Origin: Halobacterium sp. KA-4 | GTDB lineage: Archaea > Halobacteriota > Halobacteria > Halobacteriales > Halobacteriaceae | Direction: 5' to 3' | Assembly (NCBI RefSeq): GCF_021028995.1 | Contig: NZ_JAJJZG010000022.1 | Location: 1 to 43,932 of the forward strand | Length of the DNA: 43,932 nucleotides | In this document: positions 1 through 43,932 of the stretch, piece after piece | Layout: the number at the start of each line of letters is the position of its first letter | Position numbering within the stretch: position 1 is the first letter of the stretch | Made by a program: the position numbers and the translations under genes | The notes under the pieces: generated by a model | Databases searched by the model: none | The model's input: only the letters and a program-made list of their open reading frames with translations | What the model was told of the DNA's origin: nothing

Positions 1-201
1 TTGGATGAGACGTACAACCGCCGTACTGGAGTCGAACGAACCAACGAATCAGTGAAGGACTGCGGCCTCGGGCGAACGCACGCCCGAGGCCGCGTCCACG
101 CACGGGCGCAGGTGTTTGTTGCCCTGTGCCTTCGCCTCGTCGTCGCTATCACCAACTACGAACGTGGAGACAATCCGGGAAGTACGATCATCACGGTGTG
201 A
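1..201 (+). CDS. IS4-type DDE transposase, C-terminal part (cut by window edge)
   Basis: This open frame runs in from the left edge and ends at a TGA at 199-201, so only the last ~66 residues are visible. Near its start it carries a perfect Y-x2-R-x3-E-x6-K signature (Y5, R8, E12, K19), the C-terminal catalytic block of IS4-related DDE transposases, where E is the third metal-binding acid. The rest looks like the helical tail of such enzymes. Whether the gene is intact to the left cannot be seen. Its end abuts a nuclease gene on the other strand that is truncated at the same point, so the element probably inserted into that gene. Family is fairly sure; the exact IS is not identified. Confidence 0.7.
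   Translation: MDETYNRRTGVERTNESVKDCGLGRTHARGRVHARAQVFVALCLRLVVAITNYERGDNPGSTIITV
62..93. repeat. 13-bp perfect inverted repeat inside the transposase
   Basis: GCGGCCTCGGGCG (62-74) and CGCCCGAGGCCGC (81-93) are perfect reverse complements with a 6-nt loop. The hairpin lies within the transposase reading frame. It could be a chance product of the GC-rich codons or a structural element of the IS; nothing else in the sequence decides this. Confidence 0.6.
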
Positions 202-207
202 GAAGAG

Positions 208-225
208 TTCTATGACACCCTCCAC
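208..225 (+). repeat. 18-bp repeat, probable IS end (copy 1)
   Basis: TTCTATGACACCCTCCAC occurs here, directly after the transposase stop codon, and again at 15020-15037 in the same orientation; the similarity extends upstream to GGTGTG at 195 and 15007. Because it lies at the junction between the transposase and the truncated nuclease gene, I infer it is the terminal repeat of the IS. Confidence 0.5.
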
Positions 226-575
226 CGTGGGTGGTCGCCCAACGCACTCCCCCCGCAGATCACCAAGTCAATCCGTCCCTCCAAACCATCGTCTGCTATC
301 CACACCTCGTCAGCAATCTCAACATGCTGCCTTGCCAGATTGAACTCAGGGAACCCAATACGCTCCAAAAACGAGTCGAGAAGCGTAGATCCAAACCCGT
401 GCGGCTGCCGCGGATCCAAAAAATACTGCAGCGTATACTGGTATTTTTCCTCCCGAGGTCCTGGAAGAATCGAATATATTCCCTTCGGCCGCTGCACCCG
501 CCGATCCAACCCCATATACTCCTGCACAAATGCCTCTAACTCAGCCGGGTTAAACCCAAAGACATCATCCCCCAT
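210..575 (-). pseudogene. PD-(D/E)XK nuclease family protein, truncated
   Basis: 121 residues starting at an ATG at 575. The body resembles the haloarchaeal PD-(D/E)XK nuclease superfamily (PDDEXK_4-like, recalled): an N-terminal helical part, then GRIDLVICGG, where the aspartate (about residue 103) would be the first catalytic acid. The expected E-x-K strand should follow within about 15-20 residues but the frame instead runs into IS sequence and stops. The catalytic half is therefore missing and the protein should be inactive. It is divergent from the giant helicase/nuclease gene, so the two may once have shared a defence locus. Nuclease assignment is moderate; truncation is clear from the junction. 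Confidence 0.55.
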
Positions 576-852
576 ACATCACCTCATCCACGTTCCCACC
601 TTCAAACTAACTCCCAACCACGAGACGCTTCGACACTCTATTCTACGCAACACATAACTTCACACTCGAAGCGCTCACCGGAGCCACTCAGATACTATAT
701 TCGCGCTATACTGTACCCATCTCGATGGTATTCACCTCTTTACTGCAAGCAGTCCGCACCAGAGAACAGTTAGGATAGTCATACTGGTGTCAGCGAAATC
801 TACATAGGGCGTCACGAGTTACCATATCGGAAGGACCCCTTCGCGCTTCATT

Positions 853-3800
853 ATGGGACGGAATATTGACGACCTCGCGGACGACCGAGCACTAGGAATT
901 CAATCAGCTGGTGAGAACTACCACGACGAATTCCTCGTTAAACGCCCCAAAACAGAGTGGTCGCCCTATATCGATGAAACAGCGAAGGATCTTTCGTCCG
1001 GCATCCAAATCAGCGATCTTTCACTCTCGAAAGATAACTTTGGCCGGGAGTTAGGGGCCTATTACCGGCGAGGATTAAAGAAATCCGCTGGACGCTATGC
1101 CGATTTACCTGCGGTGCTAGAAGAAAGAGTCAGCGATAAGAAACTCGGCCTTCTAGCATACCAACTTAATGAACTCAGTTATGATATTTCGACGACTGAT
1201 ATCGGTATCGACGACGTCGAGAAGGCGACCGAGGCCGTAATCGAGAAACTCCTCACTCGGCACGTCGGTGAGAACTTGAGTGTCTCGTTCGACCTTTCTG
1301 GTGTAACAGTCTCTGACATTACGACACAACTGTTCAACAACGATACTATCGCCTCCAACATCGATCTGCTATTGACTGAAATCGAAAACAGCGCATCACA
1401 AGGTCTGCTTTCGCTTTTGGACGAGCCCCAGATGATGACACCACTGTGGGAGCACCAACGTGATGCGCTGCAAAAGTGGTGGGACCAGGACAGGCGTGGC
1501 TACGTAGATATGGCAACTGCCACCGGGAAAACCGTTCTCGGTCTTGGCGCAATCGCGCTCCAGTACGGCGAGTTACATCCAGATGATCAGTCTATTGGTG
1601 GGGGAGGCGGACACGCAGATTCGAACAGCAGCGACGACGTACTCATCGTCGCACATAGCGATCTGATCCTTGAACAGTGGCGTCGGGAATTCGAAAAACA
1701 CCTCAATATCCCCCAAGAGCGAACGTCGGGGAGTAACGATATTACGCTTGAATGGGGTACGATCCATTTCCGAACTCCCCAGTCCCTCGTCAACGAAGAC
1801 CAAGTAGCATACGACCTAGCACTCCTTGACGAGGCGCACCATTACGCGACTGGAAGCGAGTGGGGATCGCTCCTTGACGAGTTAGATGGCGACGTATTGG
1901 CGATGTCCGGTTCTGTTGACGACGCAGGCAGCGACAGCGAACGCATCAAGGAACGACTCTCAAACAGTATCGGCCCGGAGGTCAAACGATTCACTATCAC
2001 AGATGCGAGAGCGAAAGGTGTTATCCCCTCTTTCGACTGGGAAGTCCATTATGCTCCATACGATGTCGTCGGTGATGACCTCAAGAAAACCGCAGAACGA
2101 GCGGAACGATCGTTCCGTGGCTTCCGGAAGCGCCTACGACAAGACGATCTATCTCTCGATACTGATCGCCGACTCCGAACATATGAGGACGTCCGTCGGT
2201 TCTCCCACACGAAAGAGGGCAATTCGCTAAAACAACAGGACGAGGCGTTTCGAGACCTAGTCACTCGGCTATTTTCACGGCGGACAAAACAGTGGAATCT
2301 TTCGCCGATGTTAGATGCCGTGCTCGATCTCGTCATCGAAAATCACACGACGGAGAAGGTTGTTGTGCTTGCAGACAGCAACGCACAAGTTGAGGAGTTG
2401 GAATCCCGGATCACCGACATCGTTGCAAATCCATCTTCGGTGTATCTCGTGTCCGGCTCACAGAGCAGGGAGGAACAGCGTGAAACGATTGAGGAATTCG
2501 ATGAGCCGGAAAGTTCGGGAGTCCTTATTGGTACTGGTGACCTGCTGGGTGAAGGGGTCGATATGGAGCACGCATCAGTGGCAATCAATATGGCCACTGG
2601 TGGGGTAAATCAGGAACTCGTTCAACGGATTGGGCGTGTGCTTCGAAATCCTGACGATACGCCTAAGCACGCGATGTTCTACAACGTCGTCGGCGTCTCT
2701 CCGACCGAAGACGCAGCTATTCCGCGGGAAGACGGTAAGCAGCTTCTAGAGCAAGCAGCAGGCTTCTGTTCGCTTGGACGCCGTTTCGATAAGCTACCCG
2801 GATTTGCAAAGTCAGAGACGCTTGATGGAAGCGTTGTCGAGACGCTCTTGCATGAGGGGACACAGTTTGTCACCGCGCTTGACGCTGACGGTGAGTACGA
2901 CTGGGACAAAGAGATCATCAATCAAGCCGACCTAACGGCACTCCACGACGCTGTTCAAGCCAACGATGGAGATGTCGAGACGATTCTAGGCGAATGGGAG
3001 GAATACACCTGGGAACATAGCGAAGAGAGCACAGAGGCCCACAACGAGGAAGACACAGACGTTCCGTCTGAGACTACTGGCGACCAATCAGAAACCGAGC
3101 AAGGCGAAACGGGATCGATATCGAGTGATGCGGAGTCGCTGTCAACGACTAAGCGCGGTCGTATCGAAGACCTTGTCCGACTCCAACCAACGAAGAACGC
3201 GGCACTACAGACCCAGTGGGGGTTATCATCCGGGAGCGACGTTCACGAGTACCTCCAGTCTGACCTCGCAGACTATCACTTCCGTGATAGCGACAGCCTC
3301 ATCTGGGCCAGTGACGAAGCCGAAAGCCTCGTGAATGGTGACTCATCCACTGGAGAGGAAACAACACCATCGAAATCGGGTGCCGGCACCGGCCCGGAAT
3401 CCACTCCGGAACGTCTGACGGACAACAATTTGCTCGATGAGATTCGCCGTCTGAAGACAGATCTCGGCGAGGTACCCACAAAGATCGAGATGACGAATCA
3501 AGGAGAGTACGACGTTAGCCAGTTTGAGAGTGCCTTTGGTTCGTGGTCTACTGCAGTTCGAGAAGCAGGGTTTGAGCCCCATGGGTCACAGAAGGGCAAG
3601 TACACTCGAGAAGATGTACTCTCAGGCCTGCATGAGGTCGCCACGACGCTTGGGAAATCACCATCAGTAAACGACGTCAATAAGCACGCCCCATTCAGTG
3701 CAACCGTTGTCTACAACTACTTCGACTCAATTGGCGATGCGCGGCGAGCTGCGGGCGTTAACCAACTAGACAACAGTGAAGAAACGACAGACAGAGATGA

Positions 3801-6800
3801 GAACGCGGCGGACATAGAATCGAACCCACTTGCCGAATACTACGAGGTCTTCCGAACCTTCGCGTCGCTTCTCGAACGGCTTGTTGAGTCCGAGCAGACG
3901 GCGTACCGCGTCGACGGCGACGACCCGATGAACCGCTGGCGAGCCGAAGTTAATAACGTCATATTTGGCGATGGATTGATGGAGGACAGTCCGAGTTATG
4001 CCCAACAACAAGGCTCCCGAAATCCCCATAAGATGGCGGAATACCGCCAAGCGTTTGGTGACGGAGAGAGTGTCACTGAGTATCAATCCACAGAAACCAA
4101 GCGCTTGAACGACGAGGATGCCGCGGCGCTAATCGAACCTGACGTCATCGATCCTGACCAACAAATCTACCTCCCCGTCGCACCACACTCTGGAGTACCC
4201 CTCCCAATCACAGTCTCGTCTGACGACGAATTGGACGAGGCGATCGCGCTTCTTCAGGAATTCCCCTCGGAACCCGAACCCGCGAGTCGTGAGCAGTCCG
4301 AATCACAACCAACAGAAACCGATCAAGACGACCCGCAGTCCGACACAACTACGTCTGCCGACAAGGATGAGACTGCACCAGGGCAAGACGATAATAACCA
4401 AGAGTTAGACTCCGATACCGAGAAGGACAGCGAGACGCAGGAACAGACGATATTCTGGAAGCAGGACGTTGAGCCAATTACCGAGTACGAGGCGGAAGAA
4501 GCGGTTAATGAAGAGTCCTCCGCGAATGGCGACTCATTAGATACAAAGATCGACGAGTGGAAATCGCAGTTGCTCGACCTCACCCGGCGGAACAAACTCG
4601 TCTCGTTCAAACCAACGAAGACGAAGAGCCTCCCGTTCGAGGACTCGAACCCGACGACTATCGCGGGAGAGATTGACGGTGACGGTGAGCTCTTTATTCG
4701 GAAACGAGCGAACGAGGACGAAGAAGACGAGCAGTCTGTCATCGAAGCGAATGAAGTACTGCCGACTCGGTCACCGGATGAAGCGGCTAACTCGCTGTCT
4801 CAGATCGAGCTCAAGAACAAGCAGTACCTTCGGGAACGCGGGGTTGATTCGCTGTACCTATCACTCGGGATGCTGCGTTGGTATAGTGTAGACTACAGTG
4901 ACGAGGCGAATCGCTCGCCACTGTTCCTCGCCCCGGTCGAATTAGAAGAGAAGACGATTCAGGATGAGGAGAAACACGACTATGTTCTCAAACCAAAAGC
5001 GGATGGAATCCGGCTAAACCCGGCTCTTCGCAAGAAACTCGCGGCCGAGCGGGGAATTAGCCTGCCTGCAGATGACGCTCTCTCACTTGCAGGAATCGAC
5101 GCAGCATTCGAAGCAGTATACGAGACGCTGCGTGGCTTCGACCAGTGGACGATTCAACCGGACGTGGTGCTGGGAATCTTCGACTTCACCAAGTTCAGTC
5201 TCTACTCTGACCTAGAGCGCAACAGGGACGAAATCAAGAGCAATCCGATTATTCGGGCGCTCAACGGCGAGATGGAGCCGATTCAAAACGCCGAAGGTGA
5301 CATCACAACACCGAGTGCCTCAGAGCTTGACGATGTCGTCGATCCTATCGACACGTACCAAGTCCTTGACGCGGATTCCAGTCAGCAAGAGGCAATCGAA
5401 GCGGCGAAACGAGACAAAAGCTTCGTCCTCCAGGGACCACCCGGGACGGGGAAGAGTCAGACAATTGCGAATATCATCGCGGAGAAACTAGCTGCCGGTG
5501 AGCGCGTCTTGTTCGTGAGCGAAAAGCAGGCAGCACTCGACGTGGTCAAAAGCCGACTCAATGATGTTGGACTCGGACGATTCTGTCTCGAAGTCCACGG
5601 TGAGAAAGCGGCCAATACGGAAGTTCTCGGAAGCCTCGAAACCGAACTGCAGGCCTCGAAAATCAAGTCTTCGGACGAACGTGCCAAACGGCTTGGAAAA
5701 CTCCGAGAGCGGCGAGACACGATCAATCAGTACGGACAACAACTGTTCTACTCCCCTGACGGGTGGGATCTGACCGCGTACCAGGCGTTCGGCATCGTAA
5801 GTGAACGCGCAGACGCTCCCCGGATCGACATCGGCATCACACAACCACTGAGCGTCGAACAGGAGACACTCGAAAGTGCTGTCGATGAGTTAGTGACGCT
5901 GGCACGCTTCGACGACGAAATCGATACGTATGAAACGAGCCCGTGGCGACACACCACGCTCCGACAGTGGGGCGTGGATACCGGCAACTCGATGCGTCAG
6001 TCACTAGATCGGCAAGTCGAAGCCATCGAGACGCTACAAGACGTTGCAGACGAACTTAAGACAGAACTAGGGGTTCGTCCGGAATCAGTTGCTGACCTCC
6101 GTGAGATGAAGCAACTGTTAGACTACGTCTCGAATCGACCAGATATCGCCTGGCAGGAAGCCTTCTTCGATGGATCGTTCTCCCAAGCGGGTGGACGGTT
6201 TGAGGACCTCGCAGACCTCGAACAAGAGCGGAAATCACTCATCAACGACCTCTCAGACCACTATCAGCGGAGCTTCTTCTCTGCAAACGGCGCTGACCTC
6301 AATAATGACCTCGCAGCATACGGGATGCTGAAGGTGGTCAAACCGAGTTATCGCTCTCTCAAACGAAAGGTTACGACCCACACTCAGGAAGCCTACGACC
6401 CGAGCCACGACCAACTCCTCGAAGATACACGCAAGCTCGCCGAGGTACAGCGTATTGAAGACCGAAGGGAGGATTTCCGGGGGATTATACAGCGCCTTGG
6501 GCCGCTGTACGAAGGCGGCGATACAGATTGGGAGACGCTAGCCCAAGCCCAGCGTTGGGTTGCCGGACTTGATAAGTACGAATCCACGTTCACGGACCCG
6601 ATCATCGAGTCCCTTGTTGATAACACACTTCCGAGCGTGGGTCAATTACTGGAACGGGCGGACGCAGCGCTCGCGGACTACGACGATGCTGCCACGTTCT
6701 TCGAGAACTCGATGAACGTACAGAAGATGCGGGTCAACAGCAACTCATTCCGGAAGGCATCGTTCCCTGACCTGTCGGAGACGCTTCGAACACTTCGCGG

Positions 6801-9414
6801 TGACGTCCCTGCCTTGCAGCGCCGTGTCCAGTTCGCCTCACAACTGGAAACCGTCCGTGAAACGATTTGTGAAGAGTACGTCGAACGGTTCCTCCAAGGG
6901 GACTACAGCAGCGACCACCTCGTCCCAGCCTTCAAAAAGCGATTCTACACGAAATTGCTCAACAGCGTGTACGAGCAAACGGGCCTCGGGTCATTCAACA
7001 CTGACAAGATGGAACGGTACGTCGAAGAATTCCGTCGCTTGGACGAGGAACAACAGGAACTCGCAAAGATCGAAGTCCAACACGAGGTGACGAAACGCCG
7101 CCCGTCGTTGAATCTGGAGCACGCATCCAGCTCCGAGCAGGTACTCGTGCGCCGAGAAGCGGAAAAACAACGCAAGCACAAGCCGCTTCGTGAACTATTC
7201 GACGAAGCAGGTTCGTTTATCACGCAACTAACGCCGTGCTTTATGATGAGTCCACTATCGGTCGCCCAGTACCTCAAAGCGGACTCGATCCAATTCGACA
7301 CTGTCGTGTTCGACGAGGCATCACAGATCATGCCACAAGACGCCGTGAGCAGCCTTATCCGTGCCGATCAAGCGATCATCGCGGGCGACACAAAACAACT
7401 CCCGCCAACATCGTTCTTCCACTCCGATGTCGAAACGACGGAAGACGTGCGAGAAGATCTCGACAGTATTCTTGAGGAGACAGCCTCAGTCCTCCCCGAG
7501 AAGAATCTCCGATGGCACTACCGGAGCCGCACAGAGGAACTCATTCAATTCTCGAACTACCACTACTACAACAATAGCCTGCGGACGTTCCCTGAGAACG
7601 ACCCTGATATCGAAACCGGCGTTTCCTTCGAGTACGTCGAAGATGGCGTCTACGACCGGGGTGGGTCAAGACAAAACAAAGTCGAAGCCCAGCGCATTAT
7701 TGACTTAATCGAAGAGCACGCAGAGGAACGTAGCAACAAGAGCCTCGGCGTCGTCGCGTTCAGTAGCGCCCAAGAACAGGCGATTCGAGATGCACTTGCC
7801 GAGCGGCGCGAGGAAAGTCCCGTACTCAATGCGTTCGTCAGCCAAGACGACGTGCTTGACGAGTTCTTCATCAAGAACCTCGAAATGGTGCAAGGCGACG
7901 AACGTGACCGGATGATATTCAGCGTCGGCTACGGTCCAGCCCAAGACGGCACGATATCCACAAACTTCGGCCCACTCAACAAGAGCGGCGGGGAACGACG
8001 ACTCAACGTCGCAGTGACGCGAGCAAAAGAACAGGTCACAGTCGTGTGCTCGATGCTCCCCGGCGACATCGATCTCTCCGGATCGAACAGCACCGGTGCC
8101 AAGCACTTCAAGAACTATCTCGAATACGCGCGGAACGGCGAACAAGCGCTCGTCCGAAACGACCACGTAACTGAGACGCTTGATTTCGACTCGCAGTTTG
8201 AAGAAGCAGTATACGACGCCCTCGAAGCAGAAGGATACGACATCGTCCCCCAAGTCCAGAGCTCCAGCTACAGCATCGACTTGGCAATCAAGCACCCGGA
8301 GCAGCCCGGCAAATTCATACTCGGTATCGAGTGCGATGGTGCCGCATACCACTCCTCAAAGACAGCCCGAGATCGGGACCGCACCCGGCAGATGGTACTT
8401 GAAAACTTGGGCTGGACGATTCACCGGATATGGTCCCCAGACTGGGCGTCCAATAAAGAGCACCAACTTGAGAAAGTTGAAGAAAAGGTTCAATCTCTAC
8501 TGCAAGGTAAACCAACCACGTCTGATGCGCAGGAAATCCCCTCATATGAACCAGAAGCAATTGATTTTGATTCGAAGACAGATCATGAGGCGATCACGGA
8601 GTATCAGACCCCTGAGCTAATCCCGTCTGATCGATATTCTCCGGATAAGCAAGGGCATAGTTCGGCAATTCAAAATTCCTTGAAGGACATCGTCACCCGA
8701 TACGGACCACTTGATCGTGAGACGGCGTTTCAAACTGCTCTAGATGTCTGGTCCGAATCGAGACTCGGTAAAAACGTACAGAAGACCTTCGAGAGCGAGC
8801 TGAGGAGTCTGAAGGCCTCCGATGAGATCTTTGAGAAAGACGAGTATCTCTGGCCCAACTCTGAGGACTTGGATTTCACTGTGAAAGTCAATACTGATAC
8901 AGCAAATCGATCTATTGACGAAATTCCGATTGAAGAAGTTGCGAAAGCAGTGTCACTGCTGCTAGAAGAAGGAGGTCAAATGACCCGTGATGACCTTGGA
9001 CTGGAAACAGCCAAACTGTTCGGATATCACCGACGAGGGAACCGAATCAAGGAACGCCTCAAAACTACGATAAACTCCCTCAAAGAAATCGACGCCATCG
9101 AGGAGAACGAAGATCGGATTGCTGCCCGGCCAGAGGTAGATGTCGATAACCGATTGCTGCAAACCATATACGATACTACCTTCACCCAAGCAGAGGAAAA
9201 ATCGTCTCAAGACCCTGATCAGCATACAACGAGCCTTAGTACGAATTCGGATAACTCGTTAAATGCTAAGCAAGGGAAGATCTCTGCTTCTGAACTCGGA
9301 GGACGATGCCCAAGCTGCGGCCATCAATCGTTTAGACTTGAACACGAAGGAGAAACGGTCACTTGTCTCAAGTGCGGCAAAAACCATTTGAAAGGCTCAC
9401 TTGACCCCCTCTGA
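853..9414 (+). CDS. Giant SF2 helicase / HNH-repeat / DUF4011-SF1 helicase / Vsr-like nuclease protein
   Basis: 2853 residues. Order of parts: SF2 (restriction-type DEAD/H) helicase with Walker A ATATGKT (221-227), DEAH (326-329) and QRIGR motif VI (591-595); acidic linker; two HNH-associated repeats (about 860-907 and 920-965); second acidic linker; DUF4011-like region from about 1230 (LLDLTRRNKL); SF1 helicase with GPPGTGKSQT (1528-1537), DEAS Walker B (2154-2157) and NVAVTRAKE (about 2385-2393); Vsr/MTES_1575-type nuclease with D2476 and E2493-C-D2495; DUF3320-like region (about 2597-2790); C-terminal zinc ribbon (C2819, C2822, C2838, C2841). DUF4011-helicase-Vsr proteins are known or suspected phage-defence proteins (Hhe type in my memory); the added N-terminal helicase module of about 1200 residues is unusual. 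A weak TATA-like CCATATCG lies about 25 nt upstream of the ATG. No stop or frameshift is seen. Likely role, by inference: ATP-driven recognition and cleavage of invading DNA. Confidence 0.85.
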   Translation: MGRNIDDLADDRALGIQSAGENYHDEFLVKRPKTEWSPYIDETAKDLSSGIQISDLSLSKDNFGRELGAYYRRGLKKSAGRYADLPAVLEERVSDKKLGLLAYQLNELSYDISTTDIGIDDVEKATEAVIEKLLTRHVGENLSVSFDLSGVTVSDITTQLFNNDTIASNIDLLLTEIENSASQGLLSLLDEPQMMTPLWEHQRDALQKWWDQDRRGYVDMATATGKTVLGLGAIALQYGELHPDDQSIGGGGGHADSNSSDDVLIVAHSDLILEQWRREFEKHLNIPQERTSGSNDITLEWGTIHFRTPQSLVNEDQVAYDLALLDEAHHYATGSEWGSLLDELDGDVLAMSGSVDDAGSDSERIKERLSNSIGPEVKRFTITDARAKGVIPSFDWEVHYAPYDVVGDDLKKTAERAERSFRGFRKRLRQDDLSLDTDRRLRTYEDVRRFSHTKEGNSLKQQDEAFRDLVTRLFSRRTKQWNLSPMLDAVLDLVIENHTTEKVVVLADSNAQVEELESRITDIVANPSSVYLVSGSQSREEQRETIEEFDEPESSGVLIGTGDLLGEGVDMEHASVAINMATGGVNQELVQRIGRVLRNPDDTPKHAMFYNVVGVSPTEDAAIPREDGKQLLEQAAGFCSLGRRFDKLPGFAKSETLDGSVVETLLHEGTQFVTALDADGEYDWDKEIINQADLTALHDAVQANDGDVETILGEWEEYTWEHSEESTEAHNEEDTDVPSETTGDQSETEQGETGSISSDAESLSTTKRGRIEDLVRLQPTKNAALQTQWGLSSGSDVHEYLQSDLADYHFRDSDSLIWASDEAESLVNGDSSTGEETTPSKSGAGTGPESTPERLTDNNLLDEIRRLKTDLGEVPTKIEMTNQGEYDVSQFESAFGSWSTAVREAGFEPHGSQKGKYTREDVLSGLHEVATTLGKSPSVNDVNKHAPFSATVVYNYFDSIGDARRAAGVNQLDNSEETTDRDENAADIESNPLAEYYEVFRTFASLLERLVESEQTAYRVDGDDPMNRWRAEVNNVIFGDGLMEDSPSYAQQQGSRNPHKMAEYRQAFGDGESVTEYQSTETKRLNDEDAAALIEPDVIDPDQQIYLPVAPHSGVPLPITVSSDDELDEAIALLQEFPSEPEPASREQSESQPTETDQDDPQSDTTTSADKDETAPGQDDNNQELDSDTEKDSETQEQTIFWKQDVEPITEYEAEEAVNEESSANGDSLDTKIDEWKSQLLDLTRRNKLVSFKPTKTKSLPFEDSNPTTIAGEIDGDGELFIRKRANEDEEDEQSVIEANEVLPTRSPDEAANSLSQIELKNKQYLRERGVDSLYLSLGMLRWYSVDYSDEANRSPLFLAPVELEEKTIQDEEKHDYVLKPKADGIRLNPALRKKLAAERGISLPADDALSLAGIDAAFEAVYETLRGFDQWTIQPDVVLGIFDFTKFSLYSDLERNRDEIKSNPIIRALNGEMEPIQNAEGDITTPSASELDDVVDPIDTYQVLDADSSQQEAIEAAKRDKSFVLQGPPGTGKSQTIANIIAEKLAAGERVLFVSEKQAALDVVKSRLNDVGLGRFCLEVHGEKAANTEVLGSLETELQASKIKSSDERAKRLGKLRERRDTINQYGQQLFYSPDGWDLTAYQAFGIVSERADAPRIDIGITQPLSVEQETLESAVDELVTLARFDDEIDTYETSPWRHTTLRQWGVDTGNSMRQSLDRQVEAIETLQDVADELKTELGVRPESVADLREMKQLLDYVSNRPDIAWQEAFFDGSFSQAGGRFEDLADLEQERKSLINDLSDHYQRSFFSANGADLNNDLAAYGMLKVVKPSYRSLKRKVTTHTQEAYDPSHDQLLEDTRKLAEVQRIEDRREDFRGIIQRLGPLYEGGDTDWETLAQAQRWVAGLDKYESTFTDPIIESLVDNTLPSVGQLLERADAALADYDDAATFFENSMNVQKMRVNSNSFRKASFPDLSETLRTLRGDVPALQRRVQFASQLETVRETICEEYVERFLQGDYSSDHLVPAFKKRFYTKLLNSVYEQTGLGSFNTDKMERYVEEFRRLDEEQQELAKIEVQHEVTKRRPSLNLEHASSSEQVLVRREAEKQRKHKPLRELFDEAGSFITQLTPCFMMSPLSVAQYLKADSIQFDTVVFDEASQIMPQDAVSSLIRADQAIIAGDTKQLPPTSFFHSDVETTEDVREDLDSILEETASVLPEKNLRWHYRSRTEELIQFSNYHYYNNSLRTFPENDPDIETGVSFEYVEDGVYDRGGSRQNKVEAQRIIDLIEEHAEERSNKSLGVVAFSSAQEQAIRDALAERREESPVLNAFVSQDDVLDEFFIKNLEMVQGDERDRMIFSVGYGPAQDGTISTNFGPLNKSGGERRLNVAVTRAKEQVTVVCSMLPGDIDLSGSNSTGAKHFKNYLEYARNGEQALVRNDHVTETLDFDSQFEEAVYDALEAEGYDIVPQVQSSSYSIDLAIKHPEQPGKFILGIECDGAAYHSSKTARDRDRTRQMVLENLGWTIHRIWSPDWASNKEHQLEKVEEKVQSLLQGKPTTSDAQEIPSYEPEAIDFDSKTDHEAITEYQTPELIPSDRYSPDKQGHSSAIQNSLKDIVTRYGPLDRETAFQTALDVWSESRLGKNVQKTFESELRSLKASDEIFEKDEYLWPNSEDLDFTVKVNTDTANRSIDEIPIEEVAKAVSLLLEEGGQMTRDDLGLETAKLFGYHRRGNRIKERLKTTINSLKEIDAIEENEDRIAARPEVDVDNRLLQTIYDTTFTQAEEKSSQDPDQHTTSLSTNSDNSLNAKQGKISASELGGRCPSCGHQSFRLEHEGETVTCLKCGKNHLKGSLDPL

Positions 9415-9488
9415 TCCATCAAAGAGGACTTCTCAGCCACAAATAACGCTGGATAACGAGAAACACCTCGTCATGTTTTGAGTGGTAC

Positions 9489-10424
9489 GGCTCTATTGAA
9501 TCCGCAGAGGGCGGCGGGATTCACTGTTTCACAGCCTGTTCGACGTTGTAGACTGCGGCGGCAAGTGTAATCTCACGGAACTGGCGATACCATGCTCGCG
9601 CTCGGACGGCGGAGCCGTACGAGCGCTTGATTACCGAGTTGACAGTCTCACACACCGATCGCTGGTTGTAGAGTGCATCGTCGATCCGCGCGTTGTGCGC
9701 GTGGTCGTACGGCGCGAAGACGCGGTGCTTGATCAGCGGTCGAACGCCTTCTGCGCGAAGTTGTTCGCGGAAACTCATATCGTCGTAGCCCTTGTCGGCG
9801 GCGAGGCTCCGCAGGTCGCCTGCGTTCCGCAGGGCGACCTGCGGGCCGACATTCGTCCCGTTTGGCCACTTCGCACTACAATGAACGTCGATAACCGCGC
9901 CCTGCGCGGTATCGACGAGAAACGTAGCTTGAACGGTCTGTACCTCACGGTCAGACCGCTTGAGGTAGTGCTTGGACGCCTGTCGGCGGTCGAAGTAGGT
10001 GGCGTCGATGGCGGCGTGGCCGGATTGATCGAGCAGCTCCGACGAGAGTCGGAGCAGCGCTCGCCAGATGCGCATCGACGCCCGGTCAAACGACTTGCAG
10101 AGCGCGGATGGGCCGGGGAACTCGCCGCGCTCGAGGGCGAGCGCGGCTCGTACCCGTTCCATCTCCTCGGCCCAGTCGAGGATTTCTTGAAGCGTAGCCT
10201 CCATGTGAAGGCGGAGAAAGTGCAGGACGGCGTGCTTCCAGCCGGCAACGCCGTTGCCGGCTGGATGGCTGATCTGGAACAGCGCCGCATCAGTAAGTTT
10301 TCGTGCTATCGAGACAGCTTGTTTAACGAAGCGGAAGAGTACCTTTTGCACAACTGTACTCTCCCGCTTCACTTCCAACGCTCTGACGACTCATCCCTAC
10401 GCTGTCCGTGGATTCAATAGAGCC
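9489..10424 (-). mobile_element. IS5-type insertion sequence, 936 bp, with 9-bp target duplication
   Basis: Perfect 15-bp terminal inverted repeats (GGCTCTATTGAATCC at 9489 and its reverse complement ending at 10424) enclose one transposase gene. The 9-bp direct repeat GAGTGGTAC flanks the element on both sides (9480-9488 and 10425-10433), so the insertion is clean and probably recent. It sits in the intergenic space behind the giant defence gene and breaks no gene. Confidence 0.9.
9521..10378 (-). CDS. IS5-family DDE transposase
   Basis: 285 residues, intact from ATG at 10378 to the stop at 9521, filling the IS between its terminal repeats. Visible catalytic features are the first aspartate in AIDATYFDRR, the second in LAADKGYDD, and the glutamate in CETVNSVIKRSYG, followed by the usual basic tail, which is the DDE layout of IS5/IS1031-like haloarchaeal transposases. 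It would cut and join the element's ends. The antisense frame over this gene is long but is only a GC-driven shadow. High confidence in family; no specific ISH name assigned. Confidence 0.9.
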   Translation of the reverse strand: MEVKRESTVVQKVLFRFVKQAVSIARKLTDAALFQISHPAGNGVAGWKHAVLHFLRLHMEATLQEILDWAEEMERVRAALALERGEFPGPSALCKSFDRASMRIWRALLRLSSELLDQSGHAAIDATYFDRRQASKHYLKRSDREVQTVQATFLVDTAQGAVIDVHCSAKWPNGTNVGPQVALRNAGDLRSLAADKGYDDMSFREQLRAEGVRPLIKHRVFAPYDHAHNARIDDALYNQRSVCETVNSVIKRSYGSAVRARAWYRQFREITLAAAVYNVEQAVKQ

Positions 10425-10433
10425 GAGTGGTAC

Positions 10434-10718
10434 AAAATACAGTCTATCCTACCCACTCAAGCGCCACGTTGTGCTGTGCCACATACAAAATGTCGTATAG
10501 GAACAATATTCTCACAGCTCCGAATATCGGAGAACAGGCGAAATAGACCCTCGTTCTACAAATTTCGCCGGACCTTGTTCACACGAACATCGTCGTCTCG
10601 TGTGTACATCCCGGAAATCGAAAGTCAAGACGTGAAACCGGGTGGGAAGAAGGAGGAAGGAAGTCCAAAGTTAAGTCAATACAACGGAATTATAGAGAGA
10701 CCACTGATGGTCTAGGTA
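10434..10718. other. Intergenic stretch with two short hairpins and a promoter
   Basis: No gene seen. It holds CTCCGA-ATA-TCGGAG, CACACGA with TCGTGTG, and an 18-bp sequence AAATACAGTCTATCCTAC (10435-10452) that recurs at 27045-27062. ATTATAG at about 10688-10694 is a plausible TATA box for the small zinc-protein gene that follows, about 27 nt before its GTG. Confidence 0.4.
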
Positions 10719-10883
10719 GTGAATGTCATCCGGTTCGAAGAGAATGGTTACTACCATCTCCCGAAGAGTGGATTCTACTGTGAATGTGGCACGGATCTAA
10801 ACCCACATCACGTCGCTCGCGTTGATGAGTGGACAGCAGAATCTAATGGATATACTCCTTGTCCAGACTGCTTCAGCAATTGA
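10719..10883 (+). CDS. Small zinc-binding protein (54 aa, GTG start)
   Basis: A 54-residue frame beginning with GTG and ending at TGA 10881-10883. It contains CEC and, near the end, CPDC, giving four cysteines spaced like a compact zinc ribbon, a type of microprotein very common in haloarchaea. The GTG lies about 27 nt after an ATTATAG box, which fits leaderless transcription and decides the start. No specific family is recognised and function is unknown; adaptor or nucleic-acid binding roles are only guesses. The IS6-type element begins 24 nt after its stop, so its downstream context is altered. Confidence 0.5.
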   Translation: MNVIRFEENGYYHLPKSGFYCECGTDLNPHHVARVDEWTAESNGYTPCPDCFSN

Positions 10884-10907
10884 TGGTGGATCTGGCCAAA
10901 CCGCTGT

Positions 10908-11605
10908 CATCGTGTTTAGTTTAGCGAGTTCCACCAGACGGCGAAGGCTTGGAGCCACGATTCCGCTGTTGTTGGCTCGACGTGGCTGAAACTATTACTA
11001 AACGAGGAAGTTCGTCGTTTTATCTCTCAAAAGACACGTTCGACAGCATTCCGATTCCCATGGCGAACGGTTTGGAATCGAAGCCCGGCTCGCTGGAGTG
11101 CTGTTTTGAGGTGCTGGGCGTGATCAACCAGAAATACCGCGTCTTCAACGTCGTGTTTCTCGCGTAACTCCTGCAGGAATCGTTCAGTCAACGCCGTTGT
11201 TGTCGTCGGAAACAGCCGTATGTGCAGGAATTTGTTCGAGTTGGGATTGACGGCAGCGTACAGCCAGTACTGCTGGTCGTCGATGCGGATCACCGTTTCG
11301 TCAACCACGATCTGACCCGGACTGGCGTCGCTAGCGGGCTGTAGACCAGCTTTCTGTACCCAATCATGGATGGCTTTCCGCGAGCGTTAGACACCGAACT
11401 TCTCAAGTTCTTTGACGGTATTCGAAAGTGAGAGTCCAGCCAAATGAAGTCGAATACCGAGGCTCATCAGCTCGCTCGGTGTCCGCTCTCGCTCCACAAA
11501 ATCTAACTCAAGCCAGTCGCTACAGCCACTGAGGCGAGTGATTTCTGCCATGAACCAGCTGAAAATCACTTCCCCCTCACTTTTCAGCCTTAACTAAACA
11601 CGACC
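10908..11605 (-). mobile_element. IS6-type insertion sequence, 698 bp, decayed
   Basis: The ends share CGTGTTTAGTT (left from 10911, right in reverse complement to 11602), and the 8-bp sequence ACCGCTGT flanks both sides (10900-10907 and 11606-11613), the duplication length normal for IS6 elements. Inside is one transposase gene with two in-frame stop codons. The intact target duplication says the copy inserted here itself; the stops say it is now dead unless helped in trans. Confidence 0.85.
10916..11551 (-). pseudogene. IS6-family transposase with two nonsense codons
   Basis: Reading one continuous frame from ATG at 11551 gives a full-length IS6 (ISH14/ISH15-like) transposase of about 211 codons, with the first DDE acid in IVVDETVIRID, the second in VFLVDHAQHLK and the glutamate in NAVERVF. 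It is interrupted by TAA at 11387-11389 (after EKFGV, where relatives have an acidic residue or similar) and by TGA at about 11027-11029 (after ERVF, where an arginine CGA is expected; a single C-to-T change). There is no frameshift. Both changes are point mutations, so the gene was inactivated without deletion. Confidence 0.85.
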
Positions 11606-11625
11606 ACCGCTGTGGGCTCAAACTC

Positions 11626-11814
11626 TTAATTTCTATCGCTAAGTCTCCAGAGAAAGTACGCGAGAATCATGAATATTCCTGCAGTAGTCTCGAATCCTGA
11701 GGACACGGTAGATGCTTTCTGAGTCATAACTCCGGCAGCGATTGTGAATCCTAAGCCAGTACTTAGCAATAAGCTGTAGTCTAAACTACTGCCCGAATTA
11801 AGAACTATGGGAGT
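11626..11814 (-). pseudogene. Possible fragment of a small membrane protein
   Basis: On the minus strand a frame ending at TAA 11626-11628 reads about 60 residues with two hydrophobic stretches (around LLLSTGLGFTIAAGVM and TTAGIFMILAYFLW) and a basic C-terminus, the look of a two-helix membrane protein. There is no good start codon before the in-frame TAA at 11815-11817, and the IS1595-type element begins some 55 nt further on, so the 5' part may have been lost. Could also be chance. Confidence 0.35.
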
Positions 11815-11870
11815 TTAATAAAATGAACAATAGCTAATGAACTCGTCCTCTATTGAGACGTTCAATAAAG

Positions 11871-12881
11871 CCATTCGCTCTTGCGTAGGAGATTGTGGAT
11901 ACTGCTGAGCGGTCGCTGTGGAGTCGAAGAGGACAAGGGCACCGCGTCAACGGTGCCCGACACGAATGATTCCGCTTGATGTGTTTGGGTCGGAATCGCT
12001 CGCAGCGGACCTGCTGGAACAGGTTCGCTGGCGTGACGGTGTTACCTGTCCTCGCTGCCGTTCTGACCGGACGGTCAGAAACGGCAGCTATCGAGAGTTT
12101 CAACGGTATCTCTGTAAGAATTGCGACCGCACGTTCAACGACAAGACTGGCACAATCTTCGCTCACTCGAAAATTGCGCTCCGGCGGTGGCTGTTCTCGA
12201 TTTACGCGTTCCTCCGGTTTAACACGAGTCTCCGCCAACTACAGTGCGAAATCGAGGTGACACACAAGACGATGCACCGGCGCATCGAGCGCTTCGCCAG
12301 AGCGCTCGATGCGCCTTCCCTCGATCTCGTCGGCCCGGTCGAAATCGACGAAGTGTACGTCTCTGCTGGAAAGAAAGGCCGCGAGCGCGACCAGGAGTCG
12401 CGCTCGCGTGGTCTATCCACACGAGGACGTGGTTCGTACGATGGCGACAAACCACCCGTGTTCATTCTCGTTGATCGAGGAACTGGACAGCGGTACGTGA
12501 TTCCAGCGAAAGCCGCCGACGAATCGACGATTCGACTCCTGCTTGCTGACCGCAAAGAGGAGTCGCTCACGGTCTATACCGACGGCTTTCGAGCGTACGA
12601 ACCGCTCGAAGCGGACGACGCATTCGACCGCGAATACGTCGTCCACGGCGATGGTGAATACGCCGATGAGGAAGTTCACGTGAACACCGGCGAGAGCCAC
12701 GCGTCGCTGACGCGCCGGTGGCTCTCGCCGCATCGAGGCATCTCAAAAGATAAGCTGACACAGTATCTCAGAGCGTTCCAGCTCCGCCGAGAGTTATACA
12801 GAAAACCGGGACGAGACGCACTCAAACACGCTGTCCGAGCGACGCTCTGAAATCAACAATATGCTACGCAAGAGCGAAGCC
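11871..12881 (+). mobile_element. IS1595-type insertion sequence (ISH4-like)
   Basis: Perfect 15-bp inverted repeats TTCGCTCTTGCGTAG at 11874-11888 and its complement at 12864-12878 enclose one intact transposase gene. The similarity continues weakly inward (ATTG). I find no matching 8-bp duplication outside the ends, so the element may have been rearranged after insertion. A similar end appears at the right edge of the window (about 43756). Confidence 0.8.
11918..12850 (+). CDS. IS1595-family transposase
   Basis: 310 residues; the core starts at MIPLDVFGSESLAADLLEQV, which is where relatives begin, so the true start may be the internal ATG at 11966. The N-terminus carries a zinc ribbon (CPRCRSD ... 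YLCKNCDRTF), followed by a helix-turn-helix (LRQLQCEIEVTHKTMHRRI) and an ISXO2-like DDE domain with VGPVEIDEVYV and TVYTDGFRAYEPL. This is the standard architecture of IS1595/ISH4 transposases. It is uninterrupted, so the element may still be active. It separates a small truncated membrane ORF from the Mrr gene. Confidence 0.9.
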   Translation: MESKRTRAPRQRCPTRMIPLDVFGSESLAADLLEQVRWRDGVTCPRCRSDRTVRNGSYREFQRYLCKNCDRTFNDKTGTIFAHSKIALRRWLFSIYAFLRFNTSLRQLQCEIEVTHKTMHRRIERFARALDAPSLDLVGPVEIDEVYVSAGKKGRERDQESRSRGLSTRGRGSYDGDKPPVFILVDRGTGQRYVIPAKAADESTIRLLLADRKEESLTVYTDGFRAYEPLEADDAFDREYVVHGDGEYADEEVHVNTGESHASLTRRWLSPHRGISKDKLTQYLRAFQLRRELYRKPGRDALKHAVRATL

Positions 12882-12889
12882 ATTTTATC

Positions 12890-13816
12890 TCAGAGAGACT
12901 CGATCATCTTGACAAGCTCACGCCCGTTGATTAACCTGAGATTATCTATCTGAGCGGCTCGATCCTTTGCGTCTTTTGTATATCCGGCTGTTGTTACAAT
13001 CACTACCTCAGAAGGTGTGAATTGTTTGTCTACCAATAAACCAGCCGAACGCTGAACGGTTCCTATTCCAACGTTATTGTTGGTGTACTTTTTCGCTTGG
13101 ATAAGAACCCGTTCCCGATTCTTTTCGGCAATAATGTCAATACCGCTGTCTCCACTACCTTTCGTTAGTTTGCAAGAATACCCGTTGGCCTGCCATACGT
13201 GGGCAACATATTCTTCAAAACTTTCAGCAGACAACTCTTTCAATTGGTGGAGGTCTACCTTTATACCTAGTTTGTCTTCCACGGGTTGAAATCCTTCTAC
13301 AGTGAGGGACGTGCACTCGTGCAAATACTGGTACGCTAACGTCCGTTCGTTGGTGAAATCTATATCCAGTTCGTATCTTAGGCCATCTGCCTTAATCACC
13401 ATCTCCGTAGTAATTGCTTCAATATCGTCGTATTCAAACTCAGATACTATGCTTCTATCTTGCTTTCCGACAAGTAATAATATCTTTTCGTCGGTGATAA
13501 ATAGAATATTTGAATAAGGTTCCTTAGCGCTCAGATAGCCGACCTGACCTTCACTTATTAGCCCTCGTTGAATCTTGTCAAGCTGAACGCGTGCATTTGC
13601 CTGAATTTCGTCATCTTCGGTCGCTTCAACCCGCAAAGCTCTCTGGTTGCTGGCGGCAACGAAATGGGGTTGCTCACCATTATCTAAATAGTCCACTGGA
13701 CGTTCTTGCGGAAGCCACTCTTTGACACCAGGTGGCACGTATCCGTTTTGATCACCCCTAAGTGCGCTCTCCCATAATTCCCCCTTTGCGTTTTCAATCA
13801 TCGATTCTATAGACAT
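12890..13816 (-). CDS. Mrr-like restriction endonuclease with N-terminal PH-like domain
   Basis: 308 residues. The C-terminal ~110 residues are an Mrr_cat (PD-(D/E)XK) domain: FEEYVAHVWQANGY, GSGDSGIDII (D227), VLIQAKKY (Q240, K242) and the Q-R-S-A-G-L helix. Mrr-type enzymes cut modified or foreign DNA. Residues about 70-175 look like a PH-like/SHOCT-type beta domain (EGQVGYLSAKEPYSNILFIT, DDIEAITTEM), often fused to Mrr in archaea and probably a sensor or localisation module. The stop lies only 9 nt beyond the IS1595 right end, so the gene's tail was nearly hit. Lower GC than the exporter operon downstream suggests transfer. Likely a defence gene next to the giant helicase/nuclease. Confidence 0.8.
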   Translation of the reverse strand: MSIESMIENAKGELWESALRGDQNGYVPPGVKEWLPQERPVDYLDNGEQPHFVAASNQRALRVEATEDDEIQANARVQLDKIQRGLISEGQVGYLSAKEPYSNILFITDEKILLLVGKQDRSIVSEFEYDDIEAITTEMVIKADGLRYELDIDFTNERTLAYQYLHECTSLTVEGFQPVEDKLGIKVDLHQLKELSAESFEEYVAHVWQANGYSCKLTKGSGDSGIDIIAEKNRERVLIQAKKYTNNNVGIGTVQRSAGLLVDKQFTPSEVVIVTTAGYTKDAKDRAAQIDNLRLINGRELVKMIESL

Positions 13817-13907
13817 AATTTCTAGTTACTACTCAAACAAGTAAATCCTCTGGTGGGAGAGTCGATATCGCCTGTTAAATAGATTTTCTGTACTGATCGA
13901 GTTCCAG

Positions 13908-14894
13908 TTACAGTTCGCCGTCTGATTTGGTGTCGAAAGATGACGCTGACTCGAAGCTAGTGAGGTCGTCTATCCGCTGTTCTAATTCTTGGATTTCTTC
14001 CTGTAGGTCTTCGGTGTCCTCGTCAGTGGCAGCTAATCGATCTTTGAGTCCTTGGAGACGCGTCTCTTTGCTTTCCTCATCGACTTCAGCTTTCCGAACA
14101 TATTCACTCTCCTCGATTTCATAGACGTCTGATTCTGAGAGTTCCGTCACCTCAAGCGCATCATCTACCTTGCTGGGATCTACGCTTGTCACACGTTCAC
14201 GGTCAATCCCTGCGTCTTCCAGTACGTCCAGTACGTCCGCATCTTCTTTGAGTGACCGATTTCGGCGTGAGGTTCGCTGGACAGACCCGTACTGCCCGGA
14301 GACAGGTTGATCGTGATGGAGCTGGTCGAGTAACACACTCCGCACACCCTGACGGAGATCATTCGCGTTTCGCTGTACGTCGGAGAGTAGTGTATAGAGG
14401 TTCACCAACGCAGGAGTGTCTACTGATTCAAGATTAGTTGGGTCGTTGCGTTCGAGCGCATCGATAAGCAAGAGTGCGTCGGAGTAGACGGAAATATCGG
14501 GCTCCTCGCGGTCGTCTCCATCTCTCTCCACCTCGTGAGCATCGACTAACGGGGAACTCGTCGGGGATTCACTTTCCGAGAGCATTCCCTCACGGTCGTC
14601 AATCTCAAACCGCGGGTGCAAGCTCAGGACAGTGGCGTAGGGTTCGGCATCAGGGGGAAGATTGTCGAGTTCAAAGCCACTCGAACCTTCGGTGACGTGC
14701 TCGTATAGAGTCTCGAACTGCTCGCGGTGGAGTGGAACGGTACCATCATCTTCTCGATACTCAATGAGAATACGGTGTTCTTGCACGTCTGTGAGTCGGA
14801 ACGGTTTGCGAGAGAGCGGCGTGAGAAGAGTCGCGTCCGGTGGCAGTTCCTCGGCGTTTTCAAGCAGGTTGTGCCAACTCACGCTGAATGTCAT
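13908..14894 (-). CDS. Acidic coiled-coil protein of unknown function
   Basis: 328 residues if the ATG giving MTFSVSWHNLLENAEELPP is used; an upstream ATG at 14921 would add nine residues but the shorter form resembles how I remember haloarchaeal homologues starting. The first ~110 residues form a compact mixed domain (PLSRKPFRLTDVQEHRILIE, LHREQFETLYEHV, AEPYATVLSLHPRFE). The middle is acidic and low-complexity, then a helical part, and the end (about 265-320) is a clear coiled coil rich in E, R, L heptads. No enzyme motif is visible. It is on the same strand as Mrr with a 90-nt gap, upstream of it, so the two may be co-transcribed and functionally linked. Function unknown. Confidence 0.7.
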   Translation of the reverse strand: MTFSVSWHNLLENAEELPPDATLLTPLSRKPFRLTDVQEHRILIEYREDDGTVPLHREQFETLYEHVTEGSSGFELDNLPPDAEPYATVLSLHPRFEIDDREGMLSESESPTSSPLVDAHEVERDGDDREEPDISVYSDALLLIDALERNDPTNLESVDTPALVNLYTLLSDVQRNANDLRQGVRSVLLDQLHHDQPVSGQYGSVQRTSRRNRSLKEDADVLDVLEDAGIDRERVTSVDPSKVDDALEVTELSESDVYEIEESEYVRKAEVDEESKETRLQGLKDRLAATDEDTEDLQEEIQELEQRIDDLTSFESASSFDTKSDGEL

Positions 14895-15019
14895 ATCGTG
14901 GTATACCCCACCAATAATCAAAAGCTCACGGATGAATTTGTCAGAGATGGCGCAGACATCTCTCCTGATCGGTAGATAGGCCGTCTGTGCTGAGCGCTCC
15001 CTGTCTGGTGTGGAAAGCC

Positions 15020-15037
15020 TTCTATGACACCCTCCAC
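15020..15037 (+). repeat. 18-bp repeat, probable IS end (copy 2)
   Basis: Exact second copy of TTCTATGACACCCTCCAC (first at 208-225) with related flank upstream. No transposase is next to it here. A short frame through it (WKAFYDTLHDWQIRV, stop at about 15115) is open but unrecognised. I read it as the stump of a lost IS, with an old coding remnant as the alternative. Confidence 0.4.
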
Positions 15038-15127
15038 GACTGGCAGATCCGTGTCACTGAGAGTCCCACGAACGGAGCCAGATTCGAAATTCTTGGCGTA
15101 GAAACAGTTACTGAATAGAACATCTGT

Positions 15128-15194
15128 ATTTAGTGAAACGACGCACCACATCGAGGCGGATTCTTACCAGCGGACTCGGAAACAGCCGGTGAGT
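15128..15194 (-). repeat. Dispersed repeat copy R6 (67 nt, shortened)
   Basis: On the minus strand it reads ACTCACCGGCTGTTTC, then GCTGGTAAGAATCCGCCTCG and ATGTGGTGCG, matching the other copies but 4 nt shorter in the first third. The ends do not pair well. It lies upstream of the small membrane gene at 15314, in opposite orientation. Confidence 0.7.
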
Positions 15195-15313
15195 GGGTAT
15201 GCGAAGTGAGCAGCTACTTGCCGTCAGAACGGCCTCGGCTACCGAAAGCGCTTACCGGAATCGATAGTGACGGACCCCAAATAGTTTTCTGACCGAGATT
15301 TGTATGCATTCGT

Positions 15314-15628
15314 ATGGCTACGTCAGAATCACGTGCGCCCGCCGATGTTCCAAACCTCTACGACGGGCTTGCGGGGATTGTCGCGCTCTCCATCCTCGCG
15401 TGGGCGTTCCTGTACGCCTTCCAGCCGATATTCGGCCTCCTGCTGACGGTCGCCTTCGGCTCAGCGTACGCGGCTGGCCGTATCGACGACTTGGAACACG
15501 GCGTTGTCGTTGCTGGCCTCTGGGGATTCGTGATTGCGTCGGTTTGGTTCATCGGGACGTTCCTCAGTTTCGGTGTCGCCGCCATCCTCGCCGTCATCGG
15601 ATACGGCTACTGGCGAGGCGCTTGGTAA
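15314..15628 (+). CDS. Small three-helix membrane protein
   Basis: 104 residues. After a short polar N-terminus (MATSESRAPADVP) come three strongly hydrophobic segments at about 18-53 (two close helices), 62-80 and 83-97, joined by a short acidic loop (RIDDLEHG), ending YWRGAW. No known family is recognised. Codon use is GC-rich and typical for haloarchaea, and no Shine-Dalgarno is seen. Repeat R6 lies upstream and R8 downstream, both on the other strand. Function unknown; being a small integral membrane protein is secure from the hydropathy. Confidence 0.75.
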   Translation: MATSESRAPADVPNLYDGLAGIVALSILAWAFLYAFQPIFGLLLTVAFGSAYAAGRIDDLEHGVVVAGLWGFVIASVWFIGTFLSFGVAAILAVIGYGYWRGAW

Positions 15629-15678
15629 GCAGGCCTCGGACTTGTAGACGGGACACCCACGTTTGGTTGCCAGCCTGT

Positions 15679-15749
15679 ACTTCCCGAATTCACTCACCAT
15701 ATTGATGCGAATTCTCACTATCTAAGTCGGTGTGAAACAGCTGCTCAGA
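15679..15749 (-). repeat. Dispersed repeat copy R8 (71 nt)
   Basis: On the minus strand it reads TCTGAGCAGCTGTTTCACAC, then GTGAGAATTCGCATC and ATATGGTGAG, ending GGGAAGTACAGG. Same length and order as R1-R5. The terminal pairing is weak (3 of 8). It begins 51 nt after the stop of the 15314 gene but in the opposite orientation. Confidence 0.75.
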
Positions 15750-15835
15750 CGGTGTGTGGCCCTGCCACTGTACTTTCTACAAACTGAGTTCCAACAGTCG
15801 TATAATACATATGCTCAACCTGAGTAGGATGGGCT

Positions 15836-16036
15836 ATGTCTTCGACTGGGTTTCCGTCCTCGTGGAGTGACCCAGAGTATATCGCAACCGTTGTCGGTGT
15901 CCTCGCCACCGGCGTGGTTATATTCCACAGCGCGTTGACCAAATCTGGGCCAACCGTTGAGGAGGTACTATTCGTCGTGCTTGCTATCACTCTTCCAGCC
16001 GGAATCGCCTACGAGATCGCCAGCCGCTGGGGATAA
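15836..16036 (+). CDS. Small two-helix membrane protein
   Basis: 66 residues with a polar N-terminus (MSSTGFPSSWSDPEY) and two hydrophobic segments (about 17-33, IATVVGVLATGVVIFHSAL, and 43-58, VLFVVLAITLPAGIAYEI) ending in a basic/aromatic tail. This is the general pattern of the many tiny membrane proteins in the window. No family recognised and no partner gene in the same operon. It starts about 86 nt after repeat R8. Function unknown. Confidence 0.65.
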   Translation: MSSTGFPSSWSDPEYIATVVGVLATGVVIFHSALTKSGPTVEEVLFVVLAITLPAGIAYEIASRWG

Positions 16037-16144
16037 CGCTACAGTCTTACGAGGTAGACCTGATTATCTGGCTCTATTGAAGTGTGATGGGTCCAAAGCG
16101 GCACTCAGATTAGTGCCCTTGAGCTGTGTCTTATCTCCTCCAAT
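16037..16144. other. Spacer with an IS5-type end sequence
   Basis: GGCTCTATTGAA at 16070-16081 is identical to the first 12 bases of the IS5-type element at 9489 and then diverges. No matching second end or transposase is near. It is probably the stump of a related lost element. Confidence 0.4.
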
Positions 16145-16261
16145 TCAGAGCACGTTCCGTAGGACAAGTGCCGCCTGTACACACAGGAGAAACGTGACGA
16201 GTAGGACAATCCCCAATTGATAGTACGGACAGGCGCTAACGCTTCGTTCTTCGCGCTGCAT
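16145..16261 (-). CDS. Possible 38-aa membrane microprotein
   Basis: ATG at 16261 to TGA at 16145-16147 gives 38 residues with a charged N-terminus (MQREERSVSAC) and one long hydrophobic helix (YQLGIVLLVTFLLCVQAALV) ending RNVL. The composition is that of a single-pass membrane peptide. It lies between an IS end and a decayed toxin-antitoxin pair, so it could equally be the end of a degraded larger gene. Confidence 0.35.
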   Translation of the reverse strand: MQREERSVSACPYYQLGIVLLVTFLLCVQAALVLRNVL

Positions 16262-16265
16262 TCGT

Positions 16266-16406
16266 AACGCGGACATCTATGCGCTCGCGTACTATCACGA
16301 TCATCCCCGCGAAATGAGCGAAGTCGAAGCCGGCCGCAAGGACGCAATCGAGTCAATCAAAGAGTCGATTGATCGTCCGGACAGCGTTGAACCAGACACC
16401 GCCTGA
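16266..16406 (+). pseudogene. DUF433-type antitoxin, C-terminal remnant
   Basis: The frame ending TGA 16404-16406 reads NADIYALAYYHDHPREM followed by an acidic/basic helix (EAGRKDAIESIKESIDRP). The ALAYYHDHPREM block is what I remember from the C-terminal part of haloarchaeal DUF433 (VapB-like) proteins. No start or N-terminal DNA-binding part precedes it; the upstream sequence belongs to another strand's ORF. It would have been the antitoxin for the next gene, whose ATG begins one base after its stop region. Now broken. Confidence 0.55.
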
Positions 16407-16407
16407 A

Positions 16408-16543
16408 ATGGCCGAGTGGCAGTTCCTCTTGGACGAGCATATTGACCCGAAAGCGTACCTATCTGGCCAAAGAAGACGTCGCTGACTGCCGAGAGAGAGC
16501 TCGGACCCTCCTTGAGGGACGTCATGATTCGTCGAGAGTGTAA
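16408..16543 (+). pseudogene. DUF5615-type PIN-like toxin, frameshifted remnant
   Basis: ATG at 16408 reads MAEWQFLLDEHIDPKA, the N-terminus of the PIN-like DUF5615 toxins (the acids in LLDEH are the likely metal ligands). The frame then fails, and a neighbouring frame continues TYLAKEDVADCRERARTLLE to a TAA at 16541-16543. The middle of the domain, with the remaining catalytic acids, is missing. Together with the preceding DUF433-like remnant it is a dead toxin-antitoxin operon, decayed by a frameshift and a deletion. Confidence 0.5.
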
Positions 16544-16809
16544 TCGCTGGTGTCGCCGGAGAGGAGTGTGAGCGCGTCGTAGCCGAGGCGGATGAGCAGG
16601 GCAACGAGTACTGTGTCAGTCCAGAGCGTGACACCCGCGAGAACAACTGCGCCGGGTAGCCACTGGAGGGCGTTCTGTGTGCTCCACCGCGCTCGCATCA
16701 GGAGGACGCCCATAATTGCGCCTGTACCTGCAATCCAGGGGTCTGCGTTGAATGCCAGGAGCGTTTCCAAGACGAATCCGTAGAAGATGGAGAGTGCGAA
16801 GTCAAACAC
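16522..16809 (-). CDS. Small membrane protein (95 aa, GTG start)
   Basis: Starting from the GTG at 16809 the protein is 95 residues, with three hydrophobic stretches (about FALSIFYGFVLETLLAF, IAGTGAIMGVLLM, LPGAVVLAGVTLW plus VLVALLI) and an acidic tail (LSGDTSDYTLDES). The frame is open further upstream to 16986, but that extension is Arg/Pro/Ala-rich and overlaps the exporter permease gene, so I take it as a shadow. It is on the same strand as the exporter operon, about 100 nt beyond it. Function unknown. Confidence 0.55.
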   Translation of the reverse strand: MFDFALSIFYGFVLETLLAFNADPWIAGTGAIMGVLLMRARWSTQNALQWLPGAVVLAGVTLWTDTVLVALLIRLGYDALTLLSGDTSDYTLDES

Positions 16810-16913
16810 TGCAAGATTATTAGTTAGATGATCGCAGCTGGAGGCCTTTGGAAATGCGACAACCCCGTCCTGTTTGGGCGCGGCTCCTGCTTGTTGAGCC
16901 GGCTGCAGGGATT

Positions 16914-17777
16914 CTACAGGTCCCGCCGACAGTATCGACCCACCGCGAGCACGAGGAGCGCAACGGGCCACGCGAACAGCGCGCAAAGCGAAACCCCGTC
17001 GGAGAGGACGAGCCCACCAATTGGAGCCGGCGGACGGGCAGTTGGAACCACCCGCGGGATGGCGACGAGTTGGGCGTGGGTGCCCGCGACGAGGAGTTGG
17101 TAAGGTTGGATGAGTAGTCCCGTCCGAAGCACCGACGGGACACCCGGGTCAACTCCGAGGAACGCGGATACGAGAAACGGACCCAGCGAGAGTGCGACCG
17201 CCCGTAATCGTGCCATGACCAGCGTCGAGACGGCCACCGTCGTCCCGGTCAACGACAGTGCGAACGCCACCGAGGCGAGGAGAAACAGGCCGTAACCGAC
17301 CAGATCGGCGGTTCCAAACCGGAGCCACGACGTCAGCGCGCCCGCAGTCAGACCGAGTAACACTACGCTCCCCACAACGGCCGACCGGGCGAGGAGCTTC
17401 CCACCGACGACCGCACTACGTGAGACCGGGAACGTCTGGAGCGTCCGGAGCCGCCCCGACTCGGCGTCGCCGGCGAGCGTTCCGGCTGTGAGTACGACAA
17501 CGACAAGCGGGAGCAGAAGTGTCAGTACTCGTCCAAGCGTGAACAGAACGACTGCGGTCGGTGAGAGAGGATCACCGTTGGGGACCAGTACGAGAAGCGT
17601 GAGCGGTTGTTCCCCCGGCCCGGGCGGATCGGCCCGCCGAACGACACTCACAACTGTGAGAACGAACAGGACGGCGACGGTCGGGACCGTCCAGCCACGC
17701 CAGAGCCACAGGAGTTCCTGTCGGGCGACGTGACCCGCCTGTGCCGCCAGCCGACGGACCGACGAACGGTCGGTCAC
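16914..17777 (-). CDS. ABC-2 type exporter permease (distal gene)
   Basis: 287 residues with about six membrane helices (for example VPTVAVLFVLTVVSVV, FTLGRVLTLLLPLVVVVLTA, SAVVGSVVLLGLTAGAL, LVGYGLFLLASVAFALSL) and the ABC-2 signature region AGTLAGDAESGRLRTLQTFP ahead of VSRSAVVGGKL. Third gene of a tight operon: its ATG overlaps the stop of the ATPase by 4 nt. It should form the membrane pore with the other permease (18703-19566), driven by the shared ATPase. The substrate cannot be told; family members export peptides, copper-related cargo or drugs. GC is clearly higher than in the IS-rich neighbourhood. Confidence 0.85.
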   Translation of the reverse strand: MTDRSSVRRLAAQAGHVARQELLWLWRGWTVPTVAVLFVLTVVSVVRRADPPGPGEQPLTLLVLVPNGDPLSPTAVVLFTLGRVLTLLLPLVVVVLTAGTLAGDAESGRLRTLQTFPVSRSAVVGGKLLARSAVVGSVVLLGLTAGALTSWLRFGTADLVGYGLFLLASVAFALSLTGTTVAVSTLVMARLRAVALSLGPFLVSAFLGVDPGVPSVLRTGLLIQPYQLLVAGTHAQLVAIPRVVPTARPPAPIGGLVLSDGVSLCALFAWPVALLVLAVGRYCRRDL

Positions 17778-18721
17778 TGCTCGTCGGTGTAGGCCTCAAA
17801 CACCTGTTCGAGACCGGGGAGGGATTTCTCGTATGATTCGAGTGCCACGTCCGAGCGTTCGAGTGCGGCGATGACACTGGCGGTCTCCTGTTCGGCATCA
17901 CACTGCACGATAAGTACGCCGTCGTCGGCAGTCACTCCAGTCACGCTGTTGAGGTCTCGAAGGAGCTCGCGGGCCCGGTCGATCGATCCAGTCGGCCTGA
18001 CGCGGAGCGTCGCCTCGGTCTCGACGGTGCGCCGGAGGGTCTCCGCAGAGTCCTCCGCGACAAGCCGGCCATCGTCGATGATGCCGACCGTGTCACAGAC
18101 TGCTTCAACCTGCGCGAGTTGGTGGGTCGAAAGCATGACGGTCGCGCCGCGAGCGTGTTCCTCACGGACGATGCGTCGTAACAGCTCGATTCCGTGGGGG
18201 TCGAGTCCGGCCGCCGGTTCGTCGAGCACGAGTAGATCGGGTGCGCCGACGAGTGCCATCGCCAGCCCCAGCCGCTGGGTCATTCCGTGCGAGTACCCGC
18301 CTGCGGTGCGGTCGGCGGCGTCGGCGAGTCCGACCCGCGCCAACGCCTCGTCCGTATCGATCGTCACGCGGTTCGCGCGGGCGGCGGCGTTGAGATGCTC
18401 CCGGCCGGTCAGGCGCTCGTACGGCGTGAACCCGTCTGGCAAGATACCGGTTCGTCGGCGGATCTTGACCGGTGAGGTACGGACGTCCATTCCGAGGACA
18501 CGGACCGTCCCCTCGGTAGCGTGGACGAGCCCGACCAGCGCGTCGATGGTGGTCGATTTCCCCGCACCGTTCGGGCCAAGCAGGCCGTACACCGATCCGG
18601 CCGGCACCGTCAGCTCAAGCCCATCAACGGCCGTGACAGAGCCGAATCTCTTGGTGAAACCGTCTGTCACAACCGCAGGTGTGCTGTCGTCGGATGCGTC
18701 CGTCATCGGTTGAGATCCCAC
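17774..18721 (-). CDS. ABC exporter ATPase
   Basis: 315 residues, ABC-2 subfamily. Visible motifs: Walker A GLLGPNGAGKSTT, Q-loop region, signature GGYSHGMTQRLGLAMAL, Walker B LLVLDEPAAGLDPHG, and the H-loop STHQLAQ. A C-terminal extension of about 80 residues (DSAETLRRTVETEATLRV and onward) ends in LEQVFEAYTDEQ, as in CcmA/NatA-like exporters. It overlaps both flanking permease genes (19 nt upstream, 4 nt downstream), so translation is likely coupled. ATP hydrolysis would drive export through the two permeases at the cytoplasmic membrane. The gene's antisense strand has a long empty frame that should be ignored. Confidence 0.92.
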   Translation of the reverse strand: MGSQPMTDASDDSTPAVVTDGFTKRFGSVTAVDGLELTVPAGSVYGLLGPNGAGKSTTIDALVGLVHATEGTVRVLGMDVRTSPVKIRRRTGILPDGFTPYERLTGREHLNAAARANRVTIDTDEALARVGLADAADRTAGGYSHGMTQRLGLAMALVGAPDLLVLDEPAAGLDPHGIELLRRIVREEHARGATVMLSTHQLAQVEAVCDTVGIIDDGRLVAEDSAETLRRTVETEATLRVRPTGSIDRARELLRDLNSVTGVTADDGVLIVQCDAEQETASVIAALERSDVALESYEKSLPGLEQVFEAYTDEQ

Positions 18722-19566
18722 CGTTCATAGCCGACCGCGCCGAGCAGTGTTGGCACCACCACCCACGCACACAATACGAGGACTCCAGCCGCCATAGAGC
18801 CGAACAGCGGTCGAAAATCGCCGGTCGCGTCCGCCAGGGCCTGCTGGAAGAGCGTCGTCCAGTTCTCGTGCAGGCCGGCCAGCGCGACGTGGAAGGCGGT
18901 TTGCGGTGCGAACAAGCCGGCTTGCATGAACTGCGAGGAGAGGAGACCGCCCATGACTAGCAGGCCGACGGCGGCGACGACACCGAGCAGATACACCGCG
19001 ATGGGCTCGCTCCGGAGCGTCGAAACCATCGCGCCGACGGCGACGCCGCCAGCGGCGTGGAGCGTCAGGAGAACGGCGAAGCCGAACACCATTGCCCGAG
19101 AAAGTTGAACCCCAGCGAGGGACGCAGCGACGACGGTACAGATCGTGAGGACGGCGACGACAACTGCGATAACCACGAGCCGGGAGAGGACCAGACCGAC
19201 GAACACACTCCGCCGGCTGTACGGGAACGTCTGAATTGTCCGGAGCGTCCCCTCGGTACGGGGCGTCGTGACGGTGCCCACGCCGAGGAGAACGCCGGCA
19301 CAGAGCAATAGCGGGCCGACGAAGACTGAGGTGGCAGCGTCGAGGATCAGGAGGTTCTGGCCAGGGTCGATTACGGAGAATACGCCGTCGTTTCGCAGCG
19401 ACGCGTTCGGGGGATACGTAGAGATGGAGAGGTTGTGGACGCTCCAGAACGTACAGAACAGTGTGAGACCAGCGAGCGTTCCGACCGTGCCGCGCGAGCG
19501 ACGGTGTCGGCGGAGTTCGAGTCGGACGATGTTCAGGAGGGCAGTAACGGTGTGCCGACCGTTCAT
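18703..19566 (-). CDS. ABC-2 type exporter permease (first gene)
   Basis: 287 residues, about six helices. N-terminal VRLELRRHRRSRGTVGTLAG, then an extracellular part, then GVGTVTTPRTEGTLRTIQTF, the same signature as in the distal permease, and RRSVFVGLVLSRLVVIAVVV. The C-terminus is CAWVVVPTLLGAVGYERWDL. The two permeases are paralogues of equal length (287 each) with weak overall identity, so the transporter is probably a heterodimer. First gene of the operon; a plausible AT-rich promoter (TATTTGAATAAGATAG on the plus strand at about 19565-19580) lies immediately upstream. Confidence 0.85.
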   Translation of the reverse strand: MNGRHTVTALLNIVRLELRRHRRSRGTVGTLAGLTLFCTFWSVHNLSISTYPPNASLRNDGVFSVIDPGQNLLILDAATSVFVGPLLLCAGVLLGVGTVTTPRTEGTLRTIQTFPYSRRSVFVGLVLSRLVVIAVVVAVLTICTVVAASLAGVQLSRAMVFGFAVLLTLHAAGGVAVGAMVSTLRSEPIAVYLLGVVAAVGLLVMGGLLSSQFMQAGLFAPQTAFHVALAGLHENWTTLFQQALADATGDFRPLFGSMAAGVLVLCAWVVVPTLLGAVGYERWDLNR

Positions 19567-19636
19567 ATTTGAATAAGATAGCCAACCGATAAATCAGTTA
19601 CTGCTCAGTCGGTGGGCGTATTAAGCGATTTGGCGT

Positions 19637-19984
19637 CTACTGCAGTTCTGTTGCCGTCCAGTTCCAAACTCGGGTTCCAGCGAGATACAATCCCACAAGT
19701 AGTACGCAAATCGTGACGCCGACCGTCAGTGCTACTGCCATCCACTCCCGCGGGTGGACTGTAATCGGCCGGGGTTTCAGCACCTGAAAGTACAGGTATG
19801 ACAGGTCTTGGTAAAATACGTGTGGGAGAAGAAACCCAGCGAAACTCCCACCGCCGCAGGCGAGTGCCCAGACGAGGCGACTTGATGTGGACAGCCCTCG
19901 CCGCGTACAGTCCAGGTATACGAGACCGGTGACAACCATCCCGGCAGCAAGTCCGGTCCCAAGCAGGATTTCGAAGAGGGTCAT
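19637..19984 (-). CDS. Four-helix membrane protein of unknown function
   Basis: 115 residues: helix 1 LLGTGLAAGMVVTGLVYL, then a basic loop (DCTRRGLSTSSR), helix 2 LVWALACGGGSFAGFLLP, an aromatic extracellular loop (HVFYQDLSYLYFQVL), helix 3/4 WMAVALTVGVTICVLLVGLYLAG and an aromatic tail. No family recognised. It reads in the same direction as the exporter operon, ending about 70 nt before it, but a separate promoter is likely. Function unknown. Confidence 0.7.
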   Translation of the reverse strand: MTLFEILLGTGLAAGMVVTGLVYLDCTRRGLSTSSRLVWALACGGGSFAGFLLPHVFYQDLSYLYFQVLKPRPITVHPREWMAVALTVGVTICVLLVGLYLAGTRVWNWTATELQ

Positions 19985-20303
19985 AACGTCAGCGTATGCG
20001 GATAGAAACTCTCAGGGGTATAAGAGTGCGTTCTACTCGAACGGTTCGTAGTTCATCTGTACTTCGTAACAAGTCATAACCAGATTTGAAGTTTCCACGG
20101 ATAGGAAGAGTGAATCCACGGCCACCACACCGGGATTCACCCGCTTGGGACTCTCCCAACACTGGCTGATCGCCATCGTGACGGAGACCGGCAGTTTGTC
20201 GACGTGCCCTCCTCCACTTGAACGTCAGCATTCTCAGCCGTCCGGTGGGTCAATAGAACGCACGTGATTGATCGGCGTTGTGGCGTGCCAAATCCGATCC
20301 GGA
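19985..20303. other. Intergenic stretch with hairpins
   Basis: No convincing gene. It holds GTGAATCC (20110-20117) pairing with GGATTCAC (20133-20140) and TTGGGA-CTC-TCCCAA (20145-20159). An 80-codon minus-strand frame across it lacks any recognisable character. Such stems next to an otherwise empty stretch resemble the right ends of IS200/IS605 elements, so a decayed element is possible. Confidence 0.35.
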
Positions 20304-20585
20304 TTAGGTGTCGACGTCGATATATTCAGATTCCCAGCTGCGACGTGCCGCAATTTCTCGACGTCCACGGCGAGTAAGGGTGTAGGAATTCGTTCGCTGG
20401 TCTACTTCTCCTTTCTCTACAAGTCCCTTATCAACGAGTGTATCTAGGTTTGGGTAGAGTCGGCCATGATGAATCTCGGATTCGTAGTACTCCTCTAGCT
20501 CGTCTTTGATCGCCAATCCGTGCGGCTCATCAAGTCCTGCAATCACATACAACAAATCGCGTTGAAACCCCGTCAAATCGTACAT
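20304..20585 (-). CDS. PadR-family transcriptional regulator
   Basis: 93 residues from the ATG at 20585 (MYDLTGFQRDLLYVIAGL). It is a classical PadR winged helix: DEPHGLAIKDELEEYY, the recognition region IHHGRLYPNLDTLVDKGLV, and the wing VDQRTNSYTLTRRGRREI. The open frame continues upstream for 64 codons, but that part has no PadR character. CTTTTACC about 27 nt upstream is a TATA-like box, supporting the short start. A paralogue, about 70% identical by eye but frameshifted, lies at 37609-37889. Haloarchaeal PadR proteins are usually small repressors that may control themselves or a neighbour; the target is not evident. The sequence GTACATACATAT at the start could be an operator. Confidence 0.85.
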   Translation of the reverse strand: MYDLTGFQRDLLYVIAGLDEPHGLAIKDELEEYYESEIHHGRLYPNLDTLVDKGLVEKGEVDQRTNSYTLTRRGRREIAARRSWESEYIDVDT

Positions 20586-20800
20586 ACATATATCATCCGC
20601 CGACTTTGGTAAAAGAGTTCGCACAATCTGCTGGCTATTAGAATCCAAGAGATGCACAGTCTCACTGTGCGCCTGAGTCGTTGCATCAGCACGAATCAGG
20701 CGGGCTGGGACTCTGCGCCAAAACAAGGCCACATGTACGTGGGTAAGATCTCGGTAGATCGCCACTGTCATTACCAAGTGCTATCTTCTACAAGGAGAGA

Positions 20801-21265
20801 ATCCCGTCGTTTACGGCGTTGACGAGACGCGTTGAGTCTCGTTCGCACACCAGAACGCTCCGCGTTCTGGGGACGGGCGTGAATCCACCAACGCCGACAC
20901 AAACCTCGTTCAGCAGCAATACGGATATTTAAGTGGAATCGTATCATAGAGTGACAGACACCGAGGCGGTCACACCGCCCACTCAAATGCACAATATCGG
21001 GACTCCGAGGCCCAAAACGTTTGAGACACCCTCTCGAAGGGCTGTGGTGTCTCGGTCAGAAGATAACTCCGAGTCCCCTGCTAGGATAGGAGTAACGGCG
21101 GTGTGGCCCCGTCCTCAGAACGCATAGCGTTCTGATGGGCTGCGCAAGAGCCCTGCTCTTGCGAACGCCATCGGCCTGTCTTGTCGATAGGTCGCAAACC
21201 AGCAAATATCCCAACTCAGCGGTGTGGTACCGCGGGAAGCCTCGCCGTTTACCGCGAGGAGGAGG
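20801..21265. repeat. Hairpin-rich noncoding tract
   Basis: Three perfect 9-bp stems with 3-nt loops: CCAGAACGC/GCGTTCTGG (20850-20870), TCAGAACGC/GCGTTCTGA (21115-21135) and CGCAAGAGC/GCTCTTGCG (21143-21163); also ACGAGAC/GTCTCGT (20822-20842) and CCTCGC/GCGAGG (21240-21259). The first two stems share the AGAACGC arm. The tract separates the PadR gene from the BNR-protein gene and has no credible ORF. The last hairpin and the stretch at 20801-20823 (CGTTTACGGCG) look like right ends of IS200/IS605 elements. Either two decayed elements or a structured RNA would explain it. Confidence 0.5.
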
Positions 21266-21305
21266 TCACGTTTCGTCTCAAGTCTTCTCCAAAAATTCAG
21301 TTTGG

Positions 21306-21316
21306 CAAATAATTAT
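21306..21316 (+). promoter_or_regulatory. TATA-like box for the BNR-protein gene
   Basis: CAAATAATTAT lies 26-36 nt before the ATG at 21342, the spacing expected for a leaderless haloarchaeal transcript. It overlaps the other possible ATG (21315), which argues for the later start. Confidence 0.5.
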
Positions 21317-21341
21317 GCTGTCGACTACGCGATTGCGTTGT

Positions 21342-22325
21342 ATGCTGTGGGCAGGAACTGGTGATGGCGTGTACCGAGTTACCGGTATCACCCAGACAGC
21401 AGAAGCAACCGTCGAAAAAGTACTCAATGTGCCGCGTGTCGAACGTGTCCGGCAATTCGACGCGATTGACGGTCTATTCGCAGCCTCGGACACTGGCCTC
21501 TACTATTCTCAAGACGGCGAGGACTGGACGGACCTCGGTGTCCCAGAAGAAACGGTTTGGGCCGTCACGTACGAACCAACAACCAAGCGACTGTACGCCG
21601 GCACCGCACCAGCACACGTCTACCGTTCCAACCCCCTCCCCAACCACCAACCCACCGCAGCGGACCTCTCGTGGGAGGATCTCTCCGGGTTCCAAGAATT
21701 GCCGTCGCAGGATGCCTGGGGCGTCGAACGCCACGATTACATCGCTCGTGTCCGCAGTCTCTGCAGCAACCCGAATGCGCCTGGTCAGGTGTTTGCCGGT
21801 GTCGAACCCGGCGGCGTTCACGTCACCGACGACAACGGACAGACCTGGGAAGAACGCCGGGACGGCGTCCATGACGACATCCATAACCTCCGCTGCAGTG
21901 CCCAAGACGAGGTCGTCGCGGCAACCGGTGTGGGGCTCTACCGCTCTCACGATGCGGGTCACACCTGGACACGACTCGATGAGGGGCTTGATCAACAATA
22001 CTTTCGGGCCGCATTCGTCCACGACGACACCCTGTACACGTCCGCGGCCTGTGTTCCCCCAACCCGTTGGGACAGCGACGACGCCGAACCTGTGCTCCTC
22101 ACAGCCAGTGCCGGCGAGTCACTCACGCCAGTTGAATCGCCGCACCCCGACGAAGTCGTCGTCGGGTGGACGACTATCGATGGTGACCCTGTCGGAGCAA
22201 CCCACCGCGGTACCATCCTCCGTAAGGCCGGTGACACATGGACGAGGGTCGGAACGATTCCCACACCAGACTCTCTCCACGGCAAATACATCAACCTCGC
22301 TTGGTTCGATCCGGTGGACGCCTAA
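21342..22325 (+). CDS. BNR/Asp-box repeat beta-propeller protein
   Basis: 327 residues from ATG 21342 (MLWAGTGDGVYRV); an ATG at 21315 would add nine. It has the repeating pattern of sialidase-like/VPS10-type propellers: Asp-box motifs SQDGEDWTDLG, TDDNGQTWEERRDG and SHDAGHTWTRLDEG, each with the S/T-x-D-x-G-x-T/D-W core, and blades beginning LFAASDTGLYYS, VFAGVEPGGVHV, VVAATGVGLYRS. No signal peptide or lipobox is seen with this start, so it should be cytoplasmic. Propellers of this kind bind ligands or proteins; haloarchaeal members have no assigned role. It stands alone between a hairpin tract and a tnpB remnant. Confidence 0.75.
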   Translation: MLWAGTGDGVYRVTGITQTAEATVEKVLNVPRVERVRQFDAIDGLFAASDTGLYYSQDGEDWTDLGVPEETVWAVTYEPTTKRLYAGTAPAHVYRSNPLPNHQPTAADLSWEDLSGFQELPSQDAWGVERHDYIARVRSLCSNPNAPGQVFAGVEPGGVHVTDDNGQTWEERRDGVHDDIHNLRCSAQDEVVAATGVGLYRSHDAGHTWTRLDEGLDQQYFRAAFVHDDTLYTSAACVPPTRWDSDDAEPVLLTASAGESLTPVESPHPDEVVVGWTTIDGDPVGATHRGTILRKAGDTWTRVGTIPTPDSLHGKYINLAWFDPVDA

Positions 22326-22438
22326 CGTCCCAATTCTCCGCCGGACAAGGTTCACCGCTTTGTATTCCGAGCGATGAGGTCGTTGTCGGCTCGATCCTCA
22401 GTTGTCATCCAGCGATGCACGGACCGTGTTACACACGT

Positions 22439-22640
22439 GGCGTGGAGACAGCGAACCCAATCTGGGTACGTAGACACTCCTGCCCCTCGTGTGGATTCGA
22501 GGCGGACAGGGACGCGAAGCGGCTTTGCTGAGTCAGGGCTAGGATGGTCCGAATCGACGCCTGTGAAGCCTGCGCACCCTGTGGACACCACTCAGGTGTC
22601 TGCAAAGCACGTCGTTGAACCAGGAAGCCTCGGGGCTTGA
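22439..22640 (+). pseudogene. tnpB C-terminal remnant (IS200/IS605 family)
   Basis: The translation GVETANPIWVRRHSCPSCGF then EADRDAK matches the C-terminal zinc-finger and RuvC end of the intact tnpB at 29977-31242. The frame then changes: SGLGWSESTPV, DTTQVSAKHVVEPGSLGA in another frame matches that protein's tail, with NAAMNILQR missing. So a deletion/frameshift lies at about 22520. The stop is followed by GCCTCGGGGCTTGACCCGAGGC, a right-end hairpin at 22627-22648. Everything upstream of the zinc finger is gone. It lies 36 nt before the exporter permease gene. Confidence 0.8.
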
Positions 22641-22648
22641 CCCGAGGC
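22627..22648 (+). repeat. IS200/IS605 right-end hairpin of the tnpB remnant
   Basis: GCCTCGGG and CCCGAGGC form a perfect 8-bp stem around a short loop, overlapping the end of the remnant tnpB frame. In this family the right-end hairpin also shapes the guide RNA (omega RNA). It may now act as a terminator ahead of the exporter gene. Confidence 0.55.
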
Positions 22649-22683
22649 TTTTCAGAAGAGCGGTCTGATATCCGGATACGATC

Positions 22684-24321
22684 GTGATGGCTCGCTCTTG
22701 GCTCCGGCATGCTCTTCTAATCGCGCGCATCGAGCGCACGCGGAGCCAACGCCAACCCGGCCATTCGTCCACTTGGCAGACACTCCGCGTGATCGCCCTT
22801 GTCGTGTTCTCTATTGGAGGTGGCATCGGCGCATACGGGGTTGGCCAATTAGTTGCTCGTGGCCGCCTTACACTGCCGGTTAGCGCTATCCAGGCCACCG
22901 TCGTCGCGGGATTTCTCACGTTTCTCTGGATGGCAATACAGCGGACATCAAGGGTGAACGAGCAGCTCAATACGGATCACCTGTTGACGACGGTCAGGGC
23001 GTCTGAAGCCGCGCTTGGCCTAGTGTTCACCGTGTATCGTCGAGTCGCGGTTCCAGTGTTCCTTCCAGCTCTCGGCGTTGCTGTCGGGCTTGCACTTGGC
23101 ACGCAAACGCCGGTCATAGCTCTCACTACTGGTGTCGCAGTCGTTGGAATCGTTACGCTCGCCGCCCTCCTCGGTATTGTTCTCCGCCTCGGTGCGAAAC
23201 TCGCCACCAGTCAGTCACCCCGCCTCCGCCGATACAAGAATTACACCTACGTCCTTGCGTTCATACTCGCGTTCTTCATCTGGATCACCATATTTCAAGG
23301 CCCAGTCTCGAACCAGGCGACGATTGAATGGCTTCGAGTGGTCCCGCTCGCGTGGTTCGTTGATCTCGCTTTCCTCGGGCTCACAGACGTTCCGGCCAGC
23401 CAAGCCCGCGGCCTCGGCGTGCTCGGCGCGACTGTCGTTGGACTCCCTATCTTGATGATGGCAACTATTTCGCTCGCTGAACGCGTTTGGACTGCTGACC
23501 GGGTCGGCGAATCAGAAATTCACCGTTCGCGGTCCCTGGTTGGTGCCGGACTTGCTGAGCGAATGTTCGCTGGGTGGGTATCGCGGCCGGTGTTGACCGT
23601 CGCACGGAAGCGCTGGCTGCAAGAACGCCGCGTTCCGATTGGATTGCTTTTCCAGGGGTATGTGCTCATGCTGACCCCGCTCGTGTTTCTCCCGATTTTC
23701 GCCGCTGGTGAGGTGCCGGGTGTCTCACTCGTCTCGCTCGCATTTCTATCCGCGATCGGGACGGCACTTGCCTTTGGGGCGGAACTGCTTGGAGCCGAAT
23801 ACTCGTCGTTACCGATGACGCTCACTTCGGTGTCAGGGCGTCACTTCATCAAGGGAACCATGTTTGCCGGCGTCACAATCAGCGGCCCGCTCACGATGCT
23901 GGTGATTCTCCTGCTTGGTCTTGGGAGTCCACTCGGTGGCGTTGAACTGCTAGTGCTGGGCTTGGCAGGTATCTCCCTCATCGCATGTAGCGTGACGGTG
24001 TCAGCACTGCTCGCGTTGGACGTGTCGTACTACGAGTTCCGGCCAGAATCGATTCCGTTCACTGGCATCACAGCGTATATTGAGAGTGGTGGTATTTTCA
24101 AATGGGCGAAGATTTTTGCGGCCGTTGGACTCGTCTGCCTGCCAGCATTCGTGGTCTACGGAGCGGCGTTCGTTGGCGGGCCAGTAGCACCGGCACTCGG
24201 TGCCTCCATGCCAGCCGTTCGAATCGCGGTACTCCTTGTGACGGTGTTCCTCGCTACCATCGTCACGGTCTTGGCGTATCGGCGAGCAGTCACACGGTTC
24301 AACGAGTACACCCTCCCATGA
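22684..24321 (+). CDS. Large exporter permease (ABC-2 related)
   Basis: 545 residues, about 12 hydrophobic helices in two halves separated by a cytoplasmic part around 290-320 (GLAERMFAGWVSRPVLTVARKRWLQERR). Both halves start with a basic helix carrying ALLIARIERTRSQRQ- or VARKRWLQERR-like segments, suggesting an internal duplication of the ABC-2 permease fold. ATG at 22687 (second Met) is an alternative start. No ATP-binding gene is adjacent; the only unpaired ATPase nearby is at 27235-27996, on the same strand 3 kb downstream, and I infer they are partners that have been separated. Substrate unknown. A tnpB remnant lies just upstream. Confidence 0.75.
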   Translation: MMARSWLRHALLIARIERTRSQRQPGHSSTWQTLRVIALVVFSIGGGIGAYGVGQLVARGRLTLPVSAIQATVVAGFLTFLWMAIQRTSRVNEQLNTDHLLTTVRASEAALGLVFTVYRRVAVPVFLPALGVAVGLALGTQTPVIALTTGVAVVGIVTLAALLGIVLRLGAKLATSQSPRLRRYKNYTYVLAFILAFFIWITIFQGPVSNQATIEWLRVVPLAWFVDLAFLGLTDVPASQARGLGVLGATVVGLPILMMATISLAERVWTADRVGESEIHRSRSLVGAGLAERMFAGWVSRPVLTVARKRWLQERRVPIGLLFQGYVLMLTPLVFLPIFAAGEVPGVSLVSLAFLSAIGTALAFGAELLGAEYSSLPMTLTSVSGRHFIKGTMFAGVTISGPLTMLVILLLGLGSPLGGVELLVLGLAGISLIACSVTVSALLALDVSYYEFRPESIPFTGITAYIESGGIFKWAKIFAAVGLVCLPAFVVYGAAFVGGPVAPALGASMPAVRIAVLLVTVFLATIVTVLAYRRAVTRFNEYTLP

Positions 24322-24416
24322 CCGCAGCAGTATCCAACTATGGTGGTATTCTATTGACTGAGGAGGACGGATTCCCCAATTAGTGTATCGCAGATGGTGT
24401 CTGTTTTAAACAAAAT

Positions 24417-24464
24417 CCTTTTTATAAAGGTGTAAAGATTGCTTTACTGTAAAGGAGGCTTTAC
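24417..24464 (+). promoter_or_regulatory. TATA box and double palindromic operator
   Basis: TTTTTATAAAGG (TATA-like, about 24417-24430) is followed by two tandem perfect palindromes, GTAAAGATTGCTTTAC (24432-24447) and GTAAAGGAGGCTTTAC (24449-24464), one base apart, a 17-bp period. The 6-bp arms are identical while the 4-nt spacers differ, as expected for a helix-turn-helix operator rather than a recent duplication. Position directly downstream of the TATA box suggests repression, most simply by the XRE protein encoded two genes on (24894-25106). Confidence 0.7.
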
Positions 24465-24486
24465 GGAAAGCGAGGTTGACACGACC

Positions 24487-24891
24487 ATGTCAGAACTCAC
24501 ACCCACCGGCATACAATCCCGGCCACCACAGACGTACAAACGACTGATGACATCCTGCTTCGTGTTCGCAGGAATCGCGCTCGGTGTCGGAACCGCCCTC
24601 GAATTCCCACTCGTCGCCGTCGGCCTCTACATCCTCGGAATGGCCGGCGGAATGGTCATCCCGTACATCACGGACTACACCATGTTCGACGAGCGAGACA
24701 CCACAATCCACCAGCGTGCGAGTGGCACCACCCTCGCACTGTTCGGGTGGCTCTCCACTCTCGTATTCCCGTCGCTAGTCGCGTTATCGACAACCCCACA
24801 CTTCGAATGGGGGCCCGCAACGACCACCCTCAGTATCACCACCGCAATCGTTTACCTCACCTATGCGCTTCTCCTCGGCTACTACCGATAA
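24487..24891 (+). CDS. DUF2178 family membrane protein
   Basis: 134 residues from ATG 24487 (an earlier in-frame ATG at 24439 lies inside the operator). Four helices: about SCFVFAGIALGVGTALEF, VGLYILGMAGGMVIPYI, TTLALFGWLSTLVFPSLVAL, ITTAIVYLTYALLLGYY. A cytoplasmic loop between helices 2 and 3 carries TMFDERDTTIHQRASGTTL, the DER...R-A-S pattern I associate with DUF2178. Members are found next to small XRE regulators, as here (2-nt gap), and the pair is an established conserved arrangement of unknown function, possibly a membrane-linked regulator. Controlled by the double palindrome upstream, by inference. Confidence 0.8.
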   Translation: MSELTPTGIQSRPPQTYKRLMTSCFVFAGIALGVGTALEFPLVAVGLYILGMAGGMVIPYITDYTMFDERDTTIHQRASGTTLALFGWLSTLVFPSLVALSTTPHFEWGPATTTLSITTAIVYLTYALLLGYYR

Positions 24892-24893
24892 CG

Positions 24894-25106
24894 ATGCACT
24901 CTAGAATCCGCGAGGAACGGCAAGCACGTGACGAGAGTCAAGCCGACCTTGCGGACGCAGTCGGCGTCTCTCGGCAGACTATCAACGCGATCGAACGCAA
25001 CCGGTATGATCCCTCACTGGAACTCGCGTTCAAACTCGCAGATCATTTCGATTGTGCGATTGAGGACCTATTCAACCCCGAGACTGAGGGTGCCAATGCG
25101 CCCTGA
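24894..25106 (+). CDS. XRE-family helix-turn-helix regulator
   Basis: 70 residues. The whole protein is one HTH_3 domain: RIREERQARDESQADLADAV, GVSRQTINAIERNRYDPSLE, LAFKLADHFDCAIEDLFNPE, the YozG/Cro pattern typical for partners of DUF2178 proteins. It starts 2 nt after the stop of the DUF2178 gene, so the two are one operon. It is the obvious candidate to bind the GTAAAG-N4-CTTTAC palindromes in the shared promoter. Confidence 0.9.
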   Translation: MHSRIREERQARDESQADLADAVGVSRQTINAIERNRYDPSLELAFKLADHFDCAIEDLFNPETEGANAP

Positions 25107-25133
25107 GATCCCAGAGCGTAGGTTTGGAGGAGG

Positions 25134-25141
25134 GTATATAC
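25134..25141 (+). promoter_or_regulatory. TATA box for the 30-aa ORF
   Basis: GTATATAC ends 23 nt before the ATG at 25165, the usual spacing for leaderless transcription, and supports that very short ORF as real. Confidence 0.5.
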
Positions 25142-25164
25142 TGCGAAGAATAGTACTGAAGTGC

Positions 25165-25257
25165 ATGTCCAGAGACGACGAGAAGCCAGATGATGAAAGG
25201 GAGAAGAATGAGTGGCTTGACCGTTTCATCAATGTTCTCGCCACTTATCTTCCTTAA
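25165..25257 (+). CDS. Possible 30-aa acidic microprotein
   Basis: MSRDDEKPDDEREKNEWLDR then FINVLATYLP, 30 residues: a highly charged half and a short amphipathic/hydrophobic end. A good TATA box at the leaderless distance and ATG start are the only support. It is followed 22 nt later by the next small gene. No family known. Confidence 0.4.
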   Translation: MSRDDEKPDDEREKNEWLDRFINVLATYLP

Positions 25258-25279
25258 TCGCTATTGGATCCATTCAACG

Positions 25280-25510
25280 ATGGATACAGAGAAACTACTG
25301 AACGGTAACGGTGTGGACAAAATCTATTATCCGGATGACCGTACGTTGCCTATGGCCATCTTTGAGTTTCTCCTCTTTTGGGGACCCATCGGATTTGCAC
25401 TAATGGTTGCCGCGTCCTACCTCGGAACAAAACTCGCGCTCCGCTCGTACTTCGAGGGTGAAGACCCTCCAGCAAGCCCGGTCGCTATCGAAGATGAGTC
25501 TACCGACTAA
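25280..25510 (+). CDS. Small membrane protein (array gene 1)
   Basis: 76 residues from ATG 25280 (MDTEKLLNGNGVDKIYYPDD). One long hydrophobic segment, AIFEFLLFWGPIGFALMVAA, then SYLGTKLAL and an acidic tail (EGEDPPASPVAIEDESTD). The frame is open upstream to 25190 but that part overlaps the 30-aa ORF. First of four tiny membrane-protein genes each followed by the dispersed repeat; R1 starts 14 nt after the stop. Function unknown. Confidence 0.6.
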   Translation: MDTEKLLNGNGVDKIYYPDDRTLPMAIFEFLLFWGPIGFALMVAASYLGTKLALRSYFEGEDPPASPVAIEDESTD

Positions 25511-25523
25511 TAGGTTCACACCT

Positions 25524-25594
25524 ACTGAGCGGCTGTTTCACTCCAAATAGGCTGGTAAGAATTCGCCTCGATGTATTGCGTAGCTTCGCTAAGT
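25524..25594 (+). repeat. Dispersed repeat copy R1 (71 nt)
   Basis: Begins ACTGAGCGGCTGTTTCACTC, contains GGCTGGTAAGAATTCGCCTC and ends CTTCGCTAAGT followed by GCAGG. The ends ACTGAGCG and CGCTAAGT pair at 7 of 8 bases. It follows array gene 1. Confidence 0.85.
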
Positions 25595-25664
25595 GCAGGA
25601 ACCTATTTATCAGAACCAAATCCTCCTTCCAAGCCCTATTGAGGTTCCAGAGCGAAAATCCAAC

Positions 25665-25886
25665 ATGACGAATCGACTTAATGAGTATCTGAAGGAACGA
25701 CCATACCTTGGCGGCCTCGTTGTCCTTGGGTATCTCCTTATTGGATTGTTCATATGGGCGATAATTTTCCAACCATCCCGTTCAATCACGGCGATTGTTA
25801 GTGACTCCGGTCTTTGGCTTGCCTTCTTCCTCATAGGGCCAGTCGTTTACGCAGCATATGTTGCCACTTCAAAACAAATCCAATAA
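25665..25886 (+). CDS. Small membrane protein (array gene 2)
   Basis: 73 residues from ATG 25665 (MTNRLNEYLKERPYLGG). Two helices: LVVLGYLLIGLFIWAIIF and LWLAFFLIGPVVYAAYVA, joined by a short loop (QPSRSITAIVSDSG), ending TSKQIQ. The frame is open upstream but without a better start. It lies between repeats R1 and R2 with its own short leader. No family recognised; unrelated in sequence to its neighbours except for size and topology. Confidence 0.65.
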   Translation: MTNRLNEYLKERPYLGGLVVLGYLLIGLFIWAIIFQPSRSITAIVSDSGLWLAFFLIGPVVYAAYVATSKQIQ

Positions 25887-25917
25887 GTAGGTCAGTGGCA
25901 GATAGCCACGCACACCG

Positions 25918-25988
25918 ACTAAGCGGCTGTTTCACTCCAAATCCACTGGTAAGAACCCTCCTCGATGTGGTGCGTATCTTCGCTCAGT
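25918..25988 (+). repeat. Dispersed repeat copy R2 (71 nt)
   Basis: Begins ACTAAGCGGCTGTTTCACTC, contains CACTGGTAAGAACCCTCCTC and GATGTGGTGCGT, ends CTTCGCTCAGT. The ends ACTAAGCG and CGCTCAGT pair at 7 of 8. It starts 32 nt after the stop of array gene 2. Confidence 0.85.
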
Positions 25989-26051
25989 TCAGGCGTCCCA
26001 CCCACCGAAGCCTTGACGGATACTCGTCGGTAATCCTCTGATAGATTCGGC

Positions 26052-26258
26052 GTGGATTATTTTGATAATCAAGTGGTTCGAGCGCTCGCCTTCTTTCTCG
26101 CCTGTGTCGTAGTTGGGCTACCGATGTGGGTGTTCATTCTCTACCCAACAGAGGAAGCAATAACCTACCTGAGTGACCCGATAACGTGGGCTATCCTCAT
26201 CGGTACGTGGCTTTTGCTGACTGTCTCGTTCCTGATTGCGCAACGCAGAGCAGGCTAA
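26052..26258 (+). CDS. Small membrane protein (array gene 3, GTG start)
   Basis: 68 residues from GTG 26052 (MDYFDNQVVRAL). Two helices: ALAFFLACVVVGLPMWVFIL and TWAILIGTWLLLTVSFLIA, joined by YPTEEAITYLSDPI, ending QRRAG. The loop EAITYLSD is reminiscent of ITAIVSDSG in array gene 2, and both have the helix-loop-helix layout, so the two may be distant paralogues. Sits between R2 and R3. Confidence 0.65.
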   Translation: MDYFDNQVVRALAFFLACVVVGLPMWVFILYPTEEAITYLSDPITWAILIGTWLLLTVSFLIAQRRAG

Positions 26259-26281
26259 GTCACCCGTAACTTTGCACACTC

Positions 26282-26352
26282 ACTTACCGGCTGTTTCACA
26301 CCGACACAGGTGGGGAGAACCCGTCTCGATGTGGTGAGTCCCTTCGGTACGT
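26282..26352 (+). repeat. Dispersed repeat copy R3 (71 nt)
   Basis: Begins ACTTACCGGCTGTTTCACAC, contains GGTGGGGAGAACCCGTCTCG and ATGTGGTGAG, ends CTTCGGTACGT then ACAGG. The ends ACTTACCG and CGGTACGT pair at 7 of 8 although the bases differ from R1, R2 and R5: TACCG/CGGTA instead of GAGCG/CGCTC. It starts 24 nt after the stop of array gene 3. Confidence 0.85.
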
Positions 26353-26398
26353 ACAGGCAGGGTAATTAGTGTAGACGAGAACTTATTTTCGTGAAACA

Positions 26399-26410
26399 AG
26401 GTTATAACAT
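26399..26410 (+). promoter_or_regulatory. TATA-like box for array gene 4
   Basis: AAGGTTATAACA ends 24 nt before the ATG at 26434, the leaderless distance. It shows that gene 4 has its own promoter between repeat R3 and the start codon. Confidence 0.45.
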
Positions 26411-26433
26411 TACAGGTCTAATTCAGATATGAC

Positions 26434-26673
26434 ATGGAGGTTACAGAGTTCCGATGGGGACGGATATTGGCGTTTTTCCTCGGAGCTCTCAGTGCCATCC
26501 TCTATATTTGGGTGAACCCATTTGAGTTTCTTCCTGCTCCAGTCGCTGCCGCTCTCGCTTCAATACCAGTGATCATGACATTCTATGGGGTTACTGAACG
26601 GTCATGGAAAGCATGTATCCTGGCTGGGGCAAGTGGTGGTATCGGGCTGGGAATTGGAAGATATATCGGATAA
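26434..26673 (+). CDS. Small membrane protein (array gene 4)
   Basis: 79 residues. Hydrophobic segments: GRILAFFLGALSAILYIWV, PAPVAAALASIPVIMTFYGV and a Gly-rich end ILAGASGGIGLGIGRYIG, so two or three helices. ATG 26434 is preceded by a TATA-like box at the leaderless distance. It lies between repeats R3 and R4. No family recognised. Confidence 0.65.
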   Translation: MEVTEFRWGRILAFFLGALSAILYIWVNPFEFLPAPVAAALASIPVIMTFYGVTERSWKACILAGASGGIGLGIGRYIG

Positions 26674-26711
26674 GAGAAACACGCTATTGGGCGTGATGGG
26701 GTTGCTGTCCT

Positions 26712-26782
26712 ATCAATTGGCTGTTCCACTCCAAATTCAACTGGTGAGAACCCGCTAGATCTGGTTCGTCGTTCAGTTACGT
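26712..26782 (+). repeat. Dispersed repeat copy R4 (71 nt, most diverged)
   Basis: Contains TTGGCTGTTCCACTCCAAAT, CAACTGGTGAGAACCCGC and ends CAGTTACGTACAGG. Same spacing as R1-R3, but the terminal arms no longer pair. It starts 39 nt after the stop of array gene 4. Confidence 0.7.
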
Positions 26783-26817
26783 ACAGGTCAAAGATCTACC
26801 CCTGAGTAGGAGAGATC

Positions 26818-27039
26818 CTATACGAAGTGTTTGAGGAGGAAGTATGTGGTCGCAAAGATAATGCCGAATAAGAGGCCCTCGACGAGTCCTTCCATAATAG
26901 ACCTGCCCGAGAGAACGACTTCCAGTAGAAGACGCCCAGTAGCGAGGAATACGATGAGTAGCAGATACCAAATCAGTTGGTGTGATTCGAGCCACGTATC
27001 CGCCCGCGAAACCTGCTCCCGGACAGTTGCCAACTCCAT
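26818..27039 (-). CDS. Small membrane protein (convergent with the array)
   Basis: 73 residues. A charged N-terminal helix (MELATVREQVSRADTWLESH), then QLIWYLLLIVFLATGRLLLE and IMEGLVEGLLFGIIFATTYF, two membrane helices, ending LLKHFV. Opposite strand to the four array genes. A CTATATTTTGTAGG box about 25-35 nt upstream fits leaderless expression; the promoter overlaps an 18-bp sequence shared with 10435-10452. Function unknown. Confidence 0.65.
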   Translation of the reverse strand: MELATVREQVSRADTWLESHQLIWYLLLIVFLATGRLLLEVVLSGRSIMEGLVEGLLFGIIFATTYFLLKHFV

Positions 27040-27044
27040 CTTCC

Positions 27045-27062
27045 AAATACAGTCTATCCTAC
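27045..27062. repeat. 18-bp repeat shared with 10435-10452
   Basis: AAATACAGTCTATCCTAC occurs here, just upstream of the minus-strand membrane gene, and at 10435-10452 beside the IS5-type target site. Meaning unknown; a shared promoter element or old duplication. Confidence 0.45.
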
Positions 27063-27234
27063 AAAATATAGTTTATGACTCTTTAATCGCCCATCCCGAT
27101 ACGTGTACTATAACCTACCGAGGGCTGTTGCGTCACAGATCGTGTCTAATCAATCGGTTCAGCAGAGTTGTATCATCTGCGTTCACCGGTGATAGGGGCA
27201 CTCTCAAGACAACGGGCTGTCAACATGCCAAGTA

Positions 27235-27996
27235 ATGGCCGAACGTCTGGCGATTAATACGACCGGCCTCACAAAGGAATACGGCGATACAACAGCTGTT
27301 TCAGATCTGAATCTCGCTATTCCCAAGGGGCACGTATACGGTTTCCTCGGGCCGAACGGCGCGGGAAAAACCACTACGATTCGAATGTTAACCGCGCTTA
27401 CCGACCCAACCAGCGGCACCGGCTATGTTGCCGGCCAACCCATTACAAACCGGCAGGCCATCATCCCCCACATCGGGTATCTCCCCGAATCACCACCGAT
27501 CTACGACGAACTCACCGCCCGCGAACAGCTTGAATACCACGGCGGCCTCCGTGATATGGACTCCTCCGAAATTGACGATCGGATTGAGGAATTGCTAGAC
27601 CGGTTCGACTTGACGGCTGATGCGGACGATCGGATTTCGACGTATTCGAAGGGGATGAAACAGAAGACTGGGTTGATTCAGGCGCTCATGCACGAGCCCG
27701 ATGTCGTCATTCTGGATGAACCGACCAGTGGCTTAGATCCGCGGGCCGCGCGCACTGTCCGGGACACGATTACCGAGTTGGCTGCTGGTGATCGAACGGT
27801 TTTCCTCTCAACCCACATCCTTCCGGTCGTGGAGGAATTGGCAACAGAGGTCGGAATCCTCTACGACGGCGAGTTAGTGGCAGATGGATCACCGGGGGAA
27901 CTCAAAGACCGGATGGAAGTGGGCGGTGAACGAACGCTGGAGGAGGTCTTTCTGGACGTCACAACCGATGCTGCATATGATGGTGTCGAATCTTAA
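27235..27996 (+). CDS. ABC exporter ATPase (orphan)
   Basis: 253 residues: Walker A FLGPNGAGKTTTIRML, Q-loop region GYLPESPPIYDELTAREQLE, signature STYSKGMKQKTGLIQAL, Walker B VVILDEPTSGLDPRAA, H-loop STHILPV, and a tail ending LEEVFLDVTT. All catalytic parts are present. No permease follows it; the nearest unpaired permease is at 22684-24321 on the same strand. In related genomes ATPase and permease genes of this type are normally adjacent, so I infer a rearrangement placed the DUF2178/XRE pair and the small-gene array between them. Substrate unknown. Confidence 0.88.
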   Translation: MAERLAINTTGLTKEYGDTTAVSDLNLAIPKGHVYGFLGPNGAGKTTTIRMLTALTDPTSGTGYVAGQPITNRQAIIPHIGYLPESPPIYDELTAREQLEYHGGLRDMDSSEIDDRIEELLDRFDLTADADDRISTYSKGMKQKTGLIQALMHEPDVVILDEPTSGLDPRAARTVRDTITELAAGDRTVFLSTHILPVVEELATEVGILYDGELVADGSPGELKDRMEVGGERTLEEVFLDVTTDAAYDGVES

Positions 27997-28363
27997 TGGG
28001 CTGCCACCCAGACGGAGCTCGGCTCCGCACTCATTCTCGGTTGCTTACGGTTGTTGTCCTGTCTTCCCGACGTGGACAAACCCACTCCCGGAATGGCCAC
28101 CGCCTGTTTTCAAACCAAGAGAACCTATAGTAGAATCTGGAAGTCTTTGTAGTGGCACCTATCGTAGATAGGCGAGCTTAGTCGGTTCTTGAGGATATGG
28201 TGAGAGATGTGAGTAGACACTTCTGGAGATTACTATAGATCGCTGGCCGGGCGTGGCGCACCGATTGTGACCGAAAACGGTGGTTATCTGTCCGGAGAGT
28301 GGGATTCTCAGCCGCAGCACATCGTGACCGACATTTTTGATCTTGTCCAGTAAGGCACTCAGT
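27997..28363. other. Intergenic stretch, no gene seen
   Basis: 367 nt with no credible coding frame: short frames on both strands lack any recognisable composition. The position just after the orphan ATPase is where a permease would be expected; a short frame (TELGSALILGCLRLLS, about 28013-28060) could be the last trace of one, but this is weak. ACATTTTTGA at about 28331 is a likely promoter box for the next gene. Confidence 0.3.
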
Positions 28364-28570
28364 ATGGACGTTTCTGACGTAGTCGTTACCCACCTCCCCA
28401 CAGCAGTAGTTGCATCGCTGTTACTCGCAGCGTTCGACGTCTACACTGGGGAGATTACGTCACCGTCCCAACTCGGTATCGACGTGTTGGTTCATAGTCT
28501 GGCCTTCTTCGTCGGCTTCGTCGTCATTGAGGCAGTCTGGAAGCAGGTCTTTAGTAAAGAAGGGTTGTGA
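28364..28570 (+). CDS. Small two-helix membrane protein
   Basis: 68 residues from ATG 28364 (MDVSDVVVTHLP); an upstream in-frame ATG at 28337 is too close to the presumed promoter. Helices: TAVVASLLLAAFDVYTG and VLVHSLAFFVGFVVIEAVW, ending KQVFSKEGL. The stop is 9 nt before the next gene, so the two form an operon. No family recognised. Confidence 0.65.
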   Translation: MDVSDVVVTHLPTAVVASLLLAAFDVYTGEITSPSQLGIDVLVHSLAFFVGFVVIEAVWKQVFSKEGL

Positions 28571-28579
28571 GGTTCCAGT

Positions 28580-28957
28580 ATGGAGGAGACGGCCCCGGTG
28601 GACGTGGCGGTGTCGTTTCTTGAACGGTTCAGTAATGGGGAGTTCGAATCGGCAGACAAGCTCATTCACTCCGAGGGGCCACTAGATGGAGCCGCTGATT
28701 TCGCTTTGCTCTCATCGTTGCTGTTCACTGATTTCCTCGCCACGTTCATTCTGGGAGCAATCCCGACGGAAGTCACGGAGACGACAGTCATCGAGGAGGG
28801 GCCGACGACGGCGAGCATCGACACGACCCTCGATGTCGCGGGAGTATGGTCGATTGACGCACGAATCGAACTACGACCGCGGGACTTCGACGAACAGCAT
28901 CTCGGTGATGGGCGACGCGCTGGCTGGGCGGTTTGGACCGTCGATTTCGAGGTATGA
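28580..28957 (+). CDS. NTF2-like small protein (tentative)
   Basis: 125 residues. The N-terminal helix VDVAVSFLERFSNGEFESAD followed by KLIHSEGPLDGAADFALLSS, then beta-rich segments with alternating charges (ETTVIEEGPTTASIDTTLDV, SIDARIELRPRD, WAVWTVDFEV), is the alpha-plus-beta order of NTF2/SnoaL-like folds, usually a small-ligand pocket. No catalytic residue can be named. It follows the small membrane gene by 9 nt and is probably co-transcribed with it. Assignment by fold pattern only. Confidence 0.6.
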   Translation: MEETAPVDVAVSFLERFSNGEFESADKLIHSEGPLDGAADFALLSSLLFTDFLATFILGAIPTEVTETTVIEEGPTTASIDTTLDVAGVWSIDARIELRPRDFDEQHLGDGRRAGWAVWTVDFEV

Positions 28958-28973
28958 TACGACGGCGGTGTGC

Positions 28974-29147
28974 TCAGTCGGTGTGCGTTCCGCGTGCGGT
29001 TTTGAGGCCGTAGACGACGGCACTTCCGCCGAGTATCACTAGGAGGACCTGCTGCCAGAGCTCGCTGACCGAGACGGCGACAACCAGGCAGACCACGCCG
29101 AACAGGATGTCCCAGCCTGCACTGGCTAGCGGTGACTTCCCGGGCAT
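28974..29147 (-). CDS. Small membrane protein (57 aa)
   Basis: 57 residues from ATG 29147 (MPGKSPLASAGW). Two helices: DILFGVVCLVVAVSVSELW and QVLLVILGGSAVVYGL, then KTARGTHTD. The frame is open upstream to 29213, but the shorter start gives the usual positively charged N-terminus. It converges with the NTF2-like gene, 16 nt apart end to end. No family recognised. Confidence 0.6.
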   Translation of the reverse strand: MPGKSPLASAGWDILFGVVCLVVAVSVSELWQQVLLVILGGSAVVYGLKTARGTHTD

Positions 29148-29273
29148 ACAACACACTTCGTGGTCCTCTCTCAAAAATTGGTACCCTGATGGGTGGGCAA
29201 TTCCGGATGACAACCGTCGTGCCGGGTAGTTGCTCTGTGACCGGGTGAGGCGTTCAACTGATGCGACGACTGG

Positions 29274-29498
29274 TTAGCTGAATGTGTCGGCGAGCATCGC
29301 TCGCAGGTCGTAGATGTTGGCGATGATCGCACAGGCGACCATCAGGACGACCGCAGCGAAGAAGATGATAAGCCCGAAGGTGCTGTCGAACAGTTGCTCG
29401 GGGACGAGGAACGCAATCGCTATCACGCCCATACAGGCGATTGCAACACCCACGACGATGGCAGCACCATACCGCTGCCAGGCTGCGTACGCCGCCAT
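29274..29498 (-). CDS. Small two-helix membrane protein
   Basis: 74 residues. Helix 1 GAAIVVGVAIACMGVIAIAF, helix 2 GLIIFFAAVVLMVACAIIAN, with an acidic C-terminus IYDLRAMLADTFS. Same strand as the 57-aa membrane gene 126 nt downstream; whether they share a transcript is unclear. No family recognised. Confidence 0.65.
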   Translation of the reverse strand: MAAYAAWQRYGAAIVVGVAIACMGVIAIAFLVPEQLFDSTFGLIIFFAAVVLMVACAIIANIYDLRAMLADTFS

Positions 29499-29812
29499 AC
29501 GTCACTGTACCCGTCCTCGGCCAAAATACTGTGCCTCCTGGCCAAACTCACTTCCGCCGCACGCTGGCATTACAGGGTCTCGGACGTTACCTCAACAACG
29601 ACATCGGCCTTATTGATTGAACGGAGGTGAGCGGGAATGGACGAATTCCCCTTGTTCATCTGCCACCTGAGGGTGCGTACGTAGTCGGTATGGGTTGCGC
29701 GTATTCGCCGGTTATTTCGTCTACGAGCCGCTGGAACAGTCGAAACCATTAGGGCAACGCAATCAAACGTTAAGACGGACGGAAGAGTCACACGCTCCGT
29801 CCACCCCGTTCC
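29499..29812. other. Intergenic stretch with a possible gene remnant
   Basis: 314 nt. On the minus strand a frame ending at 29570 reads YVRTLRWQMNKGNSSIPAHL then RSINKADVVVEVTSETL, which looks protein-like (basic, then beta-like), but no start codon or relatives are evident. The rest holds the upstream region of the 29813 zinc protein. Confidence 0.35.
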
Positions 29813-29965
29813 ATGACCACAGACACATCGCTACTTGGGTGCTGTCCGAACTGTGGCGACCGCATTACCCAAGCGTGGTCACTCGTTGAATACGAGACGA
29901 GCGACGGAGAGGACGGACTCTGGGCAGAATGTCCCGGCTGTGAGGATGTCGTCGAGCCCAAGTGA
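29813..29965 (+). CDS. Zinc-ribbon microprotein (50 aa)
   Basis: MTTDTSLLGCCPNCGDRITQ ... EDGLWAECPGCEDVVEPK: two CPxC knuckles (CPNC and CPGC) about 27 residues apart form a compact zinc ribbon, a standard haloarchaeal microprotein layout. ATG 29813, stop 29963-29965. Its 3' end lies immediately beyond the right end of the tnpB element on the other strand, so the guide part of the tnpB RNA would be antisense to this gene's last codons. Function unknown. Confidence 0.65.
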   Translation: MTTDTSLLGCCPNCGDRITQAWSLVEYETSDGEDGLWAECPGCEDVVEPK

Positions 29966-29969
29966 ACTA

Positions 29970-30019
29970 CCCCACCCTACTCGCGGACGGCTGACGCCGT
30001 TCGCTCGTTGAGGGTGGGG
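29970..30019 (-). ncRNA. tnpB right-end hairpin, predicted omega-RNA 3' scaffold
   Basis: CCCCACCCT (29970-29978) and AGGGTGGGG (30011-30019) pair perfectly; inside, ACGGC-TGAC-GCCGT forms a second stem. The structure spans the last codons and stop of tnpB, where omega RNA of this nuclease family is made. The guide would be the flanking sequence read on the minus strand from about 29969 (TTCACTTGGGCTCGAC). Transcription is inferred, not seen. Confidence 0.55.
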
Positions 30020-31242
30020 CTTCCTGTTTCGATGACGCGCTTTCCAGACACTGACTCAACGCGAGTCGTGTCCGTAGGGAGCGCAGTCTCCACAGGCGTC
30101 GATTCGGGCCATCCCAGCCCTGGGTGAGAAAAGCCGCGCTGCAAGATGTTCATCGCCGCGTTCGCGTCCCTGTCTGTCTCAAACCCACACGACGGACAGG
30201 CGTGTTCTCGCACCCAGATCGGTTTATCTGTCTCCACACCACACGACGCGCATTCTTTGGTCGTCCCCGCCGCGTCCACCTGCACGACGTGCGTGCCGTA
30301 CAACTCGGCTTTGTATTCGAGCAGATTGATGAATTGGCGCCACGCCGCATCCTGCTTGTTCCGGGCGTTCTGGGACTGTTCGAGCATCTCTTTCACGTCC
30401 AAGTCTTCGACGAATACGGCGTCGTATTCGCGGACGAGCCAGGTGGTGAGTTTGTGCTGGTAGTCCAGTACCTTCCGCCGGATGTGGCGCTTGACGTTTG
30501 CAACCCTCTGGCGTTGTTGGTCGTAGTTGGTTGAGCCGTGGTCTTTCCGCGAGAGGGTGCGCTGTTCGCGGCGAAGCCGCTCGTACTCCTCAGAGAGGTC
30601 AAGCCAATCCACAGCCGTCCCATCTGAGGTGTGAATGTAGTTCTGGATACCGAGATCAATCCCGATGCTATTGGTCGTATCGAGGGAGTCAACGTCGGGT
30701 TTCTCGGGGAGGTCAGCAGCATCGGTTTCGAGGCCGAAAGAGACGAACCACTCACCGGTCGTCTCCTTCTTGACTGTGACTTCCTTGATGGTGGCTTCGT
30801 CGGGGAGCGGGCGGTGATACCGGATCGGGATATCGCCGATTTTTGAGAGCCAGAGTGTCGCACGTCGGCCACTCGTGTTTTTGAGTTCGAAGCCAGACTG
30901 CGAATACGTCAGACTCTGGTACTCAGTTGGTGATTTCCAGTTGAGTTTCCCGACCTTGTTTCCGTTCTCTTTTTGCGTGGCGAGGTTTGAGAGGTTCTGG
31001 TAGAAGCGCGTGACGGTTCGCTGAAGTGCTTTCGAGTGCACCTCTTTGAACACAGCGAAGTCGTCTTTCCAGTCGGTGAGGCGGTCGTGATGCTTGTACG
31101 CCGATCCAATATTGTCGGCGTCAACGTTCTCGTACTCGTAGCGAGTATAGTTGTACGCCTGGCGATGAACGTCGATATGATAGTCCAGTGTAGCCGCTAC
31201 CTGTTGTGTCGGATATGCACGGTAGCGGTGACTGTACTCCAA
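29977..31242 (-). CDS. tnpB: TnpB RNA-guided endonuclease (solitary IS200/IS605-type)
   Basis: 421 residues, complete. N-terminal OrfB_IS605 region, then a split RuvC domain with D196 (SIGIDLGIQNY), E279 (AVFVEDLDV) and the terminal TDRDANAAMNI (D357/D359), and a four-cysteine zinc finger between (C331, C334, C349, C352). All catalytic residues are present, so it should be active as a small RNA-guided DNA nuclease. There is no tnpA next to it, so the element depends on another transposase. The tail (GSPTLNERTASAVRE) overlaps the right-end hairpin. A remnant of a close relative is at 22439-22640. Confidence 0.93.
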   Translation of the reverse strand: MEYSHRYRAYPTQQVAATLDYHIDVHRQAYNYTRYEYENVDADNIGSAYKHHDRLTDWKDDFAVFKEVHSKALQRTVTRFYQNLSNLATQKENGNKVGKLNWKSPTEYQSLTYSQSGFELKNTSGRRATLWLSKIGDIPIRYHRPLPDEATIKEVTVKKETTGEWFVSFGLETDAADLPEKPDVDSLDTTNSIGIDLGIQNYIHTSDGTAVDWLDLSEEYERLRREQRTLSRKDHGSTNYDQQRQRVANVKRHIRRKVLDYQHKLTTWLVREYDAVFVEDLDVKEMLEQSQNARNKQDAAWRQFINLLEYKAELYGTHVVQVDAAGTTKECASCGVETDKPIWVREHACPSCGFETDRDANAAMNILQRGFSHPGLGWPESTPVETALPTDTTRVESVSGKRVIETGSPTLNERTASAVRE

Positions 31243-31303
31243 CGCTATCTTGTGAATCGGGGTGTGTCTCCTTAATGGTTTATACTGGCGTGCGGCGATT
31301 CAT

Positions 31304-31346
31304 CCCCTCCCTACTCGCTCGCGTTGCTCGCTCCTTGAGGAAGGGG
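31304..31346 (-). repeat. Second right-end-like hairpin upstream of tnpB
   Basis: CCCCTCCCT (31304-31312) pairs 8 of 9 with AGGAAGGGG (31338-31346). Length, loop text (CTACTCGC...) and flank resemble the hairpin at the end of tnpB, in the same orientation, yet it lies 60 nt upstream of the tnpB start. It may be the right end of a lost element into which this one inserted. Confidence 0.5.
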
Positions 31347-31388
31347 CATTCTCGCCTTATCTCTGGTAAAACCTGAAATACCTCGGAT

Positions 31389-31994
31389 TTAGGCTGGCGA
31401 ATCCGTGTCCTCGATGACGGCGTCGAATAGCGTACGAAGTGTGGAGATTGTCTGGTTGTCGTGGGCCTCGGGATCGAGATGGAAGTGTGCAACTGCGCCC
31501 GCTGATTGAAGCCGGCCAGTGAGAACGTGGAGGAATCGGAATGCTTCTTGCACGTCAACGTACTGGAGCAGCTCTGTCAGGGAATCGAAGCAGACAACGA
31601 AGTTGTTTGGGCTACTGTTTTTGCTTTCGGCTTCCCATCGGCCAAGGCACTCGCTGATGGCGATTCCGAGTTCCGCCAAATTGTGTGGGTCGCTGACTGT
31701 CTCAATAGGGATTCCGCCATTCACCGTCGGCGCTCCGTCTGTCGTCGCTGGTGATGCCGACCGTGTGAAGTCCCCGACGCGGATGACGTTCAGTTGGGCC
31801 AGGCGTTCGCCTGTGTTCTGCTCCCAGGCTTGTAACCAGTTCGTCGGTCGATCGTGGTTCGTGTAGGTGACGAGAAGCGCTACCGTGTCCGTCGGCTCAG
31901 AGACGGTGAGAGAGTTGATACAGGCGTCACCCCCAGTGGAAACCGGGGAAGAGAGAATGAGACTACAGTCTGTTTTATCGTTCGGCCTCCCCAT
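31389..31994 (-). CDS. RecA/KaiC-like haloarchaeal protein (DUF7504-type)
   Basis: 201 residues. The layout is that of the haloarchaeal family I remember as DUF7504: SLILSSPVSTGGDACINSLT (a degenerate P-loop without GKT), VALLVTYTNHDRPTNWLQAW, VIRVGDFTRSA, a central acidic helix, NNFVVCFDSLTELLQYVD (Walker B-like strand ending in D-S-L), FRFLHVLTGRLQSAGAVAHF and HLDPEAHDNQTISTLRTLFD. This is a RecA fold like KaiC/DUF835 proteins but with lost ATP-binding residues, so probably a signalling or scaffold protein. It stands alone between tnpB and the AbrB-like gene. Confidence 0.7.
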   Translation of the reverse strand: MGRPNDKTDCSLILSSPVSTGGDACINSLTVSEPTDTVALLVTYTNHDRPTNWLQAWEQNTGERLAQLNVIRVGDFTRSASPATTDGAPTVNGGIPIETVSDPHNLAELGIAISECLGRWEAESKNSSPNNFVVCFDSLTELLQYVDVQEAFRFLHVLTGRLQSAGAVAHFHLDPEAHDNQTISTLRTLFDAVIEDTDSPA

Positions 31995-32115
31995 ACTCCT
32001 ATGTCATATTCTACCGCCTTAATGATGCTGTATCAGTAATCTAACTAACTTCTTATGTACATACTACGTAAAATGTCTGAAAACTGGTATCTGTACATCG
32101 TCAGCAAGCTCGTAC

Positions 32116-32298
32116 ATGGCGAAGAAGACGGTCAAGGTTCGAGGACGAGAAGGCACTGCGACGATGGACATCTCTATTCCTGCTCGCATCACCCGTGAAC
32201 ACGACGTTGAACGCGGAGACGTATTCACGATCGAAGCTGATACCGACGATGAAGGCCGCTTGGTTCTCCAATACACGAGAGTGTACGACGGTGAATAA
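32116..32298 (+). CDS. SpoVT/AbrB-like DNA-binding protein (60 aa)
   Basis: 60 residues: MAKKTVKVRGREGTATMDIS, IPARITREHDVERGDVFTIE, ADTDDEGRLVLQYTRVYDGE. The I-P-A-R-I ... GD-x-F ... L-V-L-Q-Y pattern is the swapped-hairpin AbrB fold (dimeric DNA-binding or antitoxin-like). ATG 32116 is right at the beginning of the domain. No toxin partner lies next to it; the following gene is a membrane protein 156 nt on. Target unknown. Confidence 0.8.
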   Translation: MAKKTVKVRGREGTATMDISIPARITREHDVERGDVFTIEADTDDEGRLVLQYTRVYDGE

Positions 32299-32454
32299 TT
32301 ACTGCGCTGACGCCGCGTTCTTCGTCGGCGCAGCAATCGCCCTCGCGTAGGACGGGTAAAACTGACCCTCACGGCCTATTCGAATGCCTGGATTCTCAAC
32401 ACAGACTTCAAGAAAGGGAAAGATTTCCAAGCGTGCCGATCGAACCTTGACGGA

Positions 32455-32826
32455 ATGGCCGTTGACAAGTCGCTCCCACTTGCGGTCGTGTTCGGACTCC
32501 TCGTCGGCGGTCTTGTGTACCAGTTCTTTCTCCCAGACTGGTATCCCGCACTTGTAATCGCCGCTATCTACGTTGGTGCAGCGTATTTCTATCTCGCCTA
32601 CGATCTCTCCCTCTTCGGCGCACAGATTAAGTTCGCCGACCGCTCCGACAAAATCGGCTACGCCGTTGGGGTGTTCGGACTGAGTGTAAGTCCTCTTGCA
32701 CTTGGTGAATACGCTGCGCTACAGGCTTCAGCAGTCGCTGGAATTATCGTGTGGGTCGTTGGGATACTCACCTTTCTCCTCTTAGCGACAAAGGCTGCCC
32801 ACAGAGAACAACCCGAGCCTCAATAG
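32455..32826 (+). CDS. Four-helix membrane protein of unknown function
   Basis: 123 residues: helices LPLAVVFGLLVGGLVYQFF, LVIAAIYVGAAYFYLAY, IGYAVGVFGLSVSPLALGEY and VAGIIVWVVGILTFLLLAT, with a short acidic N-terminus and a tail AAHREQPEPQ. ATG 32455. It stands between the AbrB-like gene and the lipoprotein operon with its own gaps on both sides. No family recognised. Confidence 0.7.
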   Translation: MAVDKSLPLAVVFGLLVGGLVYQFFLPDWYPALVIAAIYVGAAYFYLAYDLSLFGAQIKFADRSDKIGYAVGVFGLSVSPLALGEYAALQASAVAGIIVWVVGILTFLLLATKAAHREQPEPQ

Positions 32827-32983
32827 TAGTAATCATCCGACACCTGTTACTTCTCTGCTGGAGAAACCAAATTGGCCAGTACGGCTCAACACATGTGCTC
32901 AACCACTATTCGAGAATTCGCTATGGCTTGGGCTTCATCGGATATGTTTTGTGCCCCCTCGAAAGATGAAGATATGGAGAGTA

Positions 32984-33634
32984 ATGAATACTACACAAAT
33001 GCGAGTGGCGGTAACAGCCGCCCTCGTTGCCCTCACGCTGACTGCAGGCTGTATCGGCGGGCTATCTACTGATAGCTCCGTCAACGCCGCTGCAGTCGGA
33101 GACGCGGTTGAACAGCGACATGCCGCCCTTGACGGCTACGACGCGACGGTCTCCCGTACGGTCGAGGTTGGCGACGCCACTATGGAGACTCGCGCAATCG
33201 TCACCGTCCATGGCGATCAACGAGAGGTTATGTATACGGCTGGACCGAATGCTGGTGAAACAGTTACTAGCGCAGCCGATAGTGGCCCGGTCTTCACCAC
33301 GGGACCAAGCAATACTGGCGCGGTTGCGCCGGCTAGTTATGGGGCACTTGCGGAAACGCTTGTCCGAACTAGTAACGTCTCCGTTGATCGGGTAACTAGC
33401 TATGGCGGCCACCAGACCGCTGTCGTTGAACTCACGCCGGCGGCGGACGCAACGGCGACAGGGACGGCGAACGTGACACGTACCGTCTGGGTGGATCTCA
33501 ACCGCGAGATTCCCCTGAAGGTCGTCACGTCCTGGACGACGGCTGACGGGCAGCCGGCGACCGTTACCGTCTCCTACGACGACGTCGATCTCCACGAAGA
33601 TAATGCATCGAATACTGCTGAGGTGGCGATGTGA
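32984..33634 (+). CDS. Secreted lipoprotein, first gene of a protease operon
   Basis: 216 residues from ATG 32984 (MNTTQMRVAV); an upstream ATG at 32951 is possible. The signal segment AVTAALVALTLTAGC ends in a lipobox (L-T-A-G-C), so it is lipid-anchored outside the membrane. The mature part has a LolA-like/DUF-type beta pattern: AVEQRHAALDGYDATVSRTV, ETRAIVTVHGDQREVMYTAG, RTVWVDLNREIPLKVVTSWT, ATVTVSYDDVDL. This resembles haloarchaeal outer lipoproteins of the LolA/RseB-like fold that bind hydrophobic groups. Its stop overlaps the GTG of the next gene by 3 nt, so translation is coupled to the S49 protease. Confidence 0.7.
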   Translation: MNTTQMRVAVTAALVALTLTAGCIGGLSTDSSVNAAAVGDAVEQRHAALDGYDATVSRTVEVGDATMETRAIVTVHGDQREVMYTAGPNAGETVTSAADSGPVFTTGPSNTGAVAPASYGALAETLVRTSNVSVDRVTSYGGHQTAVVELTPAADATATGTANVTRTVWVDLNREIPLKVVTSWTTADGQPATVTVSYDDVDLHEDNASNTAEVAM

Positions 33635-34542
33635 CGGCCCTTGATGGCTCTACTCGCCAACTCACGCTCGTTCTCATCGTTGTTGGTCTCCTCGTCGGCG
33701 TTGCGGTCGCACCACAGGCATGGGATCGTGCGACCGAGCCCGACGGCACGGTCGCCGTGGTGGAACTCCACGGCTCGATTACGGGTGACTCTGCGACCGC
33801 AGTTATCGACGACCTCCGGGACGCCCGGCAGAACGACTCCATTCAGGCGGTTGTTCTTGACGTGAACAGTCCTGGTGGGACGGCGTCGGCGAGCGAGCAG
33901 CTCTATCTCGCGGTGAAGCGCACCGCGGGTGAGATGCCTGTCGTTGCGAGCGTCACCGGCACTGCGGCCTCCGGGTCGTACTACGCTGCCGCGCCCGCTG
34001 ACGATATCTACGTCACGCCCGCGTCCGTCGTTGGGAGCATCGGCGTGCGCGCCACCCTGCCCTCGGCAAGCATTCCTGAGGGGCAAGTCGTCACTGGTCC
34101 GGACAAAGTCGGTGGGTCGACGCCTGATGAAGTCCGTCAGCGCGTGGAGACGCTACGGCGCGCGTTCGTCGGTTCCGTCTTCGCTGAGCGCGGCGACCGC
34201 ATCGAACTCACACGCGAGGAGGTCTCGCACGCGAAGGTGTACGCAGGTGCGAGCGGTGTGGAGAATGGTCTCGCGGACGAAATCGGCGGTGTCGACACGG
34301 CCATCGGGGCCGCTGCTGACGACGCTGGCCTTAGCAACTACGACGTGGTACGCATGGAAGCGCCCCAGCCGTCGGTGCTCGCCCAGCTTGGCCTCTCCGC
34401 AGACACCACTGGCGACGCAACGACCGAGCAGACCTTCGAGTACCGCGGCGTCGACACCGTTCAATATCTCATGCTGCATGGAACCATTACAACCGACACA
34501 GCTCGTAACGCAACGGAGGTGACCGCGAATGCAACCGCGTAA
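33631..34542 (+). CDS. sppA: S49 family serine protease (SppA-like), GTG start
   Basis: 303 residues from the GTG at 33631, which overlaps the lipoprotein stop. An N-terminal anchor helix (LTLVLIVVGLLVGVAVAPQA), then the SppA fold: VAVVELHGSITG, AVVLDVNSPGGTASASEQLY, VVASVTGTAASGSYYAAAPA with the probable nucleophile S114, VVGSIGVRA, and K159 in GPDKVGGSTPDEVRQ as the probable general base of the Ser/Lys dyad. The spacing fits archaeal SppA. A C-terminal extension of about 80 residues is unlike the family core. SppA digests leftover signal peptides or membrane fragments. Middle gene of a three-gene operon; overlaps the next gene by 14 nt. Confidence 0.85.
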   Translation: MTALDGSTRQLTLVLIVVGLLVGVAVAPQAWDRATEPDGTVAVVELHGSITGDSATAVIDDLRDARQNDSIQAVVLDVNSPGGTASASEQLYLAVKRTAGEMPVVASVTGTAASGSYYAAAPADDIYVTPASVVGSIGVRATLPSASIPEGQVVTGPDKVGGSTPDEVRQRVETLRRAFVGSVFAERGDRIELTREEVSHAKVYAGASGVENGLADEIGGVDTAIGAAADDAGLSNYDVVRMEAPQPSVLAQLGLSADTTGDATTEQTFEYRGVDTVQYLMLHGTITTDTARNATEVTANATA

Positions 34543-35536
34543 GGTTGCACGCGCCATCGGCGTCATCGCCGTCGTCGCTGCGGTCGTCGTCGCAGCAGCC
34601 TACGCCGGCGGCCTCATACTAGGGGCGCCGACGCAGGCCGCCGCACCGGACGCACCCGCCTACGACACAAATGAACTTGTTGCTGAACCCATCGAAGACG
34701 ATGGGAGCATCACCGCACCCGCTGACGGCGACTCGAAGACAGTCGTAATTGATATGAGCCACGGCAACGGCGTCAGCGAGAATGCTCTCCAGCCGCTCGT
34801 GGATGCGCTCGTTGCCGCCGACCACGAGGTTCGAATGTATGCCGGCGGGTCGATGAGCATCGGCGCCGAACCCGGCGCGGCATTCAACGAAACGTTGCGG
34901 AGCGCCGACGCGCTCGTCGTCGCCAGCCCTGCGACAACGTACTCGTCGAACGAGGTCGCGGGCGTTGAAGCGTTCGCTGACGCCGGCGGCCGCGTCCTGC
35001 TGGCTGCCGAACCACCGACAACCACGAGCACGACGTCGACTGTCTCGATTCCCGGCCTGACGTCCAGCGGGACGGTGACGGCTGCGGGGCAGCCGACGAA
35101 CCTTGCAGCGACGTTCGGCATCTCGTTCGGGAACGGCTACCTCTACGACATGGCCGAGAACGCGAACAACTTCCAGTCCGTCTACGCGGGCGGTGACGAC
35201 GGCGTTGCCAACGGCGTGGAGAATGCAGTCCTCACCGACGCGACGCCCGTGACAACCAGTGGGGACGCTTCGTCGGTGCTCACCGCCAGCGACGTGTCGC
35301 TGTCGTCGACGCGCGACGAGGCGTCGTACACCGTCGCCGCACGCAACGGGGACGTGCTCGCCGTCGGAGACACCGACTTCCTGACGTCCAGCGCCACTGA
35401 AGGCGACAACGACGTGCTGTTGAGTAACGTTGCGGCGTTCCTCGTCACCGGCGACAAGCAACCCGGGATCCCCGCTAGCAGTCAATCCGGCGGGCAATCG
35501 TCCGGTACAGGCACGACACCCGTGATGGCTACCTGA
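34529..35536 (+). CDS. DUF4350-type membrane-anchored protein
   Basis: 335 residues. N-terminal anchor IGVIAVVAAVVVAAAYAGGL. The first half fits DUF4350: KTVVIDMSHGNGVSENALQP, LVDALVAADHEVRMYAG, ADALVVASPATTYSSNEVAG, FADAGGRVLLAAEPPTT, a Rossmann-like glutamine-amidotransferase-related fold without visible catalytic cysteine. Later NGDVLAVGDTDFLTSSATEG, NDVLLSNVAAFLVTG continues this pattern. The tail is Ser/Gly-rich (QSGGQSSGTGTTP). Third gene of the operon, overlapping the SppA gene by 14 nt, so the three products probably act together at the outer membrane face. Role unknown. Confidence 0.75.
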   Translation: MQPRKVARAIGVIAVVAAVVVAAAYAGGLILGAPTQAAAPDAPAYDTNELVAEPIEDDGSITAPADGDSKTVVIDMSHGNGVSENALQPLVDALVAADHEVRMYAGGSMSIGAEPGAAFNETLRSADALVVASPATTYSSNEVAGVEAFADAGGRVLLAAEPPTTTSTTSTVSIPGLTSSGTVTAAGQPTNLAATFGISFGNGYLYDMAENANNFQSVYAGGDDGVANGVENAVLTDATPVTTSGDASSVLTASDVSLSSTRDEASYTVAARNGDVLAVGDTDFLTSSATEGDNDVLLSNVAAFLVTGDKQPGIPASSQSGGQSSGTGTTPVMAT

Positions 35537-35817
35537 TCGGGGAGACAGCTCTGCATCGAGCATCTGGCACGTTGTTCATCTCGATTGGTACTCATCCGCA
35601 CCGATAGGGATTTGCGGAGCATACACTCTTTGCCCTCGGGGCAAGCTTCGTGCCAGTCGGCCTGCTCCGCCGGTAGATACCCCGAAAACTTGTTCGGTGG
35701 ATAGACGCTCTGAAACGCCCATGATAAGCATATACATATCGCAAACGGGGGTGGAGACAGTTGTTCAGTACCGTTCGCAAGGGGGGTTATCTCACCGCGC
35801 CGGAACGTTCATACAGG

Positions 35818-35863
35818 GCTTAACCAACATTCACTCCGAGAAACTCTCCGCTGTTGGTTAAGC
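35818..35863. repeat. 12-bp perfect inverted repeat, 22-nt spacer
   Basis: GCTTAACCAACA (35818-35829) and TGTTGGTTAAGC (35852-35863) are exact complements. It is too far from the DUF4350 stop (about 280 nt) to be an obvious terminator. It could be a solo pair of IS ends, a regulator site or a structured RNA. Confidence 0.6.
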
Positions 35864-36053
35864 AGAGGCGAGTCGTTGATTCCGTACGGATACTTCGACA
35901 CGCCCAAAACCCTGATTATGGGCGGTAAAGGCGATTCAATTTGTTCTGTTCCGTCTACGCTTGCGCTTCTACCGAGGGTGATTCTGTGTTAACGTGATAC
36001 TGATCGCAGAGGATTAGCCTTCGTATGGCTGTGGGTCGTGTGTTGTAGACCAC

Positions 36054-36158
36054 ATGGGCGTGTCAAACTTAGCAGTGGTTGCTAGCGCAATTTCTTTATT
36101 CAGAGAGGTGCGTGAAACTGGAATAGTCGAATCGGTAAGCAAGTCTGCGATTTTGTAA
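36054..36158 (+). CDS. Possible 34-aa ORF
   Basis: MGVSNLAVVASAISLFREVR then ETGIVESVSKSAIL: helical, amphipathic, ATG start, stop TAA 36156-36158. It resembles the N-terminus of a larger protein cut short. No promoter is obvious and no family is recognised; kept as a weak candidate. Confidence 0.25.
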   Translation: MGVSNLAVVASAISLFREVRETGIVESVSKSAIL

Positions 36159-36216
36159 GTTATATTTGAGGTTGGTGTTAACCGAACTAGAATGTGGATT
36201 TAGAACAGGGTTGGTG

Positions 36217-36597
36217 TTACTGCATCCGAACGTAGTATTCGACAGCGGCTATCACCCCGATAACAGCGAGGAAGAACGGCCACACGGCGACATAGAAGCT
36301 GGTGAAGTCCTCCATCGAGCCTCCCGGGAGTCTGTCTGCGAAACAGTACCCGGAGAGCAGGATCGTCAGTAGGGGAGCGGTGAGTAGATTGTACTCGAAA
36401 TAGAGATAGAACGGGACAGCTCCGAGGAGGAAGGTCCCAGTAATCCAGAATGCCCACGCTCCAACCTGGGTGGCGAGAGTGGTTTGAGGACCAGGACCAC
36501 TTGCACCTAAAACAAAGAATGCCCACGAGTGGAGGAGTGCAGTGTTCAACACTCCAGCGGCGATTGTGAGGGCGAGACGATTGTTTGAGGAGGGCAT
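36217..36597 (-). CDS. Four-helix membrane protein of unknown function
   Basis: 126 residues. Helices: LTIAAGVLNTALLHSWAFFV, VGAWAFWITGTFLLGAVPFY, LLTAPLLTILLSGYCFA and FYVAVWPFFLAVIGVIAAVE. The N-terminus MPSSNNRLA is short and polar, the tail is YYVRMQ. ATG at 36597. It follows, on the same strand, the 36775 gene and repeat R5, which lies between them. No family recognised. Confidence 0.7.
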   Translation of the reverse strand: MPSSNNRLALTIAAGVLNTALLHSWAFFVLGASGPGPQTTLATQVGAWAFWITGTFLLGAVPFYLYFEYNLLTAPLLTILLSGYCFADRLPGGSMEDFTSFYVAVWPFFLAVIGVIAAVEYYVRMQ

Positions 36598-36672
36598 TAT
36601 TTATTGACAATTATCTATCGGCATAAATGCACCTAATTTTGCCATCGTGAGCATTCCAATTCGAATTATTGT

Positions 36673-36743
36673 ACTGAGCGAAAGCACTCCCTAAATCAAG
36701 GCGAGTTCTTACCAGCTGATTTGACGCGGCACAGCCGCTCAGT
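36673..36743 (-). repeat. Dispersed repeat copy R5 (71 nt, perfect ends)
   Basis: On the minus strand it begins ACTGAGCGGCTGTG, contains CAGCTGGTAAGAACTCGCCT and ends TTTCGCTCAGT. The ends ACTGAGCG and CGCTCAGT pair perfectly over 8 bases. It starts 31 nt after the stop of the minus-strand gene at 36775, the same gene-then-repeat order as in the array at 25-27 kb. Confidence 0.85.
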
Positions 36744-36774
36744 CGATGAGTATAATGAACAGTCCCTCCAAGAG

Positions 36775-37197
36775 TCAGGGAGCCGAACCAAGCAGTATGA
36801 ATGCCGTGGTGGCTACAGTCGTAAATACAAGTGCCACGACGAAAGCTGGTAGTTCGATTTGAGTTTGGATGATTTCCGCTCTCCGGAGAAGTGGCAGTAG
36901 TAGGATCGCAATTGCAGCCTCAAGAAGCACGGCCCCACCTGCGGCAGGGAGGATTGCTGTAGGAATCCCAGCAGCTGCATGAAGATACGCAAGTCCCAGT
37001 AATAGGACTCCGAAAATCAGTCCGCCAATCCCTAATAATCCTATTCCAAGCGTTCTTCCGACGGAGTTTCCTATATTTCGGGAACCGGAAGCAACTGTCA
37101 CAGAAGGAATACTGTAGTGTTCGATAAAATAGGTACCGTTGAGATAATACTCTGTACTGAGCGATTCGTGAGTCCCTGTACGTAGCGGCGGTTTCAT
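36775..37197 (-). CDS. Membrane protein with three to four helices
   Basis: 140 residues from ATG 37197 (MKPPLRTGTHESLSTEYYLN); the ATG at 37230 would add eleven. After a polar N-terminus of about 40 residues come LGIGLLGIGGLIFGVLLLGL, TAILPAAGGAVLLEAAIAIL and LPAFVVALVFTTVATTAFIL, ending LGSAP. The N-terminal part (YYLNGTYFIEHYSIPSVTVA) is probably outside or folded on the membrane. Repeat R5 follows the stop. No family recognised. Confidence 0.65.
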   Translation of the reverse strand: MKPPLRTGTHESLSTEYYLNGTYFIEHYSIPSVTVASGSRNIGNSVGRTLGIGLLGIGGLIFGVLLLGLAYLHAAAGIPTAILPAAGGAVLLEAAIAILLLPLLRRAEIIQTQIELPAFVVALVFTTVATTAFILLGSAP

Positions 37198-37307
37198 TCC
37201 CGGCCCCAAATAAAGAAACCGTACTGGCAACTACTGTTAATTCTACACAGAACCTTCGAAAGGAATTAGAAATCTTCGAGTGACGAGTGCGCTCGCGGAA
37301 TCCGGAG

Positions 37308-37475
37308 TTACAGGTCGCGGGGCTGGACCGTCTTCCGGTCGTTGGCCTCAGCACGCTCTGCGGCGTCATTGAGCAGTTCAGCGACTTCCTCGTTGAGGGC
37401 GTCGTAGAAGTCCGCCGAGACGTTGTGCTCCGAGAGTTCGTCCTTCACGGCTGCTTTGACGATGAGGTCAGACAT
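37308..37475 (-). CDS. DUF1931 histone-fold protein (55 aa)
   Basis: MSDLIVKAAVKDELSEHNVS, ADFYDALNEEVAELLNDAAE, RAEANDRKTVQPRDL. The long central helix flanked by two shorter ones and the final T-V-x-P-R-D-L are the hallmarks of a single histone fold of the haloarchaeal DUF1931 type (related to archaeal histones and CBF/NF-Y). ATG 37475 and stop 37308-37310. A strong TATATAAAGG box at the leaderless distance upstream supports it. Such proteins bind DNA or form histone-like dimers; it lies among transcription genes (PadR remnant, TBP). Confidence 0.85.
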   Translation of the reverse strand: MSDLIVKAAVKDELSEHNVSADFYDALNEEVAELLNDAAERAEANDRKTVQPRDL

Positions 37476-37497
37476 TCCATCATCAAATTCTCTTGTC

Positions 37498-37511
37498 CAC
37501 TATATAAAGGT
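37498..37511 (-). promoter_or_regulatory. TATA box for the DUF1931 gene
   Basis: On the minus strand CCTTTATATAGTGG, one of the strongest TATA boxes in the window, ends 23 nt before the ATG at 37475. The spacing indicates a leaderless mRNA. Confidence 0.7.
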
Positions 37512-37608
37512 TAGAAGTTTCTCACCGCGGATTTCGGCCATAGGACTGCAAGACCCACTAGGATATCAGAGGGGACTTATTCAACCCCATAGAAGTGGAT
37601 ACAGACGG

Positions 37609-37889
37609 ATGCACGATCTAACTGGATCCAGCGGGACCTCTTGTACGTGATCGCTGGGCTTGAGGAACCACACGGGCTCGCAGTTAAGGCCGAACTCGAG
37701 GACTACTACGAACAAGATATCAATCACGGCCGGCTCTATCCAAACCTCGACGACCTCGTCGACAAAGGCCTCCTCGAGAAGGGCGAACTCGACAAGCGCA
37801 CAAACTCCTATACGCTCACCCAGCATGGAGAACGAGAAATTGCTGCTCGCCGCGAGTGGGAAACCCAGTACGTCGACCTCAGCGAGTAA
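37609..37889 (+). pseudogene. PadR-family regulator, frameshifted paralogue
   Basis: ATG 37609 reads MHDLTG, then the frame is lost; dropping in one base after about 37627 (GGATC to GGATTC) restores FQRDLLYVIAGLEEPHGLAV and the full PadR domain to the stop at 37889: GRLYPNLDDLVDKGLLEKGE, DKRTNSYTLTQHGEREIAAR. It is closely similar to the intact PadR at 20304-20585. If translated from the internal ATG (37641) the protein would lack the first helix. Either a one-base deletion killed it or the deletion is a sequencing error. Confidence 0.85.
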
Positions 37890-37982
37890 CATCCCTGTTT
37901 TCAGCGATCAGGGACGGGTAGATGTCACCCACTCCAGCAACATGGCTCCTTTCGTGTAGTTATCGTTTTAGAGACCATGGGC

Positions 37983-38543
37983 TTACTCAAGCAGGCCGAG
38001 TTCAGTGAGGCGGTCTTTGACGTGTGCCAGCGCGTGCTGGGCGTCCTCAGATTCATTTGCACCAGTAATCACGAGTTTCCCACTACCGAACAAGAGAACG
38101 ACGACATCGGGTTCATCGAGTCGATAAACAAGGCCGGGGAACTGTTCGGGTTCATACTCGATTTGCTCCAATCCCAGCCCGATCGCTATCGCGTTCAAGT
38201 TCAGCGATTGCTTGAGGTTGGCACTGGAGACGATATTCTGCACCTCAATCGGCGGATTACTCGCGACATCGATACCTAACTCGCGGATATCATCGAAAAC
38301 GATCCCGAGAGCTTCGTGAACGTCATCGACGCTTTGCGCGCCGGTACAGACGACTTTCCCCGACCGGAAAATCAGCGTGGCTGACTTTGGCTCTTGGAGG
38401 CGGTAGACGATTCCAGGGAAGTCCTCGGGGTTGTAGTCGGCGCCGGGAAGGTCTGTGGAGAGTTGGTCGAGGGCGAGTTCTTGGCCGATATCACTGGATG
38501 CAACGACGTTCTCGATTTGGATTGTGTCCACCAAAGTGCTCAT
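37983..38543 (-). CDS. tbp: TATA-box-binding protein (TBP)
   Basis: 186 residues with the two direct repeats of TBP: IQIENVVASSDIGQELALDQ, DYNPEDFPGIVYRLQEPKSA, TLIFRSGKVVCTGAQSVDDV, and again VQNIVSSANLKQSLNLNAIA, YEPEQFPGLVYRLDEPDVVV, LLFGSGKLVITGANESEDAQ. The paired phenylalanines (FPGIVYR, FPGLVYR) that kink TATA DNA are present. Haloarchaea often carry several TBP paralogues, some on plasmids, to switch promoter sets. CTTAAA about 27 nt upstream is its own TATA box. Confidence 0.95.
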   Translation of the reverse strand: MSTLVDTIQIENVVASSDIGQELALDQLSTDLPGADYNPEDFPGIVYRLQEPKSATLIFRSGKVVCTGAQSVDDVHEALGIVFDDIRELGIDVASNPPIEVQNIVSSANLKQSLNLNAIAIGLGLEQIEYEPEQFPGLVYRLDEPDVVVLLFGSGKLVITGANESEDAQHALAHVKDRLTELGLLE

Positions 38544-38567
38544 ACAGAGTATTCGTCGGACAACTCA

Positions 38568-38573
38568 CTTAAA
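38568..38573 (-). promoter_or_regulatory. TATA-like box for tbp
   Basis: TTTAAG on the minus strand (CTTAAA at 38568-38573) ends 24 nt before the ATG at 38543, fitting leaderless transcription; TBP may thus control its own gene. Confidence 0.45.
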
Positions 38574-38680
38574 GTACGGCGGGTAGGAATGTGTGGCGCT
38601 GGTGAGACCCTCAACGGCTACTAGATCCGAGCGTAGATTGGTAAGGACAGACGCTGTATCGCTCAATCAGTGGAACGCCG

Positions 38681-38851
38681 TTACGTGACCTCCTCCGTTT
38701 CGAGCCACTCCTTGAGTTCCCAGAAACAATCGGAACACAGACGCCCTTCCAGTGTCTCGACCGAATCCGACGGATGCTCGATTCGGTACCGCTGGTGGCG
38801 TTCCTGGGATGAGCCAAGTTCCGTCCCACACTTATCACAGTACTCAACCAT
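38681..38851 (-). CDS. Zinc-finger microprotein (56 aa)
   Basis: 56 residues from ATG 38851 (MVEYCDKCGTELGSSQ). Two C-x2-C pairs, CDKC and CSDC, separated by a basic/acidic stretch (ERHQRYRIEHPSDSVETLEG), then a helix FWELKEWLETEEV. This is a typical haloarchaeal zinc-ribbon-plus-helix microprotein. The frame is open upstream to 38902 but lacks further motifs. Lies just upstream of tbp on the same strand, with a gap of about 140 nt. Function unknown. Confidence 0.7.
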   Translation of the reverse strand: MVEYCDKCGTELGSSQERHQRYRIEHPSDSVETLEGRLCSDCFWELKEWLETEEVT

Positions 38852-39131
38852 ACCAAGGGGTTGTCGCTGACGAGGGGAATATTTGGGGGCCCATTCGTTC
38901 AAGCCCTCTCAGTAGGGCAACTTCGGGTTGCATATACAAGTCTATTTATCGTTTATCATAGGTGAAAGAATCGGTAAGTACAGGTGAACGAGTTAGTGGT
39001 CCACTCTCAGATTCCAGATTTATTGAGTGAAACTTCGTCTGTTGAAATCGCCCGCTGCTACCAAGATTGAGCGACGATCTGGTACGTTAGGAGTCCGAGA
39101 TATCTTGGTTCTGGGGAGTAGCGGCGTACCG

Positions 39132-40541
39132 TCAGTCCGAGTCGTTGTCTGTCAGTGCAACGACGGTTCCCTGTTGGCCACCGACGTAGAGCCGGTTGCC
39201 CGTTCTCATTACGTCTTGGGGTGCGATCGAGAGGGTGGAACGCCACTGGACTTGGCCCGCCGCACGCGAAAGTGCAACTACCTCGCCATGGCCTGTCCCC
39301 TGCTCAGGATTCGTTCCGTATCCGACGACGAGCGTCTCCCCGGTAACCGCAGGCTGGCAGAGCCTGAATTCATCACCAGTACCGACCGACACGTTCCGGC
39401 CCGCGAGTGATTCACGGTGGAGCCACTCCAGTTTCCCCGTTGCCGCCTGCAACGCGAACACGACCAATTGCTCCTGCTGTTCGTAGCTCGCAGCAACGAA
39501 CACGTGATCGCCGTCAGTCGCCAACGGTGAGTAGGCTGCCGCGCCCTCGCCCGCATACCCGGGGAACTGCCATTCCACGTCCTCGCCAGCTACACCGACG
39601 GCCAACGTCTCCTGGGGGCTCGTCCCCCACACAATATCGTGTGTGAGGACCGCTTCTCGGTCACCAGTGACCACCGGATGCGACGGGAATTCGAACGGCA
39701 GGTGCGTCCGCTCAACTTCGAGGCTGCCGTCAGACAGCCGGACCGTGAACAGCGCTTGAACGTGGCCACCGTAACTCGCCCACACCCGCCGGGGAGTCAC
39801 CGCTAGGCCGTAGGGATCCTCAAGGGCAGCTTCGTCAATTTGATCGCCCAGATACAACCGCCACCGTTCGCTTCCATCGCCGGGATCGATCCCGTGCAAC
39901 CCGTAACTACTCTGAATATACACGGTCTCCGGTGTCGCTACTGGAATGGGGGAAAAATCCACCGCAGAGTTAGACGGGGATAAGAACTTCTCGGGCACGG
40001 TGTCGGCGACCTGGTCGTAGAGGTTTCGTCGCCACTAAATCGTGCCGTCACCTGCATTCACGGCGATAACATCGGTACCGCCGTCAGTCATGTAGAGCGA
40101 TCCATTGACGAGGCCACCGAATCGCGGTACTCGACGCCCCGACTGATACTGGATACGGCGGTTCCATCGGTGCTTGCCATCGATGGCATCGTAGGCACGC
40201 AGGTGGAGTTCGCTGTCGAATCGACCCGCAGTAATCACCTGGTCCGGGGTTGCAGCGACGAGTTCGCCAGAGATCAGGGAGGCGGAGGAGGTATCAGTAA
40301 TGCGGTCCTGCCACTTGATGGTCGGTGGCGTCTGAATCTTCTGGGGGCTCCGTGCTATGTTCTGTAAATCAGCGTACTTGAAGCGCCAGGTATCCGTTGA
40401 GGGCGACCAGGAGGTTCCTAGTGTATCTGGTGGGCGTTCGTTCGGGCCATTTCCGAGAGGTAACGAACTGCACCCAGCGACGCTCGCTACACCGGCGAGA
40501 CCGATTGTTCGGAGGGCATCACGCCGAGATAGGGAGGGCAT
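39132..40541 (-). pseudogene. PQQ-type beta-propeller lipoprotein, one in-frame stop
   Basis: One continuous frame of 470 codons interrupted only by TAG at 40035-40037 (after NAGDGTI, before WRRNLYDQV). The N-terminus is a Tat-type lipoprotein signal: SRRDALRTIGLAGVASVAGC (twin Arg and lipobox). Blades carry PQQ-like repeats: LRAYDAIDGKHRWNRRI, VIAVNAGDGTI/WRRNL, LHGIDPGDGSERWRLYL, VFALQAATGKLEWLHRESL, VVALSRAAGQVQWRSTL. Haloarchaeal proteins of this type are surface-exposed and of unknown substrate. A glutamic acid or glutamine codon changed to TAG would explain the interruption. Confidence 0.85.
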
Positions 40542-40624
40542 TCATAGTTGGATTTACACCAATTGGCAAAATATCTGGTGAAGGCCGTGCGTATGAGTAC
40601 TATCGCCAGTTAGTGCTCATCCTC

Positions 40625-40655
40625 ACTTACCGGCTGTTTCACCGCACATAGTATC
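40625..40655 (+). repeat. Dispersed repeat copy R7 (partial)
   Basis: ACTTACCGGCTGTTTCACC matches the start of the repeat (closest to R3), after which similarity fades. It lies upstream of the zinc-ribbon gene at 40840 and is not preceded by a same-strand gene end. Confidence 0.6.
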
Positions 40656-40839
40656 TGATCAATAGGATTTCAACAGCGCCAAATTTGTCACTCCATAGCC
40701 AGGCGATCTATGCGACAAGGTATTGAGTTGTGAGCTTCCCAAGACTGAGTCTGGAACAGTTGTGGACGCTTCTGCAGTTCTACTCGGTCGTTTCGGCGCT
40801 GACAGAAAGCCTATGACCGATAAGATGACTGCTACTGGT

Positions 40840-40986
40840 ATGCCGGAGTGCCAGAACTGTGGCAGCCACGTCACAGATGTCTACGTTCGTGTATTTACAC
40901 CGGACTCTATCGACGAGCCACGTGTGTGTCCGAACTGCGAAGACATGACTCGCAGCCGCGAAGGAGTCCGTGAGAAACGAACATGA
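40840..40986 (+). CDS. Zinc-ribbon protein (DUF7563-type, tentative)
   Basis: 48 residues from ATG 40840 (MPECQNCGSHVTDVYVRVF), with TPDSIDEPRVCPNCEDMTRS, REGVREKRT. C-x2-C twice, CQNC and CPNC, and the V-Y-V-R-V-F-T-P block fit the haloarchaeal family I remember as DUF7563. The in-frame ATG at 40813 would add nine residues. No partner gene is adjacent. Function unknown; zinc binding is secure from the cysteine pairs. Confidence 0.7.
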   Translation: MPECQNCGSHVTDVYVRVFTPDSIDEPRVCPNCEDMTRSREGVREKRT

Positions 40987-41139
40987 TCCAAGCTGTCACG
41001 TATCGCAATATCGAAAGAGCCGATGGCTGACCCCTGACAGACTGGCACTCTACAGTGTTATCAGCCTGAGGGGTGGCGGACTTCGTAAGTGACCGATGAT
41101 TCTGACCTCTTTTCTCGTCTGTCTCATCAGGATGGGCGA

Positions 41140-41340
41140 TTAGCAAGTGGTAGTGATCTCGAAGCTGGCGCCACCGCTTGGTCCATTTGTTGCCGAAACC
41201 TCCCAGCCGTGCCGACTGGCAACTTCCTCGACAATACTGAGCCCGAAGCCGGTCCCCTCGTCAGCAGTTGTATAGAGTAGTCGTCTCCTCGGTAAGTCCC
41301 GAGGTCGATAGTGTCAAAAATCTCTCGCTCAAATGAGCGA
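41140..41340 (-). pseudogene. Histidine-kinase C-terminal remnant
   Basis: On the minus strand one frame reads [45 protein letters not shown] and stops at 41140-41142. GTGFGLSIV is the G2 box of a HATPase_c domain and GGASFEI its last strand, so this is the end of a sensor kinase. The preceding part ([12 protein letters not shown]) is in another frame and nothing of the dimerisation or sensor domains remains. A dead fragment. Confidence 0.75.
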
Positions 41341-41715
41341 AACCGTTGGAGCGGGCTGGACACGAGCAAGGACAAGACGAGGAGAGACCAAGCAGGACGT
41401 CAAGCGGATTGGTGCTGGAAGCGTGGTTTCTCGTGGACGATGCAGGAGATGGCAAGATAAAGACAATCACCCTCAACCACCGCCTCCACGACTTCCAACG
41501 GGGCAATTCTTTAAAATACACCCTCTCCCCACTATTTCCAACTCTCCACAGGATGCTGGACAACAGGATGGGTTCATCGGTCGGAGGACACTCTTCGAGT
41601 GCCTCACTCCCTTTGATTTGAACCCACTACGGTTTTGGTTCTGCTGTCAACCACTTACTTGTTTCCCTATCTAGAGTGTAAATGCTGTAGACTGCACTTG
41701 TTATCCTAGTCTAGG

Positions 41716-41780
41716 TTGGAAATAATGGGGAGAGGGTGTTTTATAAGTGTTCGAGGGGTTGGAAGTCGTGGTAGGTGTGG
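41716..41780 (+). other. Origin-like repeats upstream of orc1/cdc6
   Basis: TTGGAAATAATGGGG (41716-41730) with GAGGGTGT following, and TTGGAAGTCGTGG-TAGGTGTGG (41759-41780), share the TTGGAA...GTGG/GGGTGT pattern with the boxes on the other side of the gene. Such G-rich direct boxes flanking Orc1/Cdc6 genes are the usual haloarchaeal ORB arrangement. Confidence 0.6.
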
Positions 41781-41789
41781 AACCCTCTG

Positions 41790-41798
41790 GTTTTATGC
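41790..41798 (+). promoter_or_regulatory. TATA-like box for orc1/cdc6
   Basis: GTTTTATGC lies 26-34 nt before ATG 41824, the leaderless distance. A second AT-rich box, TTTTATAAG at about 41739-41747, is farther up among the origin repeats. Confidence 0.5.
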
Positions 41799-41823
41799 CA
41801 ATCGCTGTCTCACTCCATCAGTA

Positions 41824-43125
41824 ATGACTGAGTATTTCGACGACAGCCTTGTCGAGGATGTCTTCATCAAGGACATCTCCTATCTGAAGCCGGAATACCA
41901 ACCAGACGAAATCGAAGAACGGGGCGAGGAAATGGATGAATACGTTAATCTTCTCGCTCCAATTCTGAAAGGATGGGACGCCGACAACATCTTTCTCTTC
42001 GGCGAGTCAGGTGTCGGCAAGACACTCGCCACACGAACACTCCTGCCCGAGCTACAGCAGAAAGCAGAAGACAACGGTGTGGACGTAGACATCGTGGAGA
42101 CGAACTGTTCTGGCTCGCAGTCATCGTATCAAGCCGCCATTGACATCGTCAACGAACTCCGCTCTCCGACAAGCCCACTCACAACCATCGACCTGGATGA
42201 GCCCGAACTCAGTCGCACTGGGTATCCTTCCTCAGAGGTCTACGAACAACTCTTCGAGGGGCTGGCGAACGGTGACGATTACGTCATTCTTGTTCTGGAC
42301 GAAATTGATGGGCTCGGTTCAGACGGCGAACTCCTCTACCAGCTCACTCGGGGGCAGTCTATGGGTCAACTTGACTCAGAAATCTGCATCGTCGGCATCT
42401 CCAACGACCTCTACTTTAAAAATAACATGAAAACCTCAGTGCGGGACACACTCTGTGAGTCAGAAGTTCACTTCCCAGAATACGACTCTCAAGACCTGCA
42501 GTCTATTCTTCAACGCCGAGCAGAGGACGCATTCTATGAGGACGCACTCTCCGAGGACGTTATCCCGCTTTGTGCTGCGGTCGCCACCAAGGAACACGGG
42601 AGTGCCCGTTACGCCATCCGCATCCTTCGGAAGGCAACTCAACTCGCTGAAGATGAGGTTCGGAATGCTCCAGAATCCACGCAACCGTTTGAACAAGTGA
42701 AAGAACGCCATGTCCGAGAGGCAAAACGAATCGTCGAGGAGGAGACGGTCACTCGTGGAATCAAGAATTTGAGCGATTCGCAGCGGTATCTCCTGCTGTC
42801 CATCTCCCAGTATCATGCACGAGCCGAAACACCGGCTGGCACATCGGATATTTACGCTACGTATGAAGCAACAGTCAAAGAGTATGGGAAGAGTGCTATT
42901 TCCCGGCGTGGAGCGCACAATAACCTGCTTTCAATGGTAGATAAGGGCATTCTCCACATCTCCAATAACGCTCGCAATCAGCGTGGCGTCCCAAATCGTT
43001 ACTCGCTCGTTACAGATTTGGAAACTGTAGCGTCAGCACTAGAGGAGTCAGATCAGACAGATGATGGATTTATCTTAGATGATTTGCGTGCGGAAGCGAG
43101 AGAACACGGTGTATTAGATGAGTGA
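41824..43125 (+). CDS. orc1: Orc1/Cdc6 replication initiator
   Basis: 433 residues. AAA+ ATPase: Walker A GESGVGKT (60-67), Walker B VILVLDEIDGLG (D159, E160), sensor region VGISNDLYFKNNM, arginine region VRDTLCESEVHFPEYDSQDL, lid helices HGSARYAIRILRKATQLAED, and a C-terminal winged helix (YLLLSISQYHARAETPAGTS, GAHNNLLSMVDKGILHIS). ATG 41824 is chosen because longer frames enter the origin repeats and a TATA-like box sits at the leaderless distance. It binds origin boxes and loads the replicative helicase. Flanking repeats and the accessory setting suggest it drives a plasmid or secondary origin. Confidence 0.95.
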   Translation: MTEYFDDSLVEDVFIKDISYLKPEYQPDEIEERGEEMDEYVNLLAPILKGWDADNIFLFGESGVGKTLATRTLLPELQQKAEDNGVDVDIVETNCSGSQSSYQAAIDIVNELRSPTSPLTTIDLDEPELSRTGYPSSEVYEQLFEGLANGDDYVILVLDEIDGLGSDGELLYQLTRGQSMGQLDSEICIVGISNDLYFKNNMKTSVRDTLCESEVHFPEYDSQDLQSILQRRAEDAFYEDALSEDVIPLCAAVATKEHGSARYAIRILRKATQLAEDEVRNAPESTQPFEQVKERHVREAKRIVEEETVTRGIKNLSDSQRYLLLSISQYHARAETPAGTSDIYATYEATVKEYGKSAISRRGAHNNLLSMVDKGILHISNNARNQRGVPNRYSLVTDLETVASALEESDQTDDGFILDDLRAEAREHGVLDE

Positions 43126-43133
43126 GAAGTAAG

Positions 43134-43273
43134 TTGGAAGTCGTGGGGGGTGTGTGGTTAAGAGCGTGGAACTCCTCGAAGCCGTGGAAGCATGGGTTTT
43201 CGGAGAAGTTGGAAGCCATGGGGGGTGTCTGTTATAAATATCTGCCGGGAGATGGAAGCCGTGGAAGTATGGG
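43134..43273 (+). other. Origin-like repeat cluster downstream of orc1/cdc6
   Basis: At least four related boxes in 140 nt: TTGGAAGTCGTGGGGGGTGT (43134-43153), GAAGCCGTGGAAGCATGGG (43179-43197), TTGGAAGCCATGGGGGGTGT (43209-43228) and GGAAGCCGTGGAAGTATGGG (about 43254-43273), with AT-rich GTTATAAATAT (43231-43241) between the third and fourth. Two types of box alternate. The G-runs and the position next to Orc1/Cdc6 fit ORB sites; the AT-rich stretch could be the unwinding element. Confidence 0.7.
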
Positions 43274-43519
43274 TATGGCACACGTCAGACACCATTCCGT
43301 CCCCTACTTATCCGGACTGATCCACGCCGACTTGCGATAATACGGGGAGTAACTTCTCAGAATGAGCGGGTTCTGCAGTGTAGTCGAAAACGGTGAAGCG
43401 GTGTATCGCCGGTGCTCCTCCACGGGGATGGAGGGCGAAGGGTAGTGACAGGTAATCTGGCGGCAGCGGTCTCAATTCTGGCGCCAACTCGGCGATACAC
43501 ACGGTAGTGATTACTCGTG
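43274..43519. other. Stretch without a clear gene
   Basis: No convincing ORF. A 64-codon minus-strand frame (43308-43502) has no recognised domain and no promoter; it may be a gene fragment or chance. Confidence 0.3.
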
Positions 43520-43747
43520 TTATGTATTCTTTCCGACCACTCGAATACTTTCCACAGCCAACCTACTCGCCTTCGTGCTCTCTAACTCCGGTTGTTCCCA
43601 GCGCTCCTCGATCTCCTCGGCCGCGCTCTCGAACCGGTCTGCCCGCCCGCGAAGATCGTCAAGCACGTCAGCCGGACTGTGGGCGCGCGCTCGGAGCGTG
43701 TCCTGTTCGTACGTCTCAACGTACTCCCGGTCGGTCAACGATCGCAA
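43520..43747 (-). CDS. Small charged helical protein, possibly 5'-truncated
   Basis: 75 residues from a TTG at 43747: LRSLTDREYVETYEQDTLRA, RAHSPADVLDDLRGRADRFE, SAAEEIEERWEQPELESTKA, SRLAVESIRVVGKNT. It is mostly charged helix, with no membrane segment or motif. The frame stays open for 13 more codons upstream, through the IS1595-like end at 43756, before a TGA, so the true start may have been cut off. Function unknown. Confidence 0.45.
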   Translation of the reverse strand: MRSLTDREYVETYEQDTLRARAHSPADVLDDLRGRADRFESAAEEIEERWEQPELESTKASRLAVESIRVVGKNT

Positions 43748-43755
43748 AACATCGT

Positions 43756-43787
43756 CGCTCTTCCGTAGGAGATTGTTGATACAGTTC
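43756..43787 (+). mobile_element. IS1595-type element end (second copy)
   Basis: TCGCTCTTCCGTAGGAGATT followed by GTTGATACAG matches the left end of the IS1595-type element at 11875 (TCGCTCTTGCGTAGGAGATT, GTGGATACTG) with about three differences in 30. The rest would lie beyond the right edge or is lost; the 145 nt after it hold no recognisable transposase. Confidence 0.55.
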
Positions 43788-43932
43788 TCTCAAAGGGATT
43801 GAGGATCATCCGTCTTTAGTTAAGCGAGAAACCGCGTGATAGCGGCGGCTTATCGAGGCACCTTTCGGAAGGAATGAGGAAGTCCAGTCTGTGCACGACA
43901 AGGACTCCTCATCTCGGATTATGCGTCGGCTC

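Follow-up and report, generated by a model that had tools for sequence, protein, structure and literature searches.

SF1 helicases with DUF4011 and a Vsr-type nuclease are found in known or candidate anti-phage families, namely Hhe (Gao Hhe; NF042953), ProA (NF058533) and PDC-S37, the last being a PADLOC label for a candidate system only. The MTES_1575 architecture is composed of HEPN, transglutaminase, SF1 helicase, Vsr REase and two wHTH domains (PMC3710099). Hhe/PDC-S37/ProA proteins are widespread. Our search of open-licence papers found no paper on how these proteins recognise invaders and none on ProA. SF2 helicases are components of other described systems. PbeABCD is a tested haloarchaeal system of phosphorothioate-blocked exclusion; it is reported to act by blocking replication and to leave viral DNA uncleaved (PMC6459918). 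ARMADA-type YprA helicases with a C-terminal Vsr have the SF2 helicase joined directly to Vsr and belong to multi-gene defence systems (PMC12458937).

In this study, we describe a haloarchaeal gene which encodes an SF2 helicase and a complete SF1-Vsr protein in one chain. The window, i.e. the whole stretch of DNA analysed, comprises 43,932 nucleotides of Halobacterium sp. KA-4 (GCF_021028995.1, contig NZ_JAJJZG010000022.1). The contig begins at window base 1 and the fusion ORF starts 852 bases into it. The domain order is SF2 helicase, DUF5797, two HNH_repeats, unnamed domain, acidic linker, DUF4011, SF1 helicase, MTES_1575/Vsr nuclease, wHTH-like region and zinc ribbon (Table 1). An original prediction from the letters alone had claimed two ATP motors and one nuclease in a single chain, in an order not known from any described system. 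Pfam indeed recovered a full SF2 helicase, DUF4011, the SF1 helicase and the Vsr-type nuclease in this order, and both motors are complete. None of the family libraries used has a model for the whole order, and no description of SF2-DUF4011-SF1-Vsr was found in these libraries and the open-licence papers searched. We propose from sequence comparison that the fusion may be a defence enzyme of haloarchaea that consists of a single protein and acts on foreign DNA, with SF2 as sensing and loading part and SF1-Vsr as effector, a reading to which we give an even chance.

Table 1. Features of the fusion gene and its product (nucleotide positions refer to the window).
Residues	Feature	Position	Strand	Evidence
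1-2853	Complete fusion ORF, 2853 aa, uninterrupted	853..9414	+	Window ORF and orthologues
1-190	Conserved N-terminal domain, no Pfam match	853..1422	+	Orthologue alignment
191-640	SF2 helicase core, PbeA / dnd_restrict_1 / XPB-like	1423..2772	+	Pfam, PADLOC, NCBIfam, alignment
763-836	DUF5797, positions 1-74 of 163-position family	3139..3360	+	Pfam
856-985	Two HNH_repeats (PF18780)	3418..3807	+	Pfam
1006-1175	Unnamed domain	3868..4377	+	Shared with many haloarchaeal proteins
1176-1226	Acidic variable linker	4378..4530	+	Orthologue alignment
1227-2756	Complete PDC-S37/ProA-type unit: DUF4011, split SF1, Vsr, wHTH-like tail	4531..9120	+	PADLOC, NCBIfam
1239-1396	DUF4011	4567..5040	+	Pfam
1481-2410	SF1 helicase	5293..8082	+	Pfam, alignment, motif check
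2449-2545	MTES_1575 Vsr-type PD-(D/E)XK nuclease	8197..8487	+	Pfam, alignment, motif check
2600-2790	wHTH-like region	8650..9222	+	PDC-S37/ProA model coverage; missing from short variant
2819-2841	CxxC...CxxC zinc ribbon	9307..9375	+	Visible cysteines C2819, C2822, C2838, C2841

Residues 1-735 constitute an SF2 helicase matching PbeA, TIGR04095 and XPB, with Pfam ResIII at 198-344 and Helicase_C at 488-599. The PADLOC models of PbeA match the SF2 core down to 1.8e-21, over partial stretches only. Both TIGR04095 and PbeA are helicases of phosphorothioation-linked systems. The SF2 motifs are Walker A with K226, DEAH at 326-329 and motif VI QRIGRVLR; those of SF1 are Walker A with K1534, DEAS near 2154 and motif VI VTRAK, and the nuclease shows D2476 followed by E2493-C-D2495. 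The original prediction had numbered both Walker A lysines and the nuclease aspartate correctly. It did not contain DUF5797 and the unnamed domain. Its two HNH-associated repeats are present by Pfam (the first at 856-908), yet they are no defining part, being missing from the divergent fusions of genomes G226 and G389. A role of the repeats as nucleases was ruled out: the family comprises repeats that accompany homing endonucleases, and this short variant has none. The fusion therefore has a single recognised nuclease, and its HNH_repeats are probably DNA-binding. The unnamed domain is also present in unfused SF2 relatives (G144, G190), on their C-terminal side. A query containing it matched 48 of 392 genomes, and the domain is widespread in haloarchaea. 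In G136 (L101:6618-7988) it is N-terminal in a 456-aa protein, the remainder of which looks Mre11-type phosphoesterase-like by eye; the domain may be an adaptor of DNA nucleases. Structure predictions of residues 987-1480 (single sequence) and 1-760 (three sequences) reached a mean pLDDT of 38 and 34, too poor for a fold search.

The C-terminal half was previously suspected to be of a defence type and does belong to known or candidate anti-phage families; by itself it is not new, since PDC-S37/ProA/Hhe and the MTES_1575 architecture are already known. PDC-S37 covers it end to end (model positions 4-1544 of 1550, 1395 bits). ProA spans residues 1203-2727 with 1290 bits, under its cut-off of 1500, which is also missed by one unfused haloarchaeal and two bacterial relatives (1314, 1391 and 1404 bits). 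Hhe scores 815 bits, under the NCBIfam cut-off of 2000. Pfam places AAA_11 from residue 1508 and AAA_12 at 2216-2400, and the two parts of the SF1 helicase are separated by a long, less conserved insertion (about 1621-2050). The nuclease match to PF18741 (MTES_1575) has 125.6 bits against a cut-off of 38.2. Two further elements of the original prediction fared less well. DUF3320 has no significant Pfam match in the fusion; the region is covered by the PDC-S37/ProA models, and in a bacterial homologue DUF3320 follows the nuclease. The C-terminal zinc ribbon is visible in the sequence, but it stays under all Pfam cut-offs and lacks conservation among orthologues. HNH repeats, DUF3320 and zinc ribbon are thus non-defining, because G226 and G389 do without HNH repeats, DUF5797 and wHTH and the C-terminal tail varies.

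Searches of the haloarchaeal order were run with the halves and the junction as queries, on partial genome samples. Fused relatives were found in haloarchaea of at least six genera and four families: 8 of 392 sampled genomes, from six genera and four families, carry the fused form, and Halorientalis persicus (L009) and Halosimplex salinum (L010) provide two further loci. Of these ten loci, eight are long forms, i.e. the window and seven orthologues (L009, L010, G058, G049, G138, G163, G327), and two are the shorter, divergent fusions of G226 and G389 (2369-2373 aa; two species of another genus). Six long orthologues aligned full length are 71-82% identical to the window protein. The N-terminal domain has 82-93% identity among long orthologues and 56% in the short variant, which lacks DUF5797, HNH_repeats and the wHTH region and otherwise retains 62% identity in SF2, 40% in the unnamed domain, 45% in DUF4011, 56% in SF1 and 54% in Vsr. 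The core common to all fused forms consists of N-terminal domain, SF2, unnamed domain, DUF4011, SF1 and Vsr. Across the seven long forms aligned, every SF2, SF1 and nuclease motif inspected is conserved. The ORF is under purifying selection, with dN/dS of 0.09-0.13 across it and the lowest values for the motors and the nuclease (Nei-Gojobori method; for the more distant pairs, dS approaches saturation).

The existence of both halves as separate genes would agree with an assembly error that brought two unrelated genes together, or with a decaying chance fusion. We regard this explanation as refuted for practical purposes, since it is contradicted by the ten fused loci from independent assemblies, by the conservation of the motifs and the junction region and by purifying selection. 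The fusion is real, because it recurs across several related genera. Trees built for each half separate the fused forms, long and short, from unfused genes with support of 0.999-1.0, which fits one fusion event. The proteins of G058 and G049 are 95% identical though the genomes belong to different families, which points to a recent transfer; together with the patchy distribution this points to horizontal spread.

A phylum-wide sample of 295 genomes contained relatives of the N-terminal half in no order but the window's own; their genes are often 780-1150 aa long and without SF1-Vsr. The C-terminal half occurs on plasmids of bacteria and haloarchaea, with 394 matching records at E 1e-20. No such record covers 80% of the whole query, and among the matches listed all start at about residue 1177 or later. 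Unfused homologues of this half have about 1570-1720 aa and start near DUF4011 or with a short extension. Scans of viral contigs found no relative, and a phage collection contained one distant C-terminal half. The unfused SF2 relative of G144 (1147 aa) includes the unnamed domain and the start of an unfused C-terminal half, G058:C28, resembles residues 1195-1220; the junction is therefore placed near 1170-1195, at the acidic linker.

Behind the closest unfused SF2 relative (L099:7813-14661, G281; 59% in the core), the place of SF1-Vsr is taken by a 1358-aa gene that combines a bacterial PH domain with HNH_repeats and the unnamed domain; the same SF2 motor has another partner there. Haloarchaeal plasmids carry a near-constant SF2 helicase of 1600 aa (L056:8750-13552, L057:9507-14309, L058:8959-13749, L060:4704-9497, L064:9662-14467, L065:9662-14455), with four HNH_repeats in L058, the one scanned. 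Several copies are near VWA, HEAT-repeat, ADP-ribosylglycohydrolase and AAA-ATPase genes, possibly an undescribed defence cassette. At L053 and L055, unfused N-terminal half genes adjoin TGT-like (DpdA-like) and HATPase genes, and L053 also has a DpdJ-like and an Orf5/HEC-06-like gene; these are possible Dpd-like modification systems. The window's genome itself contains, on another contig (L059:9296-18613; G000 contig C54), an SF2 and DUF5797-like gene, after which come genes resembling HmaC and HmaB; this is an Hma-like module with a PbeA-related helicase.

Downstream of the fusion, the window shows IS-type repeats. An Mrr-type endonuclease gene and a 337-aa gene without assigned function follow at 12890-14921; by eye, a relative of the latter lies at L096:2-598, about 6.5 kb upstream of the G327 fusion. 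Genes for TATA-binding protein and Orc1/Cdc6 (37983-38543 and 41716-43125) suggest that the contig derives from a megaplasmid or secondary replicon. In G058, G049 and G327, a similar HTH regulator gene (199-217 aa; L041:12241-12894, L043:10298-10918, L096:15948-16547) is convergent with the 3' end of the fusion and possibly marks an insertion site.

Neighbours of the fusion include pAgo or pPIWI genes (G163, G049), type IIG-like methylases (G058, G163), HmaC-HmaB (downstream in G327) and an Mre11/Rad50-like pair (G049, L010). Inspection of translations revealed no recognised defence gene around the fusions of G138, G226 and G389. The neighbours vary from locus to locus and none is a constant partner, which fits the earlier suggestion of a self-contained system; for this reason the fusion is probably a self-contained DNA-targeting defence enzyme. 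The HmaC-HmaB pair was rejected as a fixed partner, since it is present at one fusion and one C-terminal half (G058) yet common elsewhere, and so was the Mre11/Rad50-like pair, which also occurs at the G136 locus without a fusion.

The kinship of the SF2 part raises the possibility of modification-dependent restriction, in which SF2 would read whether DNA carries a modification introduced by other host or island genes, and SF1-Vsr would cut DNA of the wrong status. Relatives of the N-terminal half belong to modification-linked systems, as the PbeA/dnd_restrict_1 matches indicate, and unfused N-terminal halves stand beside DpdA-like TGT genes, in G188 also beside DpdJ-like genes. The paralogue in the window's own genome adjoins HmaC- and HmaB-like genes, and the same pair lies at the G327 fusion and the G058 C-terminal half. 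However, no modification gene has a fixed position next to the fusion. HmaC by itself is common, being present in 42 of 293 genomes, so that linkage can be island co-residence, and a close HmaC is missing from the window's genome. We consider this reading possible, if rather doubtful.

AddAB-like helicase-nuclease pairs are repeatedly found next to the fusion (G163), next to C-terminal half genes (G014, G058:C28, a Halomontanus plasmid) and next to N-terminal half genes (G126, a Haloferax lucentense plasmid). On the Halomontanus plasmid, an SF2-HNH_repeat gene, a C-terminal half gene and the AddAB-like pair are found together as separate genes; this cluster is suggestive, although its SF2 gene is from a more distant subfamily. 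An obligate partnership was rejected, as both AddAB-like subtypes are common in haloarchaea without either half, and the pairs were for this reason not counted as a fixed partner. Expected to act on DNA ends, they would suit a Hachiman-like sensor of genome integrity, whose SF2 would detect free ends or stalled forks and unleash Vsr on all DNA of the cell as a suicidal effector. Such helicase-gated nuclease logic is known for Hachiman (PMC12278908). With so weak an association of AddAB, and with no match of the SF2 part to HamB in PADLOC, we think this decidedly unlikely. A chromosomal protein for DNA repair or replication-fork processing would be in line with the IGHMBP2-type likeness of SF1, the XPB likeness of SF2 and the Mre11/Rad50-like neighbours of the L010 and G049 orthologues, and SF1-Vsr proteins could act in repair. 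The occurrence of that pair without a fusion, the distribution in 8 of 392 genomes, the signs of horizontal spread, the defence-gene neighbours and the anti-phage family matches speak against a repair protein and make it very improbable.

The defence reading is based on the family membership of the C-terminal half and the PbeA/Dnd-type kinship of the N-terminal half, on the patchy, horizontally spread distribution, on the defence-gene neighbours and on the strictly conserved ATPases and nuclease. From these we infer the defence role, DNA as substrate, the division of labour between the motors and the gating of the nuclease. An SF2 helicase of the PbeA/Dnd-restriction kind would have been fused once, via the acidic linker, before a complete PDC-S37/ProA-type protein. 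The SF2 part with the N-terminal domain and the HNH-associated repeats may bind DNA, translocate and judge it foreign or abnormal. It would then load or license the tethered SF1 (DUF4011) motor, whose Vsr nuclease would nick or cut the DNA. A bolder version, which we hold to be unlikely, is a one-gene restriction machine: SF2 and SF1 motors would alternate or converge and trigger one nuclease with no separate specificity or modification subunit, SF2 replacing HEPN or another Hhe-like N-terminal part as an interchangeable sensor.

Natural fusion with a restriction-type helicase suggests a DNA motor as the sensor of Hhe/PDC-S37/ProA proteins. The fusion is one expressible gene in which sensor and effector are separately mutable. 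Haloarchaea seemingly reuse one SF2 helicase module with several defence partners.

Compared with known systems, the fusion resembles Hachiman HamAB (PMC12278908) in a possible helicase-controlled nuclease logic, a functional analogy only; Hachiman consists of two proteins, with HamA as nuclease. With ARMADA-type YprA helicases it shares a helicase and a Vsr nuclease in one chain. However, the fusion combines a PbeA-like SF2 with a whole SF1-Vsr unit and has no constant partner, YprA is of another SF2 lineage, and the DUF1998 region of YprA helicases is absent among the Pfam matches listed. The ResIII/Helicase_C core significantly matches PbeA models, whereas Pfam did not find the PLD domain of PbeA, and the fusion carries its own predicted nuclease. 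Its nuclease is the Vsr-type REase of the MTES_1575 family. As to the remaining MTES_1575 traits, HEPN is absent among the matches listed (25 of 28 Pfam families) and there is no R-x4-6-H between residues 904 and 1575; the two wHTH domains overlapping DUF3320 correspond to a region without Pfam DUF3320 match that is spanned by the PDC-S37/ProA models. PDC-S37 is matched over the whole model by the C-terminal 1530 residues, and ProA over positions 332-1903. ProA positions 1-331 are unmatched and its score stays under the cut-off; the fusion has an extra 1226 N-terminal residues with SF2, DUF5797, HNH_repeats and unnamed domain. Hhe and the MTES_1575 architecture are the nearest described relatives of the C-terminal half; they share with it the SF1 helicase and Vsr nuclease with DUF4011, and differ from the fusion by the SF2 module it has in front.
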